The notes beneath the pieces are model-generated. The model searched no databases. It was not told the DNA's origin and was given only the letters and a program-made list of their open reading frames with translations. Shown piece after piece: positions 1-64,000 of a stretch of 64,000 bases of DNA (within the stretch, counting starts at the first letter, position 1; each line of letters opens with the position of its first letter). Position numbers and translations under genes: made by a program. Source of the DNA: Streptomyces sp. NBC_00425 (GTDB lineage Bacteria > Actinomycetota > Actinomycetes > Streptomycetales > Streptomycetaceae); NCBI RefSeq assembly GCF_036030735.1, contig NZ_CP107928.1, positions 1,054,001 through 1,118,000 on the forward strand. Direction: 5' to 3'.

Positions 1-1
1 C

Positions 2-40
2 TGATCTTTCACCTAGAACGTTGATCTTTCACCTAGAGCG
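2..40. repeat. 20-bp direct repeat, possible operator
   Basis: Two near-identical copies of TGATCTTTCACCTAGAaCG lie head to tail with a 20-bp period (2-20 and 22-40), ending 19 bases before the ATG of the oxidoreductase at 60. A spacing of about two helical turns immediately upstream of a start suggests a regulator binding site, perhaps for a MarR/HxlR-type regulator encoded to the left of the window. That regulator is not visible, so this is inference from repeat position only. Confidence 0.45.
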
Positions 41-59
41 ACGAGCACTGGAGCAGGAC

Positions 60-956
60 ATGAAGGCGATCACCTACACCGAGTTCGGCGGCCCGGAAGT
101 CCTCCGCCTCGCAGAGGTCGACGAGCCGCACGCCGGACCCGGACAGGTGCGGCTGAAGGTCGTGGCGGCAGCGGTCAACCCGCTCGACTACAAGATCCGC
201 AACGGGTGGAGGCCGCAGATGGCGCCGCCGTTCCCGGTGATCCCCGGCGTGGAGGCGGCTGGCGTCGTCGACGAGGTCGGCGAAGGCGTGACCGGCGTCG
301 CGGTGGGTGACGAGGTCCTGGGCTGGACCGTCACCGGCGCGTACGCCGAGCACGCGCTGGCCGTCGACTTCGGCCCGAAGCCCGCGGACCTCGACTGGGA
401 CCTCGCCGCGGCACTGCCCGTCGCCGTCGAGACCTCGGTCCGCGTGCTCGGCGCCCTCGGCGTCGGGGAAGGCGACACGCTCCTGCTGCACGGAGCCGCG
501 GGTGTGGCCGGCGCCGTCGGTGTTCAGCTCGCGGTCACCCGCGGCGCCACGGTCATCGGCACCGCCTCCCCCGGCAACCACGACTACCTGCGCTCGCTGG
601 GCGCGATCCCGGTCGCCTACGGCGCCGGCCTCGCAGACCGGGTCCGCGAGGCCGCACCGCAGGGCATCGACGCCGTGTACGACGCCGCGGGGGCGGGCAA
701 CCTGGAGGTGTCGATCGACCTGCGCGGCGGCACCGACCGGATCATCACCATCGCCGATCCGAAGGCCGCCGAGCTGGGCGTCACCTTCTCCGGCTCCGCC
801 CCGTTCGGTTCCCGCCTCGGCGAGTACACCCGCCTCGCAGCCGACGGCAAGCTCACGGTGCGCATCGCGCAGAGCCTTCCGCTGGAGGACGCCGCGAAGG
901 CGCAGGAGCTGAGCGCGAGCGGTCACGCCGCCGGGAAGCTCCTCCTGCGGCCGTAG
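60..956 (+). CDS. NADP-dependent medium-chain oxidoreductase (quinone oxidoreductase-like)
   Basis: A 298-residue zinc-independent member of the medium-chain dehydrogenase/reductase superfamily, predicted to reduce quinones or enones with NADPH in the cytosol. The N-terminal GroES-like fold opens with MKAITYTEFGGPEVL. The cofactor loop reads LHGAAGVAGAVGVQLA near residue 150, and the C-terminus AGKLLLRP is typical of the quinone oxidoreductase branch. The zinc-binding cysteines of alcohol dehydrogenases are absent. ATG at 60 is chosen over the in-frame ATG at 21 because GGAG lies about six bases before it and homology begins at MKAIT; the earlier start would translate the direct repeat. The substrate is unknown. 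Confidence 0.88.
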   Translation: MKAITYTEFGGPEVLRLAEVDEPHAGPGQVRLKVVAAAVNPLDYKIRNGWRPQMAPPFPVIPGVEAAGVVDEVGEGVTGVAVGDEVLGWTVTGAYAEHALAVDFGPKPADLDWDLAAALPVAVETSVRVLGALGVGEGDTLLLHGAAGVAGAVGVQLAVTRGATVIGTASPGNHDYLRSLGAIPVAYGAGLADRVREAAPQGIDAVYDAAGAGNLEVSIDLRGGTDRIITIADPKAAELGVTFSGSAPFGSRLGEYTRLAADGKLTVRIAQSLPLEDAAKAQELSASGHAAGKLLLRP

Positions 957-1003
957 CCGGCCGTCATCGAGGCACTTCCCTGAAGCGTCTTCGTGGGCGC
1001 TTT

Positions 1004-1029
1004 CGCAACACGTCCTCAAGCGTGTTGCG
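1004..1029. terminator. 9-bp perfect hairpin between convergent genes
   Basis: CGCAACACG and CGTGTTGCG form a perfect 9-bp stem with an 8-base loop, placed between the end of the oxidoreductase (956) and the end of the oppositely oriented transposase fragment (1075). There is no T-tract on either side, as is usual in Streptomyces. A bidirectional terminator is the simplest reading; a leftover insertion-sequence end cannot be excluded. Confidence 0.45.
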
Positions 1030-1074
1030 GAAGGCCGCGAACAGGCGGCCTGAGCTGGGCTGTTGACGCATCCG

Positions 1075-1557
1075 TCATGCGGCGCACATGGGCTTTTGCC
1101 GCTGCTCGACGGCCAGGTGCAGCTTGGTGGTCAGGCCGCCGCGCGAACGGCCGAGACCGTGGTCGGCCGGCTCGGCGGTGACGCCGCCGGGCGGCTCCTT
1201 CTGGAGGTCCCCCCTTTTTCGCGCCCCAGCGGCGTGCCGGTGGGCACGGACGACGGTGGAGTCGACGTTGATGTCCCAGGCGATCAGGTCCTTGGCGTCG
1301 GCCCGGGCCTGCAGATCCGTGACGATCCGCTGCCAAGTGCCGTCCCGCTGCCATCGGCGGAACAGGTCGTACACCCGGCCCCACAGCCCGTACTCCGTCG
1401 GCACGTCCCGCCACGGGATGCCGGTGCGGACCCGGAAGCGTATGCCGTCGATCAGCTGCCGCCTGGTCCATATCGGCGGTCGGCCGGACTTCTTGCCCTT
1501 CGGTAACAGGGACTCCAGCACTGCCCATTGCTCGTCCGTCAGATCTCCACGAGCCAC
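1075..1557 (-). pseudogene. IS5-family transposase, truncated
   Basis: This 160-codon frame encodes the N-terminal part of a Streptomyces IS5-type transposase. The DUF4096-like helix-turn-helix region (GDLTDEQWAVLESLLPKG, GRPPIWTRRQLIDG, PWRDVPTEYG) is followed by the first part of the DDE domain (NVDSTVVRAHRHAAGARKRG, GLTTKLHLAVE). Intact relatives run to about 270-290 residues; this one stops after QKPM, losing the later catalytic acidic residues. The start is a GTG (complement of 1555-1557). No matching terminal inverted repeat is visible at the broken left end, so the element is an immobile remnant. Confidence 0.85.
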
Positions 1558-1566
1558 GAACCAAGA

Positions 1567-2001
1567 TCATCTCACGCTCGAGATCCACTTTCGGTACACG
1601 CCCTGGGTGGGCGGTACCTGGTTGAGCGCGACGGCGCTGCCGGCGCGGAGCCGGTCCCGGGCGTTCAAGGGGCGGCCGGTGCCGAGATCGGCCGTCCCGG
1701 TCGCGGCGCTCCAGCGGCCGCAGACCGGGTCGGTGACCTCGACCGCGGCTCCCGCGAGCCGGTCGTCGTCGGTCAGCGTGCGTAACGCCCACCGCACCGG
1801 GGTGCGCCTGCCGCAATCCGGCGGGGACGCCCGGGAGGCGGACGTCCGTGCGACCGCGGGCGGTGCGGTGGCGGACGGGCCGGCCGCGGACGGGTCGGAC
1901 GCCGAAGCCGGCACGGTCGTCACGGCCTGCACGAGCGCGGCGGCCGACGTCGCCGTCGCCGTGCACGGATGAGTCAGAAGTCCCATGCAGGGTGACGCCA
2001 T
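1567..2001 (-). pseudogene. Serine hydrolase (peptidase S12-like) N-terminal remnant
   Basis: A leftward frame beginning near ATG 2001 (or 1986) has an Ala/Thr-rich leader, then text resembling the start of Streptomyces D-Ala-D-Ala carboxypeptidases / class C beta-lactamase-like hydrolases: a TLTDDDRLAGAAVEVTDP stretch followed by TGTADLGTGRPLNARDRLR. In intact relatives the SxxK nucleophile motif follows at once (RIGSVTKTF or similar). Here the frame reads RAGSAVALNQ and runs into the end of the adjacent insertion-sequence fragment. The catalytic serine, the lysine and the rest of the fold are missing. The assignment rests on remembered family patterns and should be checked by alignment. Confidence 0.5.
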
Positions 2002-2168
2002 GCGGCACCGGGCTCCCGACTCACTCCGGCCGACACCCGGTTGCGGCGGGCGCCGGCCCCACCCCGTAGCCTCGGGGCACCCCCAGGAACGGACGCCGAC
2101 GCCCGACCCGGCGTGGCGTGCGCGGCGAGGGAGCGGCATCATCTACGTCATCACGGGAGGGGGCGCCC

Positions 2169-2933
2169 ATGGGCGGCGAGCAGTCCGAGGTGGCGGGGCG
2201 GTCCGGCACGACGCCGGGCAGTCCGGAGCAGATGATCGCGGAAGCGCGGAAGGCGTTCTTCGTGATGTTCGGGTTCCTGGCGTCGGTCTGGCTGGCGCAG
2301 ATCGTGAACTTCGCCGACGACTACGCCACGGCACGCGCGTACGGCCTGGTGCCCGGCGAGACCGGCAGCCTCCCGCACGTGCTCACCGCGCCGTTCCTGC
2401 ACTGGAGTTGGGCGCATATCGAGAGCAACTCCGGCCCGCTGTTCGTGTTCGGGTTCCTCGCCGCCTACCGGGGTGTGGTGCGTTTCCTCGGGCTGAGTCT
2501 GCTGGTGGCGGTGACCAGCGGGCTCGCGGTCTGGTTCTTCGAGGACGGACACGTCGAGACGGTCGGCGCCAGCGGCCTGATCTTCGGATACTTCGGCTAC
2601 GTCGTCGTCCGCGGCCTCTTCGACCGGCATCTGCTCGACACGCTCGTCGGCGTCGTGATGGCGGCCTCCTTCGCCTACATGCTCACCGTCGCGGTCCCCG
2701 GCACGCCCGGGGTGAGCTGGCTCGCGCACCTGGGAGGGCTGGTCGGCGGCCTGGTGGGCGCATGGCTGTTCCGCGACCGCGACCGCACGCGTGGCCGCGA
2801 CCGCACCCCGGGACGCCGCACGAGAACCGACCGCCGCACGAAGACCGACGACACGTCGGACGCCGGCCGCAGCGACGCCGAGAGCCCACGCGCCGCCCTG
2901 CACAAGGAACTCGGCGACCTGGGCCTGCTCTGA
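2169..2933 (+). CDS. Rhomboid family intramembrane serine protease
   Basis: A 254-residue polytopic membrane protein with the rhomboid signature. HWSWAHIESN carries the conserved His83 and Asn87, GASGLIFG carries the probable nucleophile Ser135, and WLAHLGG carries the partner His187. About six hydrophobic segments span residues 28-200. The tail after residue 195 is strongly charged (repeated Arg/Asp/Thr) and presumably cytosolic. It should cleave single-pass substrates inside the membrane, but the substrate is unknown. ATG 2169 is chosen because GGGAGG sits eight bases upstream; the in-frame ATG at 2118 lacks such a site. The gene appears to stand alone. Confidence 0.9.
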   Translation: MGGEQSEVAGRSGTTPGSPEQMIAEARKAFFVMFGFLASVWLAQIVNFADDYATARAYGLVPGETGSLPHVLTAPFLHWSWAHIESNSGPLFVFGFLAAYRGVVRFLGLSLLVAVTSGLAVWFFEDGHVETVGASGLIFGYFGYVVVRGLFDRHLLDTLVGVVMAASFAYMLTVAVPGTPGVSWLAHLGGLVGGLVGAWLFRDRDRTRGRDRTPGRRTRTDRRTKTDDTSDAGRSDAESPRAALHKELGDLGLL

Positions 2934-3118
2934 CCGGCGCCGGCCGGCCGCACTCCGTCGCCCGGCCTTCGCTCGCATGACGTGCTCGGTCTGCCGCACC
3001 GGCGCCGCGTCCCGCTTCGCGGGGAACCCGTCCGGGTGACGCCGCCCGGGGCCCCGGTTGGGGTTCCTCCGGCTGGGCACTCGGCGGGGGACCTGTCCTG
3101 GCGCTCTGGAGGTGTGGC

Positions 3119-3622
3119 GTGGCGGTACGGCATCGTCTGATCAAGGTGAGTCCGCAGACCGTGTGGACCGTCCTCGCCGACGGCGGTCGCTATGCGGAGT
3201 GGGTGGTGGGAACGGCGTCCTCCGAACCCGTGCGGGGACGGTGGCCGCAGGTCGGTTCCGCGATCGGTTACGAGGTGCGCTTCGGCCCGCTCCGGCTCAC
3301 CGACGAGACCGTCGTCCGGCATTGCGAGGAGGGCTCCGAGCTGGAGCTCGAGGCGCACGCGGGCATGCTGGGATCGGCGCGGATCGCCATCGAGCTGCGC
3401 CCCTGGGGTGAGCACTGCCTGGTGATCGTCGACGAACATCCGCTGCAGGGAGCGAGCGGGCGGCTGCACAACGTGGGTTTCGAAGGACTGATCCAGCTGC
3501 GGCACCGCGCGATGCTGGCCCGGCTCGCCCGGGTGTGCGAGGAACAGGGCCGGTCCGAACGGCCGTCGGGCTTGCGAGGGCGCGAGGAGGCAGCGCACGG
3601 CGTCGGCGGCGGTCATGCCTGA
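3119..3622 (+). CDS. SRPBCC (START/Bet v1-like) family protein
   Basis: A 167-residue polyketide-cyclase/START-like protein. The N-terminus (VRHRLIKVSPQTVWTVLAD, then YAEWVVGT) is typical of SRPBCC proteins that form a ligand-binding cavity. The conserved core ends near residue 145 and a polar tail follows. The GTG start at 3119 lies shortly after GGAGG (3110-3114). The end overlaps the start of the next gene by eight bases, so the two are almost certainly co-translated. That points to a lipid- or isoprenoid-binding partner for the dehydrogenase downstream, but no ligand can be read from the sequence. Confidence 0.82.
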   Translation: MAVRHRLIKVSPQTVWTVLADGGRYAEWVVGTASSEPVRGRWPQVGSAIGYEVRFGPLRLTDETVVRHCEEGSELELEAHAGMLGSARIAIELRPWGEHCLVIVDEHPLQGASGRLHNVGFEGLIQLRHRAMLARLARVCEEQGRSERPSGLRGREEAAHGVGGGHA

Positions 3623-5246
3623 CGTGGTGGTGATCGGCGCCGGCCCCAACGGGCTGGTGGCGGCCAACCTGCTCGCCGACGAGGGCTGGAGCGTGGAGGT
3701 CCTGGAGGAGCAGCCGACGCCCGGTGGCGCGGTGCGCCACGACCGGGAGGTCGACCCGGAGTTCGTGAACGACCTCTTCAGCTCGTTCTATCCGCTGGCC
3801 GCCGCGTCGCCCGTGCTGCGCCGGCTGCGCCTCGGCGATCACGGGCTGCGCTGGAGCCACGCGCCCCGCGTACTGGCGCATCCCCTCACCGACGGCAGGT
3901 GCGCGGTCCTCGCCCGGGACCTCGACACCACCGCCGACTCCCTCGACGCCTTCCACCCCGGCGACGGCGACGCGTGGAGGCGTCTGCACGACACGTGGGA
4001 CCGCCTCGCCCCGGACATCCTGGACGCCTTGTTCACCCCGTTCCCGCCGGTGCGCGCCACCGCCCGACTCGCCGCGCGGCTCAGGGGGGCCGGCGGCCTG
4101 CGGATGGCCCGGACGCTGGTCCTGCCGGTGCGCCGCATGGGGAGGGAGGAGTTCAGGGGTGAGGGCGGCAGGCTGCTGCTGGCCGGGAACGCGCTGCACG
4201 CCGACCTCGCTCCGGAGGCCGCGGGGAGCGGGGGCTTCGGCTGGCTGATGTCCATGCTCGGGCAGAGCTTCGGCTTTCCCGTGCCGGTCGGCGGCGCGGG
4301 GGCGCTGACCGAGGCCCTGGTGAGCCGGCTGCGGTCGCGTGGCGGCGTCCTGCGCTGCGGGCAGCGCGTGCGCCGGGTGATCGTGCGGGACGGGCGAGCC
4401 GTCGGTGTGCGCACCGCCGAGGGCGAGACGGTGGGCGCGCGGCGCGCCGTCCTCGCGGACGTGTCGGCGTCGGCGCTGTACGGGGAACTCGTCGAGGCCG
4501 AGCACCTCCCGTCCCAGGTGCTCGACGACCTCAGGCGCTTCGAGTGGGACTTCGCGACCTTCAAGGTGGACTGGGCGTGCGACGGTCCCGTGCCCTGGCG
4601 GGCCGCGTCGGCCGCGCAGGCCGGCACGGTCCATCTGGCCGACGGTGTGGACGAGCTCACCCGCTTCGCCGCCCAGATCGCCATGGGCCAGGTGCCCGAC
4701 CGGCCGTTCGCCCTGTTCGGCCAGATGACCACGGCCGACGCGTCACGCTCGCCGCGGGGCACCGAGGCCGCCTGGGCGTACACCCATCTTCCGCAGGTGA
4801 TCAAGTCGGACGCGGGCGACGAGGGGCTGACGGGCGCCTGGAGTCCCCGCGAGCAGGAGATCATGGCCGACCGGATCGAACGCCAGGTGGAACGGTTCGC
4901 TCCGGGATTCCGCTCCGTCGTCCGCGCCCGGCGCATCCTGGCCCCGCCCACGCTCCAGGCGCTGGACGGCAATCTGCGCGCAGGCGCGATCAACGGCGGC
5001 ACCGCGGCCATGCACCAGCAGCTCGTCTTCCGCCCCGTGCCCGGAACCGGCCGCCCGGAGACGCCCGTCAAGGGGCTCTACCTCGCCTCGGCCTCCGCGC
5101 ACCCGGGCGGCGGCGTCCACGGAGCCCCGGGAGCCAACGCCGCCCGCGCCGCACTGCACCGGCAGCGGCTCTCGGGGCTCACCCGCGCCCAGCGCGTCCT
5201 CACCCGCCGGGACCGCACCGGCCGCAAGTCACCGCACGCGCCGTGA
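3615..5246 (+). CDS. Phytoene dehydrogenase-like FAD-dependent oxidoreductase
   Basis: A 543-residue flavoprotein. The Rossmann dinucleotide motif VVVIGAGPNGLVAANLLAD opens the protein and continues into VEVLEEQPTPGGAVR, the FAD ribose-binding region. The C-terminal FAD motif LYLASASAHPGGGVHGAPGANAA is typical of the carotenoid desaturase/PYROXD2-like family. It likely oxidises a hydrophobic substrate. No carotenoid genes (crtE, crtB, crtY) lie nearby, so a pigment role is not supported. ATG 3615 overlaps the SRPBCC gene by eight bases. About 30 residues at the C-terminus are basic and probably non-catalytic. Confidence 0.88.
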   Translation: MPDVVVIGAGPNGLVAANLLADEGWSVEVLEEQPTPGGAVRHDREVDPEFVNDLFSSFYPLAAASPVLRRLRLGDHGLRWSHAPRVLAHPLTDGRCAVLARDLDTTADSLDAFHPGDGDAWRRLHDTWDRLAPDILDALFTPFPPVRATARLAARLRGAGGLRMARTLVLPVRRMGREEFRGEGGRLLLAGNALHADLAPEAAGSGGFGWLMSMLGQSFGFPVPVGGAGALTEALVSRLRSRGGVLRCGQRVRRVIVRDGRAVGVRTAEGETVGARRAVLADVSASALYGELVEAEHLPSQVLDDLRRFEWDFATFKVDWACDGPVPWRAASAAQAGTVHLADGVDELTRFAAQIAMGQVPDRPFALFGQMTTADASRSPRGTEAAWAYTHLPQVIKSDAGDEGLTGAWSPREQEIMADRIERQVERFAPGFRSVVRARRILAPPTLQALDGNLRAGAINGGTAAMHQQLVFRPVPGTGRPETPVKGLYLASASAHPGGGVHGAPGANAARAALHRQRLSGLTRAQRVLTRRDRTGRKSPHAP

Positions 5247-5274
5247 CGCCCCGCCCGGGCCCCGATACGGGTAG

Positions 5275-5346
5275 GGGTTACGGGTTACGGATGCCGGGTT
5301 CGGGTTACGGGTTACGGGTTACGGATGCCGGGTTCGGGTTACGGGG
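5275..5346. repeat. GGGTTAC-rich tandem repeat, 34-bp period
   Basis: This gene-free stretch is built from the heptamer GGGTTAC and the blocks GGATGCC and GGGTTC. The compound unit occurs twice, with GGATGCC beginning at 5289 and again at 5323, a 34-bp period, each copy flanked by one or two GGGTTAC heptamers. It ends about 20 bases before the ATG of the hypothetical gene at 5367. It is G-rich on one strand and could form G-quadruplex-like or slipped structures. Confidence 0.85.
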
Positions 5347-5366
5347 GAACACAAGGAACGGACATC

Positions 5367-5873
5367 ATGATGGACATCCCGCAGGACGGCACCGGCACCG
5401 GCACCGGCGATCGCGCCCTTCCGCCGGACGGCCCCGACCGCGCCCACCGACGTCCGGAAGGCGTCAGCGACGAGACGGTCGAGGCGCTCGGGGCGCTGTC
5501 CAAGGCCCTGGAGACCACCGAACGCGCACGAGGCCACCTGTACAGCTTCCACCAGCTGACCGGCACGGCGGACCTCCAGCTGGACGAGGCCGTCGACCTG
5601 CTGCGCAAGGCAGGGCACCCCGAGTGGGCCGACAAGGTGCGCACGGAGATCCTGGGCCGCAACGTCATCCCGGGGCACTGGACCTTCCAGATCGTCGAGG
5701 CGTACGACGCGACCTACCACCAGCCGTTCACCCACCTCGCGCGCGAGGCCGTGAACCAGCTGGCTCAGGGCCGCGACCACCTGTACGAGGCCGAGATGAA
5801 GGAGGCGCGCCGCACCGCCGGCCACCCCGCCCACACCGCCCGTCCGGCCGACGGCGGCGACCGTCCGGGATGA
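5367..5873 (+). CDS. Conserved hypothetical protein, helical
   Basis: A 168-residue soluble protein of unknown function. Residues 1-35 are low-complexity (Gly-Thr repeats, Pro/Asp). Residues 35-150 look mostly helical and include ALGALSKALETTERARGHLY, DEAVDLLRKAGHPEWADKVR and AYDATYHQPFTHLAREAVNQ. Trp, His and Tyr residues are unusually frequent. No catalytic motif or membrane segment is recognised. ATG 5367 is preferred to the in-frame ATG at 5325 because AAGGA lies about ten bases upstream and the earlier start would translate part of the tandem repeat. It precedes an SDR gene on the same strand. Confidence 0.7.
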   Translation: MMDIPQDGTGTGTGDRALPPDGPDRAHRRPEGVSDETVEALGALSKALETTERARGHLYSFHQLTGTADLQLDEAVDLLRKAGHPEWADKVRTEILGRNVIPGHWTFQIVEAYDATYHQPFTHLAREAVNQLAQGRDHLYEAEMKEARRTAGHPAHTARPADGGDRPG

Positions 5874-5960
5874 GCCCGGCCCGGCGCGGGCGACCGGCGC
5901 CGTTACCGGCCGGCCGCACCCCCGCCCGATGCCGGCCGCAGCACCAGAAGGGACCCCGCC

Positions 5961-6839
5961 GTGGACGACAGCCCACTCAAGGACCGCACCGTCGTGATCA
6001 CCGGAGCGGCACGCGGCGTGGGAGCGGCGCTCGCGGCCGCGCTCGCCCGGCGGGGGGCCCGGCCGGCTCTGCTCGACCACGACGGGGCGGCGCTGCGGGC
6101 GACGGCCGCCGCGCTGCCGGGCACCACGCTGGCCCTGCGGGTCGACGTCACCGACGGCGAGGCCCTCCACGACGCCGCCGACGTCGTCCGCAGACGCCTG
6201 GGGCCGCCGTCGGCGGTCGTGGCGAACGCGGGCGTCGCCGAAGCCGGGCTCTTCGCCCGTTCCGACGCCGAGACGTGGCGACGCGTGGTCGAGGTCAACC
6301 TCGTCGGCAGCGCTCAGACGGCCCGGGCGTTCCTGCCCGACCTGATGCTGACCGCCGGCTACCACCTGCAGATCGCCTCGCTGGCGTCCCTCGGCGCCGC
6401 CCCGCTGATGAGCGCGTACTGCGCCTCGAAATCCGGGGTGGAGGCCTTCGCCCACGCCCTGCGGGCCGAGGTCGCGCACCGTGACGTGGCCGTGGGCCTC
6501 GCCTACCTCAACTGGACCGACACCGACATGATCCGTGACGGCGACCGGTACGCCGCCCTGCGGGAGTTGCGGGCCCAGATGCCGTTTCCGGCCCGGCGTC
6601 TGCACTCCGCGGAGGCCGTCGCGGATCGCCTCGTCCGTGCCGTGGAACAGCGCCGGACCGCTGTCTACATCCCCTCGTGGCTGCGTCTGGCCCAGGTGGG
6701 CCGGGCCGCGATCCCTCCCCTCGTGCTGCGCGCGGCCCGGCGGACCCTGCCGCGGCTCGAGGCCGAGGAGTCATTGCTCCCGACGGGCCTGCTGGGCGCC
6801 GGCGGCCGCGCCGACCGGGCCGCCACGGCCACCGAGTAG
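5961..6839 (+). CDS. Short-chain dehydrogenase/reductase (SDR)
   Basis: A 292-residue classical SDR. The cofactor motif TGAARGVG is near residues 14-21, ANAG near 88-91, the catalytic serine in IASLAS near 140, and the YxxxK pair is Tyr153/Lys157 (AYCASKSG). It should interconvert an alcohol and a ketone using NAD(P)H. The C-terminal extension (residues 235-292) is hydrophobic and basic, as in SDRs that associate with membranes or lipids. The GTG start at 5961 follows the AGAAGGGA stretch by several bases. Its substrate may relate to the flavoprotein upstream, but nothing in the sequence proves that. Confidence 0.86.
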   Translation: MDDSPLKDRTVVITGAARGVGAALAAALARRGARPALLDHDGAALRATAAALPGTTLALRVDVTDGEALHDAADVVRRRLGPPSAVVANAGVAEAGLFARSDAETWRRVVEVNLVGSAQTARAFLPDLMLTAGYHLQIASLASLGAAPLMSAYCASKSGVEAFAHALRAEVAHRDVAVGLAYLNWTDTDMIRDGDRYAALRELRAQMPFPARRLHSAEAVADRLVRAVEQRRTAVYIPSWLRLAQVGRAAIPPLVLRAARRTLPRLEAEESLLPTGLLGAGGRADRAATATE

Positions 6840-6967
6840 CGCGGCGGACCGAACGACGCCGACGAGACGCCCGGACCGGGACCTGAGGCCGTGTCCCGCT
6901 CCCCCGTCGCCGGCGCGGACGGCCGCGGTCCGTCGCCCTCACCGTGGTGCCTCTCGCGTGCAAAGCT

Positions 6968-6973
6968 GGGTAT
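6968..6973 (+). promoter_or_regulatory. Possible stress-sigma (SigB-type) -10, GGGTAT
   Basis: GGGTAT fits the -10 consensus GGGTAC/T of Streptomyces SigB-family promoters and lies about 40 bases before the GAF-ANTAR start. The expected GTTT-like -35 at 14-16 bases upstream is poor (GTGCCT). It is a weak candidate, noted because the downstream protein is of a stress-response type. Confidence 0.3.
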
Positions 6974-7011
6974 ACGGGTGTCTTCAGGCATGCGGAGGAA
7001 TGGAGGGCGGC

Positions 7012-7701
7012 GTGGACTGGCGCCGGTTCGCGGAACAGATGGCGTCGATGGCGCGGGATCTCCTCGCGCAGGATTCGGTCGGCGCCACACTCGAGCGGAT
7101 CACCACATCGGCCACCGAGCTGGTGTCCGGCTGTGACGCGGCCGGCATCCTCGTGCTGCGGGACTCGCAGGTGGAGTCGCTCGCTCCCACCGACCGCCTG
7201 GTCGTCGACAGCGACCGCCTCCAGGCGCGGCTCGGCGAGGGACCGTGCTTCGACGCCGCCCGCTCCGGGACCGGAGAGCGGGTCTACCGCATCGCCGACC
7301 TCACCGTCGAGCGTCAGCGCTGGCCCGCCTACGCCCCCCGGGCCCACGCGCTCGGCCTCGGCAGCATGATGGGCTTCCTGCTCTTCACCGAGGACGAGGA
7401 TCTCGGCGCCCTGAACCTCTACTCGCGCAGGCCGGGCGCGTTCGGCGAGGCGAGTGAGCTGGCCGGCTGGCTGCTCGCCTCGCACGCCGCGGTCGCCTTC
7501 TCCAGCGCCCGGACCCACGCCCAGATGGAGCGGGCAGTCGCCACCCGGCACGCCATCGGCGAGGCCATGGGCATCCTCATGGGGAGCCACCACCTCAGCG
7601 AAGAGCAGGCCTTCGACGTCCTGCGCCGCTACTCGCAGGAGAACAACGTCAAGCTACGCGAGGTCGCGCGCCTGGTCTGCGAGAAGGGCGGACTCTCGTG
7701 A
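7012..7701 (+). CDS. GAF-ANTAR domain regulator
   Basis: A 229-residue protein with an N-terminal GAF sensor domain (about 15-155, including LGEGPCFDAARSG and GALNLYSRRPGAF) and a C-terminal ANTAR RNA-binding domain (about 165-228: RHAIGEAMGILMG, FDVLRRYSQENNVKLREVA). ANTAR proteins bind paired hairpins in nascent transcripts and act as antiterminators. The GAF domain probably senses a small ligand or redox state. GTG 7012 follows GGAGGG by four bases; ATG 7000 is an alternative but abuts its own GGAGGA. No twin-hairpin ANTAR target was recognised nearby. Confidence 0.88.
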   Translation: MDWRRFAEQMASMARDLLAQDSVGATLERITTSATELVSGCDAAGILVLRDSQVESLAPTDRLVVDSDRLQARLGEGPCFDAARSGTGERVYRIADLTVERQRWPAYAPRAHALGLGSMMGFLLFTEDEDLGALNLYSRRPGAFGEASELAGWLLASHAAVAFSSARTHAQMERAVATRHAIGEAMGILMGSHHLSEEQAFDVLRRYSQENNVKLREVARLVCEKGGLS

Positions 7702-7888
7702 CCCCTCGGGGCGGCTCCCCCGGCACGCAGTCTGAACCGAAGAAGCCTGGGCGGAGCCAGCCCCATGGGAACGCCGCTGGGCCCTGCCTGTACTCCAAGT
7801 CCCCTCTCCGGGCTCCCTCACACGCGATTACCGGGCCGCCGCCCCGTCGCCCCCGTCGTTTTCGCCCGCGGATCGCGAGTCGAGTGCG

Positions 7889-9091
7889 CTAGACCTCCTG
7901 AAGGTCCCTGACGTAGACGATCCCGTCGCAGTCGACGAGGTGGGCCGGGTCGAGCGGCGCGTAGCCGAACCAGGGCGACACGCGCGGAGCGGGACGCGGG
8001 TCGCCGAGTGCGGCGACGAGACGGGCGGCGTCGACGACACAGCGGTCGTGCGGGAGCGCGTGCAGGAGTCCTTCCACGGTGTCCGGCGCCGGGGCGGCCA
8101 CCCCGCGGCTCTGGATCGTGCCGACGGCGGTGGCCAGGAACGCGTACTCCTCGCCCAGACGGGCATCGGCGAGCGCGCCGGCGCTCCACCACCGCACCGT
8201 GCGTCCGCCCATCCGCATCGAGCTCTGCTCCCGCTGGAGGTGCGCGTTGTGGGCGTGCGCCAGGACCGGCCCCCGCTCGGCGAGGGCAAGCAGGTTGCCG
8301 GCCATCATCCGGCCCCGCAGACCGACCAGCCGGGTCATGCGACCCGGGGAGGTGTCGGCCGTCCAGTGGTGGTAGCGCAGCAGACCGACGGCCGTGCGTG
8401 CGTACAGGCGGGCGCGGTCCTGCTCGTCGCGCGAGGTCGTCGCGATCAGGTGCGGGGTCTGCGTGTCGAGCAGCGCCACCAGGTCGTCGGCGATCAGCCG
8501 CAGTTCCCCGGCTTCGGGCGACTGCCCGACGGACCGCGACGGGTCCGTCATCGCGGCCGGTTCGAGCCACCGGTCGTCGGCGCCGAGGAGCCGGTCCAGC
8601 GTCTGCGCGGTGCAGGGCAGCAGGTCCGGGTCCACCCGGGCGGCGAGGTGGGCGTGCAGCGCGGTGAGGGCCTGCCGGGGGCTCGCGCCGCCGGTGATCT
8701 CCAACGGGCCGTCGAAGCTGGCGAAGCGCAGCCGGTCGGCGGCGGGCCGGCCCTCGTTGAAGGCGCGCATCCAGCGCACGAGTTCGCGGTTGGCGGCTGA
8801 GGCGCCGAATCCGTGGCTGAACCCGCGCTCCATGACGTCGTCGAGGGTTCCCGCGCCGAAGGCGACGTGGTCGTCCACGGCGAGGCCCGCCAGACAGTCG
8901 CTCTCGATCGCGATCGTGCGGTAGCCCTCCTCTTCCACGAGCTGCCGGAACAGCTCGTTGCGCACGTCGAGCAGCGTGTCCTCGCCGTGGGTGGGCTCGC
9001 CCAGGGCGAGCAGTCGGGGCCGCCGTGCCAGCAGCTTCATGACGGCCGCTGCTTCGACGGCATGGGCGGTGTCCGTGAGGTCGGTTGCCAT
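7889..9091 (-). CDS. Erythromycin esterase-like hydrolase
   Basis: A 400-residue member of the EreA/EreB-like family. GEPTHG carries the probable catalytic His35, followed by IAIESD with Glu63, and AHAHNAHLQ carries another conserved histidine near residue 265. These match the active-site layout known for EreB. Most chromosomal actinobacterial members have no proven macrolide esterase activity, so resistance should not be assumed. The start is ATG 9091, directly beside a palindrome shared with the divergent MerR-type gene, which suggests that regulator controls it. Confidence 0.85.
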   Translation of the reverse strand: MATDLTDTAHAVEAAAVMKLLARRPRLLALGEPTHGEDTLLDVRNELFRQLVEEEGYRTIAIESDCLAGLAVDDHVAFGAGTLDDVMERGFSHGFGASAANRELVRWMRAFNEGRPAADRLRFASFDGPLEITGGASPRQALTALHAHLAARVDPDLLPCTAQTLDRLLGADDRWLEPAAMTDPSRSVGQSPEAGELRLIADDLVALLDTQTPHLIATTSRDEQDRARLYARTAVGLLRYHHWTADTSPGRMTRLVGLRGRMMAGNLLALAERGPVLAHAHNAHLQREQSSMRMGGRTVRWWSAGALADARLGEEYAFLATAVGTIQSRGVAAPAPDTVEGLLHALPHDRCVVDAARLVAALGDPRPAPRVSPWFGYAPLDPAHLVDCDGIVYVRDLQEV

Positions 9092-9093
9092 GC

Positions 9094-9113
9094 CTTCAAC
9101 GCTATCGTTGAAG
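9094..9113. promoter_or_regulatory. Palindromic operator between esterase and MerR-type gene
   Basis: CTTCAACG-CTAT-CGTTGAAG is a perfect 8-bp inverted repeat starting two bases before the esterase start codon. A second GAAGCTT element follows at 9110-9116 and recurs at 9121-9127. Dyads of this kind between divergent genes are typical MerR-family operators, although classical MerR sites sit in a long 19-bp promoter spacer, which is not evident here. Confidence 0.6.
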
Positions 9114-9160
9114 CTTCGGTGGAAGCTTTTCCCGCATCGGCGCCGGATAGCATCGACGTC

Positions 9161-9901
9161 GTGGGACGAAACCTTCAAAGCGGTGGACGGCTCAGGCCGA
9201 TCGACCTGGCGCGCGGGCACGGCCTGTCCACGCAGGCCGTCAGGAACTACGAGGAGGCCGGCATCCTTCCGGCCGCCGACCGCACCGTTCACGGCTACCG
9301 CACCTACACGCCGTTGCACGCGCGGGCCCTGGCCGCGTTCCTGGCCCTCGTGCCCGGTCACGGCCACCCGACGGCGACGGCGATCATGCGGGCCGTGAAC
9401 GCGGGCGCGCTCGACGAGGCCTTCCGCTGGGTCGACGAGAGCCACGCACGGCTGCTGGAGGACCGCAGGACCCTCAACGCCGTGGAACGCGCCCTGCACG
9501 ACCTGACGCCCGCCACGGCGTCCGCGACCGCACCCGGCGCCGCGCCCCCGCGGGCGGCCGGCCTGTTCATCGGAGTGCTGGCCGACCGGCTCGGCATCCG
9601 GCCCGCGACGCTGCGCGCATGGGAGCGCGCCGGTCTGGTGCGTCCGCGGCGCGACCCGGTGACCGGATACCGCGTCTACGACGAGGCCGATGTGCGGGAC
9701 GTGCGACTTGCGCACCAACTCAGGCGGGGCGGCTACCTGTTGGAGCAGATCGCCCCGCTGATCACCCAGGTGCGGGCGGCCGGTGGACTGGAGCCGCTGG
9801 AGGGAGCGCTGGGCGACTGGCGCCGCCGGCTGGCCGCGCGCGGGCGGGCCCTGCTGAACGGCGCGGCCGAGCTGGAGGCGTATCTGCGCGAGCGTGAGTG
9901 A
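9161..9901 (+). CDS. TioE-type transcriptional regulator with two MerR-like HTH regions
   Basis: A 246-residue regulator with two MerR-type winged helix-turn-helix modules. The first spans about residues 10-65 (RPIDLARGHGLSTQAVRNYE, then GYRTYT). The second is around 130-195 (IGVLADRLGIRPATLRAWE, then GYRVYDEADVRDVRL). This duplicated architecture matches TioE-like proteins, some of which sit in antibiotic clusters. The GTG at 9161 is eight bases after a TAGCAT -10 element (9148-9153), so the mRNA is probably leaderless. It is divergent from the esterase-like gene, its likely target, with the palindrome at 9094-9113 as probable binding site. Confidence 0.85.
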   Translation: MGRNLQSGGRLRPIDLARGHGLSTQAVRNYEEAGILPAADRTVHGYRTYTPLHARALAAFLALVPGHGHPTATAIMRAVNAGALDEAFRWVDESHARLLEDRRTLNAVERALHDLTPATASATAPGAAPPRAAGLFIGVLADRLGIRPATLRAWERAGLVRPRRDPVTGYRVYDEADVRDVRLAHQLRRGGYLLEQIAPLITQVRAAGGLEPLEGALGDWRRRLAARGRALLNGAAELEAYLRERE

Positions 9902-9982
9902 GACGGCGGGAGACGTCTCACTCGACGTGTCGGTCCCGGGGAGAGCCGACGCGGGTCCGACGCCGGTGGCGCAGGGCGGTCG

Positions 9983-10369
9983 TCAGCGGCCCCGGCCGCG
10001 CGGGTGCTGTCCGGGCGGCGCGGTGGTGGGGCGGTCGCCGGTGGCCGAGTGCGCGTCGGGGTGGAGGGGGAAGACCTGGTCGAGTCCGACGATCCGCAGG
10101 ACGCGCAGTGTGTTGGCGGGCACGGCGGCCAGGGCTACGTCGGCCCCGGCGGCGACCGCGTGGTTGCGGGCCGCGATCAGGGCGGTGATGCCGCTGGAGT
10201 CGCAGAACTCCAGTCGCGCCAGGTCGAGGACCATGAGCTGGCCGGGACGCAGGCCCGTGCGGGCGACGAAGTCGCGCAGCTCGTGCGCGGTGGCGTGGTC
10301 GAGGTCGCCGACGATCTCGATCACGGGTCCGGTGGCCGCGTCGCGAGCGGCGATCTTCACTGTGTTCAT
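9983..10369 (-). CDS. STAS-domain anti-sigma factor antagonist (RsbV-like)
   Basis: A 128-residue STAS protein. The phosphorylation loop reads LEFCDSSGITALI, with DSSG at residues 57-60, where an anti-sigma kinase would phosphorylate a serine. Dephosphorylation by the upstream PP2C phosphatase would free it to bind an anti-sigma factor and release a sigma factor. The start ATG overlaps the stop of that phosphatase as ATGA (10366-10369). The last 20 residues are a Pro/Gly/Arg-rich tail. Gene order and coupling place it in a partner-switching operon; no kinase or sigma gene lies in the window. Confidence 0.9.
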   Translation of the reverse strand: MNTVKIAARDAATGPVIEIVGDLDHATAHELRDFVARTGLRPGQLMVLDLARLEFCDSSGITALIAARNHAVAAGADVALAAVPANTLRVLRIVGLDQVFPLHPDAHSATGDRPTTAPPGQHPRGRGR

Positions 10370-11661
10370 CTCGAGTGATCCATTGCCGGGAGGAGCGCCG
10401 GTCCGGCGCCGGGGACGCCGATGGCGAGCAGCGCGGTGTCGTCGTCGACTCCGTCGCCGAGGCCCTCCAGCAGGCCGGTCAGGGCCTGGACGATCCCGTG
10501 CGGTGACGCGCCGGCGTGCGCGGCGACGAAGTCGCGCAGGGCGTGGTCGCCGTACAGGTCGGCGCGGTCGGGTCCGGTGCGCGCCTCGGTCAGACCGTCG
10601 GTGTACAGCAGGAGCGTGTCGCCGGGGCCGAGCGTGGTGGTGGCGGGCGTGAAGGTGGCCTGGGGCAGCACGCCCACCAGGAGCCCTCCGGGAGTGGGCA
10701 GGAAGTCCGTCTTCCCGTCGCCGCGGATGACGAGGGCGGGCGGATGGCCGCCGGAGGCCAGGCTGACGGTGGCGTGACCGGTGTCCGGGTCGCGGGTGAG
10801 GATGCCGAAGATCGCCGTGCAGTAGCGCGGGTCGCCGCCGGTGTAGCGCTCGTGCAGCACCGTGTTCAAGGTGGTGAGCGCGGTGACGGGGTCGGGGTCG
10901 TGCAGGGCCGCCGCGCGCAGGGTGTAGCGGGTCAGCGAGGTGACCGCGGCGGCTTTGGGGCCCTTGCCGCACACGTCGCCGAGGAAGAACGCCCAGCGGG
11001 CGCCGTCCAGGGCGAAGAGGTCGTAGAAGTCGCCGCCGAGCCGGTCCGGCGCCGCCGTGTGGTAGTACACGGCCGTCTCCACGCCCGGCACCTCGGGCAG
11101 CGTGGCGGGGAGCAGGGACTGCTGCAGCGCGGCCAGGGCCTCCTTGAGCCGGGCCCGGTCGGCCTCGGCCTGCTGGTGCGCCTGCTCGGCCTCCCGCTTG
11201 CGGCGCAGGAGTTCCTCTTCGTAGGAACGGCGGTCGGAGGCGTCGAAGACGGTGGTGCGGATCAGCAGCGGCTCGCCCTCGCTGCCGTGCTTGACGGCGG
11301 AGGAGACCAGGACCGGTATGCGTCCGCCGCCGGCCTTCTTCATCTCCAGCGCGATGCCGCTGATCTCGCCCTTCATCCGCAGCAGCGGCGCGAAGTGGGT
11401 CTCGTGGTACAGCTTGCCGCCCACGGTGAGCAGGTCGGCGAACCGCATGCGGCCCACCACTGCTGCGCGCTCCAGGCCGAGCCAGCCCAGCAGCGTCGTG
11501 TTGATCTTGGCGATGGTGCCGTCCATCAGCGTCGACAGGTATCCGCAGGGCGCCGACTCGTACAGGTCCTCGGCGCTGTCCTCGAGCAGCGCGGTGAACG
11601 CGGCGTCGGTCGACGCGGCGTCCGCCCCGTAGGGCTCCGGGCTCTCTCCGGCAGGGCACAT
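10366..11661 (-). CDS. rsbP: PAS-PP2C serine phosphatase, RsbP-like
   Basis: A 431-residue protein with the domain order of Bacillus subtilis RsbP: an N-terminal PAS domain (about 33-150, from DLYESAPCGYLST), a charged coiled coil (about 150-195), then a SpoIIE/PP2C phosphatase domain (about 205-425) with metal-binding motifs GGDFYDLF and LGDVCGKG. RsbP dephosphorylates RsbV-type antagonists when cellular energy falls and needs RsbQ for activity. The genes either side encode exactly those partners. It starts at ATG 11661, sharing one base with the stop of the RsbQ-like gene, and ends in a 4-bp overlap with the STAS gene. Confidence 0.88.
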   Translation of the reverse strand: MCPAGESPEPYGADAASTDAAFTALLEDSAEDLYESAPCGYLSTLMDGTIAKINTTLLGWLGLERAAVVGRMRFADLLTVGGKLYHETHFAPLLRMKGEISGIALEMKKAGGGRIPVLVSSAVKHGSEGEPLLIRTTVFDASDRRSYEEELLRRKREAEQAHQQAEADRARLKEALAALQQSLLPATLPEVPGVETAVYYHTAAPDRLGGDFYDLFALDGARWAFFLGDVCGKGPKAAAVTSLTRYTLRAAALHDPDPVTALTTLNTVLHERYTGGDPRYCTAIFGILTRDPDTGHATVSLASGGHPPALVIRGDGKTDFLPTPGGLLVGVLPQATFTPATTTLGPGDTLLLYTDGLTEARTGPDRADLYGDHALRDFVAAHAGASPHGIVQALTGLLEGLGDGVDDDTALLAIGVPGAGPALLPAMDHSR

Positions 11662-12464
11662 CACCGCAGGCCGCGCAGGAAGTCGAGGACGGCCGCGTTG
11701 GTGGCCTGCGGGGCGGACAGCTGCGGGCAGTGGCCGGTGGCCGGCAGCGTCACCAGGGTGGAGCCGGGGATCTCGGCGTGCACGTAGGCGCCGACCTCGC
11801 GCGGGGCGATGACGTCCTGGACGCATTCGAGGACCAGGGTCGGCACCGCCACGCCCTTGAGGTCGTCGCGGGAGTCGGACAGGAACGTGGTCCGGGCGAA
11901 GACGCGGGCGATGTCGGGGTCGGTGGCGCAGAAGCTGTGCGTCAGCTCCTCGCCCAGCTCCGGCCGGTCCGGGTTGCCCATGATGACCGGGGCCATGGTC
12001 GCCGACCAGCCCAGGTAGTTCGACTCCAGGGAAGCGAGCAGCTCGTCGATGTCCTCGGCGCTGAACCCGCCGCGGTAGCCGTCGGTGTCGATGTAGCGGG
12101 GCGACGGGGCCACCATCACCAGGGATCCGATCCGATCCGGCGCCGCCTGCGCGGCGAGCACCCCCACCATCGCGCTGACCGAGTGCCCGACGAAGGCGGC
12201 GTCCCGCAGATCCAGCTCCTCGCAGACGTCGACGACGTCCTGTGCGTAGCCCTGAAGGGTCGAGTACCGCTTCTCGTCCCACGCGGACAGGTCCGAGCGG
12301 CCCGAGCCGACGTAGTCGAACAGGACGACCCGGTAGTGCTCGGCGAGGGCGGGGACCGTCAGTCGCCACATGTTCTGGTCGCAGCCGAACCCGTGAGCCA
12401 GGACGACCACCGGTCCGTCCGGCCGACCGGTGATCACGACGTTGTTCCTGCGACGAATGTCCAT
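11661..12464 (-). CDS. rsbQ: Alpha/beta hydrolase, RsbQ-type stress-signalling protein
   Basis: A 267-residue alpha/beta hydrolase close in length and motifs to B. subtilis RsbQ (269 residues). The nucleophile elbow VGHSVSAM gives Ser95, DVIAPREV gives Asp217 and ATGHCPQLS gives His245, aligning with Ser96/Asp219/His247. Internal blocks such as FCATDPDIARVFARTTF and the NPDRPE motif are also shared. RsbQ supplies a small hydrophobic signal or cofactor to RsbP, and the fold is that of the plant karrikin/strigolactone receptors. ATG 12464 is chosen because GGCAGG lies nine bases upstream; ATG 12473 sits too close to it. Confidence 0.88.
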   Translation of the reverse strand: MDIRRRNNVVITGRPDGPVVVLAHGFGCDQNMWRLTVPALAEHYRVVLFDYVGSGRSDLSAWDEKRYSTLQGYAQDVVDVCEELDLRDAAFVGHSVSAMVGVLAAQAAPDRIGSLVMVAPSPRYIDTDGYRGGFSAEDIDELLASLESNYLGWSATMAPVIMGNPDRPELGEELTHSFCATDPDIARVFARTTFLSDSRDDLKGVAVPTLVLECVQDVIAPREVGAYVHAEIPGSTLVTLPATGHCPQLSAPQATNAAVLDFLRGLR

Positions 12465-12730
12465 ACCAACCATCCTGCCATCACCGCCGACGGCTCCCGT
12501 ACGCCCCGGCCCGCACGGCCGGCGGGAGGCAGGGGCCCCCTTCCCAGGACGGCAGCGGGCCCCCTGCCCAGGGCGGCAGGGGCAGGCCCACGCCGCGACG
12601 GCAAGGGCAGGAAGCGGCGCTCGACCTCCCCAGGCATCGCGCCGCTTCCTGCCGACTCGCTTCGACTACCCCGCGTCCGCCGCTCTACGCACACCGGATC
12701 CGGGGAACATTCACACACGTCGGACGGCGT

Positions 12731-15055
12731 TCACAGGAGGAGATGGCGCTCCATCCAGTCGCCGGCGGCCCGGCGGAACAGTCGCCGGTTGTCCGCGCGC
12801 AGGAAGTCGTGGCCCTCGTCGCGCAGCGTCAGCAGCTCGGCGGCGAGGCCCCGTTCCCGGGCGGCCCGCACGAACTGGCGGGACTCCTCCGGCGGCACGT
12901 TGGTGTCGTGTTCGCCGTGGACGGCGAGCACCGGGACGCGCAGCGCGTCGACGCGGGCCATCGGCGACAGGGACCGCAGCAGCTCCCGGTCACGGTCGGG
13001 GTGACCGTACTTGTGCGCCGCGGACTCCGCGAGCCAGGGTTCCGTCGCGGCGAAGAAGGTCAGGAAGTCCGACATGCCGCAGACGGCCACTCCGGTGCGG
13101 AACAGCTCGGGGTGCCACACCAGGGAGGCGAACGTCAGGTAGCCGCCGTAGGAGCGGCCCATGACGGCCAGTCGTGTCGGGTCGGCGAGCCCCGTCGTGG
13201 CAACGTGGGCCGCGCAGTCGGCGACGTCGTCCAGCGCCGCGAAGCGGCCGGCGCCGAGGTCGGCGTCGACGAACGAGCGGCCGTGGCCGGAGGATCCGCG
13301 CACGTCCGGGGCGAAGACGTCCAGGCCGCGCCCGGTCAGTTCGTGGTAGAGCGGGTGGAAGATCGGGCGTTCCTGTTCCTCGGGGCCGCCGTGCAGGTGG
13401 ATCACACAGGGCGCGGGCACGCTCGGGGGGCGGCCCGGCGCGCGGTAGTACCAGCCGCTCAGCGGCAGCCCGTCGCGCGCGGTCAGCCGCAGCGGGACGG
13501 GGCGCACGGGCGGGCGGCCCGGCGGGACGGCGTCCTCGTCCTTCGAGGACCAGGGGGTGCGCAGCAGGGAGACGCCCTCGTGGGCCCACCACACTCCGGG
13601 GCGGCGTTGCGAGCCCGACAGCGCGAGCAGCAGACGGCCCGCGCCGGCCGCCGTGACGCGGGTGACGACCTCGTGGGGCAGGGGGATGGGCCGGGCCGGC
13701 CCTGTGGTGTCGGGAGCCTGCCGTGTGGGGACGCCCCAGAAGGCGGGGAAGGTCTCGACCAGTTGGAGTTCGCTCGCCCCCCGGGTGTTCCAGGCCAGGG
13801 CGGCGGTGCGGCCGTCGTGGGCCATCGCCAGCAGCTCGAGGTCGCAGCCCTCGCGTTCCGCGACGACGGACGTGTGGTGCGGCGCTTCGAGGGGGTCGTA
13901 GGACGCCGCGTCGGGCCGGCCCTGCGCGTCGAGGACCACGGCGAGGAGCGCCGCGTACTCCCGGTCCGCGTTGCTGCGCAGCCACAGGGTCCGGGCGTCG
14001 GGTGAGAACCTGCCGATCCACGGGTCCCCGTCGGCGACCGGCAGGGCGAAGGTGGCGCTCGCGTCGTCCGTCCGCCGCACGACGGCCTCCCGCCGGCCGC
14101 GCGGTCCCCGGCGCAGCAGCACGAGCGAGCCGTCCCGGCTGAGGTCGCACGCCCGCAGGGTGGCCGCGTGGGTCTCCGTGGTCAGCAGGGCGGGCGACGC
14201 CAGCCCGTCGGGGTCGATCAGGTAGACCGACAGGCCTCCGTCGGGGCGCACGGTCGCCGCCGGCGGCGCGGTGACGTCGGCCGGCCGGCTGCTCGCCGTC
14301 CCGGTCGCCGTCGCCGTGCCGGTCGCCGGGCCGTTCCAGGTCGCGGCGTCGTACGAGGAGGCTCCGAGGAGCGTGGCGTGTCCGCCGCGGTCGGCCCAGC
14401 CGGCGGGCGGGAGGGCGCCGTCCAGAGGGCTGTCGGCCGGGCCGCGGTCCGTCGGGGCGCGGCCCCGGGCGACGTCGCCGGGGCCGCGGGCGGACGGCGC
14501 GGTGACGGTGACGGCGAGACAGGAGCCGTCGTGCGACCAGCAGCCCAGATAGGCGGTGCTGCCCGGATCGGCGCCGGCCAGCACGCGCCGGCCGGTGCCG
14601 TCGGGGCGCACGCACAGCACCCGGGAGTGCTCTCCGCCGCCCGGCGCGGTGGTGTACGCGATCCAGCGGCCGTCCGGCGACCAGGACACCTCGGTGACCG
14701 GATCGGGCGAGGAGTCCAACAGCCGGACGTCGGCGCTGTTCACGGGCCCGGCCCAGAGCTGGGGCACCCCGCCGCGGTCGCAGATGAAGGCCACCTCGGC
14801 GCCGTCCGCGCCCCCGGAGGGGTACCAGCAGCCGTGCGCGCGCAGCCGGCTCACGGCCTCGCGCGGTCCGGCCGCCTCGGGCAGCAGCACCATGGCCGGG
14901 GCCGCCTCGCACACCGCGCCGGGCGCGTCCCCGTCCGTGGAACGGGTGTCCGCGGGAAGGGCGTCCGCGCCCAACGTCGCGAGGCGGGCGTCGGCCCGTC
15001 GCAGGGCGGGCGCCGGGCCGTTCGCGGGCCGCCCGTCCCGGTCGCCGTCCGTCAC
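12731..15055 (-). CDS. S9 family peptidase (prolyl oligopeptidase/acylaminoacyl-peptidase type)
   Basis: A 774-residue serine peptidase with an N-terminal WD40/TolB-like propeller (WSPDGRWIAYTT is one blade motif) and a C-terminal alpha/beta-hydrolase domain. The triad is Ser635 (GRSYGGYL), Asp717 (HGEHDTNVP) and His749 (DEGHDFL). It has no signal peptide, so it should cleave short peptides in the cytosol. The GTG start at 15055 overlaps the amidotransferase stop as GTGA, so the two are translationally coupled. In-frame ATGs at 15133 and 15079 would overlap that gene more deeply and are rejected. It may process or degrade the product of the upstream ligase and amidotransferase. Confidence 0.88.
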   Translation of the reverse strand: MTDGDRDGRPANGPAPALRRADARLATLGADALPADTRSTDGDAPGAVCEAAPAMVLLPEAAGPREAVSRLRAHGCWYPSGGADGAEVAFICDRGGVPQLWAGPVNSADVRLLDSSPDPVTEVSWSPDGRWIAYTTAPGGGEHSRVLCVRPDGTGRRVLAGADPGSTAYLGCWSHDGSCLAVTVTAPSARGPGDVARGRAPTDRGPADSPLDGALPPAGWADRGGHATLLGASSYDAATWNGPATGTATATGTASSRPADVTAPPAATVRPDGGLSVYLIDPDGLASPALLTTETHAATLRACDLSRDGSLVLLRRGPRGRREAVVRRTDDASATFALPVADGDPWIGRFSPDARTLWLRSNADREYAALLAVVLDAQGRPDAASYDPLEAPHHTSVVAEREGCDLELLAMAHDGRTAALAWNTRGASELQLVETFPAFWGVPTRQAPDTTGPARPIPLPHEVVTRVTAAGAGRLLLALSGSQRRPGVWWAHEGVSLLRTPWSSKDEDAVPPGRPPVRPVPLRLTARDGLPLSGWYYRAPGRPPSVPAPCVIHLHGGPEEQERPIFHPLYHELTGRGLDVFAPDVRGSSGHGRSFVDADLGAGRFAALDDVADCAAHVATTGLADPTRLAVMGRSYGGYLTFASLVWHPELFRTGVAVCGMSDFLTFFAATEPWLAESAAHKYGHPDRDRELLRSLSPMARVDALRVPVLAVHGEHDTNVPPEESRQFVRAARERGLAAELLTLRDEGHDFLRADNRRLFRRAAGDWMERHLLL

Positions 15056-16836
15056 GTGATTCCGTGCGTCTGCAGCCATATCTCCAGCAAAGCTACCTGC
15101 CACAGGGCGTTCGCTCCGCGCCTGGTCCGGCACTCGTCGGGCGCCGCGAGGAGCTCGGCCACGTACGACTCCCGGAACAGGCCTCGCTCCGTCGCCTCGG
15201 GCGCCTTCAGCGCCTCCTGCACACGCTGCAGGACGGGACCCGCCATATGGCGGATCGCCGGCACGGGGAAGTAGCCCTTGGGACGGTCGACGACCTCGCG
15301 CGGCAGGAGCTTGCGGCCCGCCTCCTTCAGGACGCCCTTCCCGCCGTCGGCGAGTTTGAGCTCCGGCGGGCAGGCCGCGGCCAGCTCCACGAGCTCGTGG
15401 TCGAGGAACGGCACCCGGGCCTCCAGGCCCCAGGCCATCGTCATGTTGTCGACCCGCTTGACGGGGTCGTCGACGAGCATGACGTGCGTGTCGAGGCGGA
15501 GCGCCGCGTCCAGGGCGCTCTGCGCCCCCGGCGCCGCCATGTGCTCGCGGACGAAGTCGCCCGACGCGTCGCCGGGCGGCAGCAGCTGCGGCTGGACGAT
15601 CCGGGCCAGGTCGGCGTGCGGCCGGTCGAAGTACGTCTGCGCGTACTGCTCGGGCTCGTCCTCCCGAGCCACCTCGGCCAGCTGCGGGTACCAGTGGTAG
15701 CCGGCGAACACCTCGTCGGCGCCCTGCCCGCTCTGCACGACCTTCACCTCCTTCGACACCTGCTCGGACAGCAGGTAGAAGGCGACCACGTCGTGGCTGA
15801 CCATGGGCTCGCTCATGGCGGCGATCGCGCCGTCCAGGGCCGTGGACACCCGGTCGGACGGCACCATCAGACGGCGGTGGTCGGTGGCGAACTCCCGGGA
15901 CACCAGATCCGAGTACCGGAACTCGTCGCCCTCCTCACCGCCCTCCGCCTCGAAGCCGACGCTGAACGTCATCAGGTCCCGCTGCCCCTCGTCGGCCAGC
16001 AGGGCGACGATGAGGCTGGAGTCGAGGCCGCCGGAGAGCAGCACGCCGACCTGGACGTCGGACACCATGCGGCGTCGCACGGCGGTGCGCAGCGCCTCCA
16101 GCACCGCGTCGCGCCACTCGTTCGCGCCCATGCCGGCGTACTCGGGCCGGCGCGTGTAGGACGGCTGCCAGTAGCGGTGGTCGCGGTGCGTGCCGTCCGG
16201 CTCGACGACCCGCACGGTGGCCGGGGGAAGCTTGCGCACGCCGTTCAGGACGGTGCGGGGCGCCGCCACCGTGGCGTGCCAGCTGAGGTACTGGTGGACG
16301 GCCGTCGGGTCGAGCGAGGTGTCCACGTCCCCGGCGGCGAGGAGGGCGGGCAGCGACGAGGCGAAGCGCAGCCGACCGGGCGTCCGGGACAGGTAGAGGG
16401 GCTTGATGCCGAGCCGGTCGCGGGCCAGCACCACGCGGCCGGTGCGGTGCTCGACGAGGGCGAAGGCGAACATGCCGTGGAAGTGCTCGACGCAGGCGGT
16501 CCCCCACTGCCGGTAGGCCTTGAGCACCACCTCGGTGTCGGACGTCGACGTGAAGCGGTGGCCGAGGCCGCGCAGTTCGTCGCGCAGCTCCTGGTAGTTG
16601 TACACGCAGCCGTTGAAGACGCCGGTGAGCTCGCCGGGGGCGTCCGTCATCGGCTGGGCCCCGAGGTCCGACAGGTCGATGATCTTCAGGCGCCGGTGTC
16701 CCAGCGCCACCGCGCCTCGTGTCCAGAGGCCCTGGCCGTCGGGTCCGCGGGCGGCTAGCCGCTCGCTCATGCGCCCGACGGCCGCCAGATCGGGCCGCCG
16801 TCCGTCGAAGCGGATCTCTCCGCTCAGACCGCACAT
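15052..16836 (-). CDS. Asparagine synthase-type amidotransferase, NAGGN amidotransferase-like
   Basis: A 594-residue class II glutamine amidotransferase. Cys2 (MCGLSGEIRFDG) is the glutaminase nucleophile, and the synthetase domain has the PPi-loop LLSGGLDSSLIV near residue 265. The MCGxxGEIRFDG start and the length fit the family annotated as N-acetylglutaminylglutamine amidotransferase (TIGR03104), which amidates an acylated dipeptide to make the osmolyte NAGGN, rather than ordinary AsnB. In proteobacteria that enzyme is encoded with a GNAT/ATP-grasp synthetase and an M42 peptidase. Here the neighbours are a GCS2-type ligase, a GNAT and an S9 peptidase. Its ATG overlaps the small ORF upstream. 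Confidence 0.85.
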   Translation of the reverse strand: MCGLSGEIRFDGRRPDLAAVGRMSERLAARGPDGQGLWTRGAVALGHRRLKIIDLSDLGAQPMTDAPGELTGVFNGCVYNYQELRDELRGLGHRFTSTSDTEVVLKAYRQWGTACVEHFHGMFAFALVEHRTGRVVLARDRLGIKPLYLSRTPGRLRFASSLPALLAAGDVDTSLDPTAVHQYLSWHATVAAPRTVLNGVRKLPPATVRVVEPDGTHRDHRYWQPSYTRRPEYAGMGANEWRDAVLEALRTAVRRRMVSDVQVGVLLSGGLDSSLIVALLADEGQRDLMTFSVGFEAEGGEEGDEFRYSDLVSREFATDHRRLMVPSDRVSTALDGAIAAMSEPMVSHDVVAFYLLSEQVSKEVKVVQSGQGADEVFAGYHWYPQLAEVAREDEPEQYAQTYFDRPHADLARIVQPQLLPPGDASGDFVREHMAAPGAQSALDAALRLDTHVMLVDDPVKRVDNMTMAWGLEARVPFLDHELVELAAACPPELKLADGGKGVLKEAGRKLLPREVVDRPKGYFPVPAIRHMAGPVLQRVQEALKAPEATERGLFRESYVAELLAAPDECRTRRGANALWQVALLEIWLQTHGIT

Positions 16837-16934
16837 GGCGCACCGCCTCCGTTCCGCTCGCCGGCGTCCGCGGACCGGTGCCGGAGAACCGGACCGCCCT
16901 CGCCGATCACGACCTCAGCCGTGCTGCTGGACAT
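16824..16934 (-). CDS. Small 36-codon ORF overlapping the amidotransferase start
   Basis: ATG 16934 is preceded by AGAAAGG about seven bases upstream and encodes a 36-residue peptide beginning MSSSTAEVVIGEGGPVL and ending GGGAPCAV. Its last 13 bases overlap the first codons of the amidotransferase in another frame, so the last four residues are dictated by the start of that gene. The likeliest role is a translational-coupling leader. A secreted or modified peptide substrate is possible, since ligase, amidotransferase and peptidase genes surround it, but it has no obvious leader/core structure and one cysteine only. Confidence 0.5.
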   Translation of the reverse strand: MSSSTAEVVIGEGGPVLRHRSADAGERNGGGAPCAV

Positions 16935-16942
16935 GACAAAAC

Positions 16943-17010
16943 CTTTCTGAACGGATCGCTTTCCGAAACGGGCCGCTTTCTGGAACGGGTCGCCTTCCTG
17001 CAACGGATCG
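16943..17010. repeat. Four imperfect tandem repeats of 16-18 bp upstream of the small ORF
   Basis: Read on the plus strand, four units occur end to end: CTTTCTGAACGGATCG (16943-16958), CTTTCCGAAACGGGCCG (16959-16975), CTTTCTGGAACGGGTCG (16976-16992) and CCTTCCTGCAACGGATCG (16993-17010). Lengths of 16, 17, 17 and 18 are not multiples of three, so this is not coding. On the transcribed minus strand each unit contains an SD-like GGAAGG or AGAAAG, and the last provides the ribosome-binding site of the small ORF. It may be an operator array or an RNA element. Confidence 0.8.
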
Positions 17011-17148
17011 TCGGAACAGGCGCCGCCGGGCACGCCCCCGGCACATGAGGCTCGGTCGCGTGCCTGCGTGGCCGTCGCCCGACGGTGCGAGGCGACCGAC
17101 GGCGCTGCCGGACCGGAGCAACCGGTGTCCATGACGTTCACGCGCACG

Positions 17149-18324
17149 TCAGCGGCCGATGGCCTCCGGCAGTGCCCGGCGCAGGACGGAGGAGCGCGAG
17201 CCGCCCACGGCGGAGGGCCGGGACGCGTCGCGCAGTCCGCCGGCGCGTTCGCCGCGGGTCTCGGCGATGAGCATGTCGACGCAGGCCAGCAGGTCCTCGT
17301 CCTGTGCCGTGCGGCGCATGCGGCGGGCCGCGCTGCCCTCGGCGAGCGCCGCCCGCGCGAGCGAGCGGACGGTGTCCCAGTCGCCGTGGGCCTCAAGCGC
17401 GGGACGGAGCCGGACGAGCAGCTTGCGCAGGACCTGCGGGGCCGGCACCTCCCGGTGCGTCTCGGGGTCCACGAGCGTGCCTTCGAGGCCGGAGCGGGCG
17501 GCGCGCCAAGTGGCGCCGCGCAGCCACTCGTGCCGTCCGGTGCAGCCCGGCCCGCCGTGCGTGCGCAGCCGCTCGCGGGCCTCGGTCACCAGGGCGCGGA
17601 AGAGGCCGGCGATGAGCACGACGGTCTCCGCTCGCGGGCAGGCGTCGCAGACGCGCAGTTCGAGCGTGCGCAGGTGGGAGGAGGGGCGAACGTCGTAATA
17701 GATCATCCCTGTGTCGCTGATGATCCCGGCGCGGACGAAGTCCTCCACCGCGGCGTCGTACTCGGCCGCGTCGGAGAAGCATCCGGCGGGGCCCGCGGTG
17801 GGCCAGCGCTGCCACACCAGGGTGCGCCAGCTCGCGTACCCGGTGTCGGCGCCGTGCCAGAACGGGGAGCTCGCGGAGAGGGCCAGGAGCACGGGCAGCC
17901 AGGGCGACACCACGCACATGGCGCGTACGGCCGTGTCACGGTCGGGCACGTCCACGTGGACCTGGGCTCCGCAGATGAGCTGCTCGTCGGCGATCTTGCG
18001 GTATTCCTCGGCCATGTGCAGATAGCGGGCGTCGGCGGTGGGGTGCGCGGAGGCGGCCGGCGCCAGGGGCGCGGTGCCCGCGGCCATCACCGCCAGTCCC
18101 GACGAGGCGGCTTCCTTGTCGAGTCGCCGTCTCGTCTCGGTGAGATCGGCGTAGAGGTCGTCCAGCGACGTGTGCACCGCGCTGTTCGACTCGACCGTCG
18201 ACTGGTGCAGCTCGGTCGTGAAGGTCCGTTTGGGCAGGTGCTCCAGCACGGCCTCGGCGCGTGGCACCAGGAGCCCGCTCTCCACCTCCAGGACGTGGAA
18301 CTCTTCCTCCACTCCGATACGCAT
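17149..18324 (-). CDS. Carboxylate-amine ligase, YbdK/GCS2 family
   Basis: A 391-residue member of the glutamate-cysteine ligase 2 family. It opens with MRIGVEEEFHVLEVESG, contains FTTELHQSTVESNS, where the metal and substrate glutamates lie, and GAQVHVDVPD in the active site. These enzymes join the gamma- or alpha-carboxylate of an amino acid to an amine using ATP. Being beside an amidotransferase and a GNAT suggests a small amide or dipeptide product rather than glutathione, which streptomycetes lack. ATG 18324 is given for homology; GTG 18330 is possible since GAGGAG lies five bases before it. A 36-residue basic tail follows the core. Confidence 0.85.
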   Translation of the reverse strand: MRIGVEEEFHVLEVESGLLVPRAEAVLEHLPKRTFTTELHQSTVESNSAVHTSLDDLYADLTETRRRLDKEAASSGLAVMAAGTAPLAPAASAHPTADARYLHMAEEYRKIADEQLICGAQVHVDVPDRDTAVRAMCVVSPWLPVLLALSASSPFWHGADTGYASWRTLVWQRWPTAGPAGCFSDAAEYDAAVEDFVRAGIISDTGMIYYDVRPSSHLRTLELRVCDACPRAETVVLIAGLFRALVTEARERLRTHGGPGCTGRHEWLRGATWRAARSGLEGTLVDPETHREVPAPQVLRKLLVRLRPALEAHGDWDTVRSLARAALAEGSAARRMRRTAQDEDLLACVDMLIAETRGERAGGLRDASRPSAVGGSRSSVLRRALPEAIGR

Positions 18325-18656
18325 ACTCACGTTCACTCCTCGGGGTATGCCCGGACGCCCAAGCGGAGGGCTGATCCTCCGGGTGGTTGCCGGCGGCTGA
18401 TCGCGGAGACCAAGTTCCCCACAGACCGGCACATAAGCCCAGCAGCGCACATTTGGTGCATATTATACTCAGATGAGCATAGTGACGCAGGAGGGGGAAT
18501 CCGCAGGCCGCCCTGGCCGAACCGGTTCCGGCCCGCGAGCGCCCCTTCCACACCCTCGCGCCACGACGCAGCGCAACGCGCTGCGCCCCCGGGTACCCGA
18601 ATTCACACAAGTCCACCGTCGGGGCTTCACCGGCTCATCACGACGGTGACACGGGC
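18325..18656. other. 332-bp intergenic region upstream of the ligase
   Basis: Besides the -10/operator at 18462-18480, this gap holds an unusually AT-rich patch (18448-18485) and no convincing ORF. A frame at 18333-18551 on the minus strand has no ribosome-binding site and an implausible composition. No terminator was recognised after the GNAT gene. Confidence 0.6.
18462..18480 (-). promoter_or_regulatory. TATAAT -10 with overlapping operator for the ligase operon
   Basis: On the minus strand a perfect TATAAT (complement of 18462-18467) stands out in GC-rich DNA about 140 bases before the ligase start. Overlapping its upstream half is the near-perfect inverted repeat ATGCTCA-TC-TGAGTAT (18465-18480). 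A dyad covering the -10 is the usual position for a repressor. No clear -35 was found. It would drive the ligase, small ORF, amidotransferase and peptidase genes. Confidence 0.55.
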
Positions 18657-19412
18657 TCACGGCAGCGGCGACTCGTGGCCGCGGCGGCACCGCTGCGCCG
18701 GGGCCCGGTCCGGCCTGACGAGCACCTCGGCGCCGACCGGGGTGAAGCCGGCGGCGAGGAACGCCCGCAGCGAGCGCGCGTTGCCCGGGGCGACGGCGGC
18801 GAAGACCGGTTCGCCCTCCTGGACCAGCGTGAGCGCGTCGCCGAGCAGCGATCTGCCGTGCCCACGGCGGCCGCTGTCGTCGGGTGCGTGCAGTTCGATG
18901 CTCAGTTCCGCCCGGCCGGCGACTCCCGCCGCCAGTGTCACCAGCCCCCGCTCGTCGCCGAAGACCCGGACGCCGGCGCGCAGTCGGCGGGCGTACCGCA
19001 CCCGCGGATGGCCGTCGGCCCCGGAGAACGGCTGGAGCCGGGCGACCCCGCCGGAACCACGGCGGACGAGGACGGCGTCGACCGACCCGATCCAGCCCGT
19101 GGGTCCGGCGAGGGCGCGCAGGAAGTCCGGACCCATCGAGCCGCCGAACCCGTCGGGGTGCAGGGCGTGGACCGCCGGCGCGGCCAGCGCGGTGGCGACG
19201 ACGGCGTGACCGGTGAAGGCGACCGACGCCTCCAGCGGGCCGGACGGTGCGGGCAGTGCGGGCAGCACCGTGACGGCGCCGTCGGCCGGCGGGAAACAGC
19301 CGTCGGCGGCGTCGAGGAAGTACGCGAGCAACGGGTGCGGCGCCGCGGGCCCGGCGCCGGAACCAGGCCCGGGCTCGGGAGCCGGGGGCGGGGCCGGCCT
19401 TCGGGTCGTCAC
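18657..19412 (-). CDS. GNAT-family N-acetyltransferase
   Basis: A 251-residue protein whose C-terminal part has GNAT features. A GRRGHGRSLLGDAL stretch resembles the acetyl-CoA pyrophosphate-binding loop, and NARSLRAFLAAGFTPVGAE is the usual terminal strand-helix-strand. The first 30 residues are Pro/Gly-rich. The GTG start at 19412 has GAGAGG eight bases upstream; earlier in-frame starts are rejected because the added sequence has shadow-frame composition. It points the same way as the ligase and amidotransferase genes but is separated by 332 bases with its own promoter candidate between, so membership of that pathway is inference. Confidence 0.75.
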   Translation of the reverse strand: MTTRRPAPPPAPEPGPGSGAGPAAPHPLLAYFLDAADGCFPPADGAVTVLPALPAPSGPLEASVAFTGHAVVATALAAPAVHALHPDGFGGSMGPDFLRALAGPTGWIGSVDAVLVRRGSGGVARLQPFSGADGHPRVRYARRLRAGVRVFGDERGLVTLAAGVAGRAELSIELHAPDDSGRRGHGRSLLGDALTLVQEGEPVFAAVAPGNARSLRAFLAAGFTPVGAEVLVRPDRAPAQRCRRGHESPLP

Positions 19413-19986
19413 GTGGAGTGCCTCTCTTCCGGCGAAGGGGGTGGTGAGCCGCGGGCTGTCGACCGTGCACGCGTGCGTTCGGGCGTGCACGAGCGAGTGT
19501 GCTGGGCACGTCCGGCGCTCGGGGAGGCGGGGCGGCGAACAGGGGTTTCCGTGCCGAACGGGCGACCTGTGCCGGTGGTGGCTCGTCGGGTGCGGTGACG
19601 GATTCTCCGGTCGATCCAGATCGCCTTTCCTCAGCGGGAGTTGAGCGACCGGAACCCGGTACACAGGCGTCGCGCGGTGGCGGCCGGGGGCAAGAAGCCC
19701 TCCTGTCGCGGGAACGGTCCGAACGCCGCCGAGGGGCGGAAGGGGCGGCTCCGCCAGTGTGGCGGTGGGCCGCCGCTAAAGCCGCGGTGGCGCGTCGCGG
19801 TGGCCGACCCGCCGCCCGGGCCCCGGACCGTCTCCGCGCCACCGGCCGGCTTCGGCCGTCGCGCCTGGTCAGGGCCTGTTCGCGGCCTGTTCGCGGCATC
19901 GAGTCCCGGTGGAGAGGAGCAGGTCACAGCCGTGGCGAGGGAAAGGTCACAGCGACCCCCTCTGCTGCTCCTTCGTCTCTTGGGCC
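19413..19986. other. 574-bp gap between divergent GNAT and mutA genes
   Basis: I see no supportable gene here. Frames on both strands (for example 19631-19927 minus and 19641-20015 plus) lack ribosome-binding sites and have Pro/Arg-rich compositions typical of shadow frames. A GC-rich dyad around 19772-19790 (GCCGCTAAAGCCGCGG) is too imperfect to call. The right edge carries the mutA -10. Confidence 0.5.
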
Positions 19987-19992
19987 TAGCAT
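19987..19992 (+). promoter_or_regulatory. -10 element of a probable leaderless mutA promoter
   Basis: TAGCAT matches the actinobacterial -10 consensus TANNNT and ends exactly seven bases before the A of the mutA ATG, so transcription should begin at the start codon. No Shine-Dalgarno is present. This also argues against an adenosylcobalamin riboswitch in front of the gene. Confidence 0.6.
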
Positions 19993-19998
19993 CCGAGC

Positions 19999-21810
19999 AT
20001 GACGGTCCTGCCTGACGACGGGCTCCAGCTGGCCGGCGAGTTCCCTGACGCCACCCACGAGCAGTGGCAGCGCCTCATCGCGGGCGTGCTGCGCAAGTCG
20101 GGCAAGGATGTCGAGGGTGCTCAGGCCGAGGAAGCCCTGTCCACCGCTCTCGAGGACGGGTTGCGCACCCGCCCCCTCTACACCGCGCGCGACGCCGCGC
20201 CCGAGCACGGTCACCCCGGTTTCGCGCCCTTCGTGCGCGGCAGCCGGCCCGAGGGGAACGCCGTCGGGGGTTGGGACGTGCGGCAGCGGCACACCGCCGC
20301 CGACAACCGCGCCGTTCTCGCGGACCTGGAGAACGGCGTCACCTCCCTGTGGCTGGTGGCCGGCGACGGCGGCATCCCGGTGTCGTCCCTCGGCCCGGTC
20401 CTGGACGGCGTGCTCCTCGACCTGGCTCCGGTCGTGCTCGACGCGGGCGACCAGGTCGAGCCCGCCGCACGGGAGTTGCTGCGGCTGTTCGAGGAACGGG
20501 GTGTCACGAAGGAGGCTGCGCGCGGCAGTCTGGGCGCGGATCCCCTCGGTCACGAGGCCCGCACCGGGCAGCCGGTCGCGTTCGCACCGGTGGCCGAGCT
20601 CGCACTGCTGTGCGCGCGGGAGTATCCGCAGCTGCGGGCGCTGACCGTGGACGCGCTGCCGTACCACGAGGCCGGCGGTTCCGCCGCTCAGGAACTGGGC
20701 GCCTCGCTGGCCACCGGCGTCGGCTACCTGCGGGAGCTGACCGAGGCCGGGCTGAGCGTGGAACAGGCCTGCGGGCAGCTGGAGTTCCGCTACGCGGCGA
20801 CCGCCGACCAGTTCCTCACGATCGCCAAGCTGCGGGCCGCCCGCCGGCTGTGGGCCCGGGTCGCCGAGGTGTCCGGTGCGGCCGGCGCCGGCGCACAGAT
20901 CCAGCACGTGGTGACCTCGCCGGTGATGATGTCGCGCCGCGACCCGTGGGTGAACATGCTGCGCACCACCATCGCCACGCTCGCCGCGGGGGCGGGCGGA
21001 GCGGACTCCGTCACCGTGCTGTCCTTCGACGACGCGCTCGGCCTGCCCGACGCGTTCGCACGGCGCATCGCCCGCAACACGTCCACGATCCTCATCGAGG
21101 AGTCGCACCTGTCGCGGGTCATCGACCCGGCGGGCGGCTCCTGGTACGTGGAACGGCTGACGGACGAACTGGCCCACGCGGGCTGGGAGTTCTTCCAGGG
21201 GATCGAGCGCAGCGGCGGCCAGACGGCCGCCCTGCGCTCGGGACGCCTCGCGAAGGACCTCGCCGACACCTGGCGGGCTCGCAGCGGCCGGCTCGCCGAG
21301 AGGCGCGAACCCATCACCGGGGTCAGCGAGTTCCCGTTCCTCGCGGAGAAGCCGGTGGTGCGCGAGAGCGCGCCCGAACCTCGCTCCGGCGGTCTGCCGC
21401 GGGTGCGCCGCGACGAGGCCTACGAGGCGCTGCGGGCGCGCTCGGACGCCCACCTCGCGGCGACCGGCTCCCGGCCGCGGATCTATCTGGCGGCGCTCGG
21501 TCCGGCCGCCGCGCACACCGCCCGGCTGAGCTTCGCCGCGAACCTGTTCCAGGCGGGCGGCGTCGAGCCGGTCACCGAGGGCTCGTTCGAGGACAGCGGC
21601 GCCACGGAGGTCTGCCTGTGCTCGAGTGACGCCCTGTACGAAGAGCAGGCGGAGACGGAGGCGGCCCGGCTGCGGGCCGCCGGCGCCTCGCACGTGTTCC
21701 TCGCCGGACGCCCCGGGCAGTACCCCGGGGTCGACGCGTACGTCTTCGCGGGCTGCGACGCCGTCGACGTGCTGTCCGCCACCCTTGACCGCATGGGAGC
21801 TGTGTCCTGA
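19999..21810 (+). CDS. mutA: Methylmalonyl-CoA mutase small (beta) subunit
   Basis: A 603-residue subunit of the adenosylcobalamin-dependent mutase that interconverts methylmalonyl-CoA and succinyl-CoA. It keeps the mutase barrel fold ([54 protein letters not shown]) but its C-terminal B12-like domain lacks the DxHxxG histidine, as expected of the structural subunit. The alpha subunit follows with a one-base TGATG overlap. It links propionate, valine and odd-chain fat breakdown to the TCA cycle and can feed methylmalonyl-CoA to polyketide synthesis. The transcript is probably leaderless. Confidence 0.96.
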
Positions 21811-23984
21811 TGGCAATCCCCGACTTCTCCGGGATCGAACTGGGGACCCCGGCCGCCGACGCCGGCGCCGACGAGTGGCGCACGGCCGTGAAGAGGGCGG
21901 CGGGCGGGGACGACCTGCTGTGGGAGACCCCCGAGGGCATCAACGTCAAGCCGCTGTACACCGGACAGGACCTGGAGGGCCTGGACTTCCTGGGCACCTA
22001 CCCGGGCGTCGCGCCGTACCTGCGCGGACCGTACCCGACGATGTACGTCAACCAGCCGTGGACGATCCGTCAGTACGCCGGCTTCTCCACCGCGGAGGAG
22101 TCCAACGCCTTCTACCGCCGCAACCTCGCGGCCGGCCAGAAGGGGCTGTCGGTCGCCTTCGACCTGCCGACGCACCGCGGGTACGACAGCGACCACCCGC
22201 GGGTGACGGGCGACGTCGGCATGGCCGGTGTGGCGATCGACTCGATTCTCGACATGCGGCAGCTGTTCGACGGCATCCCGCTGGACAAGATGACCGTGTC
22301 GATGACGATGAACGGCGCGGTGCTGCCCGTGCTCGCGCTGTACATCGTGGCGGCGGAGGAACAGGGCGTGCCGCCCGAGAAACTGGCCGGGACCATCCAG
22401 AACGACATCCTCAAGGAGTTCATGGTCCGCAACACCTACATCTATCCGCCGAAGCCGTCGATGCGGATCATCTCCGACATCTTCGCCTACACCTCGCAGC
22501 GGATGCCCCGCTACAACTCCATCTCCATCTCCGGCTACCACATCCAGGAAGCGGGCGCGACGGCCGACCTGGAGCTGGCGTACACGCTCGCGGACGGCGT
22601 GGAGTACATCCGGGCGGGCCGTGAAGCGGGCCTGGACGTCGACGCGTTCGCGCCGCGGCTGTCGTTCTTCTGGGCGATCGGCATGAACTTCTTCATGGAG
22701 GTCGCCAAACTGCGGGCGGCGCGCCTGCTGTGGGCGAAGCTGGTGAAGCAGTTCGACCCGCAGAACAGCAAGTCCCTGTCGCTGCGCACCCATTCGCAGA
22801 CCTCGGGCTGGTCGCTGACCGCGCAGGACGTCTTCAACAACGTCACGCGCACCTGCGTCGAGGCGATGGCCGCGACCCAGGGCCACACGCAGTCGCTGCA
22901 CACCAACGCCCTCGACGAGGCGCTCGCGCTGCCGACCGACTTCTCCGCGCGCATCGCCCGCAACACGCAGCTGCTGATCCAGCAGGAGTCCGGCACCACG
23001 CGGGTGATCGACCCGTGGGGCGGCAGCGCCTACGTGGAGCGGCTGACGTACGACCTCGCGCGCCGGGCCTGGCAGCACATCGAGGAGGTCGAGGCCGCGG
23101 GCGGCATGGCCAGGGCGATCGACGCCGGCATCCCGAAGCTGCGCATCGAGGAGGCCGCCGCCCGCACCCAGGCCCGTATCGACTCCGGGCGCCAGCCGGT
23201 GATCGGCGTCAACAAGTACCGTGTCGACAGCGACGAGCAGATCGACGTCCTGAAGGTCGACAACTCCTCCGTGCGCACGCAGCAGATCGAGAAGCTGCGC
23301 CGGCTGCGCGAGGAGCGGGACGACGTCGCGTGCCGGGCCGCTCTGGACGCGCTGACCCGGGCCGCCGGGGGCGAGGGCAATCTGCTGGAGCTGGCCGTGC
23401 ACGCGGCCCGCGCGAAGGCCACGGTCGGCGAGATCTCCGACGCCCTGGAGAAGGTGTACGGCCGGCACGCGAGCCAGATCCGTACGATCTCCGGCGTGTA
23501 CCGCAACGAAGCAGGGGAGTCGCCGTCCGTGGACCGCACCCGCGGCCTCGTGTCCGCGTTCGAGGAGGCCGAGGGCCGGCGGCCGCGCATCCTGGTCGCC
23601 AAGATGGGCCAGGACGGGCACGACCGCGGCCAGAAGGTGATCGCCACCGCCTTCGCCGACCTCGGCTTCGACGTCGACGTCGGCCCGCTGTTCCAGACCC
23701 CGGGCGAGGTGGCCCGGCAGGCCGTCGAGGCCGACGTGCACATCGTCGGGGTGTCGTCGCTGGCCGCCGGACACCTCACCCTGGTGCCGGCGCTGCGCGA
23801 GCAGCTCGCCGAGGAAGGACGCGAGGACATCATGATCGTCGTCGGTGGTGTCATCCCGCCGCAGGACGTGCCCACGCTCCTGGAGATGGGCGCGGCCGCC
23901 GTCTTCCCGCCGGGCACGGTCATCCCCGACGCCGCCTACGACCTCGTGAAGCGGCTGTCGGACGACCTCGGGCACGGCCTCTGA
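21810..23984 (+). CDS. mutB: Methylmalonyl-CoA mutase large (alpha) subunit
   Basis: A 724-residue catalytic subunit. The N-terminal barrel contains [20 protein letters not shown], the substrate-channel region, and [19 protein letters not shown]. The C-terminal cobalamin-binding domain (about 590-724) has the base-off DxHxxG motif in [15 protein letters not shown]. Length and motifs match the family fully. The ATG shares its A with the mutA stop, giving stoichiometric co-translation of the heterodimer, and meaB follows after five bases. Confidence 0.97.
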
Positions 23985-23989
23985 CGCCC

Positions 23990-25000
23990 ATGGCCATCGA
24001 CCTCGACACGTATGTGAAGGGTGTACTCGACGGGAAGCGCGCGATCGTCGCGCGCGCCATCACCCTCGTCGAGTCCACCCGGCCCCAGCACCGGGCGCTG
24101 GCGCAGGAGCTGCTGACCGAGCTGCTCCCGCACAGCGGCAGGGCGCGCAGGCTCGGCGTCAGCGGAGTGCCCGGCGTGGGCAAGTCGACGTTCATCGACG
24201 CCTTCGGCACGCTGCTGACCTCGCGGGGCCACCGGGTGGCGGTGCTCGCCGTCGACCCCTCGTCCAGCCGCACCGGGGGCTCGATCCTGGGCGACAAGAC
24301 CCGTATGGAACGTCTCGCGGTGGATCCGGCGGCGTTCATCCGCCCCTCCCCCACCGCGGGCACCCTCGGCGGCGTCGCCAAGGCCACGCGGGAGTCGATC
24401 GTGGTGATGGAGGCGGCCGGCTACGACGTCGTCCTCGTCGAGACGGTCGGCGTCGGCCAGTCCGAGACCGCGGTCGCCAACATGGTCGACTCCTTCCTGC
24501 TGCTCACCCTCGCCCGCACCGGCGACCAGCTGCAGGGCATCAAGAAGGGCGTCCTGGAGCTGGCCGACGTCATCGCCGTCAACAAGGCGGACGGCCCGCA
24601 CGAGCGCGACGCCCGTGCCGCCGCCCGCGAGCTGGCGGGCGCGCTGCGGCTGATGCACGGCAAGGACGCCGCGTGGGCGCCGCCCGTGCTGAGCTGCAGC
24701 GCCCGGGAGTCGTCGGGACTGGACACCGTCTGGGAGCGCCTGGAACAGCACCGCACGGTGCTGGACTCCACCGGACGCCTGGCGGCCAAGCGGCGCGACC
24801 AGCAGGTCGACTGGACCTGGACGATGGTGCGCGACGAACTCCTCGGCCGGCTGCATTCCGACCCGGCGGTACGCGCCCTCGCCCCGCTCCTCGAACAGCG
24901 GGTCAGGGACGGCGAGCTGACGGCGACGCTCGCCGCCGAGCGCATCCTCGCGACGTTCGCGGACGGGGACGGCCCGGGCGGCGGGGCGGGCGACGGCTGA
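23990..25000 (+). CDS. meaB: Methylmalonyl-CoA mutase-associated GTPase MeaB
   Basis: A 336-residue G3E-type P-loop GTPase that loads and protects the mutase cofactor. The Walker A motif GVPGVGKST is at residues 59-67, followed by [30 protein letters not shown] (switch region) and the base-specificity motif NKADG. Older annotations call this family ArgK. ATG 23990 lies five bases after the mutB stop, completing the mutA-mutB-meaB operon. It ends two bases from the stop of a convergent cupin gene, with no hairpin between them. Confidence 0.95.
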
Positions 25001-25002
25001 GT

Positions 25003-25392
25003 TCAGTCCGGGTTCCGCGGGCCGGCGTCGGCCGTGGCCCTGTAGCCCGCGACCGACGGCCAGCGAACCGTCAGGACGACCGACTCCTCCTCCGCGTACC
25101 AGGAGTGGTCGACGCCCTTGCCCCACACGATGTAGTCGCCCTGCTCCGCCAGCACGACGCTGCGCCCGGGAAGCTCGACCCGGAAGCGGCCGCTGATGAG
25201 CACCAGCAGGGCGGTGCGCACTTCACCGCTCACCCACTGCACCCGCTCGTCGCCCTGCGGGTGGACGCCCCACTTGATCTCCACGTCCGCGCTGTGCCGG
25301 GGATCGTCGGCGTCCTTGAAGTGGCCCAGCAGCCAGCCGTGGTCCAGCGCCGCGTCCTTGCCGGCGTTGCCCACGTACACGTTGTCGCTCAT
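25003..25392 (-). CDS. Cupin-like protein
   Basis: A 129-residue single-domain protein with a cupin-type beta-barrel pattern: WVSGEVRTALLVLISGRFRVEL, then LAEQGDYIVWGKGVDHSWYAEEESVVLTVRW. The first cupin motif histidines are mostly missing; one His remains in the GVDHSW turn, so metal binding is doubtful. Some databases mislabel such proteins as signal peptidase I, but no protease motif is present. It starts at ATG 25392 and is convergent with meaB. No function can be assigned. Confidence 0.75.
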   Translation of the reverse strand: MSDNVYVGNAGKDAALDHGWLLGHFKDADDPRHSADVEIKWGVHPQGDERVQWVSGEVRTALLVLISGRFRVELPGRSVVLAEQGDYIVWGKGVDHSWYAEEESVVLTVRWPSVAGYRATADAGPRNPD

Positions 25393-25539
25393 GCGTCCGC
25401 AACGTAGCAGCCGCAACCGCGCCCCATCGACCCACCCTGCACGGCGCCGACCCCGGCACCGCCGCCGACCGCCGGCCGGGCCCCGCCCGCCCGGAAACCG
25501 GAACCGTCTGCTCCCCGGCAGGCGGGGCACGCGGCGTTC

Positions 25540-25911
25540 ATGACACCGGTGACTCTCGCGCATGCCCTGCCCGACGACCCGATCGGGTGGTGGATCTACC
25601 TGGGCACGCTCGTCCTCTACGCGGCCGCCCGCTGGTTCTTCGCCTGGCGGCAGGCCCGCCGTGACGGGGACAGCCACCCCGCGCGCACCGCGTCGGCCGA
25701 GGACGATCCCCAGCCGGCGGTGACGGGCGGGTTCCGCTCCTACCGTCAGTTCTTCGGCTTCGTCGGCAGCGCCGTCGCCGTCGTCGCCGTCGCCGCGCTG
25801 ACGGAGGGCCGGCTCCGCGTCGTCCTGCTGTGGGTCGTCGTTCCGCTGCTCGTGACGGCGCTGTCGTACCTCGACTTCCGTCAGGCCCGCGCGGCGCGCG
25901 CCGGGTCCTGA
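25540..25911 (+). CDS. Small membrane protein, unknown function
   Basis: A 123-residue protein with three likely membrane segments: residues 16-36 (IGWWIYLGTLVLYAAARWFF), 70-88 (FFGFVGSAVAVVAVAALT) and 93-112. A polar loop of about 30 residues follows the first. The ATG at 25540 has no strong ribosome-binding site. No family was recognised. It stands between the cupin and glycosidase genes on the opposite strand and appears monocistronic. Confidence 0.62.
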   Translation: MTPVTLAHALPDDPIGWWIYLGTLVLYAAARWFFAWRQARRDGDSHPARTASAEDDPQPAVTGGFRSYRQFFGFVGSAVAVVAVAALTEGRLRVVLLWVVVPLLVTALSYLDFRQARAARAGS

Positions 25912-26043
25912 CGCTCGACGAGGTCACCCACGCCGCTCGGCGGCCGTCACCGCTGCACGGTTCGGGAGCGGCGGCACCGCTGCGGCCGTTCCTCGGGGGG
26001 GCAGGTGCGTGGCGCCCGTCCGCCCCCTCCCAGGGGGACGGCC

Positions 26044-28182
26044 TCAGCGGGCGGCGTCCCATCGCAGCAGCACGACGGTGTCGGGGCGGGGCAGGCGGAC
26101 GGTGAGGACGGCCGCGTCGGCGTCCCATCGGGCGGTGGCGTCGGAGGAGCCCGGGTACAGCACCTCCGGTGTCAGGCGGACGCCCCGCAGATGGGGCAGG
26201 GTCAGTGCGCGCCGCTCGTCGCCGGCGCCCCGGCGCCACACCGTCAGGAACGTGGACTCCCGGCCCCGCAGCCCGTGCGCGAGCCAGGCGTCCTCCCAGG
26301 AGGGCAGCCCGAGCGGCCAGAAGGGGTGGGCGCCGGCGATCTGCGGCCGGATGTCCTTGTACACGCCGATCGCGGAGCGTACGAGGGCGAACCGGTCGTC
26401 GTCCATGAGGTCGAGGAATCCGGAGAGGTGGACCCGGCCGAGGAGTGCGCCGGTGAGGGTGAAGGCGATCTCGTCAGGACTGTGCTCCGGCTGGGGGTAG
26501 GCCCAGATGGCCGCCTGCTCGGGTGCGACGGCGGTGGCGGCCGCAGCGGCGATCGGCGGATAGCGCAGGAAGTCCTGCTGGTCGCTGGTGGACTGCAGTT
26601 GCGTCACCGCCAACTGCGCGTAGTCCATGCGCAGGCCGCCCGATCCGCAGTTCTCCAGGACGAGACGGGGGTGCCGGTCGAGCAGCGAGGCCATCCAGTC
26701 GAGGTGGGCGCGGTGGTGCCCGAGCAGTCCGGCGCCCGCGCTCTCGGGGCCGCCGCCACCGTCGGTTCCGCCCTCCGTGCCGGGGCCGATGTTGATGTTG
26801 TAGTCGAGCTTCAGGTAGCCGACGCCCCAGTCGCCGACGATCCGGTCGACCACCCGGTCGAGATGGGCGCGGGCGGCGGGGTGCCGCAGGTCCAGGTGGT
26901 GCCGCCCGTGTTCGGTGACGCGCACCCCGCCGCGCCGGAAGAACGCCTCGGGCGGCAGGGTGCGGGCCAGCGGGCTGCGCACGCCGACGACCTCGGGCTC
27001 CAGCCACAGCCCCGGCGTCATACCGCGCTGCCGGACGGCGTCCAGGACCTCTCCGATGCCGCCGGGGAAGCGGTCGGGGGCGGCCTCCCAGGCGCCGACG
27101 GCGTCCCACCAGCCCTGGGCGTCGTCGTCGTACCAGCCGGCGTCGACGACGAAGACCTCCGCGCCGGCGTCGGCCGCGGCCTCGATCAGCGGGAGCAGCT
27201 TCTCGGTGGTGGGGTCGCCCATGAGGGTGTTCATGTAGTCGTTGTAGATCACCGGGAGCGCGCGGTGGTCGGGGTGGTCGCGTCGTATGCCGCGGCGGTG
27301 GTCCGTGAGGATCCCGAAGGCTGCGTCCAGCCCGCCGCTCTCCGTCCGGACGAGGACGGCGGGCACGGTGTGGAACTCCTGGCCGGGCGCGAGGGTGTGG
27401 TGCCACTGGTGGTGGGCGTCGTCGGGGCCGAACAGGGCGACGTAGGCGGAGCCTTCGCGCTCACCGGTCTCGAAGCGCCAGCCCGCGCTGGACTCGATCT
27501 GCCACAGCCACGCCCGTCCGTCCCGGTCGGTGATTCCCGCTACGGGGAGGTGGCGGCCGGTGGACCAGCTGCCCTGCGAGTACCGCTCGAAGCAGCCGCG
27601 TCCCTCGTGGCCGTGGGCGGACCGGCTCAGCGAAACGACCTGCTCGCGGTAGGGGGCCTGCCGCCAGCGGCATTCGGCGAGCCAGTCGTTGTCGGCCCAG
27701 TGCAGGGTGAGACCGTCGAGCGATCCGTCCGCGTCCGCGATGCCGCCGAGGGTCAGCGTGGTCACGCTCTCCAGCCGGAGCGGCGCGGGGCCCTCATTGA
27801 CAAGGCGCACCCCGGCCCGCAGGAACCCGGTGCCGGGAACCGCCCCGCCCCCGCCCCCGCCCGCCTCGAGGGTGACATGGGCGGCGAGGCCGGTCACGGG
27901 GTCCGCCAGCCGGATCGTCGTGCGTTCCCGGCCGTCCTCGTGGACCGTCTCATGGCCGCGGTAGGCCAGGCGTTCGCCGACGGACGTCTCGATGAAGCGT
28001 TCGCCCGACCACCGGCGTCCGTGGCCGGTGGCGGTCACCTCGACGAGGGGGACCAGGCAGGCCCGGTCCTGGTCGGGTCTGCCCAGTCGCACCGATCCGT
28101 CGGCGTCCACCACGGCGTGCAGTCCGAGTTCCGGACGGGACCAGATACGGGACCTCTCGTCTGTCGCGACGGCAGTGGTCAA
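26044..28182 (-). CDS. GH36-family alpha-galactosidase-type glycoside hydrolase
   Basis: A 712-residue glycosidase. It has an N-terminal beta-sandwich, then a TIM barrel with IYNDYMNTLMGDPTTEKLLP, VFVVDAGWYDD, GLWLEPEVVG, the nucleophile segment YLKLDYNIN and the acid/base segment TSDQQD. There is no signal peptide, so it acts on imported oligosaccharides. Activity could be alpha-galactosidase or, in this arabinose setting, beta-L-arabinopyranosidase. The start is a TTG at 28182, supported by GGAAGGGG eight bases upstream; the in-frame ATG at 28344 would run through the lacI operator. It is divergent from the first LacI gene. Confidence 0.88.
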   Translation of the reverse strand: MTTAVATDERSRIWSRPELGLHAVVDADGSVRLGRPDQDRACLVPLVEVTATGHGRRWSGERFIETSVGERLAYRGHETVHEDGRERTTIRLADPVTGLAAHVTLEAGGGGGGAVPGTGFLRAGVRLVNEGPAPLRLESVTTLTLGGIADADGSLDGLTLHWADNDWLAECRWRQAPYREQVVSLSRSAHGHEGRGCFERYSQGSWSTGRHLPVAGITDRDGRAWLWQIESSAGWRFETGEREGSAYVALFGPDDAHHQWHHTLAPGQEFHTVPAVLVRTESGGLDAAFGILTDHRRGIRRDHPDHRALPVIYNDYMNTLMGDPTTEKLLPLIEAAADAGAEVFVVDAGWYDDDAQGWWDAVGAWEAAPDRFPGGIGEVLDAVRQRGMTPGLWLEPEVVGVRSPLARTLPPEAFFRRGGVRVTEHGRHHLDLRHPAARAHLDRVVDRIVGDWGVGYLKLDYNINIGPGTEGGTDGGGGPESAGAGLLGHHRAHLDWMASLLDRHPRLVLENCGSGGLRMDYAQLAVTQLQSTSDQQDFLRYPPIAAAAATAVAPEQAAIWAYPQPEHSPDEIAFTLTGALLGRVHLSGFLDLMDDDRFALVRSAIGVYKDIRPQIAGAHPFWPLGLPSWEDAWLAHGLRGRESTFLTVWRRGAGDERRALTLPHLRGVRLTPEVLYPGSSDATARWDADAAVLTVRLPRPDTVVLLRWDAAR

Positions 28183-28318
28183 GGCAGTTTCCCCTTCCGG
28201 GACGGTTCGGTCCTGCGGTGGTTCTCGTGGGCGCTGAACTGGCAGTTCACGCTCGGGGGGTGACGGGTCCGCCGCGTCGGCCGCGGTGACCGGGGAGTAA
28301 ATCCCTGGTTTCAGTCTC

Positions 28319-28347
28319 TTGACGCCCACGTTGTGACCGCTCACAAT
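28319..28347 (+). promoter_or_regulatory. Promoter of first lacI gene, with operator in the spacer
   Basis: TTGACG (28319-28324) and CACAAT (28342-28347) are separated by 17 bases, and the ATG of the regulator at 28354 is seven bases after the -10, implying a leaderless mRNA. The operator TTGTGACC-GCTCACAA (28331-28346) fills the spacer and most of the -10, so the regulator should repress itself and probably the divergent GH36 gene. Confidence 0.65.
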
Positions 28348-28353
28348 CCTCGC

Positions 28354-29424
28354 ATGTCAGTGACCGGTCACACAAGCTTCGGCGGCCGGGTCGACCGCCC
28401 TCCGGGGCAGCAGAAGGCCGCCAGCATTCGCGACGTCGCCCGGGCGGCGGACGTCTCCTACCAGACCGTCTCGAGGGTCATCAACAGCCACCCGAGCGTG
28501 CGGGACGAGACGCGCAAGCGCGTGCAGGAAGCCATCGACGCCCTGGGCTTCAGGCGCAACGCCACCGCGTTCGCCCTGGCCAGAGGTGTCACCCGGTCGG
28601 TCACCGTCCTCACGTCGGACACCCTCCTGCACGGCTACGCAGCCACCCTGCAAGGCCTGGAGGAGGAGTCCCGGGCGGCGGGCTTCACGCTCGGCGTGCG
28701 CCTGCTGACCCCCGAGGACGATCTGGACCAGACGATCGCCGCGGCCGCCGACACCGGCGGCGGGCTCGTGGTGATCGGATACGACCGCCTCGGCGCCGCC
28801 GCCCTGGACCGCGTGCCGGCGCACGTGCCCTGCGCGGCGGTGGTCGAGGCGCCGCCGCCGGGCCGGACGCCGGGCCGCCCGGCGGTGTGGGTGGACGACC
28901 GCGCCGCGGCCCGTGCCGCCACCGAACATCTGCTGGCGCTCGGACACACGACTGTGCACTACGTAGCGATTCCCGCCTCGACCGGAAACCGGCGCTCGGC
29001 GGGCCCTCGCGCCGAGGGATGGCGTCAGGCTCTCCAAGCGGCCGGCGTCGCCGCCCCCGCGCCGTCCGGCAGGGGCTGGGACGCCCAGGCCGGATACCGG
29101 GCCGGGCGGAAGCTCGCCCGGAACCGGGAGGTCACCGCGATCCTGTGCGGCAACGACGACCTGGCCCTCGGCGTCCTGCGCGCTCTGCACCACGCGGGCC
29201 GCCGGGTTCCGGAGGACGTCAGCGTCATCGGCTTCGACGACGCCCCGCACTCCGCTTTCGTCACACCGTCCCTCACCACGGTCCGCATGGACTTCCAAGG
29301 ACTGGGCCGCGCCGCCTTCGGGCTGCTGCGCGCCCAGCTCGACAGCGACCGGCAGTCGCCCGCGCCGGCGCCGGTCGAGACCACCCTCGTCCTCCGGGAG
29401 AGCTCGGGGCCCAGAACCGCTTGA
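28354..29424 (+). CDS. LacI-family regulator 1 of the saccharide island
   Basis: A 356-residue LacI/GalR regulator. The helix-turn-helix and hinge are at about residues 20-75 (SIRDVARAADVSYQTVSRVI, then IDALGFRRNATAFAL). The periplasmic-binding-protein-like sensor domain includes ILCGNDDLALGVLRALH and VIGFDDAPHSAFVTPSLTTV. ATG 28354 is preferred to GTG 28333 because it coincides with the predicted transcription start, and the paralogue at 39864 has an equivalent ATG. It lies upstream of the ABC transporter genes without an evident separate promoter, and is divergent from GH36, so both are likely targets. Confidence 0.9.
   Translation: MSVTGHTSFGGRVDRPPGQQKAASIRDVARAADVSYQTVSRVINSHPSVRDETRKRVQEAIDALGFRRNATAFALARGVTRSVTVLTSDTLLHGYAATLQGLEEESRAAGFTLGVRLLTPEDDLDQTIAAAADTGGGLVVIGYDRLGAAALDRVPAHVPCAAVVEAPPPGRTPGRPAVWVDDRAAARAATEHLLALGHTTVHYVAIPASTGNRRSAGPRAEGWRQALQAAGVAAPAPSGRGWDAQAGYRAGRKLARNREVTAILCGNDDLALGVLRALHHAGRRVPEDVSVIGFDDAPHSAFVTPSLTTVRMDFQGLGRAAFGLLRAQLDSDRQSPAPAPVETTLVLRESSGPRTA
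28360..28371. promoter_or_regulatory. Second LacI operator, inside the 5' end of the first lacI gene
   Basis: GTGACCGGTCAC is a perfect 12-bp palindrome located in codons 3-6 of the regulator gene. Its centre is 27 bp from that of the upstream operator at 28331-28346. The same pair with the same spacing occurs at the second lacI gene. Confidence 0.6.
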
Positions 29425-29539
29425 GCCGGACGGGACGTTCGCGCCCGCCGCACCCGACAGCCGCTTCGCCCGGCGTCACCAGCCGTCTCCGCCTTGCTCC
29501 GCCCCACCCCGTCCCTTCCGCACCACCAAGGATCACGCC

Positions 29540-30853
29540 ATGAGAAGAGCCCTCTCCGTCCTTGCCGCAGCCTGTGTCCTCGGACTGACCGCGACGGCCT
29601 GCAGCGACAGCACCGCCGGCTCCTCCGGGGCCGCCCCCGAGGGGTCGGTCGACCCGACCGCGAGCCTCAAGGGCGTCGAGCTGACCATGTGGGTGGCGCA
29701 GAACAGCGTCGCGCAGCCCAAGCAGGCCATGGAGGCGTTCGAGAAGGCCACCGGCGCCAGGATCACCACCCAGGTGATCCCCGACCCCTACGAGTCGAAC
29801 GTGCCCACCAAGCTGGCCTCCGGCGACAAGCCTGACCTGATGTTCTGGCAGCCCACCGGCAGCACGCTGCCGTTCGTCCAGCCGGCGAAGAACCTGCTGC
29901 AGCTGGACAAGGAGGACTGGGTCTCCAAGCTCGGCAAGACGGAGCAGAGCCTCGGCCAGGTCGACGGCCACCGGTATGCCGCGATCGTCACGAGCCCGGC
30001 CGTCCTCGGCGTCTACTACAACAAGGACGTCTTCGCGAAGGCCGGCATCACCGCGATGCCCACCAGCTACGACGACATGCTCGCCACCGCGGCGACGATC
30101 AGGGCGAAGGTCCCGGGCGTGGCCCCGTTCTTCGAGGTCGGCGGCGACAAGTGGCCCCTGCAGTGGCAGGTGCAGGCCCAGATGACGGATCTGCCGCAGT
30201 CGTTCTGGGACGACCTGAACAAGAACAAGGAGTCCTGGACCAACAAGACGATCGTCGACGCGATCACCAAGTACAAGACGAAGATCCTCGACGGCGGGCT
30301 GGCCCAGAAGAACTACAGGACGGGCACGTTCGTCGACCAGGGCAAGGCGATCATGGACGGCACGGCCGCGATGGCTCTGAACGTCACCTCGCTGCAGTCC
30401 GAGATCCAGGCGACCTCCACCACGGCGGAGATGGACAAGAAGCTGGGCTGGTTCCCGATCGCCAACAGCAAGGCCAACGCCGAGTACTCGCCCGACCAGA
30501 CCAACGGCGTGGTCGCCTTCAACACCGGGGACGCCAAGCGGCAGAACGCCGCCCGGCAGTTCCTGTCCTTCTGGCTCGGGCCGAACTACCCCGCGTACAT
30601 CAAGGCCAACAAGCTGGTCTCGGTGGAACCGTCCGTGCCCAACCCCGACGGCCTGCCGCAGACGGCGATCGCCCAGGCCAAGGCGCTGTCCACCGCGACG
30701 GGCGTCTTCCAGGTCAACGCGCTGACCGCGCCGGACATGCACCTGGCCCTCGCCGACATGATCTACGGCAAGAAGACGCCCCAGCAGGTCGCCCAGGCCG
30801 CCGAGGACCAGTTCCAGCAGGTCCTCAAGGCCCGCGGCATCTCCGGCTTCTGA
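29540..30853 (+). CDS. CUT1-family ABC transporter substrate-binding lipoprotein
   Basis: A 437-residue extracellular solute-binding protein (family 1). The signal peptide MRRALSVLAAACVLGLTATA precedes Cys21, the probable lipidated cysteine, although the lipobox (TATAC) is weak. The mature part has the usual two-lobe pattern, with PDLMFWQPTGSTLPFVQPAK and GVYYNKDVFAKAGITAMPTS. It should bind an oligosaccharide outside the membrane and deliver it to the permeases downstream. A ribosome-binding site (AAGGA) precedes ATG 29540. A strong hairpin separates it from the permease genes, consistent with higher expression of the binding protein. Confidence 0.92.
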   Translation: MRRALSVLAAACVLGLTATACSDSTAGSSGAAPEGSVDPTASLKGVELTMWVAQNSVAQPKQAMEAFEKATGARITTQVIPDPYESNVPTKLASGDKPDLMFWQPTGSTLPFVQPAKNLLQLDKEDWVSKLGKTEQSLGQVDGHRYAAIVTSPAVLGVYYNKDVFAKAGITAMPTSYDDMLATAATIRAKVPGVAPFFEVGGDKWPLQWQVQAQMTDLPQSFWDDLNKNKESWTNKTIVDAITKYKTKILDGGLAQKNYRTGTFVDQGKAIMDGTAAMALNVTSLQSEIQATSTTAEMDKKLGWFPIANSKANAEYSPDQTNGVVAFNTGDAKRQNAARQFLSFWLGPNYPAYIKANKLVSVEPSVPNPDGLPQTAIAQAKALSTATGVFQVNALTAPDMHLALADMIYGKKTPQQVAQAAEDQFQQVLKARGISGF

Positions 30854-30875
30854 CCGGCGCCCTTCGCCAGCCCGT

Positions 30876-30907
30876 CCCCGGGCCGCCCGTCGGCGGCGCG
30901 CCCGGGG
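30876..30907 (+). terminator. Intra-operon hairpin after the binding-protein gene
   Basis: CCCCGGGC (30876-30883) pairs perfectly with GCCCGGGG (30900-30907), and the enclosed bases CGCC-CGTC-GGCG extend the stem. There is no T-tract. It probably stabilises the upstream mRNA or attenuates transcription into the permease genes. Confidence 0.6.
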
Positions 30908-30928
30908 CCCGTACCGGAGGTGAGAAAA

Positions 30929-31882
30929 ATGGTGGACACCGCCACCATGGACGCCAGCGCCACCCCACAGGCGAAGGACGAAGGCCGTTCGTCGCAGGGC
31001 CGACGGGAGCGCCCTCGCAGGAAGCCCGACCAGCCGTGGTGGTTCGCGCTGCCGGCGCTGGCCGTGTTCGGCGTGTTCTTCCTGCTGCCGAACCTGCTGA
31101 ACTTCGTCTACCCGTTCACCGACTGGTCGGCGTTCCACCCGCAGATCGGGTTCGTGGGCCTGTCGAACTTCGACGCCATCCTGCACGACGGGTCCCTGGC
31201 GCGGGACATCCGCATCACGGTGGAGTACGCGGTCCTGGTGGCCGTCTTCCAGAACGGCTTCGGCCTCGCCCTCGCCCTGCTGCTGGAGCGCGACACCCGC
31301 TTCAACCGCTTCTTCCGCGCCGTCTTCTTCCTCCCGGTGCTGATCTCCGCCCTGGCCGTCGGCTACCTCTTCCGTGCCCTGCTCGCCCAGGACGGAGCGC
31401 TCAACGGCGTGCTCTCGTCGCTGGCCGGCCATCCGGTGGACACGCCCTGGCTGGGTTCGACGACCTGGACGCTGCTCGTGGTGACGCTGATCCACGGCTG
31501 GAAGTGGATGGGCCTGGCCATGCTCATCTACCTGGCGGGCCTCAAGAGCATGCCCGGCGACGTGCTGGAGGCCGCGCGCATCGACGGGGCAGGCGCCTGG
31601 CGCACCTTCTGGTCGATCCGCTTCCCGCTGCTGGCGCCCGCGGTGACGTTCAACGTCACCACCGCGCTGATCGGCTCCATGAACACCTTCGACATCGTCC
31701 AGGCCACCACCGCGGGCGGGCCCGGCAGCGAGACGGAAGTCTTCAACATCTACATGTTCCGCGTCTTCGGCCAGGGGCTCTACGCCCAGGCGTCCGCGAT
31801 GAGCCTGGTGCTCTTCCTCATCGTCGTCGTCCTCGCCGTGCCCGTCATCGTCGGCCTGCGCCGAAGGGAGAACAACCAGTGA
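30929..31882 (+). CDS. CUT1 ABC transporter permease (MalF-type)
   Basis: A 317-residue inner-membrane permease with six predicted transmembrane helices. The EAA motif, which docks the ATPase, reads LEAARIDGAGAWRTFWSIRF near residue 215. A basic N-terminal tail of 35 residues precedes the first helix. ATG 30929 has CGGAGG eight bases upstream. It ends in a GTGA overlap with the next permease. No ATP-binding gene is present; in Streptomyces the shared MsiK ATPase usually energises CUT1 systems. Confidence 0.92.
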   Translation: MVDTATMDASATPQAKDEGRSSQGRRERPRRKPDQPWWFALPALAVFGVFFLLPNLLNFVYPFTDWSAFHPQIGFVGLSNFDAILHDGSLARDIRITVEYAVLVAVFQNGFGLALALLLERDTRFNRFFRAVFFLPVLISALAVGYLFRALLAQDGALNGVLSSLAGHPVDTPWLGSTTWTLLVVTLIHGWKWMGLAMLIYLAGLKSMPGDVLEAARIDGAGAWRTFWSIRFPLLAPAVTFNVTTALIGSMNTFDIVQATTAGGPGSETEVFNIYMFRVFGQGLYAQASAMSLVLFLIVVVLAVPVIVGLRRRENNQ

Positions 31883-32733
31883 CCGCAGTCACCGCGTTCG
31901 CGCCGGCCCGCCGGAGCCCCCTGCGCTGGGTTCAGCCCGCGGCCGTCCTCCTCGTCGCCGCCGTCACCATCGGCATCCCGCTCTGGCTGGTGGCGGTGAC
32001 CTCGGCCAAGCCCCAGGCCGAGGCGATCAAACCGAACCTCTCGCCGCCGCACCACGTGCAGGCCGGCGAGAACTATCGCCAGGCCTTCGACCAGGGCAAG
32101 GTCGTCCAGGGTTTCGTCAACAGCCTGCTGGTCGTCGTCCCCTCGGTCGTCCTAGTGCTGCTGCTGGGCGCGGGCGCCGCCTGGGTCTTCGCCCGCCGCA
32201 CCGGACGTCTGGCCGGCACGCTGTACGCGCTGAGCATCAGCGGACTGCTGCTCCCGCCGGCCGTCATCACGATCGTCATGGAGCTCCGTCAACTCGGCCT
32301 GGCCGGCTCCCAGCTCGGCATGATCGCCGTCTACACGGGGATGTACCTCTCCACGTCGATCTTCTTCATGACCGGTTTCATCCGCAATCTCCCCGAGGAG
32401 CTGGAAGAGGCCGCCCGCATGGACGGCGCCGGCCCGGCCCGGGTCTTCTTCCAGGTCATCCTGCCGCTGCTGCGCCCGGTCATCGCCACCGCGACGATCA
32501 TGGTGATGCTGTTCGCCTGGAGCGACGTCTTCTATGCGTTCTTCGTCCTCGGCGGCGGCGACAAGGCCACCCTCCCGCTCAACCTCTACCAGGTCGCCAA
32601 CGCACAGCTGTACCTGAACAACTGGCACCTGATCTTCGCCTACGTCGTGATGATGAGCCTGCCCATGGTGGCGGTCTTCGTCGTCGCCCAGCGCCGCGTC
32701 GTCGCCGGCATCACCAGCGGCGCCGTCAAGTAG
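31879..32733 (+). CDS. CUT1 ABC transporter permease (MalG-type)
   Basis: A 284-residue permease with about six transmembrane helices and the EAA motif LEEAARMDGAGPARVFFQVI near residue 180. It pairs with the preceding MalF-type permease to form the translocation pore. GTG 31879 overlaps the stop of that gene as GTGA. The gene ends before an 11-bp-stem hairpin, after which the secreted glycosidase gene starts. Confidence 0.92.
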   Translation: MTAVTAFAPARRSPLRWVQPAAVLLVAAVTIGIPLWLVAVTSAKPQAEAIKPNLSPPHHVQAGENYRQAFDQGKVVQGFVNSLLVVVPSVVLVLLLGAGAAWVFARRTGRLAGTLYALSISGLLLPPAVITIVMELRQLGLAGSQLGMIAVYTGMYLSTSIFFMTGFIRNLPEELEEAARMDGAGPARVFFQVILPLLRPVIATATIMVMLFAWSDVFYAFFVLGGGDKATLPLNLYQVANAQLYLNNWHLIFAYVVMMSLPMVAVFVVAQRRVVAGITSGAVK

Positions 32734-32750
32734 CGCCTGCTCCCTGTCCC

Positions 32751-32777
32751 CCGGGGCGCGCTCCCCGCGCGCCCCGG
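32751..32777 (+). terminator. Strong hairpin after the permease genes
   Basis: CCGGGGCGCGC and GCGCGCCCCGG form a perfect 11-bp stem with a five-base TCCCC loop, starting 17 bases after the permease stop and followed by TTCCCCCC. It is probably a full or partial terminator between the transporter genes and the secreted glycosidase. Confidence 0.75.
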
Positions 32778-32835
32778 TTCCCCCCAGGTTCCATCCACGA
32801 TCCTCCCGCAGCGACGCGGGAGGCGGAGGACATCC

Positions 32836-35394
32836 ATGCCGCGAACCGCACGCAGATCACCGAAGGCCCGGCGCCTCATGGGCTCGGTCGCCTTCAGCGC
32901 CGTCCTGGCCGGCGCGGCCCTGACCGGTCCGGTCGCCCACGCGGCCGATCCGCAGGTCACCGTCGACCTGGGCCGCACCACCGGCGCCGTGATGCACGGA
33001 GCGAACGGAACGCTCTACGGCCTGAGCGACGTCGGCGTCCCCGGCGACGAACTGGTCACCCCGCTGCACATGACCACCGTCGTCCAGAAGCCGCAGGGCG
33101 GGGCGCAGCACCCCAACGGCGACGCGCTGACGGTCAAGCCGGGCTTCGACCGCGCCGGCGGCGGCGACGTCTACGTCTACATGCAGGACGACTACGTCCA
33201 GTGGCCGTACGAGAACCTGGGACTGGCCGACTACCTGTCCAAGGTCGACAGCATGGTCCGCGAGGTCGCCGCCCGTCCCGACGCGGACGATTTCGTGTGG
33301 GTGCCGTTCAACGAGCCCGACGGCAACTGGTACCCGGGGCTGGGGAGTTCTGACAGCGCCACGTATGCGGCCGCGCTCAGCGGCTTCAAGAGCGACTGGA
33401 CCAGCGTCTACCGCAGGATACGGTCGATCATCCCGGACGCCAGGATCGCCGGACCCAACGAGACGCACTACGACGCCCGGCTCATGAGCGACTTCTATCC
33501 GTGGGCGAAGGCCGCCGGCGTCCTTCCGGACATCACCACCTGGCATGAGCTCGACCCCGGCTCGCTGTCGAGCTTCGAGTCGACCCTGGCCGCCTACCGG
33601 GCCCTGGAAGCCTCCGCGGGCATCCCCGAACTGCCGGTCAGCGTCAACGAGTACGGCAACCGGCGCGACCAGTCCGTGCCGGGTCAGATGATCCAGTGGA
33701 TGTCCATGTTCGAGCGGAACAAGGTCTACGCCGACCAGGCGTACTGGAACATCGCCGGAAACCTCAACGACAACGCCGTGCAGACGAACATCCCGAACGG
33801 CACCTGGTGGCTGCTGCGCTGGTACGCGGGCCTGACCGGCAAGACCGTCCAGCTCACCCCGCCGCAGTCCAACGTCGTCGACACCGTGCAGGGCATCGCG
33901 TCACTGGACACCGGCCGCAAGCAGGCCCAGGTCCTGCTCGGCGGCGCCTCCGGATCCGTCGACACCGTGATACGGCACGTGCCGGCCTGCTTCGGCAAGA
34001 AGGTCGACGTCACGGTCGAGCGCACCGCGTGGAGCGGTTACGAGGGCGCCGCCGCCGCTCCCGCCGTGGTGTCCCGCACCACGGCCGCCGTCGCGAGGGA
34101 CGGCAGCGTCACCGTGCCGCTCACCGGCCTGGACGCCATGTCCGCCTACCGCATCACGGTGAACCCGGCCGGCGGCGGCACGCCCGCCGCGGCGAGCCTG
34201 CCCTGGTCGGCGACGTACGAGGCGGAGAACGCGGCCATCACCGGCGGCACGGTCTACTCGCAGGGCTCGCGCTCCAACCCCTACGGTTTCGCCACCTCCG
34301 GCACCAAGGACGTCGGCAGCCTGAACCAGGCGACCAGCAAGGTCGCCTTCACCGTGGACGTCCCGCGCACGGGCACGTACGACCTGGACGTCTTCTACGG
34401 AAACCAGTCGGGCGGCCCCGCCACCCAGAGCCTCACGGTGGACGGCGACTCCGCCGGGACCCTCACCTACGGGTCCACCCTGAACTGGACCTATCGCGCC
34501 AAGGCGAGCACACCGGTGACCCTCACCGCCGGCAAGCACACCCTGACCCTGGCCAAGGGCACGAACGAGGTCACCCTCGACAAGATCGACCTCACGGCGT
34601 CCACCACGCCCGGCTCCGTGTACCCGGCGACCTACGCCGACATCAGCGGCTCCCCCTCCTACGACTATTCCACCTCGGGCGTCAGCGGCGCCGGCGCCCT
34701 GGTACTGGACCGCGGCGACAAGGCCGCCTTCGACGTCTACGCGCCTGCCGACGGCTACTACACCGTGCACGCCGACTACGCCTCCACCGGCGACAGCACC
34801 CTGAGCATGGACGGCGCCACCGCCGTCACCCTAGCCGCCACCCGGGGCCGCGCCGCCGACAAGGCGCTGCGGCTGTACCTGTCGGCGGGCAACAACCGCA
34901 TCACCGCCGCACCCGCGGGCGGCGGCCGCCTCACCCTGCGGGACCTGCGCGTCACCGGCGCCGCCGACACCAGGGGCGTCACCTCCTACGAGGCCGAGGA
35001 CGCCACCCTCGCCGGGACCGCGGACGTCTCGGGCAACACCTGGACCTCGGGCGGCAAGTACGTCGGCCACATCGGCCTGGGCGCCGCCAACACCCTCACC
35101 TTCCAGGTGAAGGCCCCCGCGGCCGGGCGTTACGTGATGAACGTGCGCTACGCCAACAACGAGGTCGCGGGCTCCGGGAACTACAACACCAACGTCGTCT
35201 CCAGGGCGGCGGACATCTCGGTGAACGGCACCACGAAGACGGTCATGTTCCGCAACTCCTACAGCTGGTCCAACTTCTGGGACCTGCCGGTCCCGGTCAC
35301 CCTCAAGGCCGGCGTCAACACCGTCACCTTCGCAAACTCCGCCAAGTACGCGCCCGACATCGACAAGGTGACCGTCGCGCCGCTGAACGGCTGA
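32836..35394 (+). CDS. Secreted clan-A glycoside hydrolase (GH39-like) with carbohydrate-binding modules
   Basis: An 852-residue exported enzyme. A Sec-type signal peptide (about residues 1-36) ends near VAHAADP. The catalytic region (about 37-440) has the paired motifs of a (beta/alpha)8 retaining glycosidase: FNEPDG as likely acid/base Glu and VNEYGN as nucleophile. Three beta-sandwich modules follow: a CBM35/CBM6-like one starting at ATYEAENAAITGG, a middle module, and a CBM35-like one starting at TSYEAEDATLAGT. Relatives are often labelled cellulosome protein. The family call is by motif only; an arabinofuranosidase-type exo-enzyme releasing disaccharides for the adjacent transporter would fit. 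Confidence 0.78.
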   Translation: MPRTARRSPKARRLMGSVAFSAVLAGAALTGPVAHAADPQVTVDLGRTTGAVMHGANGTLYGLSDVGVPGDELVTPLHMTTVVQKPQGGAQHPNGDALTVKPGFDRAGGGDVYVYMQDDYVQWPYENLGLADYLSKVDSMVREVAARPDADDFVWVPFNEPDGNWYPGLGSSDSATYAAALSGFKSDWTSVYRRIRSIIPDARIAGPNETHYDARLMSDFYPWAKAAGVLPDITTWHELDPGSLSSFESTLAAYRALEASAGIPELPVSVNEYGNRRDQSVPGQMIQWMSMFERNKVYADQAYWNIAGNLNDNAVQTNIPNGTWWLLRWYAGLTGKTVQLTPPQSNVVDTVQGIASLDTGRKQAQVLLGGASGSVDTVIRHVPACFGKKVDVTVERTAWSGYEGAAAAPAVVSRTTAAVARDGSVTVPLTGLDAMSAYRITVNPAGGGTPAAASLPWSATYEAENAAITGGTVYSQGSRSNPYGFATSGTKDVGSLNQATSKVAFTVDVPRTGTYDLDVFYGNQSGGPATQSLTVDGDSAGTLTYGSTLNWTYRAKASTPVTLTAGKHTLTLAKGTNEVTLDKIDLTASTTPGSVYPATYADISGSPSYDYSTSGVSGAGALVLDRGDKAAFDVYAPADGYYTVHADYASTGDSTLSMDGATAVTLAATRGRAADKALRLYLSAGNNRITAAPAGGGRLTLRDLRVTGAADTRGVTSYEAEDATLAGTADVSGNTWTSGGKYVGHIGLGAANTLTFQVKAPAAGRYVMNVRYANNEVAGSGNYNTNVVSRAADISVNGTTKTVMFRNSYSWSNFWDLPVPVTLKAGVNTVTFANSAKYAPDIDKVTVAPLNG

Positions 35395-35403
35395 CGTCAC
35401 CTC

Positions 35404-35429
35404 GGCCGGGGTCTTCACGGGCCCCGGCC
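35404..35429 (+). terminator. Terminator after the secreted glycosidase
   Basis: GGCCGGGG and CCCCGGCC make a perfect 8-bp stem around a 10-base loop, ten bases beyond the glycosidase stop and followed by TTCCCC. It separates the glycosidase from the arabinose-catabolic genes, which therefore need their own promoter. Confidence 0.7.
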
Positions 35430-35472
35430 TTCCCCATCCTCCACACCACAAGTTACCTTTCCCCTATCCGCA

Positions 35473-35500
35473 ATACCGAACGTTGATTGTCATACCGAAC
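35473..35500. promoter_or_regulatory. Direct repeat upstream of araB, possible operator
   Basis: ATACCGAAC occurs twice (35473-35481 and 35492-35500) with starts 19 bp apart, directly before the araB ribosome-binding site AGAAGGG. It does not resemble the GTGACCGGTCAC operators of the two LacI genes, so araBAD may respond to a further regulator. Confidence 0.45.
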
Positions 35501-35514
35501 AGAAGGGCGGTCCG

Positions 35515-37209
35515 GTGGTGAACGCCGAGATCCAGGACGAGCGCGGGGAAGAGTCCCGTCCCGACACCTATGTCATCGGAGTCGACTACGGCACGCTGTC
35601 CGGGCGGGCCGTGGTGGTCCGGGTCTCCGACGGCGCCGAGCTCGCGGCGGCCGAGCACGCGTACTCGCACGCCGTGCTCGACCGGGAGCTGCCCGACGGG
35701 ACCTCCCTGCCGCCGGACTGGGCGCTGCAGGTGCCGTCCGACTACATCGACGTGCTGCGCATCGCGGTGCCCGAGGCGCTGGCGCGTTCGGGGGTCCGTC
35801 CCGAGCAGGTCGTCGGCATCGGCACGGACTTCACCGCGTGCACGGTCCTGCCGGTGCTCACCGACGGCACCCCGCTGTGCGAGCTGCCGGAGCTCACCGG
35901 CCGTCCGCACGCCTACGTCAAGCTCTGGCGTCACCACGCGGCCCAGGCCCAGGCGGACCGCATCACGGCGCTGGCCGCCGAGCGCAAGGAGCCGTGGATC
36001 AAGCGCTACGGCGGCAAGATCTCCTCGGAGTGGGAGTTCGCCAAGGCGCTGCAGCTCCTCGAGGAGGACCCGGAGATCTACGCCCGCACCGAGCGCTGGG
36101 TGGAGGCCGCGGACTGGATCGTCTGGCGGCTGTCCGGCAACTACGTCCGCAACGCCTGCACCGCCGGCTACAAGGGCCAGCTGCAGGACGGCGTCTACCC
36201 GTCGCCGGAGTACCTCGCGGCGCTGAACCCCGGCTTCGCCGACTTCGTGACGACCAAGCTGGAGCACCCGATCGGGCAGCTCGGCGACCTGGCGGGAGGG
36301 CTGACCGCCGAGGCGGCGGCCTGGACCGGGCTGCCGGAGGGCATCGCCGTGTGCGTCGGCAACGTCGACGCCCATGTGACGGCGCCGGCGGCGACGGCGG
36401 TGGAGCCGGGCCGGATGGTGGCCATCATGGGCACCTCCACCTGCCACGTCATGAGCTCCGACCAGTGGGCCGAAGTGCCGGGCATGTGCGGCGTCGTCGA
36501 CGGCGGCATCCTGCCGGGCCTGTGGGGCTACGAGGCCGGGCAGAGCGGCGTCGGCGACATCTTCGGCTGGTTCGTGCGCACCGGCTTCCCCGCCTCGTAC
36601 GCCGAGGAGGCCGCCGCCCTGGGACGGGACGCGCACCAGCACCTCACCGCGCTCGCGGCCGAGCAGAAGATCGGCGAGCACGGTTTGATCGCGCTGGACT
36701 GGCAGAGCGGCAACCGCTCCGTCCTGGTCGACCACGACCTCAGCGGCGTCATCGTGGGCCTGACCCTGTCCACCCGCCCCGAGGACGTCTACCGGGCGCT
36801 GCTGGAGGCCACCGCCTTCGGCACCCGCACCATCATCGAGGCCTTCGAGAACTCCGGCGTGCCGGTGCGCGAGCTGATCATCGCGGGCGGCCTGACGAAG
36901 AACGCGCTGCTGATGCAGATCTACTCCGACGTCACCCGGCTGCCCCTCGGCGTCATCGACTCGACGCAGGGACCGGCCCTCGGCGCGGCCATGCACGCCG
37001 CGGTCGCGGCCGGTTCGTACCCGGACATCAGGGCCGCCGCCCACGCCATGGGCAAGGCCCGCCCGGCCGTCTACCAGCCCGACCCCGAGCGCGCCGCGGC
37101 CTACGACCGCCTGTTCGCCGAGTACCGGGAGCTGCACGACTACTTCGGACGCGGCGCCAACGAGGTCATGCACCGTCTGCGCCGCATCCGCGCCGAGGCA
37201 TCCGTCTGA
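35515..37209 (+). CDS. araB: L-ribulokinase
   Basis: A 564-residue FGGY-family kinase that phosphorylates L-ribulose. The N-terminal phosphate-binding motif [19 protein letters not shown], then [13 protein letters not shown], and the C-terminal FGGY region ([19 protein letters not shown]) are all present. Family-typical TSTCHV and [16 protein letters not shown] segments favour ribulokinase over xylulokinase. GTG 35515 follows AGAAGGG at the right distance; GTG 35518 is an alternative. It is first in the araB-araA-araD set. Confidence 0.95.
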
Positions 37210-37285
37210 ACCCGTCGTCCCCCTGCGCGGTGAACGTCACCGCCATCTGCTCTGTGGTCATCATTCCCGAAAGGAAACGTCCGAC

Positions 37286-38803
37286 ATGGAAGCCAACGCC
37301 ACGCCCTACCCCGACCACGAGGTCTGGTTTCTCACCGGCAGCCAGGGCCTGTACGGCGACGACGTGCTGCAGCAGGTGGCCGAGCAGTCCCGGAGCATCT
37401 CCGAGACGCTGGGTCACCCGGGCGAGATCCCGGTCCGGATCGTGTGGAAGCCGGTCCTGACCGACGCCGACGCGATCCGGCGGATGTGCCAGGAGGCCTC
37501 GGCCTCCGACACCTGTGTGGGCGTGATCGTGTGGATGCACACCTTCTCGCCCGCCAAGATGTGGATCGCCGGACTCAGCGCCCTCGACCGGCCGCTGCTG
37601 CACCTGCACACCCAGTACAACCTGTCGCTGCCCTGGCCGAGCATCGACATGGACTTCATGAACCTCAACCAGGCCGCCCACGGCGACCGCGAGTTCGGGC
37701 ACATCGAGTCCCGCGTCGGCGTCGACCGCAAGATCGTCGCCGGTCACGCCACCGACCCGCGCGTCGTGGGCCGCGTCGCCGCCTGGGCCCGCGCCGCCGT
37801 CGGCCGCCACACCGCGCGCACGCTGCGCCTGGCGCGCTTCGGCGACAACATGCGCGACGTCGCCGTCACCGAGGGCGACAAGGTCGAGGCCCAGCTGCGG
37901 TTCGGGTTCTCCGTCAACACCTACGGCGTCAACGACCTCGTCGCCGTCGTCGACGCCGTGCCGGACAAGGACGTCGCCGAACTCGCCGCCGAGTACACCG
38001 ACTCCTACGACGTCGTCGAGGCCCTGCGCCCCGGCGGCGACCAGCACGACTCCCTGCTGTACGCGGCCCGTATCGAAGCCGGTCTGCGCGCCTTCCTCAC
38101 CGAGGGCGGCTTCACCGCCTTCACCACCAACTTCGAGGACCTCGGCGGCCTGCGCCAGCTCCCCGGCATCGCCGTGCAGCGTCTGATGGCCGACGGCTAC
38201 GGCTTCGGCGGCGAGGGCGACTGGAAGACCTCCGCCCTGCTGCGCACGGTGAAGGTGATGGGCGTCGGCAGCCCCGGCGGCACCAGCTTCATGGAGGACT
38301 ACACCTACCACCTCGGCCCCGGCAAGCCGTGCGTCCTCGGCGCCCACATGCTCGAGGTCTGCCCCTCCATCGCCTCCGGCCGCCCCAGCGCCGAGATCCA
38401 CCCCCTCTCCATCGGCGGCCGCGAGGACCCGGTCCGTCTCGTCTTCGACGCCGCCGAGGGCCCCGCCGTCGTCGTCGGTCTCTCCGACCTCGGCGACCGG
38501 TTCCGGCTGACCGCGAACGTCGTAGACGTCATCTCCCCGAGCGAGCCGCTGCGCCGCCTGCCGGTGGCCCGCGCCGTGTGGGAGCCCCGCCCCTCGCTGG
38601 CCGAGTCGGCGGAGAGCTGGCTGCTCGCCGGCGCCCCGCACCACACCGTGCTCAGCTCGGCCGTGGGCCTGGAGACGCTCACCGACTACGCGGCCATGAC
38701 CGGCGTCGAACTCCTCACCATCGACGAGAACACCACCACCGGGCAGTTCGCCAAGGAAGTCCGCTGGAACGCGGCCTACCACCGCCTCGCCCAGGCCCTG
38801 TGA
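37286..38803 (+). CDS. araA: L-arabinose isomerase
   Basis: A 505-residue isomerase converting L-arabinose to L-ribulose. It begins with the family-typical [20 protein letters not shown] and contains [21 protein letters not shown] and [20 protein letters not shown]; conserved acidic and histidine residues in these segments bind the catalytic metal. The length matches bacterial AraA. AAAGGAAA precedes ATG 37286. It lies 76 bases after araB and 43 before araD, probably in one transcript. Confidence 0.96.
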
Positions 38804-38846
38804 CGGCGAACGTCGTGGCTCTGACCCGTATGCAAGGAGGAAGCCG

Positions 38847-39569
38847 ATGACCGTACGAGTACGCGACGGCCTGCGGCAAGAGGTGCTGGACGCCAACCTG
38901 ACCATCCCCCAGGTCGGCCTGGCGACGCTGACCTGGGGCAACGTCAGCGGCGTCGACCGTGAGGCGGGCGTCTTCGTCATCAAGCCCTCCGGGGTCCCCT
39001 ACGAGGACCTCGGTCTCGACGACCTGGTGACCGTCCGCCTGTCGGACGGCGCGGTCGTCGACGGGCATCTGCGGCCCTCCACCGACACCGAGACCCACCG
39101 CTGCCTCTACCTCGCCTTCCCCTCCGTCGGCGGCGTCACCCACACCCACTCCACCCGCGCCGTCGCCTTCGCCCAGGCCCGCCGCGACATCCCCGTGCTC
39201 GGCACCACCCACGCCGACACCTTCAACGGCCCGATTCCGGTCACCCCCGACCTCACGGCCGAGCAGTGCGCGAAGGACTACGAGTACAACACCGGGCGGG
39301 TCATCGTGGACCTGCTCGAGGAGGACGACCAGCGGGCCGTCGAGGTGCCCGCGGCCCTGGTGGCCAACCACGGCCCGTTCACCTGGGGACCGACCGCGCG
39401 CAAGTCACTCGAGCACGCCATCATCTGCGAAGCCGTCGCCGACATCGCCCTGCACACCTTCGCGCTGTCCCCGACGGCCCCGCCGCCCCAGCACCTCCTC
39501 AACCGCCACTACACCCGCAAGCACGGCCCCGACGCCTACTACGGCAACCCGGCGCCCACACCCTCCTGA
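38847..39569 (+). CDS. araD: L-ribulose-5-phosphate 4-epimerase
   Basis: A 240-residue class II aldolase-type epimerase producing D-xylulose 5-phosphate for the pentose phosphate pathway. Zinc ligands are in GGVTHTHSTRAVAFAQA (HTH), with a third histidine in the HTFALSP segment near residue 205. TWGNVSGVDREAGVFVIKPS is the N-terminal phosphate-binding region. AAGGAGG lies six bases before ATG 38847. It ends the ara set; a repeat-rich region of nearly 300 bases follows. Confidence 0.95.
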   Translation: MTVRVRDGLRQEVLDANLTIPQVGLATLTWGNVSGVDREAGVFVIKPSGVPYEDLGLDDLVTVRLSDGAVVDGHLRPSTDTETHRCLYLAFPSVGGVTHTHSTRAVAFAQARRDIPVLGTTHADTFNGPIPVTPDLTAEQCAKDYEYNTGRVIVDLLEEDDQRAVEVPAALVANHGPFTWGPTARKSLEHAIICEAVADIALHTFALSPTAPPPQHLLNRHYTRKHGPDAYYGNPAPTPS

Positions 39570-39601
39570 CCGACCCACCGACCCAGAACAACCGAATAAC
39601 G

Positions 39602-39633
39602 GAACGACTGAACGACTGAACGACTGAACGACT
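39602..39633. repeat. 8-bp tandem repeat GAACGACT, four copies
   Basis: Four exact head-to-tail copies of GAACGACT begin 33 bases after the araD stop. It is non-coding and could arise by slippage; no function is evident. Confidence 0.9.
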
Positions 39634-39710
39634 CGTCGGTCGACCGGCCGGCTGACCGATCGGTCGGCCGGCCGTCCGGTTCACCGGCGGCCCGACCGGG
39701 CCGCCCGACC

Positions 39711-39760
39711 CCGCCCGAGCCCGGCCGAGCCCGGCCGAGCCCGGCCGATCCCGGCCGACC
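39711..39760. repeat. 10-bp tandem repeat, five copies (CCGGCCGAGC)
   Basis: Five consecutive 10-bp units (one CCGCCCGAGC, two exact CCGGCCGAGC, then CCGGCCGATC and CCGGCCGACC) lie between araD and the second lacI gene. The surrounding 39636-39770 is also rich in self-complementary CGGCCG and GGTCGG blocks. The array could form strong secondary structure and act as a transcription barrier. No gene is present between 39570 and 39863. Confidence 0.88.
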
Positions 39761-39827
39761 GATCGGCCCACCGCCCCGTTCCCTGATATACCTGTCGCAC
39801 GGACGTCGGCTCCGGTCTTCCCGTCAC

Positions 39828-39857
39828 TTGACGCGCGGCATTGTGACCGCTCACACT
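39828..39857 (+). promoter_or_regulatory. Promoter and operator of second lacI gene
   Basis: TTGACG (39828-39833) and CACACT (39852-39857) are 18 bases apart, with the regulator ATG at 39864 seven bases beyond, again implying a leaderless transcript. The operator TTGTGACC-GCTCACAC (39841-39856) fills the spacer and -10, as at the first lacI gene. Confidence 0.65.
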
Positions 39858-39863
39858 CAATGG

Positions 39864-40937
39864 ATGGATGTGACCGGTCACACGAACCCCGACCACCGCT
39901 CAGGTTCCGGACGGGAGCCTAGGAAAGCCGCCAGCATTCGCGATGTCGCACGGGCCGCGGGCGTCTCGTACCAGACCGTCTCCCGGGTGATCAACGCTCA
40001 CCCGAACGTCCGCGAGGAGACGCGCCGCCGTGTCGAGGCTGCCGTCGAGAGCCTGGGATTCCGACGCAACCCGACCGCGTTCGCCCTGGCCAGCGGCGTG
40101 ACCCGGTCCGTCACCGTCCTCACGTCCAACACGACCCTCCACGGCTACGCGGCCACCCTGCAGGGCCTCGAGGAAGCGGCCCGCGCCGCGGGATACGCGC
40201 TGGGGGTGAAGGTGCTGACGCCCGAGGACGACCTCGACCGCACGATGTCGTCGGCGGCGGCCGAGGGCGGCGGGCTGATGGTCATCGGCTTCGACCCGCT
40301 CGGCGCCGCGGCACTGGAACGGGCCCCGGCCGACGTGCCGTGCGCCGCCGTCGTCGAGGCCCCGCCGCCCGGCCTGACCCCTCCCCGTCCCGCGGTGTGG
40401 GCCGACGACCGCGAGGCCGCCCGGGCCGCCACCGCGTACCTGCTGGAGCTCGGACACCGGACCGTCCACTACCTCGCCATCCCGTCGTCCGTGGGCGCCC
40501 GGCGCCCCGAAGGCCCCCGCGCCCAGGGCTGGCGCGCCGCCCTGGAGTCGGCCGGCATCACCCCGCCCGACCCGCACGGCGGCGCCGGCTGGGACGCACA
40601 GGTCGGCTACGACGAGGGGCGCAGGCTCGCGGACGACCCGGAGATCACCGCGATCCTGTGCGGCAACGACGACCTGGCGCTCGGCGTGCTGCGCGCCCTG
40701 CACCACGCCGGACGGAGGGTGCCGGACGACGTCAGCGTCATCGGCTTCGACGACGCCCCCCACTCGGCGTTCCTCACGCCCGCCCTCACCACCGTGCGGA
40801 TGGACTTCCAGGGGCTGGGCCGCGACGCCTTCGCCCTGCTGCTCGGCCAGTTGGAGAGCGGCCACCGGTCCCCCGAGCCGACCTTCGCCGGCACCGACCT
40901 GATCGTCCGGGAGAGCTCGGGGCCCGTCGGAGGCTGA
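39864..40937 (+). CDS. LacI-family regulator 2 of the saccharide island
   Basis: A 357-residue LacI/GalR regulator and clear paralogue of the one at 28354. The helix-turn-helix is almost identical (SIRDVARAAGVSYQTVSRVI), as are the VTRSVTVLTSNTTLHGYAA, ILCGNDDLALGVLRALH and VIGFDDAPHSAF blocks. Differences concentrate in the sugar-binding lobe. Near-identical DNA-binding helices together with shared operators suggest the two compete for the same sites but answer to different ligands. ATG 39864 is chosen as for the paralogue. It closes the island and appears monocistronic. Confidence 0.9.
   Translation: MDVTGHTNPDHRSGSGREPRKAASIRDVARAAGVSYQTVSRVINAHPNVREETRRRVEAAVESLGFRRNPTAFALASGVTRSVTVLTSNTTLHGYAATLQGLEEAARAAGYALGVKVLTPEDDLDRTMSSAAAEGGGLMVIGFDPLGAAALERAPADVPCAAVVEAPPPGLTPPRPAVWADDREAARAATAYLLELGHRTVHYLAIPSSVGARRPEGPRAQGWRAALESAGITPPDPHGGAGWDAQVGYDEGRRLADDPEITAILCGNDDLALGVLRALHHAGRRVPDDVSVIGFDDAPHSAFLTPALTTVRMDFQGLGRDAFALLLGQLESGHRSPEPTFAGTDLIVRESSGPVGG
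39870..39881. promoter_or_regulatory. Second operator inside the second lacI gene
   Basis: GTGACCGGTCAC is the same perfect palindrome as at 28360-28371, again centred 27 bp from the promoter operator and within the first codons of the regulator gene. Confidence 0.6.
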
Positions 40938-41071
40938 GCCCTGGGGCACGGCCGCGCCCCACGGAACGGGTGGGCGCCGTGAGTGCACACCGGAGCACCG
41001 CGTGTGACGAGTTCGCCGAAGCCCGGCGTTCTGGGGTGATGGCGGGTACCGGCCGGGGTTAGATGGAGGCT

Positions 41072-43744
41072 ATGGATCGACGGCCCGGTCGTCTGCGGTC
41101 CTGGCAGGGGCTACGGACCGTCGCCGGCCAGGTGTTCGTCTTGCAGGTCTTCATCATCCTCGTGCTGGTGGCGACCGCGGTCGCCGCCCTGTTCCTGCAG
41201 TCCCGGACCGACGCCGAGCGCGAGGCCCGTAACCGCACCCTCGCGGTGGCCTCCGCCGTCGCCTCCTCCCCCTCGGTCGTCCAGGCCCTGAGCCGACCCG
41301 ACCCCACCGCCGTGCTGCAGGTGCAGGCCGAGCAGACGCGCGAACGTTCCGGCGTGGACTTCGTCGTCGTGATGAGCGTCGACGGCATCCGCTACACCCA
41401 TCCCAACCCCTCGCGGATCGGCCAGCACTACATCGGCAGCATCACCAAGGCCCAGCACGGCGGAGTCGTCACCGAGACGACCACCGGGACGCTGGGCCGG
41501 TCGGTGCGGACCGTCGTCGCCGTCAAGGATCCGAGCGGGAAGATCGTCGGGCTGGTCTCCGCGGGAATCACCGTCAAACGGGTGAGTGTGGCGGCCGACC
41601 GGCAGGCGCCGCTCGTCCTCGGGGCGACGGCGCTGGTACTCGCGGCGGCCACCGCGGGGAGCGCGCTGATCAGCCGGCGACTCCGTCGGCAGACCCACGG
41701 CCTCGGTCCGGCGCAGATGACCCGGATGTACGAGCACCACGACGCCGTCCTGCACGCGGTGCGCGAGGGGGTCCTCATCATCGACCGGCAGGGCCGGCTG
41801 CTCCTGGCCAACGACGAGGCACGGCGCCTGCTGGGACTCGACGCCGACGTGGAGGGGCGGCCCGTCAGCAGCCTCGGACTCGAGCCGAGGGCCGAACGGC
41901 TCCTGCTGTCGGGCACGACGGCCACCGACCGGGTGGTCAAGGTCGGCACCCGGCTGCTGGCGGTCAGCCAGCGCCCCATGGAGCAGCTGCCGGGCCCCGG
42001 CGGCTCGGTCACCACCTTGCGGGACACGACGGAACTCAGCGCTCTCGTCGGACGCGTGGAGGTCGTCCAGGAGCGGCTGAGCCTGCTGTACGAGGCCGGC
42101 CTGCGCATCGGCACCACCCTGAACGTGACGCGCACGGCGGAGGAACTGGCCGAACTGGCCGTGCCCAGGTTCGCCGACTACGTCACCGTCGACCTGGCCG
42201 ACGCCGTGCTGCGCGGAGAGGAACCGAACCTGGCGAACATCGCGGAATTGCGTCGGGTCGCGCTGCACGGCGTGCGCACGGACACACCGCTGTATCCGAC
42301 CGGTGAGCTCATCCACTTCGACCCCTCGACGCCGCAGGCCACCGGGTTCGGTTCGGGGAGGATGGTGCTGGAGGCCGACATGGCGGCGTTCTCCGGCTGG
42401 CAGGCGCAGGCCCCCGACCGCGCTCGCGCGCTGGTGGCCTCCGGCATCCACTCGATGATCGCGGCTCCGCTGCGGGCGCGCGGAGTGATCCTCGGGGTGG
42501 CGACCTTCTGGCGGTCGCGGGAGCCCACGCCGTTCGACCAGGAGGACCTCTCGGTCGCGGAGGAGCTCGTGGCCCGTGCGGCGGTGAGCATCGACAACGC
42601 CCGTCGTTTCACCCGCGAACACGCCACGGCCGTCGCTCTGCAGCGGGCCCTGCTCCCGCACGCGCTCCCCGAGCAGAGCGCCGTCGAGGTGGCGCACCGC
42701 TATCTGCCGGGCGAGGCGGGCATCGGCGGCGGCGTCGGCGGTGACTGGTTCGACGTCATCCCCCTGCCGGGGGCGCGGGTCGCGATCGTGGTGGGCGACG
42801 TCGTGGGGCACGGTCTGCACGCCGCCGCCACCATGGGGCAACTGCGCACCGCCGTGCACAACTTCTCGACGCTCGACCTGCCCCCCGACGAACTGCTCTG
42901 GCACCTGGACGAACTCGTCACCCGCATCGACCAGGACCGGGACGACGAGAACGGCGACACCCCGACACTGACCGGCGCCACCTGCCTGTACGCGGTCTAC
43001 GACCCGGTGTCCGGTCAGTGCACCATGGCCCGGGCCGGTCACCTGGAGCCCCTCGTCGTCCACCCGGACGGCCGGGCACGTCTGGCCGGGGTGCCGGCCG
43101 GACCGCCCCTGGGACTGGGCGGGCTGCCCTACGAGAAGGCGGAGATCCAACTGCCGCCGAGCAGCAGCATCGTGCTGTACACCGACGGTCTGCTCGAGGA
43201 ACGGCAGCGGGACATCGACGAGGGGATCGAACGGCTGCGCGGCGTCGTCGCACACGCCGGACGCACACCTGAACAGATGTGCCAGGCAGTGATGGACGCC
43301 CTGCTGCCCACCGCCCCGCGCGACGACGTCGCGCTGCTCGTCGCCCGCACCCGGCTGCTCGACGGTGACCGGACCGCGGTCTGGCAGGTGGAGTCCGATC
43401 CCGCGGCCGTCTCCGGGGTGCGGGCCTGCGTCAGCGGGCTGCTGCGCGACTGGGGACTGGACGAGGAGGCGTTCACCCTGGAGCTGATTCTCAGCGAACT
43501 GGTCACCAACGCGATCCGGTACGCGACCGGGCCCATCACCGTGCGCGTGATCCGTGACCGCAGCCTGATCTGCGAAGTGTCCGACGGGAGCAGCGTCTCA
43601 CCGCATCTGCGCCGCGCCGCCGGCATGGACGAGGGCGGCCGCGGACTCTTCCTCGTGGCCCAGTTCGCCGACCGCTGGGGCACGCGCTACACACCCGAGG
43701 GCAAGGTCATCTGGACCGAGCAGCAACTGCCCGTGCAGCGGTGA
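41072..43744 (+). CDS. Multidomain sensor SpoIIE-type phosphatase with HATPase domain
   Basis: An 890-residue membrane-bound signalling protein. Order: helix near residues 20-43, extracytoplasmic single-Cache-like sensor (about 45-175), second helix (about 180-200), PAS (about 220-330), GAF (about 345-515), PP2C phosphatase (about 530-755; GGDWFDVI, VGDVVGHGLHAA) and a C-terminal anti-sigma-type HATPase domain (about 765-885; ELVTNAIRYATGPI). Having phosphatase and kinase in one chain lets it act as a self-contained switch on STAS antagonists. ATG 41072 fits a leaderless start after TTAGAT; ATG 41063 lies within that -10. Confidence 0.88.
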   Translation: MDRRPGRLRSWQGLRTVAGQVFVLQVFIILVLVATAVAALFLQSRTDAEREARNRTLAVASAVASSPSVVQALSRPDPTAVLQVQAEQTRERSGVDFVVVMSVDGIRYTHPNPSRIGQHYIGSITKAQHGGVVTETTTGTLGRSVRTVVAVKDPSGKIVGLVSAGITVKRVSVAADRQAPLVLGATALVLAAATAGSALISRRLRRQTHGLGPAQMTRMYEHHDAVLHAVREGVLIIDRQGRLLLANDEARRLLGLDADVEGRPVSSLGLEPRAERLLLSGTTATDRVVKVGTRLLAVSQRPMEQLPGPGGSVTTLRDTTELSALVGRVEVVQERLSLLYEAGLRIGTTLNVTRTAEELAELAVPRFADYVTVDLADAVLRGEEPNLANIAELRRVALHGVRTDTPLYPTGELIHFDPSTPQATGFGSGRMVLEADMAAFSGWQAQAPDRARALVASGIHSMIAAPLRARGVILGVATFWRSREPTPFDQEDLSVAEELVARAAVSIDNARRFTREHATAVALQRALLPHALPEQSAVEVAHRYLPGEAGIGGGVGGDWFDVIPLPGARVAIVVGDVVGHGLHAAATMGQLRTAVHNFSTLDLPPDELLWHLDELVTRIDQDRDDENGDTPTLTGATCLYAVYDPVSGQCTMARAGHLEPLVVHPDGRARLAGVPAGPPLGLGGLPYEKAEIQLPPSSSIVLYTDGLLEERQRDIDEGIERLRGVVAHAGRTPEQMCQAVMDALLPTAPRDDVALLVARTRLLDGDRTAVWQVESDPAAVSGVRACVSGLLRDWGLDEEAFTLELILSELVTNAIRYATGPITVRVIRDRSLICEVSDGSSVSPHLRRAAGMDEGGRGLFLVAQFADRWGTRYTPEGKVIWTEQQLPVQR

Positions 43745-43909
43745 GGGTTCACTCGGCTTCCGAGGCCGCGGGCAGTGCGGTCGCGGGATGTGGGTCACGG
43801 GGTCGTGGGTCGTCGGGTCGCAGGAGATTGTGCGCATGTGCGACGCGGTCTTGAGTGCGGTGAGTACTATTCGGCAAAACCACGGCACATCACTCCAAGG
43901 AGGGCCCTC

Positions 43910-44665
43910 GTGGCCGACAACCATGACGAGACGACCAGCCTCAGGCCGCTGTATGCCGCCCGTTTGGCTGAGGACCTGAAGCACAACACCGAGGAGCAGG
44001 AGCGTCTCAGCAGCGAAGTGACCGCGCTGCAGGAGAAGTTGGAGTCACTGCGGCACGACCACGCTCTGCTGGTCAACATGCAGCAGGCGCTCGGCGACGC
44101 CGAGAAGGCGGGCGAGGCGGCTTCCACGAGCGCGCCCACGGCTTCCGTGCCCCGTCAGGCCGCGCCCACCGCCGCGCAGGGCGGTGAGCCGAAGAAGAAG
44201 GTGCGCGCCAGGAAGGCGTCGCCGTCCGCCAAGGCCACGTCATCGCCGAAGGCCGCGACACCGGCGAAGGCCACCTCGCCGGCGAAGCCGGCATCGTCCG
44301 CGAAGGCCGCGCCGTCGTCCAAGGCCTCTGCAGCATCGAAGTCGGCGTCGGCTTCGGCTTCGGCGGTCAAGAAGGCGCCCGCCGCCAAGCCGGCGTCCAA
44401 GGCGGGCGACGGTCCGACGCTGCGTGATCTCGTCGTCGGTCACCTGACCCGTGAGGGTGAGCCGCGCTCGGCCCTCGAAGTCACCGACGCGCTGACCGGC
44501 GCCCACCCGGAACGCGGCGTCAAGATCACGGTGGTGCGCAGCACGCTGGAGGCCCTGGTGGCCAAGGGGCAGGTCCGTCGCAGCAAGCAGGGCAAGTCCG
44601 TCTTCTACTCGACGGAGTCCGTCCCCGCCGACGCCGCGGCCGAGAAGGAGCCGGCGACCGTCTGA
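43910..44665 (+). CDS. Coiled-coil, Lys/Ala-rich protein with C-terminal winged-helix-like domain
   Basis: A 251-residue basic protein of unrecognised family. Residues 5-65 form a probable coiled coil (LAEDLKHNTEEQERLSSEVT). Residues 95-170 are a histone H1-like linker of KA/SKA repeats (KAATPAKATSPAKPASSAKA). Residues 175-240 resemble a winged helix (LRDLVVGHLTREGEPRSALE, ending KGQVRRSKQGKSVFYST). The GTG start at 43910 has an excellent AAGGAGGG five bases upstream. It may be a nucleoid-associated or transcriptional protein; a role is inference. It lies between two PP2C phosphatase genes on the same strand. Confidence 0.75.
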   Translation: MADNHDETTSLRPLYAARLAEDLKHNTEEQERLSSEVTALQEKLESLRHDHALLVNMQQALGDAEKAGEAASTSAPTASVPRQAAPTAAQGGEPKKKVRARKASPSAKATSSPKAATPAKATSPAKPASSAKAAPSSKASAASKSASASASAVKKAPAAKPASKAGDGPTLRDLVVGHLTREGEPRSALEVTDALTGAHPERGVKITVVRSTLEALVAKGQVRRSKQGKSVFYSTESVPADAAAEKEPATV

Positions 44666-44903
44666 CTCGTCCGGCTCACCTCCGCTCAGCCTGCCGACGG
44701 GGGCGGCAGCGGAGTGGGCCCGCGCGGTGAACATGCCGCCAGGTGGAGCAATCGACGGTGTGCCGCGGCTGCGCACAGCAGGCTGGACCTCCTGCCCGGG
44801 CCGTGTGACAGGAGTCCGCTGTGCGAAGGCCGCGTAACCCCGACCGTGCGACTTGCCGCCCGCCTGCACGCCACGCCCACCGGGTGGCGCGCAGGAGCGA
44901 GGG

Positions 44904-46085
44904 GTGAGAACCGCGTACCCCGGCAGGCGGCCGGTGGCCGCCGTGGTGTCGCGGGACCGACCGCCCGCGCCTGCGGCGTGGGTGCGCAGGCTGCCGCTGC
45001 TGTACGTCGTCGTCCTTCTGCTGATCGAGCCGCTGACGCCCACGCAGTGGCCGGTGAGTTTCGCGCTGGTCGCCCTGCCGTTGCTGACGGCGTTCGCCCA
45101 CGGTCCGTCCGTCGTCGCCGGTGCGACGGTGTTCGCCGTCGTCTTCGAAGGGGTGCTGGCCGGCACCCCGTGCTGCGCGGGCCGGTCCGTCGGCTATCTG
45201 TGGGACCGCCACTACGTGGCCTCGTATGTCTGCACGGCCCTGGTGGGCGCCCTGGGCACGATCCTGGCGGCCCACCGGATCCGTCGTGAACGCACGCTCG
45301 CCGACGTGCGTTTCGTGGCCGACATCGCGCAGCGCGTCCTGCTCAGACCGGTCCCCCACCGCATCGGCAGCCTCCGCCTGGAGAGCCTCTACCTCTCCGC
45401 CGCGGCGGAGGCGCGCATCGGCGGCGACCTCTACGAGGCCGTCCCGACGCCGTTCGGGGTGCGGCTGCTCATCGGTGACGTGCGCGGCAAGGGCCTGCTC
45501 GCGGTGGAGACCGCGGCCGCCCTGCTGGGCGCGTTCCGTGAGGCGGCGTACGACGAGCCCGGTCTCCCGGCCCTGGCGGACCGCATGGAGACCAGCATGA
45601 GCCGCAGGGCGACGCTGACCGGCGGGCCCGACCCCGGCGAACGGTTCGTCACCGCAGTCTTCGCCGAGGTCCGCGCCGACGACCACGTCGTCCGGGTCGT
45701 CAACTGCGGTCACCCGCCCCCGCTGCTCATCGGGCCGGACGGGGTCCGCGAGCTCAACCGGGGGCCGTCGGCCCCGCCGCTCAACCTCGGCATGCTCGTC
45801 GGCGACCCGTATCACGTCGAGGACTACGCCTTCCGGCCCGGTGACCAACTCCTGCTGTACACGGACGGCGTCACCGAGACGCGCGATCCCGGCGGCGCGT
45901 TCTACCCACTGCACCGGCGACTGCGCTCCTGGGGGGTCCTGCCGCCCGACGAACTGCTCCGCCGGCTGCACACCGACCTGCTGGCCCACAGCCACGACCG
46001 GCTGCAGGACGACATCGCGGCCCTCACCGCGTGTCTGCTCGCCGAGGAGGAGTGTGCGCCTCGGGACGGGGCGGTACTCGACTGA
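44904..46085 (+). CDS. Membrane-anchored PP2C (SpoIIE/RsbU-like) phosphatase
   Basis: A 393-residue protein with about four N-terminal membrane segments (residues 28-130) and a cytosolic PP2C domain (about 165-385). Metal-binding motifs are RIGGDLYEAVP and IGDVRGKGLLAVE, with NCGHPPPLLI and LLLYTDGVTETRD downstream. It probably dephosphorylates an anti-sigma factor antagonist. GTG 44904 is preferred because AGGAG lies seven to eight bases upstream; the in-frame ATG 44853 adds an implausible Pro/Arg segment. No sensor domain is visible apart from the membrane region. Confidence 0.88.
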   Translation: MRTAYPGRRPVAAVVSRDRPPAPAAWVRRLPLLYVVVLLLIEPLTPTQWPVSFALVALPLLTAFAHGPSVVAGATVFAVVFEGVLAGTPCCAGRSVGYLWDRHYVASYVCTALVGALGTILAAHRIRRERTLADVRFVADIAQRVLLRPVPHRIGSLRLESLYLSAAAEARIGGDLYEAVPTPFGVRLLIGDVRGKGLLAVETAAALLGAFREAAYDEPGLPALADRMETSMSRRATLTGGPDPGERFVTAVFAEVRADDHVVRVVNCGHPPPLLIGPDGVRELNRGPSAPPLNLGMLVGDPYHVEDYAFRPGDQLLLYTDGVTETRDPGGAFYPLHRRLRSWGVLPPDELLRRLHTDLLAHSHDRLQDDIAALTACLLAEEECAPRDGAVLD

Positions 46086-46142
46086 CTCTTACGGAGTCGT
46101 GACGTGGCGGGCGCGGAGCACGGTCCGGGCGGTCCGCCGCCC

Positions 46143-46148
46143 TAACGT
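46143..46148 (+). promoter_or_regulatory. -10 element of a leaderless promoter for the epimerase
   Basis: TAACGT ends seven bases before the A of ATG 46155, placing transcription start at the start codon. The preceding phosphatase gene ends 58 bases upstream. Confidence 0.5.
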
Positions 46149-46154
46149 GGAGCC

Positions 46155-47156
46155 ATGCGTGTACTGGTCACCGGCGGTGCCGGGTTCATCGGGTCCCATG
46201 TCGTCGAGGCGCTCCGCGCGCACGGGCACGAACCCGTCGTGTTCGACGTGCGGGCCGACCCCGCCGCGGACGTGCGCGACGAACAGGCCGTGGCCCGCGC
46301 CCTGGCCGGGGTCGACGCTGTGTGCCACCAGGCCGCCATGGTCGGGCTGGGCGCCGGGTTCGCCGATGCCGTGGAGTACGTCTCCCGCAACGACCTGGGC
46401 ACCGCCGTCCTGCTGACGGCCATGGCCGCGCAGGGCGTGCGGCGGCTGGTGCTGGCCGGCTCGATGGTCGTCTACGGGGAAGGGCGGTACGCGTGCGCGC
46501 GGCACGGCGTGGTGCGGCCGGGGCCCCGGGTCGTCGCCGACCTTGCGGCCGGGCGTTTCGAGCCGCGCTGTCCGGAGTGCGGCCGGGAACTGTCCCCCGG
46601 GCTGGTCGGCGAGGACGCGGCGGCGGACCCGCGCAACGTGTACGCCGCCACCAAACTCGCTCAGGAGCATCTGGCCGCCGCGTGGGCGCGGTCGACGGGC
46701 GGGTCGGTGGTGTCGCTGCGCTATCACAACGTCTACGGGCCGAGGATGCCCCGGGACACCCCGTACGCCGGGGTCGCCTCCTTCTTCCGTTCGGCGCTCG
46801 CCCGGGGCGAGGCGCCGCGCGTGTTCGAGGACGGGCTGCAGCGGCGGGACTTCGTGCACGTACGGGACGTGGCGGCGGCCAACGCGGCCGCGCTGGAGGC
46901 CGATCCGGCCGCCGGCGCGCTCACCGCGTACAACACCGGCAGCGGTGAGCCGCACACCGTCGGCGAGATGGCGGCGGCGCTGGCCGCCGCCCACGGCGGC
47001 CCCGAGCCGGTCGTGACCGGCGAGTACCGGCTGGGGGACGTCCGGCACGTCACGGCCGACTCGTCCCGGCTGCGGGCGGAGCTGGGCTGGAAGCCGCAGG
47101 TCGGCTTCACGGAAGGCATGCGGGAGTTCGCGTCGGCGGGTATGCGCGACGCGTAG
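46155..47156 (+). CDS. NAD-dependent epimerase/dehydratase with zinc-knuckle insertion
   Basis: A 333-residue extended SDR. The cofactor motif TGGAGFIG is at residues 7-14, catalytic Ser103 in AGSMVVYGEG and the YxxxK pair Tyr163/Lys167 in NVYAATK. Between serine and tyrosine is a roughly 40-residue insertion with Cys114, His117, Cys139 and Cys142 (CARH, then CPECG), which looks like a zinc-binding knuckle. The substrate is presumably a nucleotide sugar. The mRNA is probably leaderless. It is convergent with the two-component system and near glycosyltransferase genes, suggesting a cell-surface glycan role. Confidence 0.87.
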   Translation: MRVLVTGGAGFIGSHVVEALRAHGHEPVVFDVRADPAADVRDEQAVARALAGVDAVCHQAAMVGLGAGFADAVEYVSRNDLGTAVLLTAMAAQGVRRLVLAGSMVVYGEGRYACARHGVVRPGPRVVADLAAGRFEPRCPECGRELSPGLVGEDAAADPRNVYAATKLAQEHLAAAWARSTGGSVVSLRYHNVYGPRMPRDTPYAGVASFFRSALARGEAPRVFEDGLQRRDFVHVRDVAAANAAALEADPAAGALTAYNTGSGEPHTVGEMAAALAAAHGGPEPVVTGEYRLGDVRHVTADSSRLRAELGWKPQVGFTEGMREFASAGMRDA

Positions 47157-47186
47157 CACCGCACAAGGCCGGTGGTGCTGCCTGTG

Positions 47187-48305
47187 TCATGAAGCTGCCG
47201 CGGGCAGCACCACCTCGAAACGGCACCCGCCGGGGATGTTGTGCACGGTGGCCCGGCCCCGGTGCGCCTCCACGATGCCGCGGACGATCGCCAGGCCGAG
47301 TCCGGCGCCCGCCGGCGGTGTCCGGGCGTGGGTGCCGCGCCAGCCGGTGTCGAAGACGCGGGCGAGGTCCTCCTCGGGAATGCCGCCGCAGCTGTCGGAG
47401 ACGGACAGCACCACGCCGTCGGGGGAGCGTTCGGCGGCCACCATGACGGTGCCGTCGGCGGGCGTCCGGCGGATGGCGTTGACCAGCAGGTTGCCGAGGA
47501 CCCGGCTCATCTCCTTGCCGTCCACCTCGACCGGCAGGGGTTCCACCCGGTCACCCACCAGTCGTACGCCGTGCTCGTGGGCCAGCGGGTACGCCCCGGC
47601 GAGTGCGTCGCCGACCAGGTCGTAGACGGACATCCGGGCCGGGGACAGGGCGAGGGCGCCGGCGTGGATGCGGGAGAGCTCGAAGAGGTCGCCGACCATG
47701 CCGTTGAGACGTTCGACCTCGGTGCGGATCTGGCGCAGATAGCGGCCGGGGTCGGCTGCGACGCCGTCCTCCAGCGCCTCGGACATCGCGCGCAGGCCCG
47801 CGAGCGGGGTGCGCAGATCGTGCGAGATCCAGGCGACGAGTTCCCGCCGGGACGACTCCAGAGCCCGCTCACGCTCACGGGACTCGGCGAGTTTCGCGCT
47901 GGTGGCCTCCAGCTCCCGGCTCAGCGCGGCGAGTTCGGCGGTAGCCGGTCCGTCGGGTGCGGTGAAGTCGCCGCCGTCACCGAAGGAGCGGGCCGCGAGG
48001 GCGAGTTCGCGGCTGCGGGCGACCACCCAGCGGCCGAGCGCCGACGCCGTGGCAAAGGAGACGACGGCCGCCATCGCGACCACCGTGGTGACCACGCTCA
48101 GGTCGTGCGGGGACAGGAACATCGCCTGCGCCACCGCCAGGGTACCCGCGAGCATGGCGGTCACGGCGACGGCCGCCACCACGGTCAGCGAGCTGGTCAG
48201 CGACCGGCGGCGCAGCAGCCACAGGGCGCTCGCGCCGAGCAGCCCGGCCGCGCCGGCGCCGAGCAGGGCGTACAGGGCGATGAGAAGGGTGTCGCGCACG
48301 GTCAC
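47187..48305 (-). CDS. Sensor histidine kinase
   Basis: A 372-residue membrane kinase with two or three N-terminal helices (residues 6-95), a HAMP-like linker, the H-box WISHDLRTPLAGLRAM with phosphorylatable His162, and a HATPase domain with NLLVNAIRRTP, SDSCGGIPEE and GAGLGLAIVRG. There is almost no extracytoplasmic loop, so it probably senses within the membrane or through a partner. The GTG start at 48305 overlaps the response regulator stop as GTGA, making a cognate pair. Confidence 0.92.
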   Translation of the reverse strand: MTVRDTLLIALYALLGAGAAGLLGASALWLLRRRSLTSSLTVVAAVAVTAMLAGTLAVAQAMFLSPHDLSVVTTVVAMAAVVSFATASALGRWVVARSRELALAARSFGDGGDFTAPDGPATAELAALSRELEATSAKLAESRERERALESSRRELVAWISHDLRTPLAGLRAMSEALEDGVAADPGRYLRQIRTEVERLNGMVGDLFELSRIHAGALALSPARMSVYDLVGDALAGAYPLAHEHGVRLVGDRVEPLPVEVDGKEMSRVLGNLLVNAIRRTPADGTVMVAAERSPDGVVLSVSDSCGGIPEEDLARVFDTGWRGTHARTPPAGAGLGLAIVRGIVEAHRGRATVHNIPGGCRFEVVLPAAAS

Positions 48306-49063
48306 TCCTCACCGGTGTCGGCGGAGGCCGCCGGGTCGAAGCGGTAGCCGACGCCCCACACCGTCTGGATCAGACGGGGCCGGGCAGGATCGTCCTCGAC
48401 CTTGTTGCGCAGCCGCCGGACGTGCACCGTGACGGTCGACAGGTCGCCGAAGTCCCAGCCCCACACCTCCCGCATCAGGTCCTCGCGGCTGAACGCCCGG
48501 CCGGGATGGCGCAGGAAGAACGCCAGGAGGTCGAACTCGCGCAGGGTGAGCGCCAGTTCGGTGCCGCCTCGGGTGGCGCGGCGGGCCGCCGGGTCGAGGG
48601 TGAGTCCGGCCGCGCCGAGGGACCGCACGCCCGCCTCGGGCCGGCTGCGGCGCAGCACGGACTCCACCCTGAGCACCAGCTCCCGGGGGCTGAACGGCTT
48701 GGTGACGTAGTCGTCCGCGCCGACCTCCAGGCCGAGGATGCGGTCGTCCTCGTCGCCTCGGGCGGTGAGCATGATGACCGGGACGGGGCCACGGCCGCGC
48801 AGCCTCCGGCACACCTCGAGGCCGTCCATGCCGGGCAGCATCAGGTCGAGGACCACCAGGTCGGGCCAGTGGGCGGTGGCGCCGGCGAGGGCGGAGGGCC
48901 CGTCACCCGCCCGGTCCACCAGGTATCCGGCGCGGTCGAGGTAGCCCGCGACGACCTCGGCCACGGTCGGGTCGTCGTCGACGACGAGGACCCGGGCCCG
49001 GGTGGCCGGGGCCCCTCGGCTCGCGGAGGCGTCCGCGGCCTGCTCGTACGGCTGCTGTTCCAT
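48302..49063 (-). CDS. OmpR/PhoB-family response regulator
   Basis: A 253-residue response regulator. The receiver domain (about 24-138) has Asp30/Asp31, phospho-acceptor Asp73 (VVLDLMLPGMDG) and the KPFSPREL lysine. A winged-helix effector domain follows (about 155-245; LTLREFDLLAFFLRHPGRAF, GDLSTVTVHVRRLRNKVEDD). ATG 49063 heads the regulator-kinase operon. It is divergent from the GT2 gene 127 bases away, which makes that operon a likely target. Confidence 0.93.
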   Translation of the reverse strand: MEQQPYEQAADASASRGAPATRARVLVVDDDPTVAEVVAGYLDRAGYLVDRAGDGPSALAGATAHWPDLVVLDLMLPGMDGLEVCRRLRGRGPVPVIMLTARGDEDDRILGLEVGADDYVTKPFSPRELVLRVESVLRRSRPEAGVRSLGAAGLTLDPAARRATRGGTELALTLREFDLLAFFLRHPGRAFSREDLMREVWGWDFGDLSTVTVHVRRLRNKVEDDPARPRLIQTVWGVGYRFDPAASADTGEE

Positions 49064-49173
49064 ACGGCCAGCCTCGCACCGTCGGCCGCCCCGCGTCGTC
49101 CCGCGGCCCCCCTCCCGCGTCGACGTCCGTGTTTCGTAAGGAGCCGGAGTCCGAAATGTCCAATTCCCGTTCG

Positions 49174-49179
49174 TAGGGT
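49174..49179 (+). promoter_or_regulatory. -10 element upstream of the GT2 gene
   Basis: TAGGGT precedes the start region by 7-10 bases (GTG 49187, ATG 49190), consistent with a leaderless or nearly leaderless transcript. No good -35 is visible (about CCGAAATG), so activation by the divergent response regulator is plausible. Confidence 0.5.
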
Positions 49180-49189
49180 GAGAGACGTG

Positions 49190-49939
49190 ATGACCCCTCC
49201 CCCGCTCGAGGACGTCGATGTCGTCCTCCCCTGTCTGAACGAGGCCGAGGCGCTCCCCTGGGTGCTCGCCCGCATTCCCTCCGGCTGGCGTGCGCTCGTC
49301 GTCGACAACGGTTCCACCGACGGCTCGGCGGACATCGCCCGGCGCCTCGGCGCCGTCGTCGTCGAGGAGCCGCGCCGTGGCTTCGGCGCGGCCTGCCATG
49401 CCGGACTGAGCGCCGCGACCGCCGAAGTCGTGTGCTTCTGCGACTGCGACGCCTCACTCGACCCGGCCCTGCTCGTGCCGTTCGTGCGCGAGGTCCGACG
49501 CCGTGAGGCCGACCTGGTCCTCGGGCGCAGACGCCCGCAGGGCCGCGGCGCGTGGCCCGCGCACGCCCGGGCCGGCAACATCGCGCTCGCCCGGATGCTG
49601 CGCCGCCGCACCGGGCTGCGGCTGCACGACCTCGGTCCGCTGCGCGCCGCCCGCCGGGAGGCGCTTCTCGGGCTCGGTCTGACCGACCGGCGCAGCGGTT
49701 ACCCGCTGCAGATGGTCGTGCGGGCCGCCGACGCCGGCTGGCGGGTGGCCGAGCACGACGTCCCGTATCTGCCGCGGTCCGGCGCGTCCAAGGTGACGGG
49801 CACCTGGCGCGGCACCTGGCAGGCGGTGCGCGACATGAGCCGCGTGCTGGCCGAACCCCCGACGCCGGCATCGGCGCCCGCGGCGAGCACGGATCCCGCT
49901 TCGGCTCCCGTGCCCGCGCAGGAAGGCGTCCGCCGATGA
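49190..49939 (+). CDS. GT2-family glycosyltransferase
   Basis: A 249-residue GT-A fold transferase. DVVLPCLNEAEALPWVL is the nucleotide-binding strand, VVDNGSTDGSADIARRLGA is typical of GT2, and CFCDCDAS contains the DxD-type metal motif as DCD. There is no membrane segment. It resembles dolichol-phosphate-mannose-synthase-like enzymes. The last 30 residues are Ala/Pro/Ser-rich. It overlaps the next gene by four bases (ATGA), so GT2, DUF2064 and methyltransferase genes are co-translated. Confidence 0.88.
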   Translation: MTPPPLEDVDVVLPCLNEAEALPWVLARIPSGWRALVVDNGSTDGSADIARRLGAVVVEEPRRGFGAACHAGLSAATAEVVCFCDCDASLDPALLVPFVREVRRREADLVLGRRRPQGRGAWPAHARAGNIALARMLRRRTGLRLHDLGPLRAARREALLGLGLTDRRSGYPLQMVVRAADAGWRVAEHDVPYLPRSGASKVTGTWRGTWQAVRDMSRVLAEPPTPASAPAASTDPASAPVPAQEGVRR

Positions 49940-50553
49940 CCACCCTGCTCGTCGTCGCCAAGGAACCGCGGCCGGGCCGGGTGAAGACCCGCCTCACCCC
50001 GCCGTTCACGCCCGCCGAGGCCGCCGCGCTCGCCGAGGCGGCCCTCGATGACACCCTGCGCACGGTCGCCGCGACACCCGCCGAGCGTCGCGTGCTCGTG
50101 CTGGACGGGGAGAGCGGACCGTGGCTGCCGCCCGGCTTCGACGTCGTGCCGCAGTGCCCGGGCGGTCTCGACGAGCGGCTCGCCACGGCCTTCGCCGGAT
50201 GCGAAGGTCCGGCCCTGCTGATCGGGATGGACACCCCCCAGGTGACACCGGGGCTGCTCACCGTGGACTTCGACGGGTACGACGCCTGCTTCGGCCCCGC
50301 CGAGGACGGCGGTTTCTGGGCGCTCGGGCTGGCCCACCCCGACCCGGATCTGCTGCGCGGGGTGCCGATGTCGACGGCCGCCACCGGCGCGGTGCAGCGG
50401 GCTCGTCTCGTCGCCGCCGGACTGCGCGTGCGCGATCTGCCGCGCCTGCGGGACGTGGACACGTCCGCCGACGCGCAGGCGGTCGCCGCAGGCGCCCCGC
50501 ACGGCCGCTTCGCCGCCGCCCTGGCCCGGCTCCGCGCGGTCGGCAGCCGATGA
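49936..50553 (+). CDS. DUF2064/TIGR04282-type putative glycosyltransferase
   Basis: A 205-residue nucleotidyl- or glycosyltransferase-like protein. It opens with LLVVAKEPRPGRVKTRLTPP, characteristic of DUF2064, and has LLIGMDTPQVTP (DTP in place of a DxD motif) and AEDGGFWALGL. Members often neighbour GT2 enzymes, and some databases name them after arsenosugar biosynthesis, though no ArsS-type radical SAM gene is present here. The start and stop each overlap neighbours as ATGA. Confidence 0.85.
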   Translation: MTTLLVVAKEPRPGRVKTRLTPPFTPAEAAALAEAALDDTLRTVAATPAERRVLVLDGESGPWLPPGFDVVPQCPGGLDERLATAFAGCEGPALLIGMDTPQVTPGLLTVDFDGYDACFGPAEDGGFWALGLAHPDPDLLRGVPMSTAATGAVQRARLVAAGLRVRDLPRLRDVDTSADAQAVAAGAPHGRFAAALARLRAVGSR

Positions 50554-51455
50554 GCACGACGCGCGAGGCGGTGACGCACGAGATGTTGACGCACGAGGTG
50601 TTGACGAACGAGGTGATGACGAACCATGTGACGACGAACGAGGCGGTCACGAACACGGTGGTCACGCGCGAGGCGGCGACACGCGAGGCGTCGCCGCGTG
50701 ACGGAGCGGTGCACGGCTGGTCCCGCGCCGACCCGTACGCCGAGGCCCTGCGGGCCGGCCGCGGGCCGCTCTTCCTTCGCCGGGGGGACGGCTGGCTGCT
50801 GCCCCTGGACGTGGAGCGCTGGTGCGGGCGCGCCGACGCCGTGGACCGGCAGGTCCTGGACCGCTGCGAGGGCGCCGTCCTCGACGTCGGCTGCGGCCCC
50901 GGACGGCTGGTCGCCGAGCTCGCGTCCCGGGGCCGGACCGCGCTGGGCATCGACGTCAGCGAGGCCGCCGTCCGGCACACCGTCCGGCTCGGCGGCCCCG
51001 CGCTGCGGCGCTCGGTCTTCGAGCCGCTCCCCGGGGAGGGCCGCTGGGGCACCGCCCTGCTCGTCGACGGCAACGTCGGCATCGGCGGCGACGCGGGCGC
51101 CCTGCTCGAAAGGCTGGCCGGGGCACTGCTCCCCGGCGGCCTGCTGATCGCCGAGACGGCTCCCGTGGACGTCGACGAGCGCATCAGCGTCCGTCTCGTC
51201 GACGTCCGGGGCGGGGCCGGCGCCCCGTTCCCCTGGGCCCGGCTCGGCACCCGGGCACTGCTCCGGCACACCGGCCCGTCGGGCTGGCGGGCGGCCGATC
51301 AGTGGTCGGCGGGCGGCCGTTGCTTCGTCGCCCTGCGCAGCCCCGACCGCCGGCGCAGCGCGAGCAGCAGCGCCGAGCCGCCGAAGAGCGCGGCCGTGAT
51401 CAGCAGCCAGCGGGCGAGGAAGCCGTCCGCGGACATCCCGGTCGCCGACCGGTAA
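50550..51455 (+). CDS. Class I SAM-dependent methyltransferase with N-terminal pentapeptide repeats
   Basis: A 301-residue protein. Residues 3-47 are nine copies of a five-residue unit of the form xT(R/H/N)E(A/V). The methyltransferase core (about 50-265) has the SAM motif GAVLDVGCGPGRLVAELA near residue 110, then LGIDVSEAAV. The core normally ends around RCFVALRS; the last 45-50 residues (Ser/Arg-rich) are read antisense to the membrane protein gene, with which it overlaps by 157 bases. This suggests loss of an earlier stop or a misassigned end. Its ATG overlaps the DUF2064 stop. Confidence 0.82.
   Translation: MSTTREAVTHEMLTHEVLTNEVMTNHVTTNEAVTNTVVTREAATREASPRDGAVHGWSRADPYAEALRAGRGPLFLRRGDGWLLPLDVERWCGRADAVDRQVLDRCEGAVLDVGCGPGRLVAELASRGRTALGIDVSEAAVRHTVRLGGPALRRSVFEPLPGEGRWGTALLVDGNVGIGGDAGALLERLAGALLPGGLLIAETAPVDVDERISVRLVDVRGGAGAPFPWARLGTRALLRHTGPSGWRAADQWSAGGRCFVALRSPDRRRSASSSAEPPKSAAVISSQRARKPSADIPVADR
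50556..50690 (+). repeat. Nine 15-bp tandem repeats inside the methyltransferase gene
   Basis: Nine in-frame 15-bp units run from 50556 to 50690 with consensus (G/T)TGACGAACGAGGTG. They encode units such as VTHEM, LTHEV, LTNEV, MTNHV, TTNEA, VTNTV, VTREA and ATREA. The period is exact and indels are absent, as expected for a translated minisatellite. Confidence 0.92.
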
Positions 51456-51850
51456 CGCTCCTCCACACGCCCGCCGATCAGCGGGAACCACACCAGCAGG
51501 AGCAGCCCGGACAGAGCGGCCGGCACCCGCACGTACAGGACCCACGCGCGGTGGCCGGCCGCCTCGAGCGACCTCACGGCCACACGGTCGGCCATCGTGT
51601 ACAGCGGCAGCAGCACCAGGTCGTGGAGGAGCGCCGCGCCCACGAACCACAGGGCCACCGCCGACCAGTCGTCCGCCAGCAGCCGCACCCCCGCATAGCC
51701 GGCCAGCGCGAACGAGCAGGCCAGCAGCAGCAGCGGGAACGGGCCGGCGGTGTTGGCCCCGGGCCGGACGCCGCTCGCCTTGGCACCGGGCGGACGGCTG
51801 CCCGCCGTCGCGCCGTGCCGCCTCGCAGGTCGCCTCACAGGTCGCCTCAC
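51299..51850 (-). CDS. Membrane protein of unknown function
   Basis: A 183-residue protein with four likely transmembrane helices (for example FPLLLLACSFALAGYAGVRL and WLLITAALFGGSALLLAL) after a basic N-terminus. No family was recognised with confidence. GTG 51850 has GAGGAG six bases upstream. Its N-terminal codons are part of a 12-bp repeat. It follows the molybdopterin oxidoreductase gene on the same strand after 58 bases and may be co-transcribed, perhaps as a membrane partner. Its 3' end overlaps the convergent methyltransferase gene. Confidence 0.7.
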   Translation of the reverse strand: MRRPVRRPARRHGATAGSRPPGAKASGVRPGANTAGPFPLLLLACSFALAGYAGVRLLADDWSAVALWFVGAALLHDLVLLPLYTMADRVAVRSLEAAGHRAWVLYVRVPAALSGLLLLVWFPLIGGRVEERYRSATGMSADGFLARWLLITAALFGGSALLLALRRRSGLRRATKQRPPADH

Positions 51851-51854
51851 AGGT
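51819..51854. repeat. Three 12-bp tandem repeats at the start of the membrane protein gene
   Basis: CGCCTCGCAGGT, CGCCTCACAGGT and CGCCTCACAGGT are contiguous. On the minus strand each exact copy contains GTGAGG, so the start-codon region is duplicated and GTG codons occur at both 51850 and 51838. Confidence 0.85.
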
Positions 51855-51908
51855 CTCTCCTCACCGGGGTGTTCACAGCTCGCCGCACAGCTCGTTCCAC
51901 CGGCGCCG

Positions 51909-53228
51909 TCACAGCTCGCCGAACGTCAGCCGGGCGACCCACTTGGTGTTCAGCACGCCGGGCGCGGCGGGCACGATGATCCGGGCCGGGAATCCGTGGT
52001 CGGGGGTCAGCGGCTCGCCGTTGACGTCCAGGGCGAGCAGGGAGCGCGGATCGCGCACCTGGTCGGCGCGCAGCGCCGCCCGGCGGAAGGCCCCGCTCCG
52101 CTGCAGCGACTCGACCAGGACGTCGGGCGCCGCGTCCGCGTCGTGACCGACCAGGGCGGCGAGATCGCGCAGCCGCACGCCCCGCCACCACTGGTCGGAG
52201 GTGGACCAGCCCTCCACGCACGCGATGGGCAGCGCCGCACTGTGCAGGGGGAGGTCGAGCAGCTCGGCCCGGCTCAGCCGGACGGTTGCGGCGGGCCCGG
52301 TGACGGTCAGCCGCCACGCGTCCGCGCTCGTCTCGGCCGCGACGATCCCCCGGGACGCGGCCGTCTTGTTGATCTGGAAGCCGCCGGGTCCGCTGCCCGG
52401 CTCCGCGCCCCCGTGCGGCGCGAGGAGGGCCGTCCGCCGGGCGAGCCCGTCGAAGCTGCGCCCCGCCGTCGTGAGGAACAGCAGCAGGGACCCGCCTCCG
52501 ACCAGCCACAGCGCGCCCCGCCGCGTCACCGTGGGTTCCGCGGGACGCGGCGCGGCCAGCGAGACCTCCGCGCCTCGGGCGGCCTCCTCCGACGCAGGCT
52601 CCGGCCCGTCCCTAGAGGGCTCCGGCTCGTCCCGCAGCCGGCGCAGGTTGCGTACCGCGGCCGGCGTGCGCAGCACCGCGTGCACCGCGAACGCGGCGAA
52701 GAACACCCACGCCCCGTAGAAGTGCAACGGGTAGAAGGAGCCCGGGAAGACGTAGTCCAGCTGGACGTTGAGCACGCCGGTGACGAACTCGAAGAGCGCG
52801 CCGCCGACCAGCAGGAGCAGCGACAGGCGTTCCAGCGCATGGGTGAGCGACCGCGCGGGCGGCAGCGTGAACAGCCGGGGGATCACCGACCACAGCTTCG
52901 CGAGCAGGACGGGGATCAGGGTGATCCCGAGCGTGACGTGGACGCCCTGGGTGAGTCGGTAGAGCCAGGGCGGATCCGTCGGCCACGCGAAGAGATAGAA
53001 GCCGAGCAGCCCCTTGTCCGGGGTCTTGTCGTTCACGGGCGAGAGATCCGGGTTGTACGCGGCGTACGACAGCAGCCCCGTCACGAACAGCACGGTGATC
53101 CCGCCGAGCAGCACGATGCCGAGCACGGAGGTGAACCACGGACCGCGCAGCGGACTGCGCCAGAACCGGGGGGAGGTCGGCAGGCGGGGGGAGGCGGACA
53201 GGGACGGCAGGGTGGGCAACCGTGACAT
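51909..53228 (-). CDS. Cytochrome b-like/molybdopterin-dependent oxidoreductase fusion
   Basis: A 439-residue protein. Residues 25-205 hold about four membrane helices with histidines (LTQGVHVTLGITLIPVLLAK, HFYGAWVFFAAFAVHAVL) suiting a cytochrome b561-like heme domain. Another helix lies near 245-262. The C-terminal part (about 285-439) is a sulfite-oxidase-type molybdopterin domain with the likely Mo-ligand cysteine in LPIACVEGWSTSDQWW and the GFPARIIVP motif. It should move electrons between a substrate and the membrane; the substrate is unknown. TACGGT (complement of 53235-53240) seven bases before ATG 53228 suggests a leaderless mRNA. Confidence 0.87.
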   Translation of the reverse strand: MSRLPTLPSLSASPRLPTSPRFWRSPLRGPWFTSVLGIVLLGGITVLFVTGLLSYAAYNPDLSPVNDKTPDKGLLGFYLFAWPTDPPWLYRLTQGVHVTLGITLIPVLLAKLWSVIPRLFTLPPARSLTHALERLSLLLLVGGALFEFVTGVLNVQLDYVFPGSFYPLHFYGAWVFFAAFAVHAVLRTPAAVRNLRRLRDEPEPSRDGPEPASEEAARGAEVSLAAPRPAEPTVTRRGALWLVGGGSLLLFLTTAGRSFDGLARRTALLAPHGGAEPGSGPGGFQINKTAASRGIVAAETSADAWRLTVTGPAATVRLSRAELLDLPLHSAALPIACVEGWSTSDQWWRGVRLRDLAALVGHDADAAPDVLVESLQRSGAFRRAALRADQVRDPRSLLALDVNGEPLTPDHGFPARIIVPAAPGVLNTKWVARLTFGEL

Positions 53229-53329
53229 GCGCCGACCGTAGGCCGACGCGACCGGGCAACGGGGCCTTCGACACATGACGAAACGCTGACGTCCACGGGC
53301 TCGGCGGCGCCGACGGGCCCGCGGCGGCC

Positions 53330-53335
53330 TAGCGT
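53330..53335 (+). promoter_or_regulatory. -10 element of a leaderless promoter for the membrane protein
   Basis: TAGCGT ends seven bases before GTG 53342. The divergent molybdopterin gene has its own TACGGT at 53235-53240, so back-to-back leaderless promoters occupy this 113-base gap. Confidence 0.5.
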
Positions 53336-53341
53336 TCCCCT

Positions 53342-54685
53342 GTGAATCGTGATCATCTCCGTGACCTGGGTGCGACGGTGGCAGCTGCGCTGCTCGTCGC
53401 GGCCGCCGTGCTGGTCGGTACCGCGATCGAGCGGGACCACGGGACCCTTCGGGTGAACTGGCCCCCGCTGCTGGCCACCTGGCAGCCGCACGTCGGGCCG
53501 GGCACCCCGGCGGCGATCGTCGTCGCGGTCGCCGTCGTGGCCTGCGGACCGGCCGTCGCGGCCCGGCTGCGGTGGCGGACGCTGCTCTGGTCTGCGTGGG
53601 GCGCCTCGACCGCCTGGATCGGGTCTCTGGCGCTCGTCGACGGCTGGCAGCGCGGGATCGCCGGCCGGCTCACGACCCGGCACGAGTACCTGCGGGTCAT
53701 CGGCCGTTTCCAGGACATCCCGGCCACCCTGCGGGACTTCACCCACCACATCCTGCTGCAGTCCCCCGACAACTGGCCGGCGCACGTCGCGGGCCACCCG
53801 CCCGCGGCGCCGATCACCTTCGTCCTGCTCGACCGGGTGGGACTCGGCGGCGGAGGCTGGGCCGGGGTCTGGTGCATCACCGTCGGCGCGTCGGCGTGCG
53901 CGGCGGTCCTCGTCGCCGTGCGGGCTCTCGTGGGCGAGGGCCACGCCCGCAGGGCGGCGCCGTTCCTGGTGCTGGCGCCGGCCGCGGTGTGGACGGGCAC
54001 CTCCGCCGACGGCTACTTCGCGGCGGTCGCCGCCTGGACGATCGCCTTCCTGGCCCTCGCGGTCACCGGGCGCCGGCCGCGCCGGGCCGGCGTCGCCGCG
54101 GGACTCCTCTTCGGGCTCACCTGCTATCTCTCGTACGGCCTCACGCTGTTCGCCGTGATCGGGGCCGCCGTCGTGCTGCTCGGCGGGCCGCAACGGCTGC
54201 GGTCGCTGCCGTACGTCGTCGCCGGGGCCGCCGTCGTCCCGCTCGCGTTCACTCTGGCGGGTTTCGACTGGTGGGAGGCGTACCGGCTGCTGGTCGACCG
54301 CTACTACCAGGGCGCCGGCGGCGTCCGGCCCTACGGCTACTGGGTGTGGGCCAACCTCGCCTGCACGGTCCTGATCGTGGGTCCGGCCACGGTGGCCGCT
54401 CTGCGGCGCGCCGGCGGCGCGTTCCCCCGTTCCCGGGCGCAGCTCGTGGACGTGCGGGGCGCCTCCCCCGACTTCCGTCTCGCCCTGCTGGTCGCCGCGG
54501 CGCTCGCCGCGCTGCTGGTCGCCGATCTGTCCGGGATGAGCAAGGCGGAGACCGAGCGCATCTGGCTGCCGTTCGCCCAGTGGCTGCTCGCCGCGTGCGC
54601 TCTGCTGCCCCGGCCCCGACCGTGGCTCGCCGCGCAGGCCGTGCTCGCGCTGCTCGTCAACCATCTGCTGCTGACGGGCTGGTGA
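53342..54685 (+). CDS. Polytopic membrane protein, possible GT-C-type glycosyltransferase
   Basis: A 447-residue protein with roughly ten transmembrane helices. The loop HILLQSPDNWPAHVAGHPPAA and the later segment LVADLSGMSKAETERIWLPF occur in actinobacterial membrane mannosyl- or arabinosyltransferase-like proteins that use polyprenyl-phosphate sugars. No DxD motif is certain in the first loop. The context (GT2, DUF2064 and epimerase genes) agrees with glycan or glycolipid synthesis. The GTG start is probably leaderless. Function is inferred by context and topology only. Confidence 0.75.
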   Translation: MNRDHLRDLGATVAAALLVAAAVLVGTAIERDHGTLRVNWPPLLATWQPHVGPGTPAAIVVAVAVVACGPAVAARLRWRTLLWSAWGASTAWIGSLALVDGWQRGIAGRLTTRHEYLRVIGRFQDIPATLRDFTHHILLQSPDNWPAHVAGHPPAAPITFVLLDRVGLGGGGWAGVWCITVGASACAAVLVAVRALVGEGHARRAAPFLVLAPAAVWTGTSADGYFAAVAAWTIAFLALAVTGRRPRRAGVAAGLLFGLTCYLSYGLTLFAVIGAAVVLLGGPQRLRSLPYVVAGAAVVPLAFTLAGFDWWEAYRLLVDRYYQGAGGVRPYGYWVWANLACTVLIVGPATVAALRRAGGAFPRSRAQLVDVRGASPDFRLALLVAAALAALLVADLSGMSKAETERIWLPFAQWLLAACALLPRPRPWLAAQAVLALLVNHLLLTGW

Positions 54686-54763
54686 CGCCGTACCGCGATC
54701 ACTGGGACCGCTTCCGCGGGCTTCGGCCGTCCGGGAGACCGTCGATGTTCTTCGTGACCCACG

Positions 54764-55444
54764 TCACAAAGAGGCGCGGACCACCACCAGTTCCTCGCGG
54801 CTCTCGCCTTCCTCCAGCAGGCCCTGCTGGACGAGCCACCGGTGGCGGGAGCGCAGCACCGGGCCGTGCGGCACGGTGGCCCGGTCGGTGACCGCGGCGC
54901 ACAGTCCGACGTCCGCGAGACGCCTCAAAGTGGCCCGGGTGTCGCACAGGCTCGAGTGCACGAGCAGCAGGGCGCCCCCGGGGTTCAGGACGGCGGGCGC
55001 CTCGGCGCAGATCCGGTCGATGAACACGCGCCCGTCCCGACCCGCGTCCCAGGCCCTCGCCAGACCCCGGTGCGGCAGCGCCGTGGCGGGCGACGGCACA
55101 TAGGGCGGGTTGCTCACGACCAGGTCGTAACGGCGCCCCGGCACGGCCGCGGTGAGGTCGCCCCGGCGACAGCGGACCCGCTGGCCGGCCAGCAGCGCGT
55201 TGAACCGCGCGGTCAGCACGGCCAGCCGTGAGATGTCGACCGCCGTCACCCGGGCGCCCAGGCGTGCGGCCTCGACGGCGAGGGCCCCGGAGCCGGTGCC
55301 CAGGTCCAGCACCTCCGTGGCGGAGCCGATGTCCTCACGGGACAGGGCGCGCGTCAGCAGCCGGGTGTCCCACTGGGGGGTGTACACCCCCGGCGGGGTG
55401 AAGGCCCGGGCCGGCGCCAGCGGCGCCCATGCTTCCGCCGTCAT
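54764..55444 (-). CDS. PrmC/HemK-like class I methyltransferase
   Basis: A 226-residue SAM-dependent methyltransferase. The SAM-binding motif is VLDLGTGSGALAVEAA near residue 46, followed by VTAVDISRLAVLTARFNALL, and the NPPY motif in DLVVSNPPYVPSPA marks methylation of a planar nitrogen such as a glutamine amide. It lacks the N-terminal helical domain of true PrmC, so it belongs to the HemK2-like short group. Substrate unknown. ATG 55444 is the start. It stands 134 bases from the next gene on the same strand. Confidence 0.86.
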   Translation of the reverse strand: MTAEAWAPLAPARAFTPPGVYTPQWDTRLLTRALSREDIGSATEVLDLGTGSGALAVEAARLGARVTAVDISRLAVLTARFNALLAGQRVRCRRGDLTAAVPGRRYDLVVSNPPYVPSPATALPHRGLARAWDAGRDGRVFIDRICAEAPAVLNPGGALLLVHSSLCDTRATLRRLADVGLCAAVTDRATVPHGPVLRSRHRWLVQQGLLEEGESREELVVVRASL

Positions 55445-55578
55445 CGCGTTCTCCGTTCGGCAGGGCGCTCCCGGTACGGGGCGCGTCGCTCCGCCCCACT
55501 GAGTGCCCACTCGCCGCTGCTCCACACACGCCCCTCGCGCCCCTCGCGGCCGGTCCGACGGTGTGCGTGAGCAGCTGA

Positions 55579-56019
55579 TCAGACGATGTCCGGCTCGTCC
55601 TCCGGGTCCGTGGCCGTCGTGACGGCGGACGCGACACGGCGGTACGCCGCCCGGGCATGACCGATGCGCGCGACCGCCGTGCCGACGAGGGTGGCGGCGC
55701 ACAGGCAGGTGAGCCAGAAGGTGTCCCGGTGGCCGGTCCAGGTGAGGGTGCCGGCGGGCGGTATGGCGAAGCCGTTGAGGGTCAGCCAGCACAACAGGGC
55801 GGTGCCGGGGGCCGCCGTGAAGCGAGCGCCCAGACCCAGCAGGCCGGCCAGCAGGGACAGCGCGGCCAGGGCGAGCCCGGGACGGTCGGAGCCCACGAGC
55901 ATGTTGTGCACCGTCACCAGCGTCAGCGCGCCGACGCAGGCGGTCGCCCACACCAGGGGAGTCGCGAGGGGCTGGGGCACGGGCCTGGTGCCCTGCCTGA
56001 GGGACACCCACTCGATCAT
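55579..56019 (-). CDS. Small polytopic membrane protein
   Basis: A 146-residue protein with about four transmembrane helices (PLVWATACVGALTLVTVHNM, LALAALSLLAGLLGLG, TALLCWLTLNGFAIPP, FWLTCLCAATLVGTAVARI) and an acidic C-terminus (DPEDEPDIV). No family was recognised. GGAAGGAGG lies nine bases before ATG 56019, a strong ribosome-binding site. It is divergent from the TrkA-C gene. Confidence 0.72.
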   Translation of the reverse strand: MIEWVSLRQGTRPVPQPLATPLVWATACVGALTLVTVHNMLVGSDRPGLALAALSLLAGLLGLGARFTAAPGTALLCWLTLNGFAIPPAGTLTWTGHRDTFWLTCLCAATLVGTAVARIGHARAAYRRVASAVTTATDPEDEPDIV

Positions 56020-56163
56020 CTTCCACGCCTCCTTCCGGCCCCCGCGCCGAAGGGCCGCCGGCCGGCGCAGCGCCGGCCCCACGGCAGCGTGGACCTGAAC
56101 GGATTCTCCCACCCGGCGGCCGGGGCGCCGAGCCCGGCTTCGGTCACCCGGCCCGGCACGGCC

Positions 56164-56169
56164 TAGGCT
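56164..56169 (+). promoter_or_regulatory. -10 element for the TrkA-C gene
   Basis: TAGGCT with probable transcription start near 56176 gives a 5' leader of about 37 bases and a GGGGGCA ribosome-binding site before GTG 56213. Unlike several neighbours this gene is therefore not leaderless. Confidence 0.5.
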
Positions 56170-56212
56170 GGAGCAACGTTCACAGCACGCTCGATCCAGA
56201 CTGGGGGCAGTC

Positions 56213-56698
56213 GTGGGGGCTCCGCGCCTGAGCAGTACGCCGTTGCCGGGCATCGGCGTCCGCTATGACCTGACCACACGGGAGCAGCGCCGTGTCTCGG
56301 TGGTCGCGCATCGCGACGGAGCCCGGACACTCAACGCCTACCAGGAGGACGATCCCGACGCCTGCGCCCTGTCGGTGCGCCTGACCTCCGGGGAGGCGGC
56401 GGCGCTCATCGACGCGATGACGCCGACGCACCACAGCCCCAGCCTGCTGTCGACCACCGAGCTGGGTCTGGTGGCGGAACGCGTCGAGCTGACGGCCACG
56501 TCGCACTGGAACGGGCGGCTGCTCGGGGAGACCCGGATGCGGACCGAGACCGGTGTCTCGATCGTGGCCGTGCTGCGCCGCGCCGAGGCCATCCCGTCGC
56601 CGACGCCGCAGTTCCGGCTGACCGGCGGGGACACCCTGATCGTGATCGGCACCCGGGAGGGCGTGGACGCGGCCGCCGCGATCCTCGAACGCGAGTGA
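56213..56698 (+). CDS. TrkA-C domain protein, cation/proton antiporter regulatory subunit (KhtT-like)
   Basis: A 161-residue cytosolic protein. The N-terminal domain (TPLPGIGVRYDLTTREQRRV, then RDGARTLNAY) is that of KhtT-like subunits, and the C-terminal TrkA-C/RCK_C domain ends in GDTLIVIGTREGVDAAAAIL. It gates a CPA2-type antiporter in response to a nucleotide or pH. In related genomes the antiporter usually follows immediately; here the matching antiporter (57909-59183) is on the other strand with a PucR-type gene between. Confidence 0.85.
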   Translation: MGAPRLSSTPLPGIGVRYDLTTREQRRVSVVAHRDGARTLNAYQEDDPDACALSVRLTSGEAAALIDAMTPTHHSPSLLSTTELGLVAERVELTATSHWNGRLLGETRMRTETGVSIVAVLRRAEAIPSPTPQFRLTGGDTLIVIGTREGVDAAAAILERE

Positions 56699-56725
56699 GC
56701 CGGCCGGCCCTCCCGGCGCGGGGCC

Positions 56726-57805
56726 TCAGGCCGACACACCGGTCGGATGCAGGGGTTTGACCGGCCAGTTGAGCAGACGGGCGCCGATGACCGCGGTCTG
56801 CAGCGTGTAGCGGTGGCCGGGGTCGGCGGGGTCGGCGCCGGTCAAGTGGTGGACGCGTTCCAGCCGGTAGGTGAGGGCGCGCACGCTCAGCGAGAGCTGC
56901 CGGGCTGCGGCCGCCGCCACGCACCCGGAGTCGAAGTACGCCGTCAGGGTCGCGAGCAGCGGCTGGGCGCCGCCGCGGGCCCGTTCGAGCGGCCCGAGGA
57001 CGCTGTGGACCAGATCGACCAGCGCCTGCCGGTCGCGGGCGAGGACGGGGAAGACGAGCAGGTCGGCTGCGCGCAGCAGCGGCTCGTCGAGGGCCATGCG
57101 CTGGGCCACGTCCAGGGCGTTGAGCGCCTCTTCGTAACTGTGGCCGATGCCGACCAGGCCCGGCCTGGGTCTGCCGACGGCGACCTGGACCTGCCCCATG
57201 GCCGCGGCGTAGGCCTGCTTGGCGAAGTGGGTGAGGACCTCGTCCTGGTCGCCGGGGGCGATGCACACCATCCGGCCGTGCTTGGTGGTGAACAGGATGC
57301 GGCGGTTCTCGAAGCGGCCGAACAGCTCGTCCGCCACCCGGCGGGGCACGGGGTGCGACTCGTCGTACTCGACGGGTCCCTCGGCCACCGCGACCGCATG
57401 GGCGCGGGACAGACGCAGGCCGAACCGCTCGGAGCGCTCGGCGAGTTGTCCCGGGGCCCCGCGCCCGTGCAGCAGGTCGTCGATGAACTCCCGGCGCGCG
57501 GCCTCCTCCTTGCGGATCACGAGGCGCTGCGCGCTCTCATAGCCGTCGGCGAAGGCGTCCAGGGCCTGTTCGACGACAGTGAGGACGCCGGCCGGGTCGG
57601 CCCCGCGCGGCCAGCCCTCCCGGCCGGCGGCGAGGTGGGCCCGGACGAGGCTGCGCCAGTCGTGCCCGGCTTCGGCGGCCCGCGCGCCGTGCGCCCGCCG
57701 GGACTGGATCTCCTCCCGGGTCAGACGGCGGCCGGTGCCGGCGGCGTCCGCGAGCATCCGCTGGAAGCCGTCGAGGAACGGCTCGGGCGTGGTGCGGTCG
57801 GTCAT
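56726..57805 (-). CDS. PucR/CdaR-family transcriptional regulator
   Basis: A 359-residue regulator with an N-terminal helical region, a middle GGDEF-like nucleotide domain (about 165-270; QVQVAVGRPRPGLVGIGHSYEEAL) and the C-terminal PucR-type helix-turn-helix (about 290-350; LLATLTAYFDSGCVAAAAARQLSLSVRALTYRLERVHHLTG in segments). It starts at ATG 57805 and ends 28 bases from the TrkA-C stop. No operator is obvious. Its position between the two halves of an antiporter system may be coincidental. Confidence 0.86.
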   Translation of the reverse strand: MTDRTTPEPFLDGFQRMLADAAGTGRRLTREEIQSRRAHGARAAEAGHDWRSLVRAHLAAGREGWPRGADPAGVLTVVEQALDAFADGYESAQRLVIRKEEAARREFIDDLLHGRGAPGQLAERSERFGLRLSRAHAVAVAEGPVEYDESHPVPRRVADELFGRFENRRILFTTKHGRMVCIAPGDQDEVLTHFAKQAYAAAMGQVQVAVGRPRPGLVGIGHSYEEALNALDVAQRMALDEPLLRAADLLVFPVLARDRQALVDLVHSVLGPLERARGGAQPLLATLTAYFDSGCVAAAAARQLSLSVRALTYRLERVHHLTGADPADPGHRYTLQTAVIGARLLNWPVKPLHPTGVSA

Positions 57806-57908
57806 GGCCTCCCCGTTCGGCTCGGACGTCCTCGCCGGCGGATTATCTCCCTGTCGCGAAGGGGCGCCGTCATCAGGGGGTCGTACCCGCCTCGCGGCAC
57901 GCCGTTCC

Positions 57909-59183
<1,275 letters not shown>

Positions 59184-59553
59184 GGGCGTCTGTCCTCCGT
59201 CGGTCGGGATCGGTGGTGGCGCGTCGGTCGAGGTCGGCGGTGTGCGTCGGTGCTGTCGCGGAGCCGGCGGGTCGCCCCCGGGTGTGCGGGCGCAGGGCGG
59301 ATCGACCGTGCGCCCGCGGGGAACGCGGACTTCGCGGGCGGGGTGGTCGCCGCGTGGGCCCTGTACGGAGCGGCCGGCGCCGCGGGCGGCGCAGCTGTTC
59401 ACGCCCCGGACGCCGGACCGGGGCGAGCCGTGGGCGGGAGCGGGCTTCGGTCCGTCCGGGGCGCCCGGGGCGCGCAGTACGGAAGGGGGGTCGTGTGCGG
59501 GTCAGTACCGGCCGTCGGCGGCGCGGCTCCCGCCGTGCGGGCGGAGCTGCGCG
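59184..59553. other. 370-bp leader region upstream of the antiporter
   Basis: No supportable gene lies here. If the antiporter is transcribed from the promoter region beyond 59700, this is a long 5' leader between the 31-codon ORF and the antiporter start. I cannot assign a known riboswitch class by eye. Confidence 0.4.
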
Positions 59554-59649
59554 TCAGCGCTGCGGGTGGCCGCTCGGGCCGGTACCGCCGATATCGGGAA
59601 CGCGGTCGCGAGCGGCGTTGTCGACGCGCACGGGGATGACTCGACCCAT
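59554..59649 (-). CDS. Small 31-codon ORF upstream of the antiporter
   Basis: ATG 59649 is preceded by GAGGGAGGG six bases upstream, one of the strongest ribosome-binding sites in the window. It encodes a 31-residue peptide starting MGRVIPVRVDNAARDRVPDI and ending GPSGHPQR, with no membrane segment and a mostly basic/hydrophilic composition. An AT-rich patch with TAATAT (complement of 59746-59751) about 100 bases upstream could supply its -10. It may be a regulatory leader peptide for the antiporter or an unannotated small protein. Confidence 0.5.
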   Translation of the reverse strand: MGRVIPVRVDNAARDRVPDIGGTGPSGHPQR

Positions 59650-59770
59650 GACACGCCCTCCCTCACGTCGGTGACCGACCGCCGGCCGTTGCTCCACGGC
59701 AGAGCGCGTCGACGCCCGGCGAAACGTAAGCACTCGGTAAAGAATATTAGCGCAGGCCGGGCTCCCCGCC

Positions 59771-60058
59771 TCACCGGAGAGGAAGGTGACGGCAGCCCGT
59801 GCGCGCCCGGTGCGCGTCGAGGAGTTGCACGCCGATGCCGGTGACGACCAGTCCGGCGGCGATGAGGAGCCCGTGCGACAGGAGGACGCCGCCGCTCAGC
59901 GCCGCCACGCCCGTGGCCAGCGTCCAGCGGGCCCCGGTGCGGCGGTACTCGCGGGGCCGGGCAGGGCGTCCGGTCCGCAGCGCCCGGGCGAAACGGGGGT
60001 CCTCCCGCTCGAGGCGGGCCGCGAGAGCGACGAGAGGCTCTTCTTCGGAGTGCGGCAC
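59771..60058 (-). CDS. DUF3040 domain small membrane protein
   Basis: A 95-residue protein of the actinobacterial DUF3040 type. An acidic N-terminal stretch (SEEEPLVALAARLEREDPRF) precedes ARALRTG and a basic linker, then one or two membrane segments (residues 46-80; LATGVAALSGGVLLSHGLLI). GTG 60058 has GAGGAG five bases upstream; starts further upstream add a non-homologous tail. The function of the family is unknown. It is separated by 171 bases from the TetR gene on the same strand. Confidence 0.8.
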   Translation of the reverse strand: MPHSEEEPLVALAARLEREDPRFARALRTGRPARPREYRRTGARWTLATGVAALSGGVLLSHGLLIAAGLVVTGIGVQLLDAHRARTGCRHLPLR

Positions 60059-60229
60059 GGGCGCTCCTCTCCTGGCGGTGGGCGCGAAGGGCCCAACTGC
60101 CTTATGTCCGGGCGGGATACGTGCACAAACGCCGCAGTCGACGCCCGAGCCGGCCCGCGCGCCGGCCGCCACCGCTCCCCCGGCGACGCCCGCCCGAGGC
60201 GCTGTCCGACGGCTCATGCCGGACACGCC

Positions 60230-60859
60230 CTAGTCGCCCGGCTGTTCCCCCGGTGTCTGCGGCGACGTCGAGGCGTGGTCCGGCGAGGCCGCCAGCCGGG
60301 GCAGGACGAAGGTCCACAGCTGTGTCACGCGCTCCACGGAGAGCACCTCACGGTCCGCCGCTCCCATCACCTCGAAGCCCGCCGTCGCGGCCACGATCAC
60401 GGTCGTGGCGACGTCGGCCGGGACGTCCCGCGCGAGCTCCCCGTCGCGCTGTGCCTGTACGACGAGCTCGTGCACCCACGCCTGCCACCAGCGCAGCAGC
60501 CGCGTCCCATCCTTGCGCGAGGGGTCACCGCTCAGCCGGAACCCCGCCCGGATCACGGGGTCGGCGACCACCGCCAGCAGCAGTCCGCAGGCCGTGTGCA
60601 CGAGCGACTGCAGCAGTGTGTCCGCCCGGCTGCGGCATCGTTCGGCGAGGCGCTGTGCACCGTCCGCCGCCGCCCTCTCCACCTCCGCCGCCAGATCGTG
60701 CTTGCTGGCGAAGTGGAAGTGCAGGGCGCCGTTGCTCACCCCCGCCCGTTCGCTGATGACCGGAAGGGACGCCCCGGCGTATCCCTCGGCGGCGAACACC
60801 TCGGCCGCCGCCCGGACAAGGGCCTGGCGGGTGCGGACCGCCCGTGCCTGCTTGACCAT
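60230..60859 (-). CDS. TetR-family regulator, gamma-butyrolactone/butenolide receptor-like (1)
   Basis: A 209-residue ScbR/ArpA-type TetR protein. The helix-turn-helix (residues 8-60) reads RAVRTRQALVRAAAEVFAAE, then RAGVSNGALHFHFASKHDLA, the hallmark of autoregulator receptors. The C-terminal half would bind a butyrolactone or butenolide. GGGGAGGAA precedes ATG 60859. An ARE-like box at 60953-60973 lies upstream, implying autoregulation. By position it corresponds to AvaR2 of the avenolide locus; whether it binds ligand or is a pseudo-receptor cannot be read from sequence. Confidence 0.85.
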   Translation of the reverse strand: MVKQARAVRTRQALVRAAAEVFAAEGYAGASLPVISERAGVSNGALHFHFASKHDLAAEVERAAADGAQRLAERCRSRADTLLQSLVHTACGLLLAVVADPVIRAGFRLSGDPSRKDGTRLLRWWQAWVHELVVQAQRDGELARDVPADVATTVIVAATAGFEVMGAADREVLSVERVTQLWTFVLPRLAASPDHASTSPQTPGEQPGD

Positions 60860-60952
60860 CAGGTCTTCCTCCCCAGCCTGCGCGGACGGCCAAGAGCCGC
60901 GTCCTGCGTCCGGCGGAACGGGGAGAGCATCCCACCGCGGCGGCGCCGAAGT

Positions 60953-60973
60953 AAACCGCGCGCTCGGTATCTT
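60953..60973. promoter_or_regulatory. ARE-like operator 1
   Basis: Read on the minus strand, AAGATACCGAGCGCGCGGTTT matches the autoregulatory elements bound by butyrolactone-type receptors. It shares AAGATAC, GA and GGTTT at identical spacing with the box at 63508-63532. It lies 94 bases upstream of the TetR gene at 60859. Confidence 0.6.
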
Positions 60974-61026
60974 CGGCTCGCGCCCGTTGCCCTTCGGCCG
61001 CCGTGGGCGGAGGAACGTTGTCCGGT

Positions 61027-62262
61027 TCAGGTCTGGACCGCAGCGAGCCGGACGGGAAGCGTCCGGTAACTGTTCATCAGGAAGCTGGGCAACGGCAGGA
61101 GTTCTTCCGGTGCACAGGCGAGTTCCATGCGGGGGAAGCGCTCGAAGAGCGCGGCGAACGCGCTCTCCGCCTCCACTGCGGCCAGCGGCGCTCCGAGGCA
61201 GCGGTGCGGCCCGTGGCCGAAGCCGAGGCCGTCGCGGTCCTTGCGCAGCACGTCGAACCGCTCGGCGTGCGGCCCGTAGCGTTGCGGATCCCGGCCCCCC
61301 GCCGCGAAGTTGACGAGGATGGCCTCGCCCTTGCGGATCAGCACGCCGTCCAGATCGATGTCCTCGACGGCGAACCTCATGGGCGAGTAGGCCCCGGGGG
61401 TGTGGACCCGCATCGTCTCGGCGGCCACGTCCTGCCAGGTCGCGCGCCCGGCCCGGACGTGCTCGAGCTGCTCGGGCCGTCGCAGCAGCGCGCCGACCGC
61501 GTTGGTGATCAGGGCGGCCGTGGTGTCCTGCCCTCCGGCGATCATGAGGAACAGGGTGCCCAGCAGTTCCTCCTCGGTGAGCCGGTCCTCCTGGTCACGT
61601 GCCTGGATCAGCAGCGACGTGAGGTCGTCCCCCGGCTCGGCCCGCTTGGCCTTCACCAGGTCCGACAGCCGGACGAAGGCCTCCAGACGGGCCGCCTCGA
61701 TCTCCCGGCCGCTGATCGTCGTCCCGAACACCGTGTGCAGGGCCGCGCACAGGGCGTCGGTGGCCTCGCCCTGGGCCACCCCGAACAGTTCGCAGATCAC
61801 CCGCATCGGCAGCAGCTCCGCGAACGAGGCCCGCAGGTCCACGGGTTCTTCCGGCCTGCTCACCGCGAGCCCGTCGACGAGTTCGGCCGCGATCTGCGCC
61901 ACCCGTGGCCGCATCGCCTCCGAACGCCGCGCGGTGAACGCCCCCGCCACCAGCCTGCGCAGCCGGGTGTGCGACTCGCCGTAGGCGAAGAGCATGTTCT
62001 CGTTGATCACCCAGGGGTAGAGCGGCCACTCCTCGGTGATGCGCCCCTCGATCAGCTCCGGCCAGTGCCGGCGTGCGTCCTTCGACACCCGGGGATCGGT
62101 CAGCAGCCGCTCCACCTCGCGCTGCCGCAGCACCGCCCACGCGATCACGCCTCCCGGCAACTCCACCCGCACGGCGGGCCCTTGGGCCCGGAGCATCGCC
62201 GCCTCGCCCGCGAGATCGCGCCCGGTCACGTCCAGGGCGTAGGGGCAGGTTGTCGTATCCAT
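61027..62262 (-). CDS. Cytochrome P450, avenolide Cyp17-like by context
   Basis: A 411-residue soluble bacterial P450. The I-helix motif is AGGQDTT, the K-helix ExxR is ETMR and the heme loop [11 protein letters not shown] gives Cys355 as iron ligand. It would need separate ferredoxin and reductase. In S. avermitilis a P450 (Cyp17) beside avaR1 and an acyl-CoA oxidase acts in avenolide formation, and gene order here is the same. A GGGAG site precedes ATG 62262. The assignment to hormone synthesis is by context; the P450 call itself is certain. Confidence 0.93.
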
Positions 62263-62565
62263 CGTCGAACTCCCAGGGTCGGTCCTGCAGTCGGCCTGCG
62301 CACCGGTCGGGAGGAGGGGGCGTTCCCCGCCTCCCGGCCGAGGACGCGCAACCACGCCCCCGGACAACCGTTCGCCCCGGACCCCTCCCCCTGCCGCCCC
62401 GCCCTCAACCACCGCCCCGCACGCGCCTGCCGCCCCACGCGTACGCCGGGGCCGGCCCGTGCCCGGTCGCCGCCTCACACACCCCCGCGCGGGCCGGGGC
62501 CGCGAGCCGCCCGGCGACCCCCGCCCGCGCCGCGGGACGGCCCTCGCCGGACGAGGCCCCGCCGC

Positions 62566-63249
62566 TCATCCGGCGGCCCGGGGCGCTCCCGTCGGCCAGC
62601 TGGCCCTCACGGCCTCCTCGTACACCCGCGCGCCCCGGTCGGCCGCCGTGTCCAGCTGCAACAGCACGGCCGGCACCGCGACCCCGGCCAGCAGGTGCCG
62701 CTGAAGGTCCGCCACCCGCTCCGGCAGGTCCGCATGCCCCGTCATGATCTTGGACAGCACCTGGACCCCGGTGAAGGCCCCCACGAACATCCGCGCGGCG
62801 GCCGCCACATCGACGTGCGGAAGCAGTTCTCCGCGCTCCTTCGCCCGTCCCAGCAGGTCCGCGTTGTGCGCGATCCACCCGCTCATCGGCGCGCGCCGGT
62901 CCAGCCCGTCCGTCGGCGCCCCCTGGTCCACGGTCAGCCTGATGCTCCCCTGGACCAGCGGATCGCCCACCGACAGCAGATGGGCCAGGACGAACGCCTC
63001 GTCCAGCCCCTGCTGCAGCAGCAACTCCCGTGCGGGCACGGCCGGGACGGTCTCCAGCTGGCCGGCCAGCACGGCCTGCGCCAGCTCCTCCTTGGAGGAG
63101 AAGTGGAAGTAGAGCGCCCCCTTGGTCACACCGGCCCGGGCGAGGATCTCCGCGATCGTCGCAGCCTCGTACCCCACCTCGGCGAACACCGCCGCGGCCG
63201 CGACGAGGACGGCCCGCCTCGTCCGGACGGCCCGTTCCTGCAGCGCCAC
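62566..63249 (-). CDS. TetR-family regulator, gamma-butyrolactone/butenolide receptor-like (2)
   Basis: A 227-residue ScbR/ArpA-type receptor. The DNA-binding domain reads RAVRTRRAVLVAAAAVFAEV, then ARAGVTKGALYFHFSSKEEL, very close to ScbR, ArpA and AvaR1. GTG 63249 follows GGAGG by six bases. It is divergent from the acyl-CoA oxidase gene, with two ARE-like boxes in the 340-base gap, and so should repress itself and the oxidase until hormone binds. It corresponds by position to AvaR1. Confidence 0.9.
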   Translation of the reverse strand: MALQERAVRTRRAVLVAAAAVFAEVGYEAATIAEILARAGVTKGALYFHFSSKEELAQAVLAGQLETVPAVPARELLLQQGLDEAFVLAHLLSVGDPLVQGSIRLTVDQGAPTDGLDRRAPMSGWIAHNADLLGRAKERGELLPHVDVAAAARMFVGAFTGVQVLSKIMTGHADLPERVADLQRHLLAGVAVPAVLLQLDTAADRGARVYEEAVRASWPTGAPRAAG

Positions 63250-63286
63250 GCCCCACCTCCGAGGTAGCTCCGGCGAATCCGGCTCG

Positions 63287-63306
63287 AAAATATACCGACA
63301 GGTCTG
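63287..63306. promoter_or_regulatory. ARE-like operator 2
   Basis: AAAATATACCGACAGGTCTG has a good left half (ATACCGAC) of an autoregulatory element and a degenerate right half. It lies 38 bases upstream of the TetR start at 63249, a natural autoregulation position. Confidence 0.5.
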
Positions 63307-63507
63307 ACTCCTGCCACCTCGACGCCGCATGTCCGCCATCGCACCGGCGACCTGTCCGGCTGCCGGTCGCCGCGGGCTTCCACGCCGCAATCGCCGGACC
63401 TCGGAAGTGAGTTCGCCGCACCCGTGCCGGGCGCGCGCCCGCCTCCCGGGCACCCCCCAAAACACGCCATCGGCGGCCGGTCGGATTGCCGGTTTCCGAC
63501 TTGATGA

Positions 63508-63532
63508 GAAAACCGGTAGGTCCGTATCTTTT
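63508..63532. promoter_or_regulatory. ARE-like operator 3, upstream of the acyl-CoA oxidase
   Basis: On the minus strand this reads AAGATACGGACCTACCGGTTTTC across its core, fitting autoregulatory elements (ATAC-GACC-CCGGT). It lies 58 bases before the oxidase start and closely matches ARE-like operator 1. Confidence 0.65.
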
Positions 63533-63589
63533 GGCGGACGGCGCAACCAGAGGTACCGGCGTGCGGATCCGCGACAACGGGGAGTGGTC

Positions 63590-64000
63590 ATGGCCCTTCT
63601 GGCATTCCACGGCGCGGAGCGCCCCGCCGGGCCGCACCGCAGCGGTCCTCGCTCCTTCGCCGACGCGGCCGACGGCCCTGCGGGAGGCGACACCGCGACC
63701 GTGCGCGAGCTGACCCGGCTGCTGTTCGACCAGGACGGCGAACGGGAGCGCGTCCACGCCCCGTGGCGCCGCCTCATCGCGAGGGACGACTTCCGTCACC
63801 GGCCCGGTCTCACCCCCGAGGAGCGGGCCGCGCAGTCCTACGCCTGGCTGCGTCTGGTCAACGACCTGCTGACCGACCCCGCGTCGCTCGCGACCGACCC
63901 GGCCCTCCTCACGGCGCTGCACGAGTGGGCCGCCATCGTGGACGGCGGCGGCGGCCTCACCACCGTCGCCAGCATCCACTACAACCTCTTTCTCGGCAGC
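63590..64000 (+). CDS. Acyl-CoA oxidase, N-terminal part (runs off the window)
   Basis: An open frame of 137 codons from ATG 63590 continues past the right edge. GGGGAG lies six bases upstream. Visible blocks include TVRELTRLLFDQDGERERVH, APWRRLIARDDFRHRPGLTP and TTVASIHYNLFLGS, the latter resembling the substrate-side region of acyl-CoA oxidases. In avenolide biosynthesis the oxidase Aco is essential and its gene is divergent from avaR1; this gene has the same position and orientation and its own ARE box. Only about a fifth to a quarter of the protein is present, so the family call needs the rest of the sequence. Confidence 0.75.
   Translation, partial: MALLAFHGAERPAGPHRSGPRSFADAADGPAGGDTATVRELTRLLFDQDGERERVHAPWRRLIARDDFRHRPGLTPEERAAQSYAWLRLVNDLLTDPASLATDPALLTALHEWAAIVDGGGGLTTVASIHYNLFLGS

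What the first reader, a model, noticed from the sequence alone, without database searches (positions are those of the whole stretch)
60230..64000. Probable avenolide-type butenolide hormone locus
Seen: TetR receptor, P450, TetR receptor and a divergent acyl-CoA oxidase N-terminus, in that order. Known: in S. avermitilis the avenolide genes aco and cyp17 sit with receptors avaR1 and avaR2, and no AfsA-type butenolide synthase is needed. Inference: this strain makes and senses an alkyl-butenolide, with a P450 that may set a different hydroxylation or keto pattern. A new hormone variant, and a silent antibiotic cluster under its control, could lie nearby.
Basis: partly seen in the sequence, partly recalled or inferred. 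Interest (0 to 1): 0.85.

Follow-up and report, generated by a model that had tools for sequence, protein, structure and literature searches.

The report
Avenolide-type Streptomyces hormone gene locus
This is a four-gene set by which a Streptomyces bacterium very probably makes and senses a butenolide hormone of the avenolide type; it is a clear new example of a well-described and common kind of locus, not a new kind.

Summary
The window ends inside an acyl-CoA oxidase gene; the own genome gives the rest (631 aa). On the other strand lie an AvaR1-type receptor (65% identical to AvaR1, lactone contacts kept), a P450 (63% to an S. avermitilis P450, inferred to be Cyp17) and a second ScbR-family regulator. 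Two corrections: the second regulator groups with an AvaR3-like S. avermitilis protein (AvaR2 could not be compared), and no PKS or NRPS core domain (E<=1e-20) was found within 229 kb. An operator (ARE) model built from relatives ranks the oxidase promoter and the second regulator's promoter first and second in the 9.8-Mb genome. A hormone-released, self-repressing circuit is well supported; the hormone is inferred. Such loci are common: 53 of 392 sampled genus genomes have an AvaR1-like receptor, and 46 of 52 fetched neighbourhoods also hold oxidase and P450 matches. Kapoor et al. 2020 listed about 90, including close relatives of this one. Open lead: the tail-contact residue 131 is Asn here, Thr in AvaR1, and tends to follow the P450 subclade.

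The parts
60230..60859 (-). ScbR-family TetR regulator of the AvaR3-like type (TetR1 in the report); lacks Gln64, Thr108, Thr162 and Gln165 of AvaR1, keeps Trp127 and Val158
   Evidence: NF041196 178 bits; side of a branch with 19 rows, support 100/100, with S. avermitilis P0271; residues from the alignment
60953..60970 (+). ARE-like operator about 93 bp before the TetR1 start codon; 17 of 18 to the published AvaR1 consensus
   Evidence: second-best hit of the ARE model in the whole genome, 14.6 bits, E 0.45
61027..62262 (-). Cytochrome P450, Cyp17-type, 411 aa; haem motif [11 protein letters not shown]-helix GGQDTT
   Evidence: PF00067 4e-31; 63% to P0148, labelled S. avermitilis; tree; motifs
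62566..63249 (-). Butenolide receptor of the AvaR1 type (TetR2 in the report), 227 aa
   Evidence: 295 bits to AvaR1 6wp7; 65% over AvaR1 residues 2-217; inside the AvaR1 group
63292..63309 (-). Weak ARE-like site before the receptor gene, 15 of 18; may well be chance
   Evidence: 147 of 310 shuffled intergenic regions of relatives had 15 as their best score
63510..63527 (+). ARE operator in the oxidase promoter, 62 bp before the ATG, 18 of 18 to the published AvaR1 consensus
   Evidence: one of 3 exact matches in the 9.8-Mb genome; best hit of the ARE model, 17.2 bits, E 0.06
63590..64000 (+). Acyl-CoA oxidase, Aco-type; the window holds the first 137 codons, the gene continues to genome position 1119485; Glu442 in TAEGDN lies beyond the window

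Best explanation
The locus is a self-contained butenolide signalling unit of the avenolide kind. Inferred chemistry: the acyl-CoA oxidase introduces the C2-C3 double bond of a branched acyl-CoA and the P450 oxidises the chain; lactonisation gives a 4-substituted butenolide with an oxidised alkyl tail. Inferred regulation: without hormone the AvaR1-type receptor sits on the ARE in the oxidase promoter and on the ARE before the second regulator, and represses both and perhaps its own gene with the P450 behind it; hormone binding releases it, which gives positive feedback. The second regulator is an AvaR3-type partner that probably does not bind the butenolide in the same way. Shown here: gene identity, order, tree placement, kept pocket residues, conserved operator-like sites. 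Not shown: transcription, product, binding.
For: Oxidase family match and Glu442 invariant in the 29 rows of alignment A1. Receptor 295 bits to AvaR1 and in its group; Gln64, Thr108, Trp127, Thr162 and Gln165, named by Kapoor 2020 (passages), are all kept. P450 63% to P0148, which lies in the tree with P450s beside AvaR1-like receptors. Full AvaR1 consensus in the oxidase promoter; the genome has 3 exact matches, the backwards pattern 0. A model from 64 operator-like sites of relatives ranks the two local promoters first and second in the genome. Of 62 receptor-bearing relatives, the best site between receptor and oxidase scores 18 in 44, 17 in 17 and 16 in 1; of 310 letter-shuffled gaps, 18 in 0, 17 in 6. 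Receptor, oxidase and P450 matches go together in 46 of 52 receptor-centred loci.
Against: The S. avermitilis Aco and AvaR2 sequences were not obtained, so those comparisons rest on synteny and relatives. Residue 131, which contacts the avenolide C10 hydroxyl, is Asn and not Thr. The site before the receptor gene itself is weak, 15 of 18. Model E-values are modest (0.06 and 0.45), and its training sites were picked by their fit to the published consensus. Eighteen of 80 oxidase relatives have no AvaR1-like receptor beside them, so the oxidase alone does not prove the system.
Confidence: 0.88

Rival explanations
1. The four genes are an avenolide-type locus by descent, but the strain uses them for a different butenolide: the Asn131 receptor and its P450 subclade make and read a tail oxidised differently from avenolide.
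For: Residue 131 is Asn in 36 of 62 relatives' receptors and Thr in 16. In the P450 tree the group of 29 rows that holds this P450 (SH-aLRT 92) has Asn in 28 and Asp in 1; of the 9 loci in the S. avermitilis group, 8 have Thr and 1 Asn. S. [quoted passage not shown]
Against: Linked genes share ancestry, so the association needs no functional link; the tree needs only 5 Thr/non-Thr changes. Asn can also make a hydrogen bond to a hydroxyl. Five Asn receptors lie outside the group of 29.
Confidence: 0.3
2. The receptor answers a gamma-butyrolactone made by the AfsA-type enzyme at 9.25 Mb, and the oxidase and P450 are ordinary lipid enzymes that happen to be neighbours.
For: The genome does hold an AfsA-family frame with two AfsA domain matches at 9245982-9246821, beside an ScbR-family receptor.
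Against: The AfsA gene has its own adjacent receptor; the receptor here falls in the AvaR1 group, not with that one, which however sits on a long branch; oxidase and P450 accompany such receptors in 46 of 52 loci and an operator match is in the oxidase promoter.
Confidence: 0.05
3. The locus is decayed and silent: once avenolide-type, no longer working.
For: No expression data; no target cluster found near it.
Against: All four frames are open with catalytic and ligand residues kept. In two other genomes (L184, L185) the receptor is 99% and the oxidase 92% identical in protein while the DNA is 91-94% identical, which fits purifying selection on the receptor.
Confidence: 0.05

Closest known systems
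Avenolide locus of Streptomyces avermitilis (avaR2 sav_3702, avaR3 sav_3703, cyp17 sav_3704, avaR1 sav_3705, aco sav_3706; PMC5744401, passages)
   Same: Receptor, P450 and oxidase neighbours in the same order by gene number; AvaR1-type ARE in the oxidase promoter; an AvaR3-like regulator next to the P450 gene
   Different: No third ScbR-family gene beside it; the AvaR3-type protein lacks the insert; receptor residue 131 is Asn; P450 63% identical to the S. avermitilis protein taken as Cyp17
Aco/AvaR1/Cyp loci listed by Kapoor et al. 2020 (PMC7347384, Appendix table 2), for example Streptomyces sp. yr375, LUP30 and S. rishiriensis
   Same: Matched by strain name to L031, L029 and L028: P450 87-88% and receptor 89-92% identical to this locus
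   Different: LUP30 and S. rishiriensis show no TetR1 match (75 bits or more) within 3 kb beyond the P450
ScyA1/ScyR1 of S. cyaneogriseus and SnbU/SpbR/SnbX of S. pristinaespiralis
   Same: Oxidase, P450 and receptor neighbours tied to control of an antibiotic (PMC7670052; PMC7554373; passages read)
   Different: SpbR and SnbU lie at the pristinamycin cluster; here no PKS or NRPS core domain was found near

Membership tests
Avenolide-type (Aco/AvaR1) butenolide system | Acyl-CoA oxidase gene divergent from an AvaR1-like receptor gene | tested here: met
Avenolide-type (Aco/AvaR1) butenolide system | Receptor in the AvaR1 group with Gln64, Thr108, Trp127, Thr162, Gln165 | tested here: met
   branch support 99/95 for the 26 rows with AvaR1, on a tree with 23 chosen loci of 80; residues
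Avenolide-type (Aco/AvaR1) butenolide system | Thr131 contacting the C10 hydroxyl, as in AvaR1 | tested here: not met
   Asn here and in 36 of 62 relatives' receptors; it varies within the family, so I take it as specificity and not as a membership feature
Avenolide-type (Aco/AvaR1) butenolide system | Cyp17-type P450 downstream of the receptor | tested here: met
   63% to P0148, labelled S. avermitilis; that P0148 is Cyp17 is inferred
Avenolide-type (Aco/AvaR1) butenolide system | ARE operator in the oxidase promoter | tested here: met
   sequence match 18 of 18; binding not tested
Avenolide-type (Aco/AvaR1) butenolide system | Direct alignment of the oxidase with S. avermitilis Aco | not tested
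   sequence not obtained; the oxidases beside receptors 85-88% identical to AvaR1 are 54-58% identical to this one
Avenolide-type (Aco/AvaR1) butenolide system | Production of an alkyl-butenolide that releases the receptor | not testable with these tools
   needs culture extracts and gel shifts
AvaR2 (pseudo-receptor) for the protein at 60230-60859 | Groups with AvaR2 | not tested
   AvaR2 sequence not obtained; it groups with AvaR3-like P0271, and AvaR2 could fall in the same group
AvaR3 for the protein at 60230-60859 | Groups with the S. avermitilis AvaR3-like protein and lies next to the P450 | tested here: met
   19 rows, 100/100; P0271 taken as AvaR3 from its insert and length, an inference
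AvaR3 for the protein at 60230-60859 | Extra 75-residue stretch | tested here: not met
   209 aa, no insert; the other TetR1-type rows are 201-236 aa, so it is called AvaR3-type and not AvaR3

The most novel reading that the evidence does not exclude
The avenolide-type loci fall into at least two chemical dialects, readable from the receptor's tail-contact residue 131 (Thr against Asn) together with the P450 subclade; this locus belongs to the Asn dialect, whose hormone would be a butenolide with a tail oxidation unlike avenolide and would not fully cross-talk with S. avermitilis.
Probability: 0.28. Interest if true: 0.5.

Novelty: new member of a known kind. Interest (0 to 1): 0.22.

Why it matters
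It adds a complete, intact example with predicted operators to a known hormone class that controls antibiotic production. The residue-131 and P450 subclade pattern, if it holds up in binding tests, would let the hormone's tail type be guessed from sequence; the papers seen here give structures for few of these loci.

Tried and rejected
Antibiotic cluster next door: searched the own genome at E<=1e-20 for ketosynthase (PF00109, 56 matches) and condensation (PF00668, 14 matches) domains; none within 229 kb. Terpene, RiPP and other cluster types were not searched for.

Genome-wide operator targets: the relaxed pattern AWWCCRNNNNNNNSGTWT gave 13 hits at 11 places against 1 for the backwards control. 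Besides the two local ones I looked at the surroundings of all nine others. Eight of nine overlap a frame chosen by my simple gene caller; two of these (5669714 and 9449048, the latter just before a TetR gene) are at or before a predicted gene start on the other reading, and one (7754819) is intergenic, so a few could be real sites. None is near a ketosynthase or condensation domain. I do not count them as targets. The model's third and fourth hits (12.4 and 10.9 bits, E 2.4 and 7.7) were not followed. That search scored only 150 of 9013 first-look candidates, so weak targets may be missed. A tighter 23-base pattern with up to 3 mismatches found only the oxidase promoter.

AvaR2 identity for the second receptor: set aside in favour of AvaR3-type, on the tree and on P0271; not excluded, since AvaR2 was not compared.

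S. avermitilis genome: looked for a receptor identical to AvaR1 in 392 and 296 genomes, partly the same ones; best 88%. P450 and AvaR3-like proteins labelled S. avermitilis came instead from protein searches. One search was translated in a wrong frame and not used. One search's count of loci with TetR1 (39) used too narrow a distance; (41) replaces it. In one search the gene picked as TetR1 in L038 is really a second AvaR1-type receptor; a TetR1-like gene lies further on. One search's script stopped on an error after building a tree; one search replaces it.
Full report
What is there. The window is G000:C1:1054001-1118000 of a 9,805,310-base single-contig genome. At its right end lie TetR1 (60230-60859, -), a P450 (61027-62262, -), TetR2 (62566-63249, -) and the start of an acyl-CoA oxidase (ATG at 63590, +). 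The rest of the oxidase was taken from the own genome: 631 residues to position 1119485, with Pfam ACOX_C_alpha1 and ACOX, no NCBIfam family, and chains named acyl-CoA oxidase as best solved relatives (96 bits and below). Glu442 in TAEGDN aligns with the EGDN stretch of 1w07 and is invariant in the 29 rows of A1, ours included; that it is the catalytic base is recalled knowledge. The P450 keeps the haem loop [10 protein letters not shown] and the GGQDTT helix motif.

The receptor. TetR2 scores 295 bits against crystallised AvaR1 (6wp7) and 290 against 5xaz, deposited as a gamma-butyrolactone receptor protein. It is 65% identical to AvaR1 over residues 2-217. In a tree of 47 rows, made from 23 chosen loci of the 80 plus references, it lies with AvaR1 among 26 rows (support 99/95); the receptor beside this genome's AfsA gene and a CprB-like protein at 2.71 Mb lie outside, on long branches whose places are unsure. 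Gln64, Thr108, Trp127, Thr162 and Gln165, named by Kapoor et al. 2020 (PMC7347384: outline and abstract; passages; sections 10 and 30 read; the paper also writes Thr161 and Thr107 in places), are all kept; Thr131, said to bind the C10 hydroxyl, is Asn. Across 62 receptors of relatives, position 131 is Asn in 36, Thr 16, Ser 6, Gly 2, Asp 1, Val 1, while Gln64, Thr108, Trp127 and Gln165 never vary and Thr162 varies in 2.

The second regulator. TetR1 lies among 19 rows (100/100) with P0271, a 281-residue protein labelled S. avermitilis. P0271 carries a long internal insert; PMC5744401 and PMC6930871 (passages) say AvaR3 has an extra 75-residue stretch and that AvaR2 is a pseudo-receptor. So P0271 is probably AvaR3, and TetR1 is AvaR3-type without the insert. 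It has Ala, Ser, Trp, Val, Thr, Ala and Glu at positions 64, 108, 127, 158, 161, 162 and 165, so it probably does not bind the lactone as AvaR1 does. AvaR2 could not be compared.

The P450. Two S. avermitilis P450s (P0148, P0149) came up as relatives of the P450 from S. glomeratus L063, whose receptor is 88% AvaR1. This locus's P450 is 63% identical to P0148. In a tree of 58 P450s the group of 29 that holds it (SH-aLRT 92, short search) has Asn131 receptors in 28 rows and Asp in 1. Of the 9 loci grouped with the S. avermitilis P450s, 8 have Thr and 1 Asn. P0148 was given Thr by me, from AvaR1; five Asn rows lie outside the group of 29. Least number of Thr/non-Thr changes: 5. Shared ancestry explains this as well as function does.

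The operators. The published AvaR1 consensus AWWCCRBBHDDNMSGTWT (PMC5744401) matches 18 of 18 at 63510-63527, 62 bp before the oxidase ATG, and 17 of 18 at 60953-60970, about 93 bp before TetR1; 6 places in the 64-kb window reach 16 or more. The whole genome has 3 exact matches, this being one; the backwards control has 0. In relatives, the best site in the receptor-oxidase gap scores 18 in 44 of 62, 17 in 17 and 16 in 1; of 310 letter-shuffled gaps, 18 in 0 and 17 in 6. The best site is not always the one next to the oxidase. Before genes picked as TetR1, 32 of 40 have 17 or more; of 200 shuffled, 1 (one short gap left out, three gaps over 2 kb kept, and L038 is the misassigned case). A sequence-only model of 64 distinct sites scoring 17 or more (37 from oxidase gaps, 27 from TetR1 gaps) ranks the oxidase promoter (17.2 bits, E 0.06) and the TetR1 promoter (14.6 bits, E 0.45) first and second in this genome; the next are 12.4 and 10.9 bits. 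This genome's sites were not in the training set, but near-identical ones from yr375 were, and the sites had been picked by the published consensus.

How common it is. An oxidase search of named genomes kept the best 80 of 276 relatives: 62 have an AvaR1-like receptor, 55 also the P450, 41 also a gene picked as TetR1, 18 no receptor; some misses are contig ends. On the oxidase tree (FastTree) the 63 receptor-linked rows, ours included, need 3 changes against a shuffled mean of 16.5. A receptor search of 392 genus genomes gave 53 genomes, ours included, at 256 bits or more, then a drop to 210 (counted by eye from its list). For the other 52, one neighbourhood each was fetched: 46 have receptor, oxidase and P450 matches and 36 also a TetR1 match. 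This count asks only for presence in the stretch: in L159, L160 and L175 the oxidase match is partial, and in L161 the P450 lies apart on the other strand. Oxidase relatives also lie on 47 plasmid records.

What is known. The avenolide genes are described in PMC5744401 and PMC6930871 (passages); Kapoor 2020 mined about 90 loci by this synteny and lists yr375, LUP30 and S. rishiriensis, which are near relatives of this locus. S. albus makes a related butenolide (PMC5575351, sections 8 and 10 read). The proposed oxidase step is as cited in PMC7554373 (passages). The listings of my three paper searches showed no title on a residue-131 pattern, but I made no search for it by name, so I do not claim it is unpublished.

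What is not there. The nearest NRPS condensation domain ends at 884718, about 229 kb left of TetR1; the nearest ketosynthase to the right starts at 1503155, about 384 kb away. To the right of the oxidase lie an oxidoreductase-like gene and a short gene, shared at least in part with the relatives compared, then genes that look by eye like glycosidases and sugar transport; these were not run against a family library.

Verdict. A genuine, intact avenolide-type locus: a new member of a known kind, with low surprise. The open part is whether the Asn131 group uses a different hormone.

Noticed in passing
G000:C1:9245114-9246821 (L016, L011-L012): An AfsA-family frame with two AfsA domain matches beside its own ScbR-family receptor: this genome also seems to have a separate AfsA-type hormone system.
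   Followed up: partly
G000:C1:2711793-2712362 (L017): A CprB-like receptor of the ScbR family; the CprB likeness is judged by eye from the alignment text.
   Followed up: partly
G000:C1:56408-133711 and 9671603-9748905: Ketosynthase matches with equal scores appear at both chromosome ends in opposite orientation, as if a PKS cluster lies inside a long terminal inverted repeat.
   Followed up: no
G000:C1:2841899-2841916 (L137): An ARE-like site matching the relaxed pattern on both strands, within the predicted 5' part of a 901-aa frame next to an enoyl-CoA hydratase-like gene; may be chance.
   Followed up: partly
plasmid records H1-H20 and others: Oxidase relatives occur on 47 plasmid records, 41 with at least 80% of the protein covered, 40 of the 47 Streptomyces; the contigs of L163, L164 and L188 have lengths equal or close to such plasmids.
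   Followed up: no
L038 and L176 (L038 is S. echinatus): Two AvaR1-type receptors flank the P450 in one locus, a possible duplicated sensor.
   Followed up: no
L159, L160, L175: Only part of the oxidase matches, about 1 kb from the receptor; possibly a decayed or diverged oxidase.
   Followed up: no
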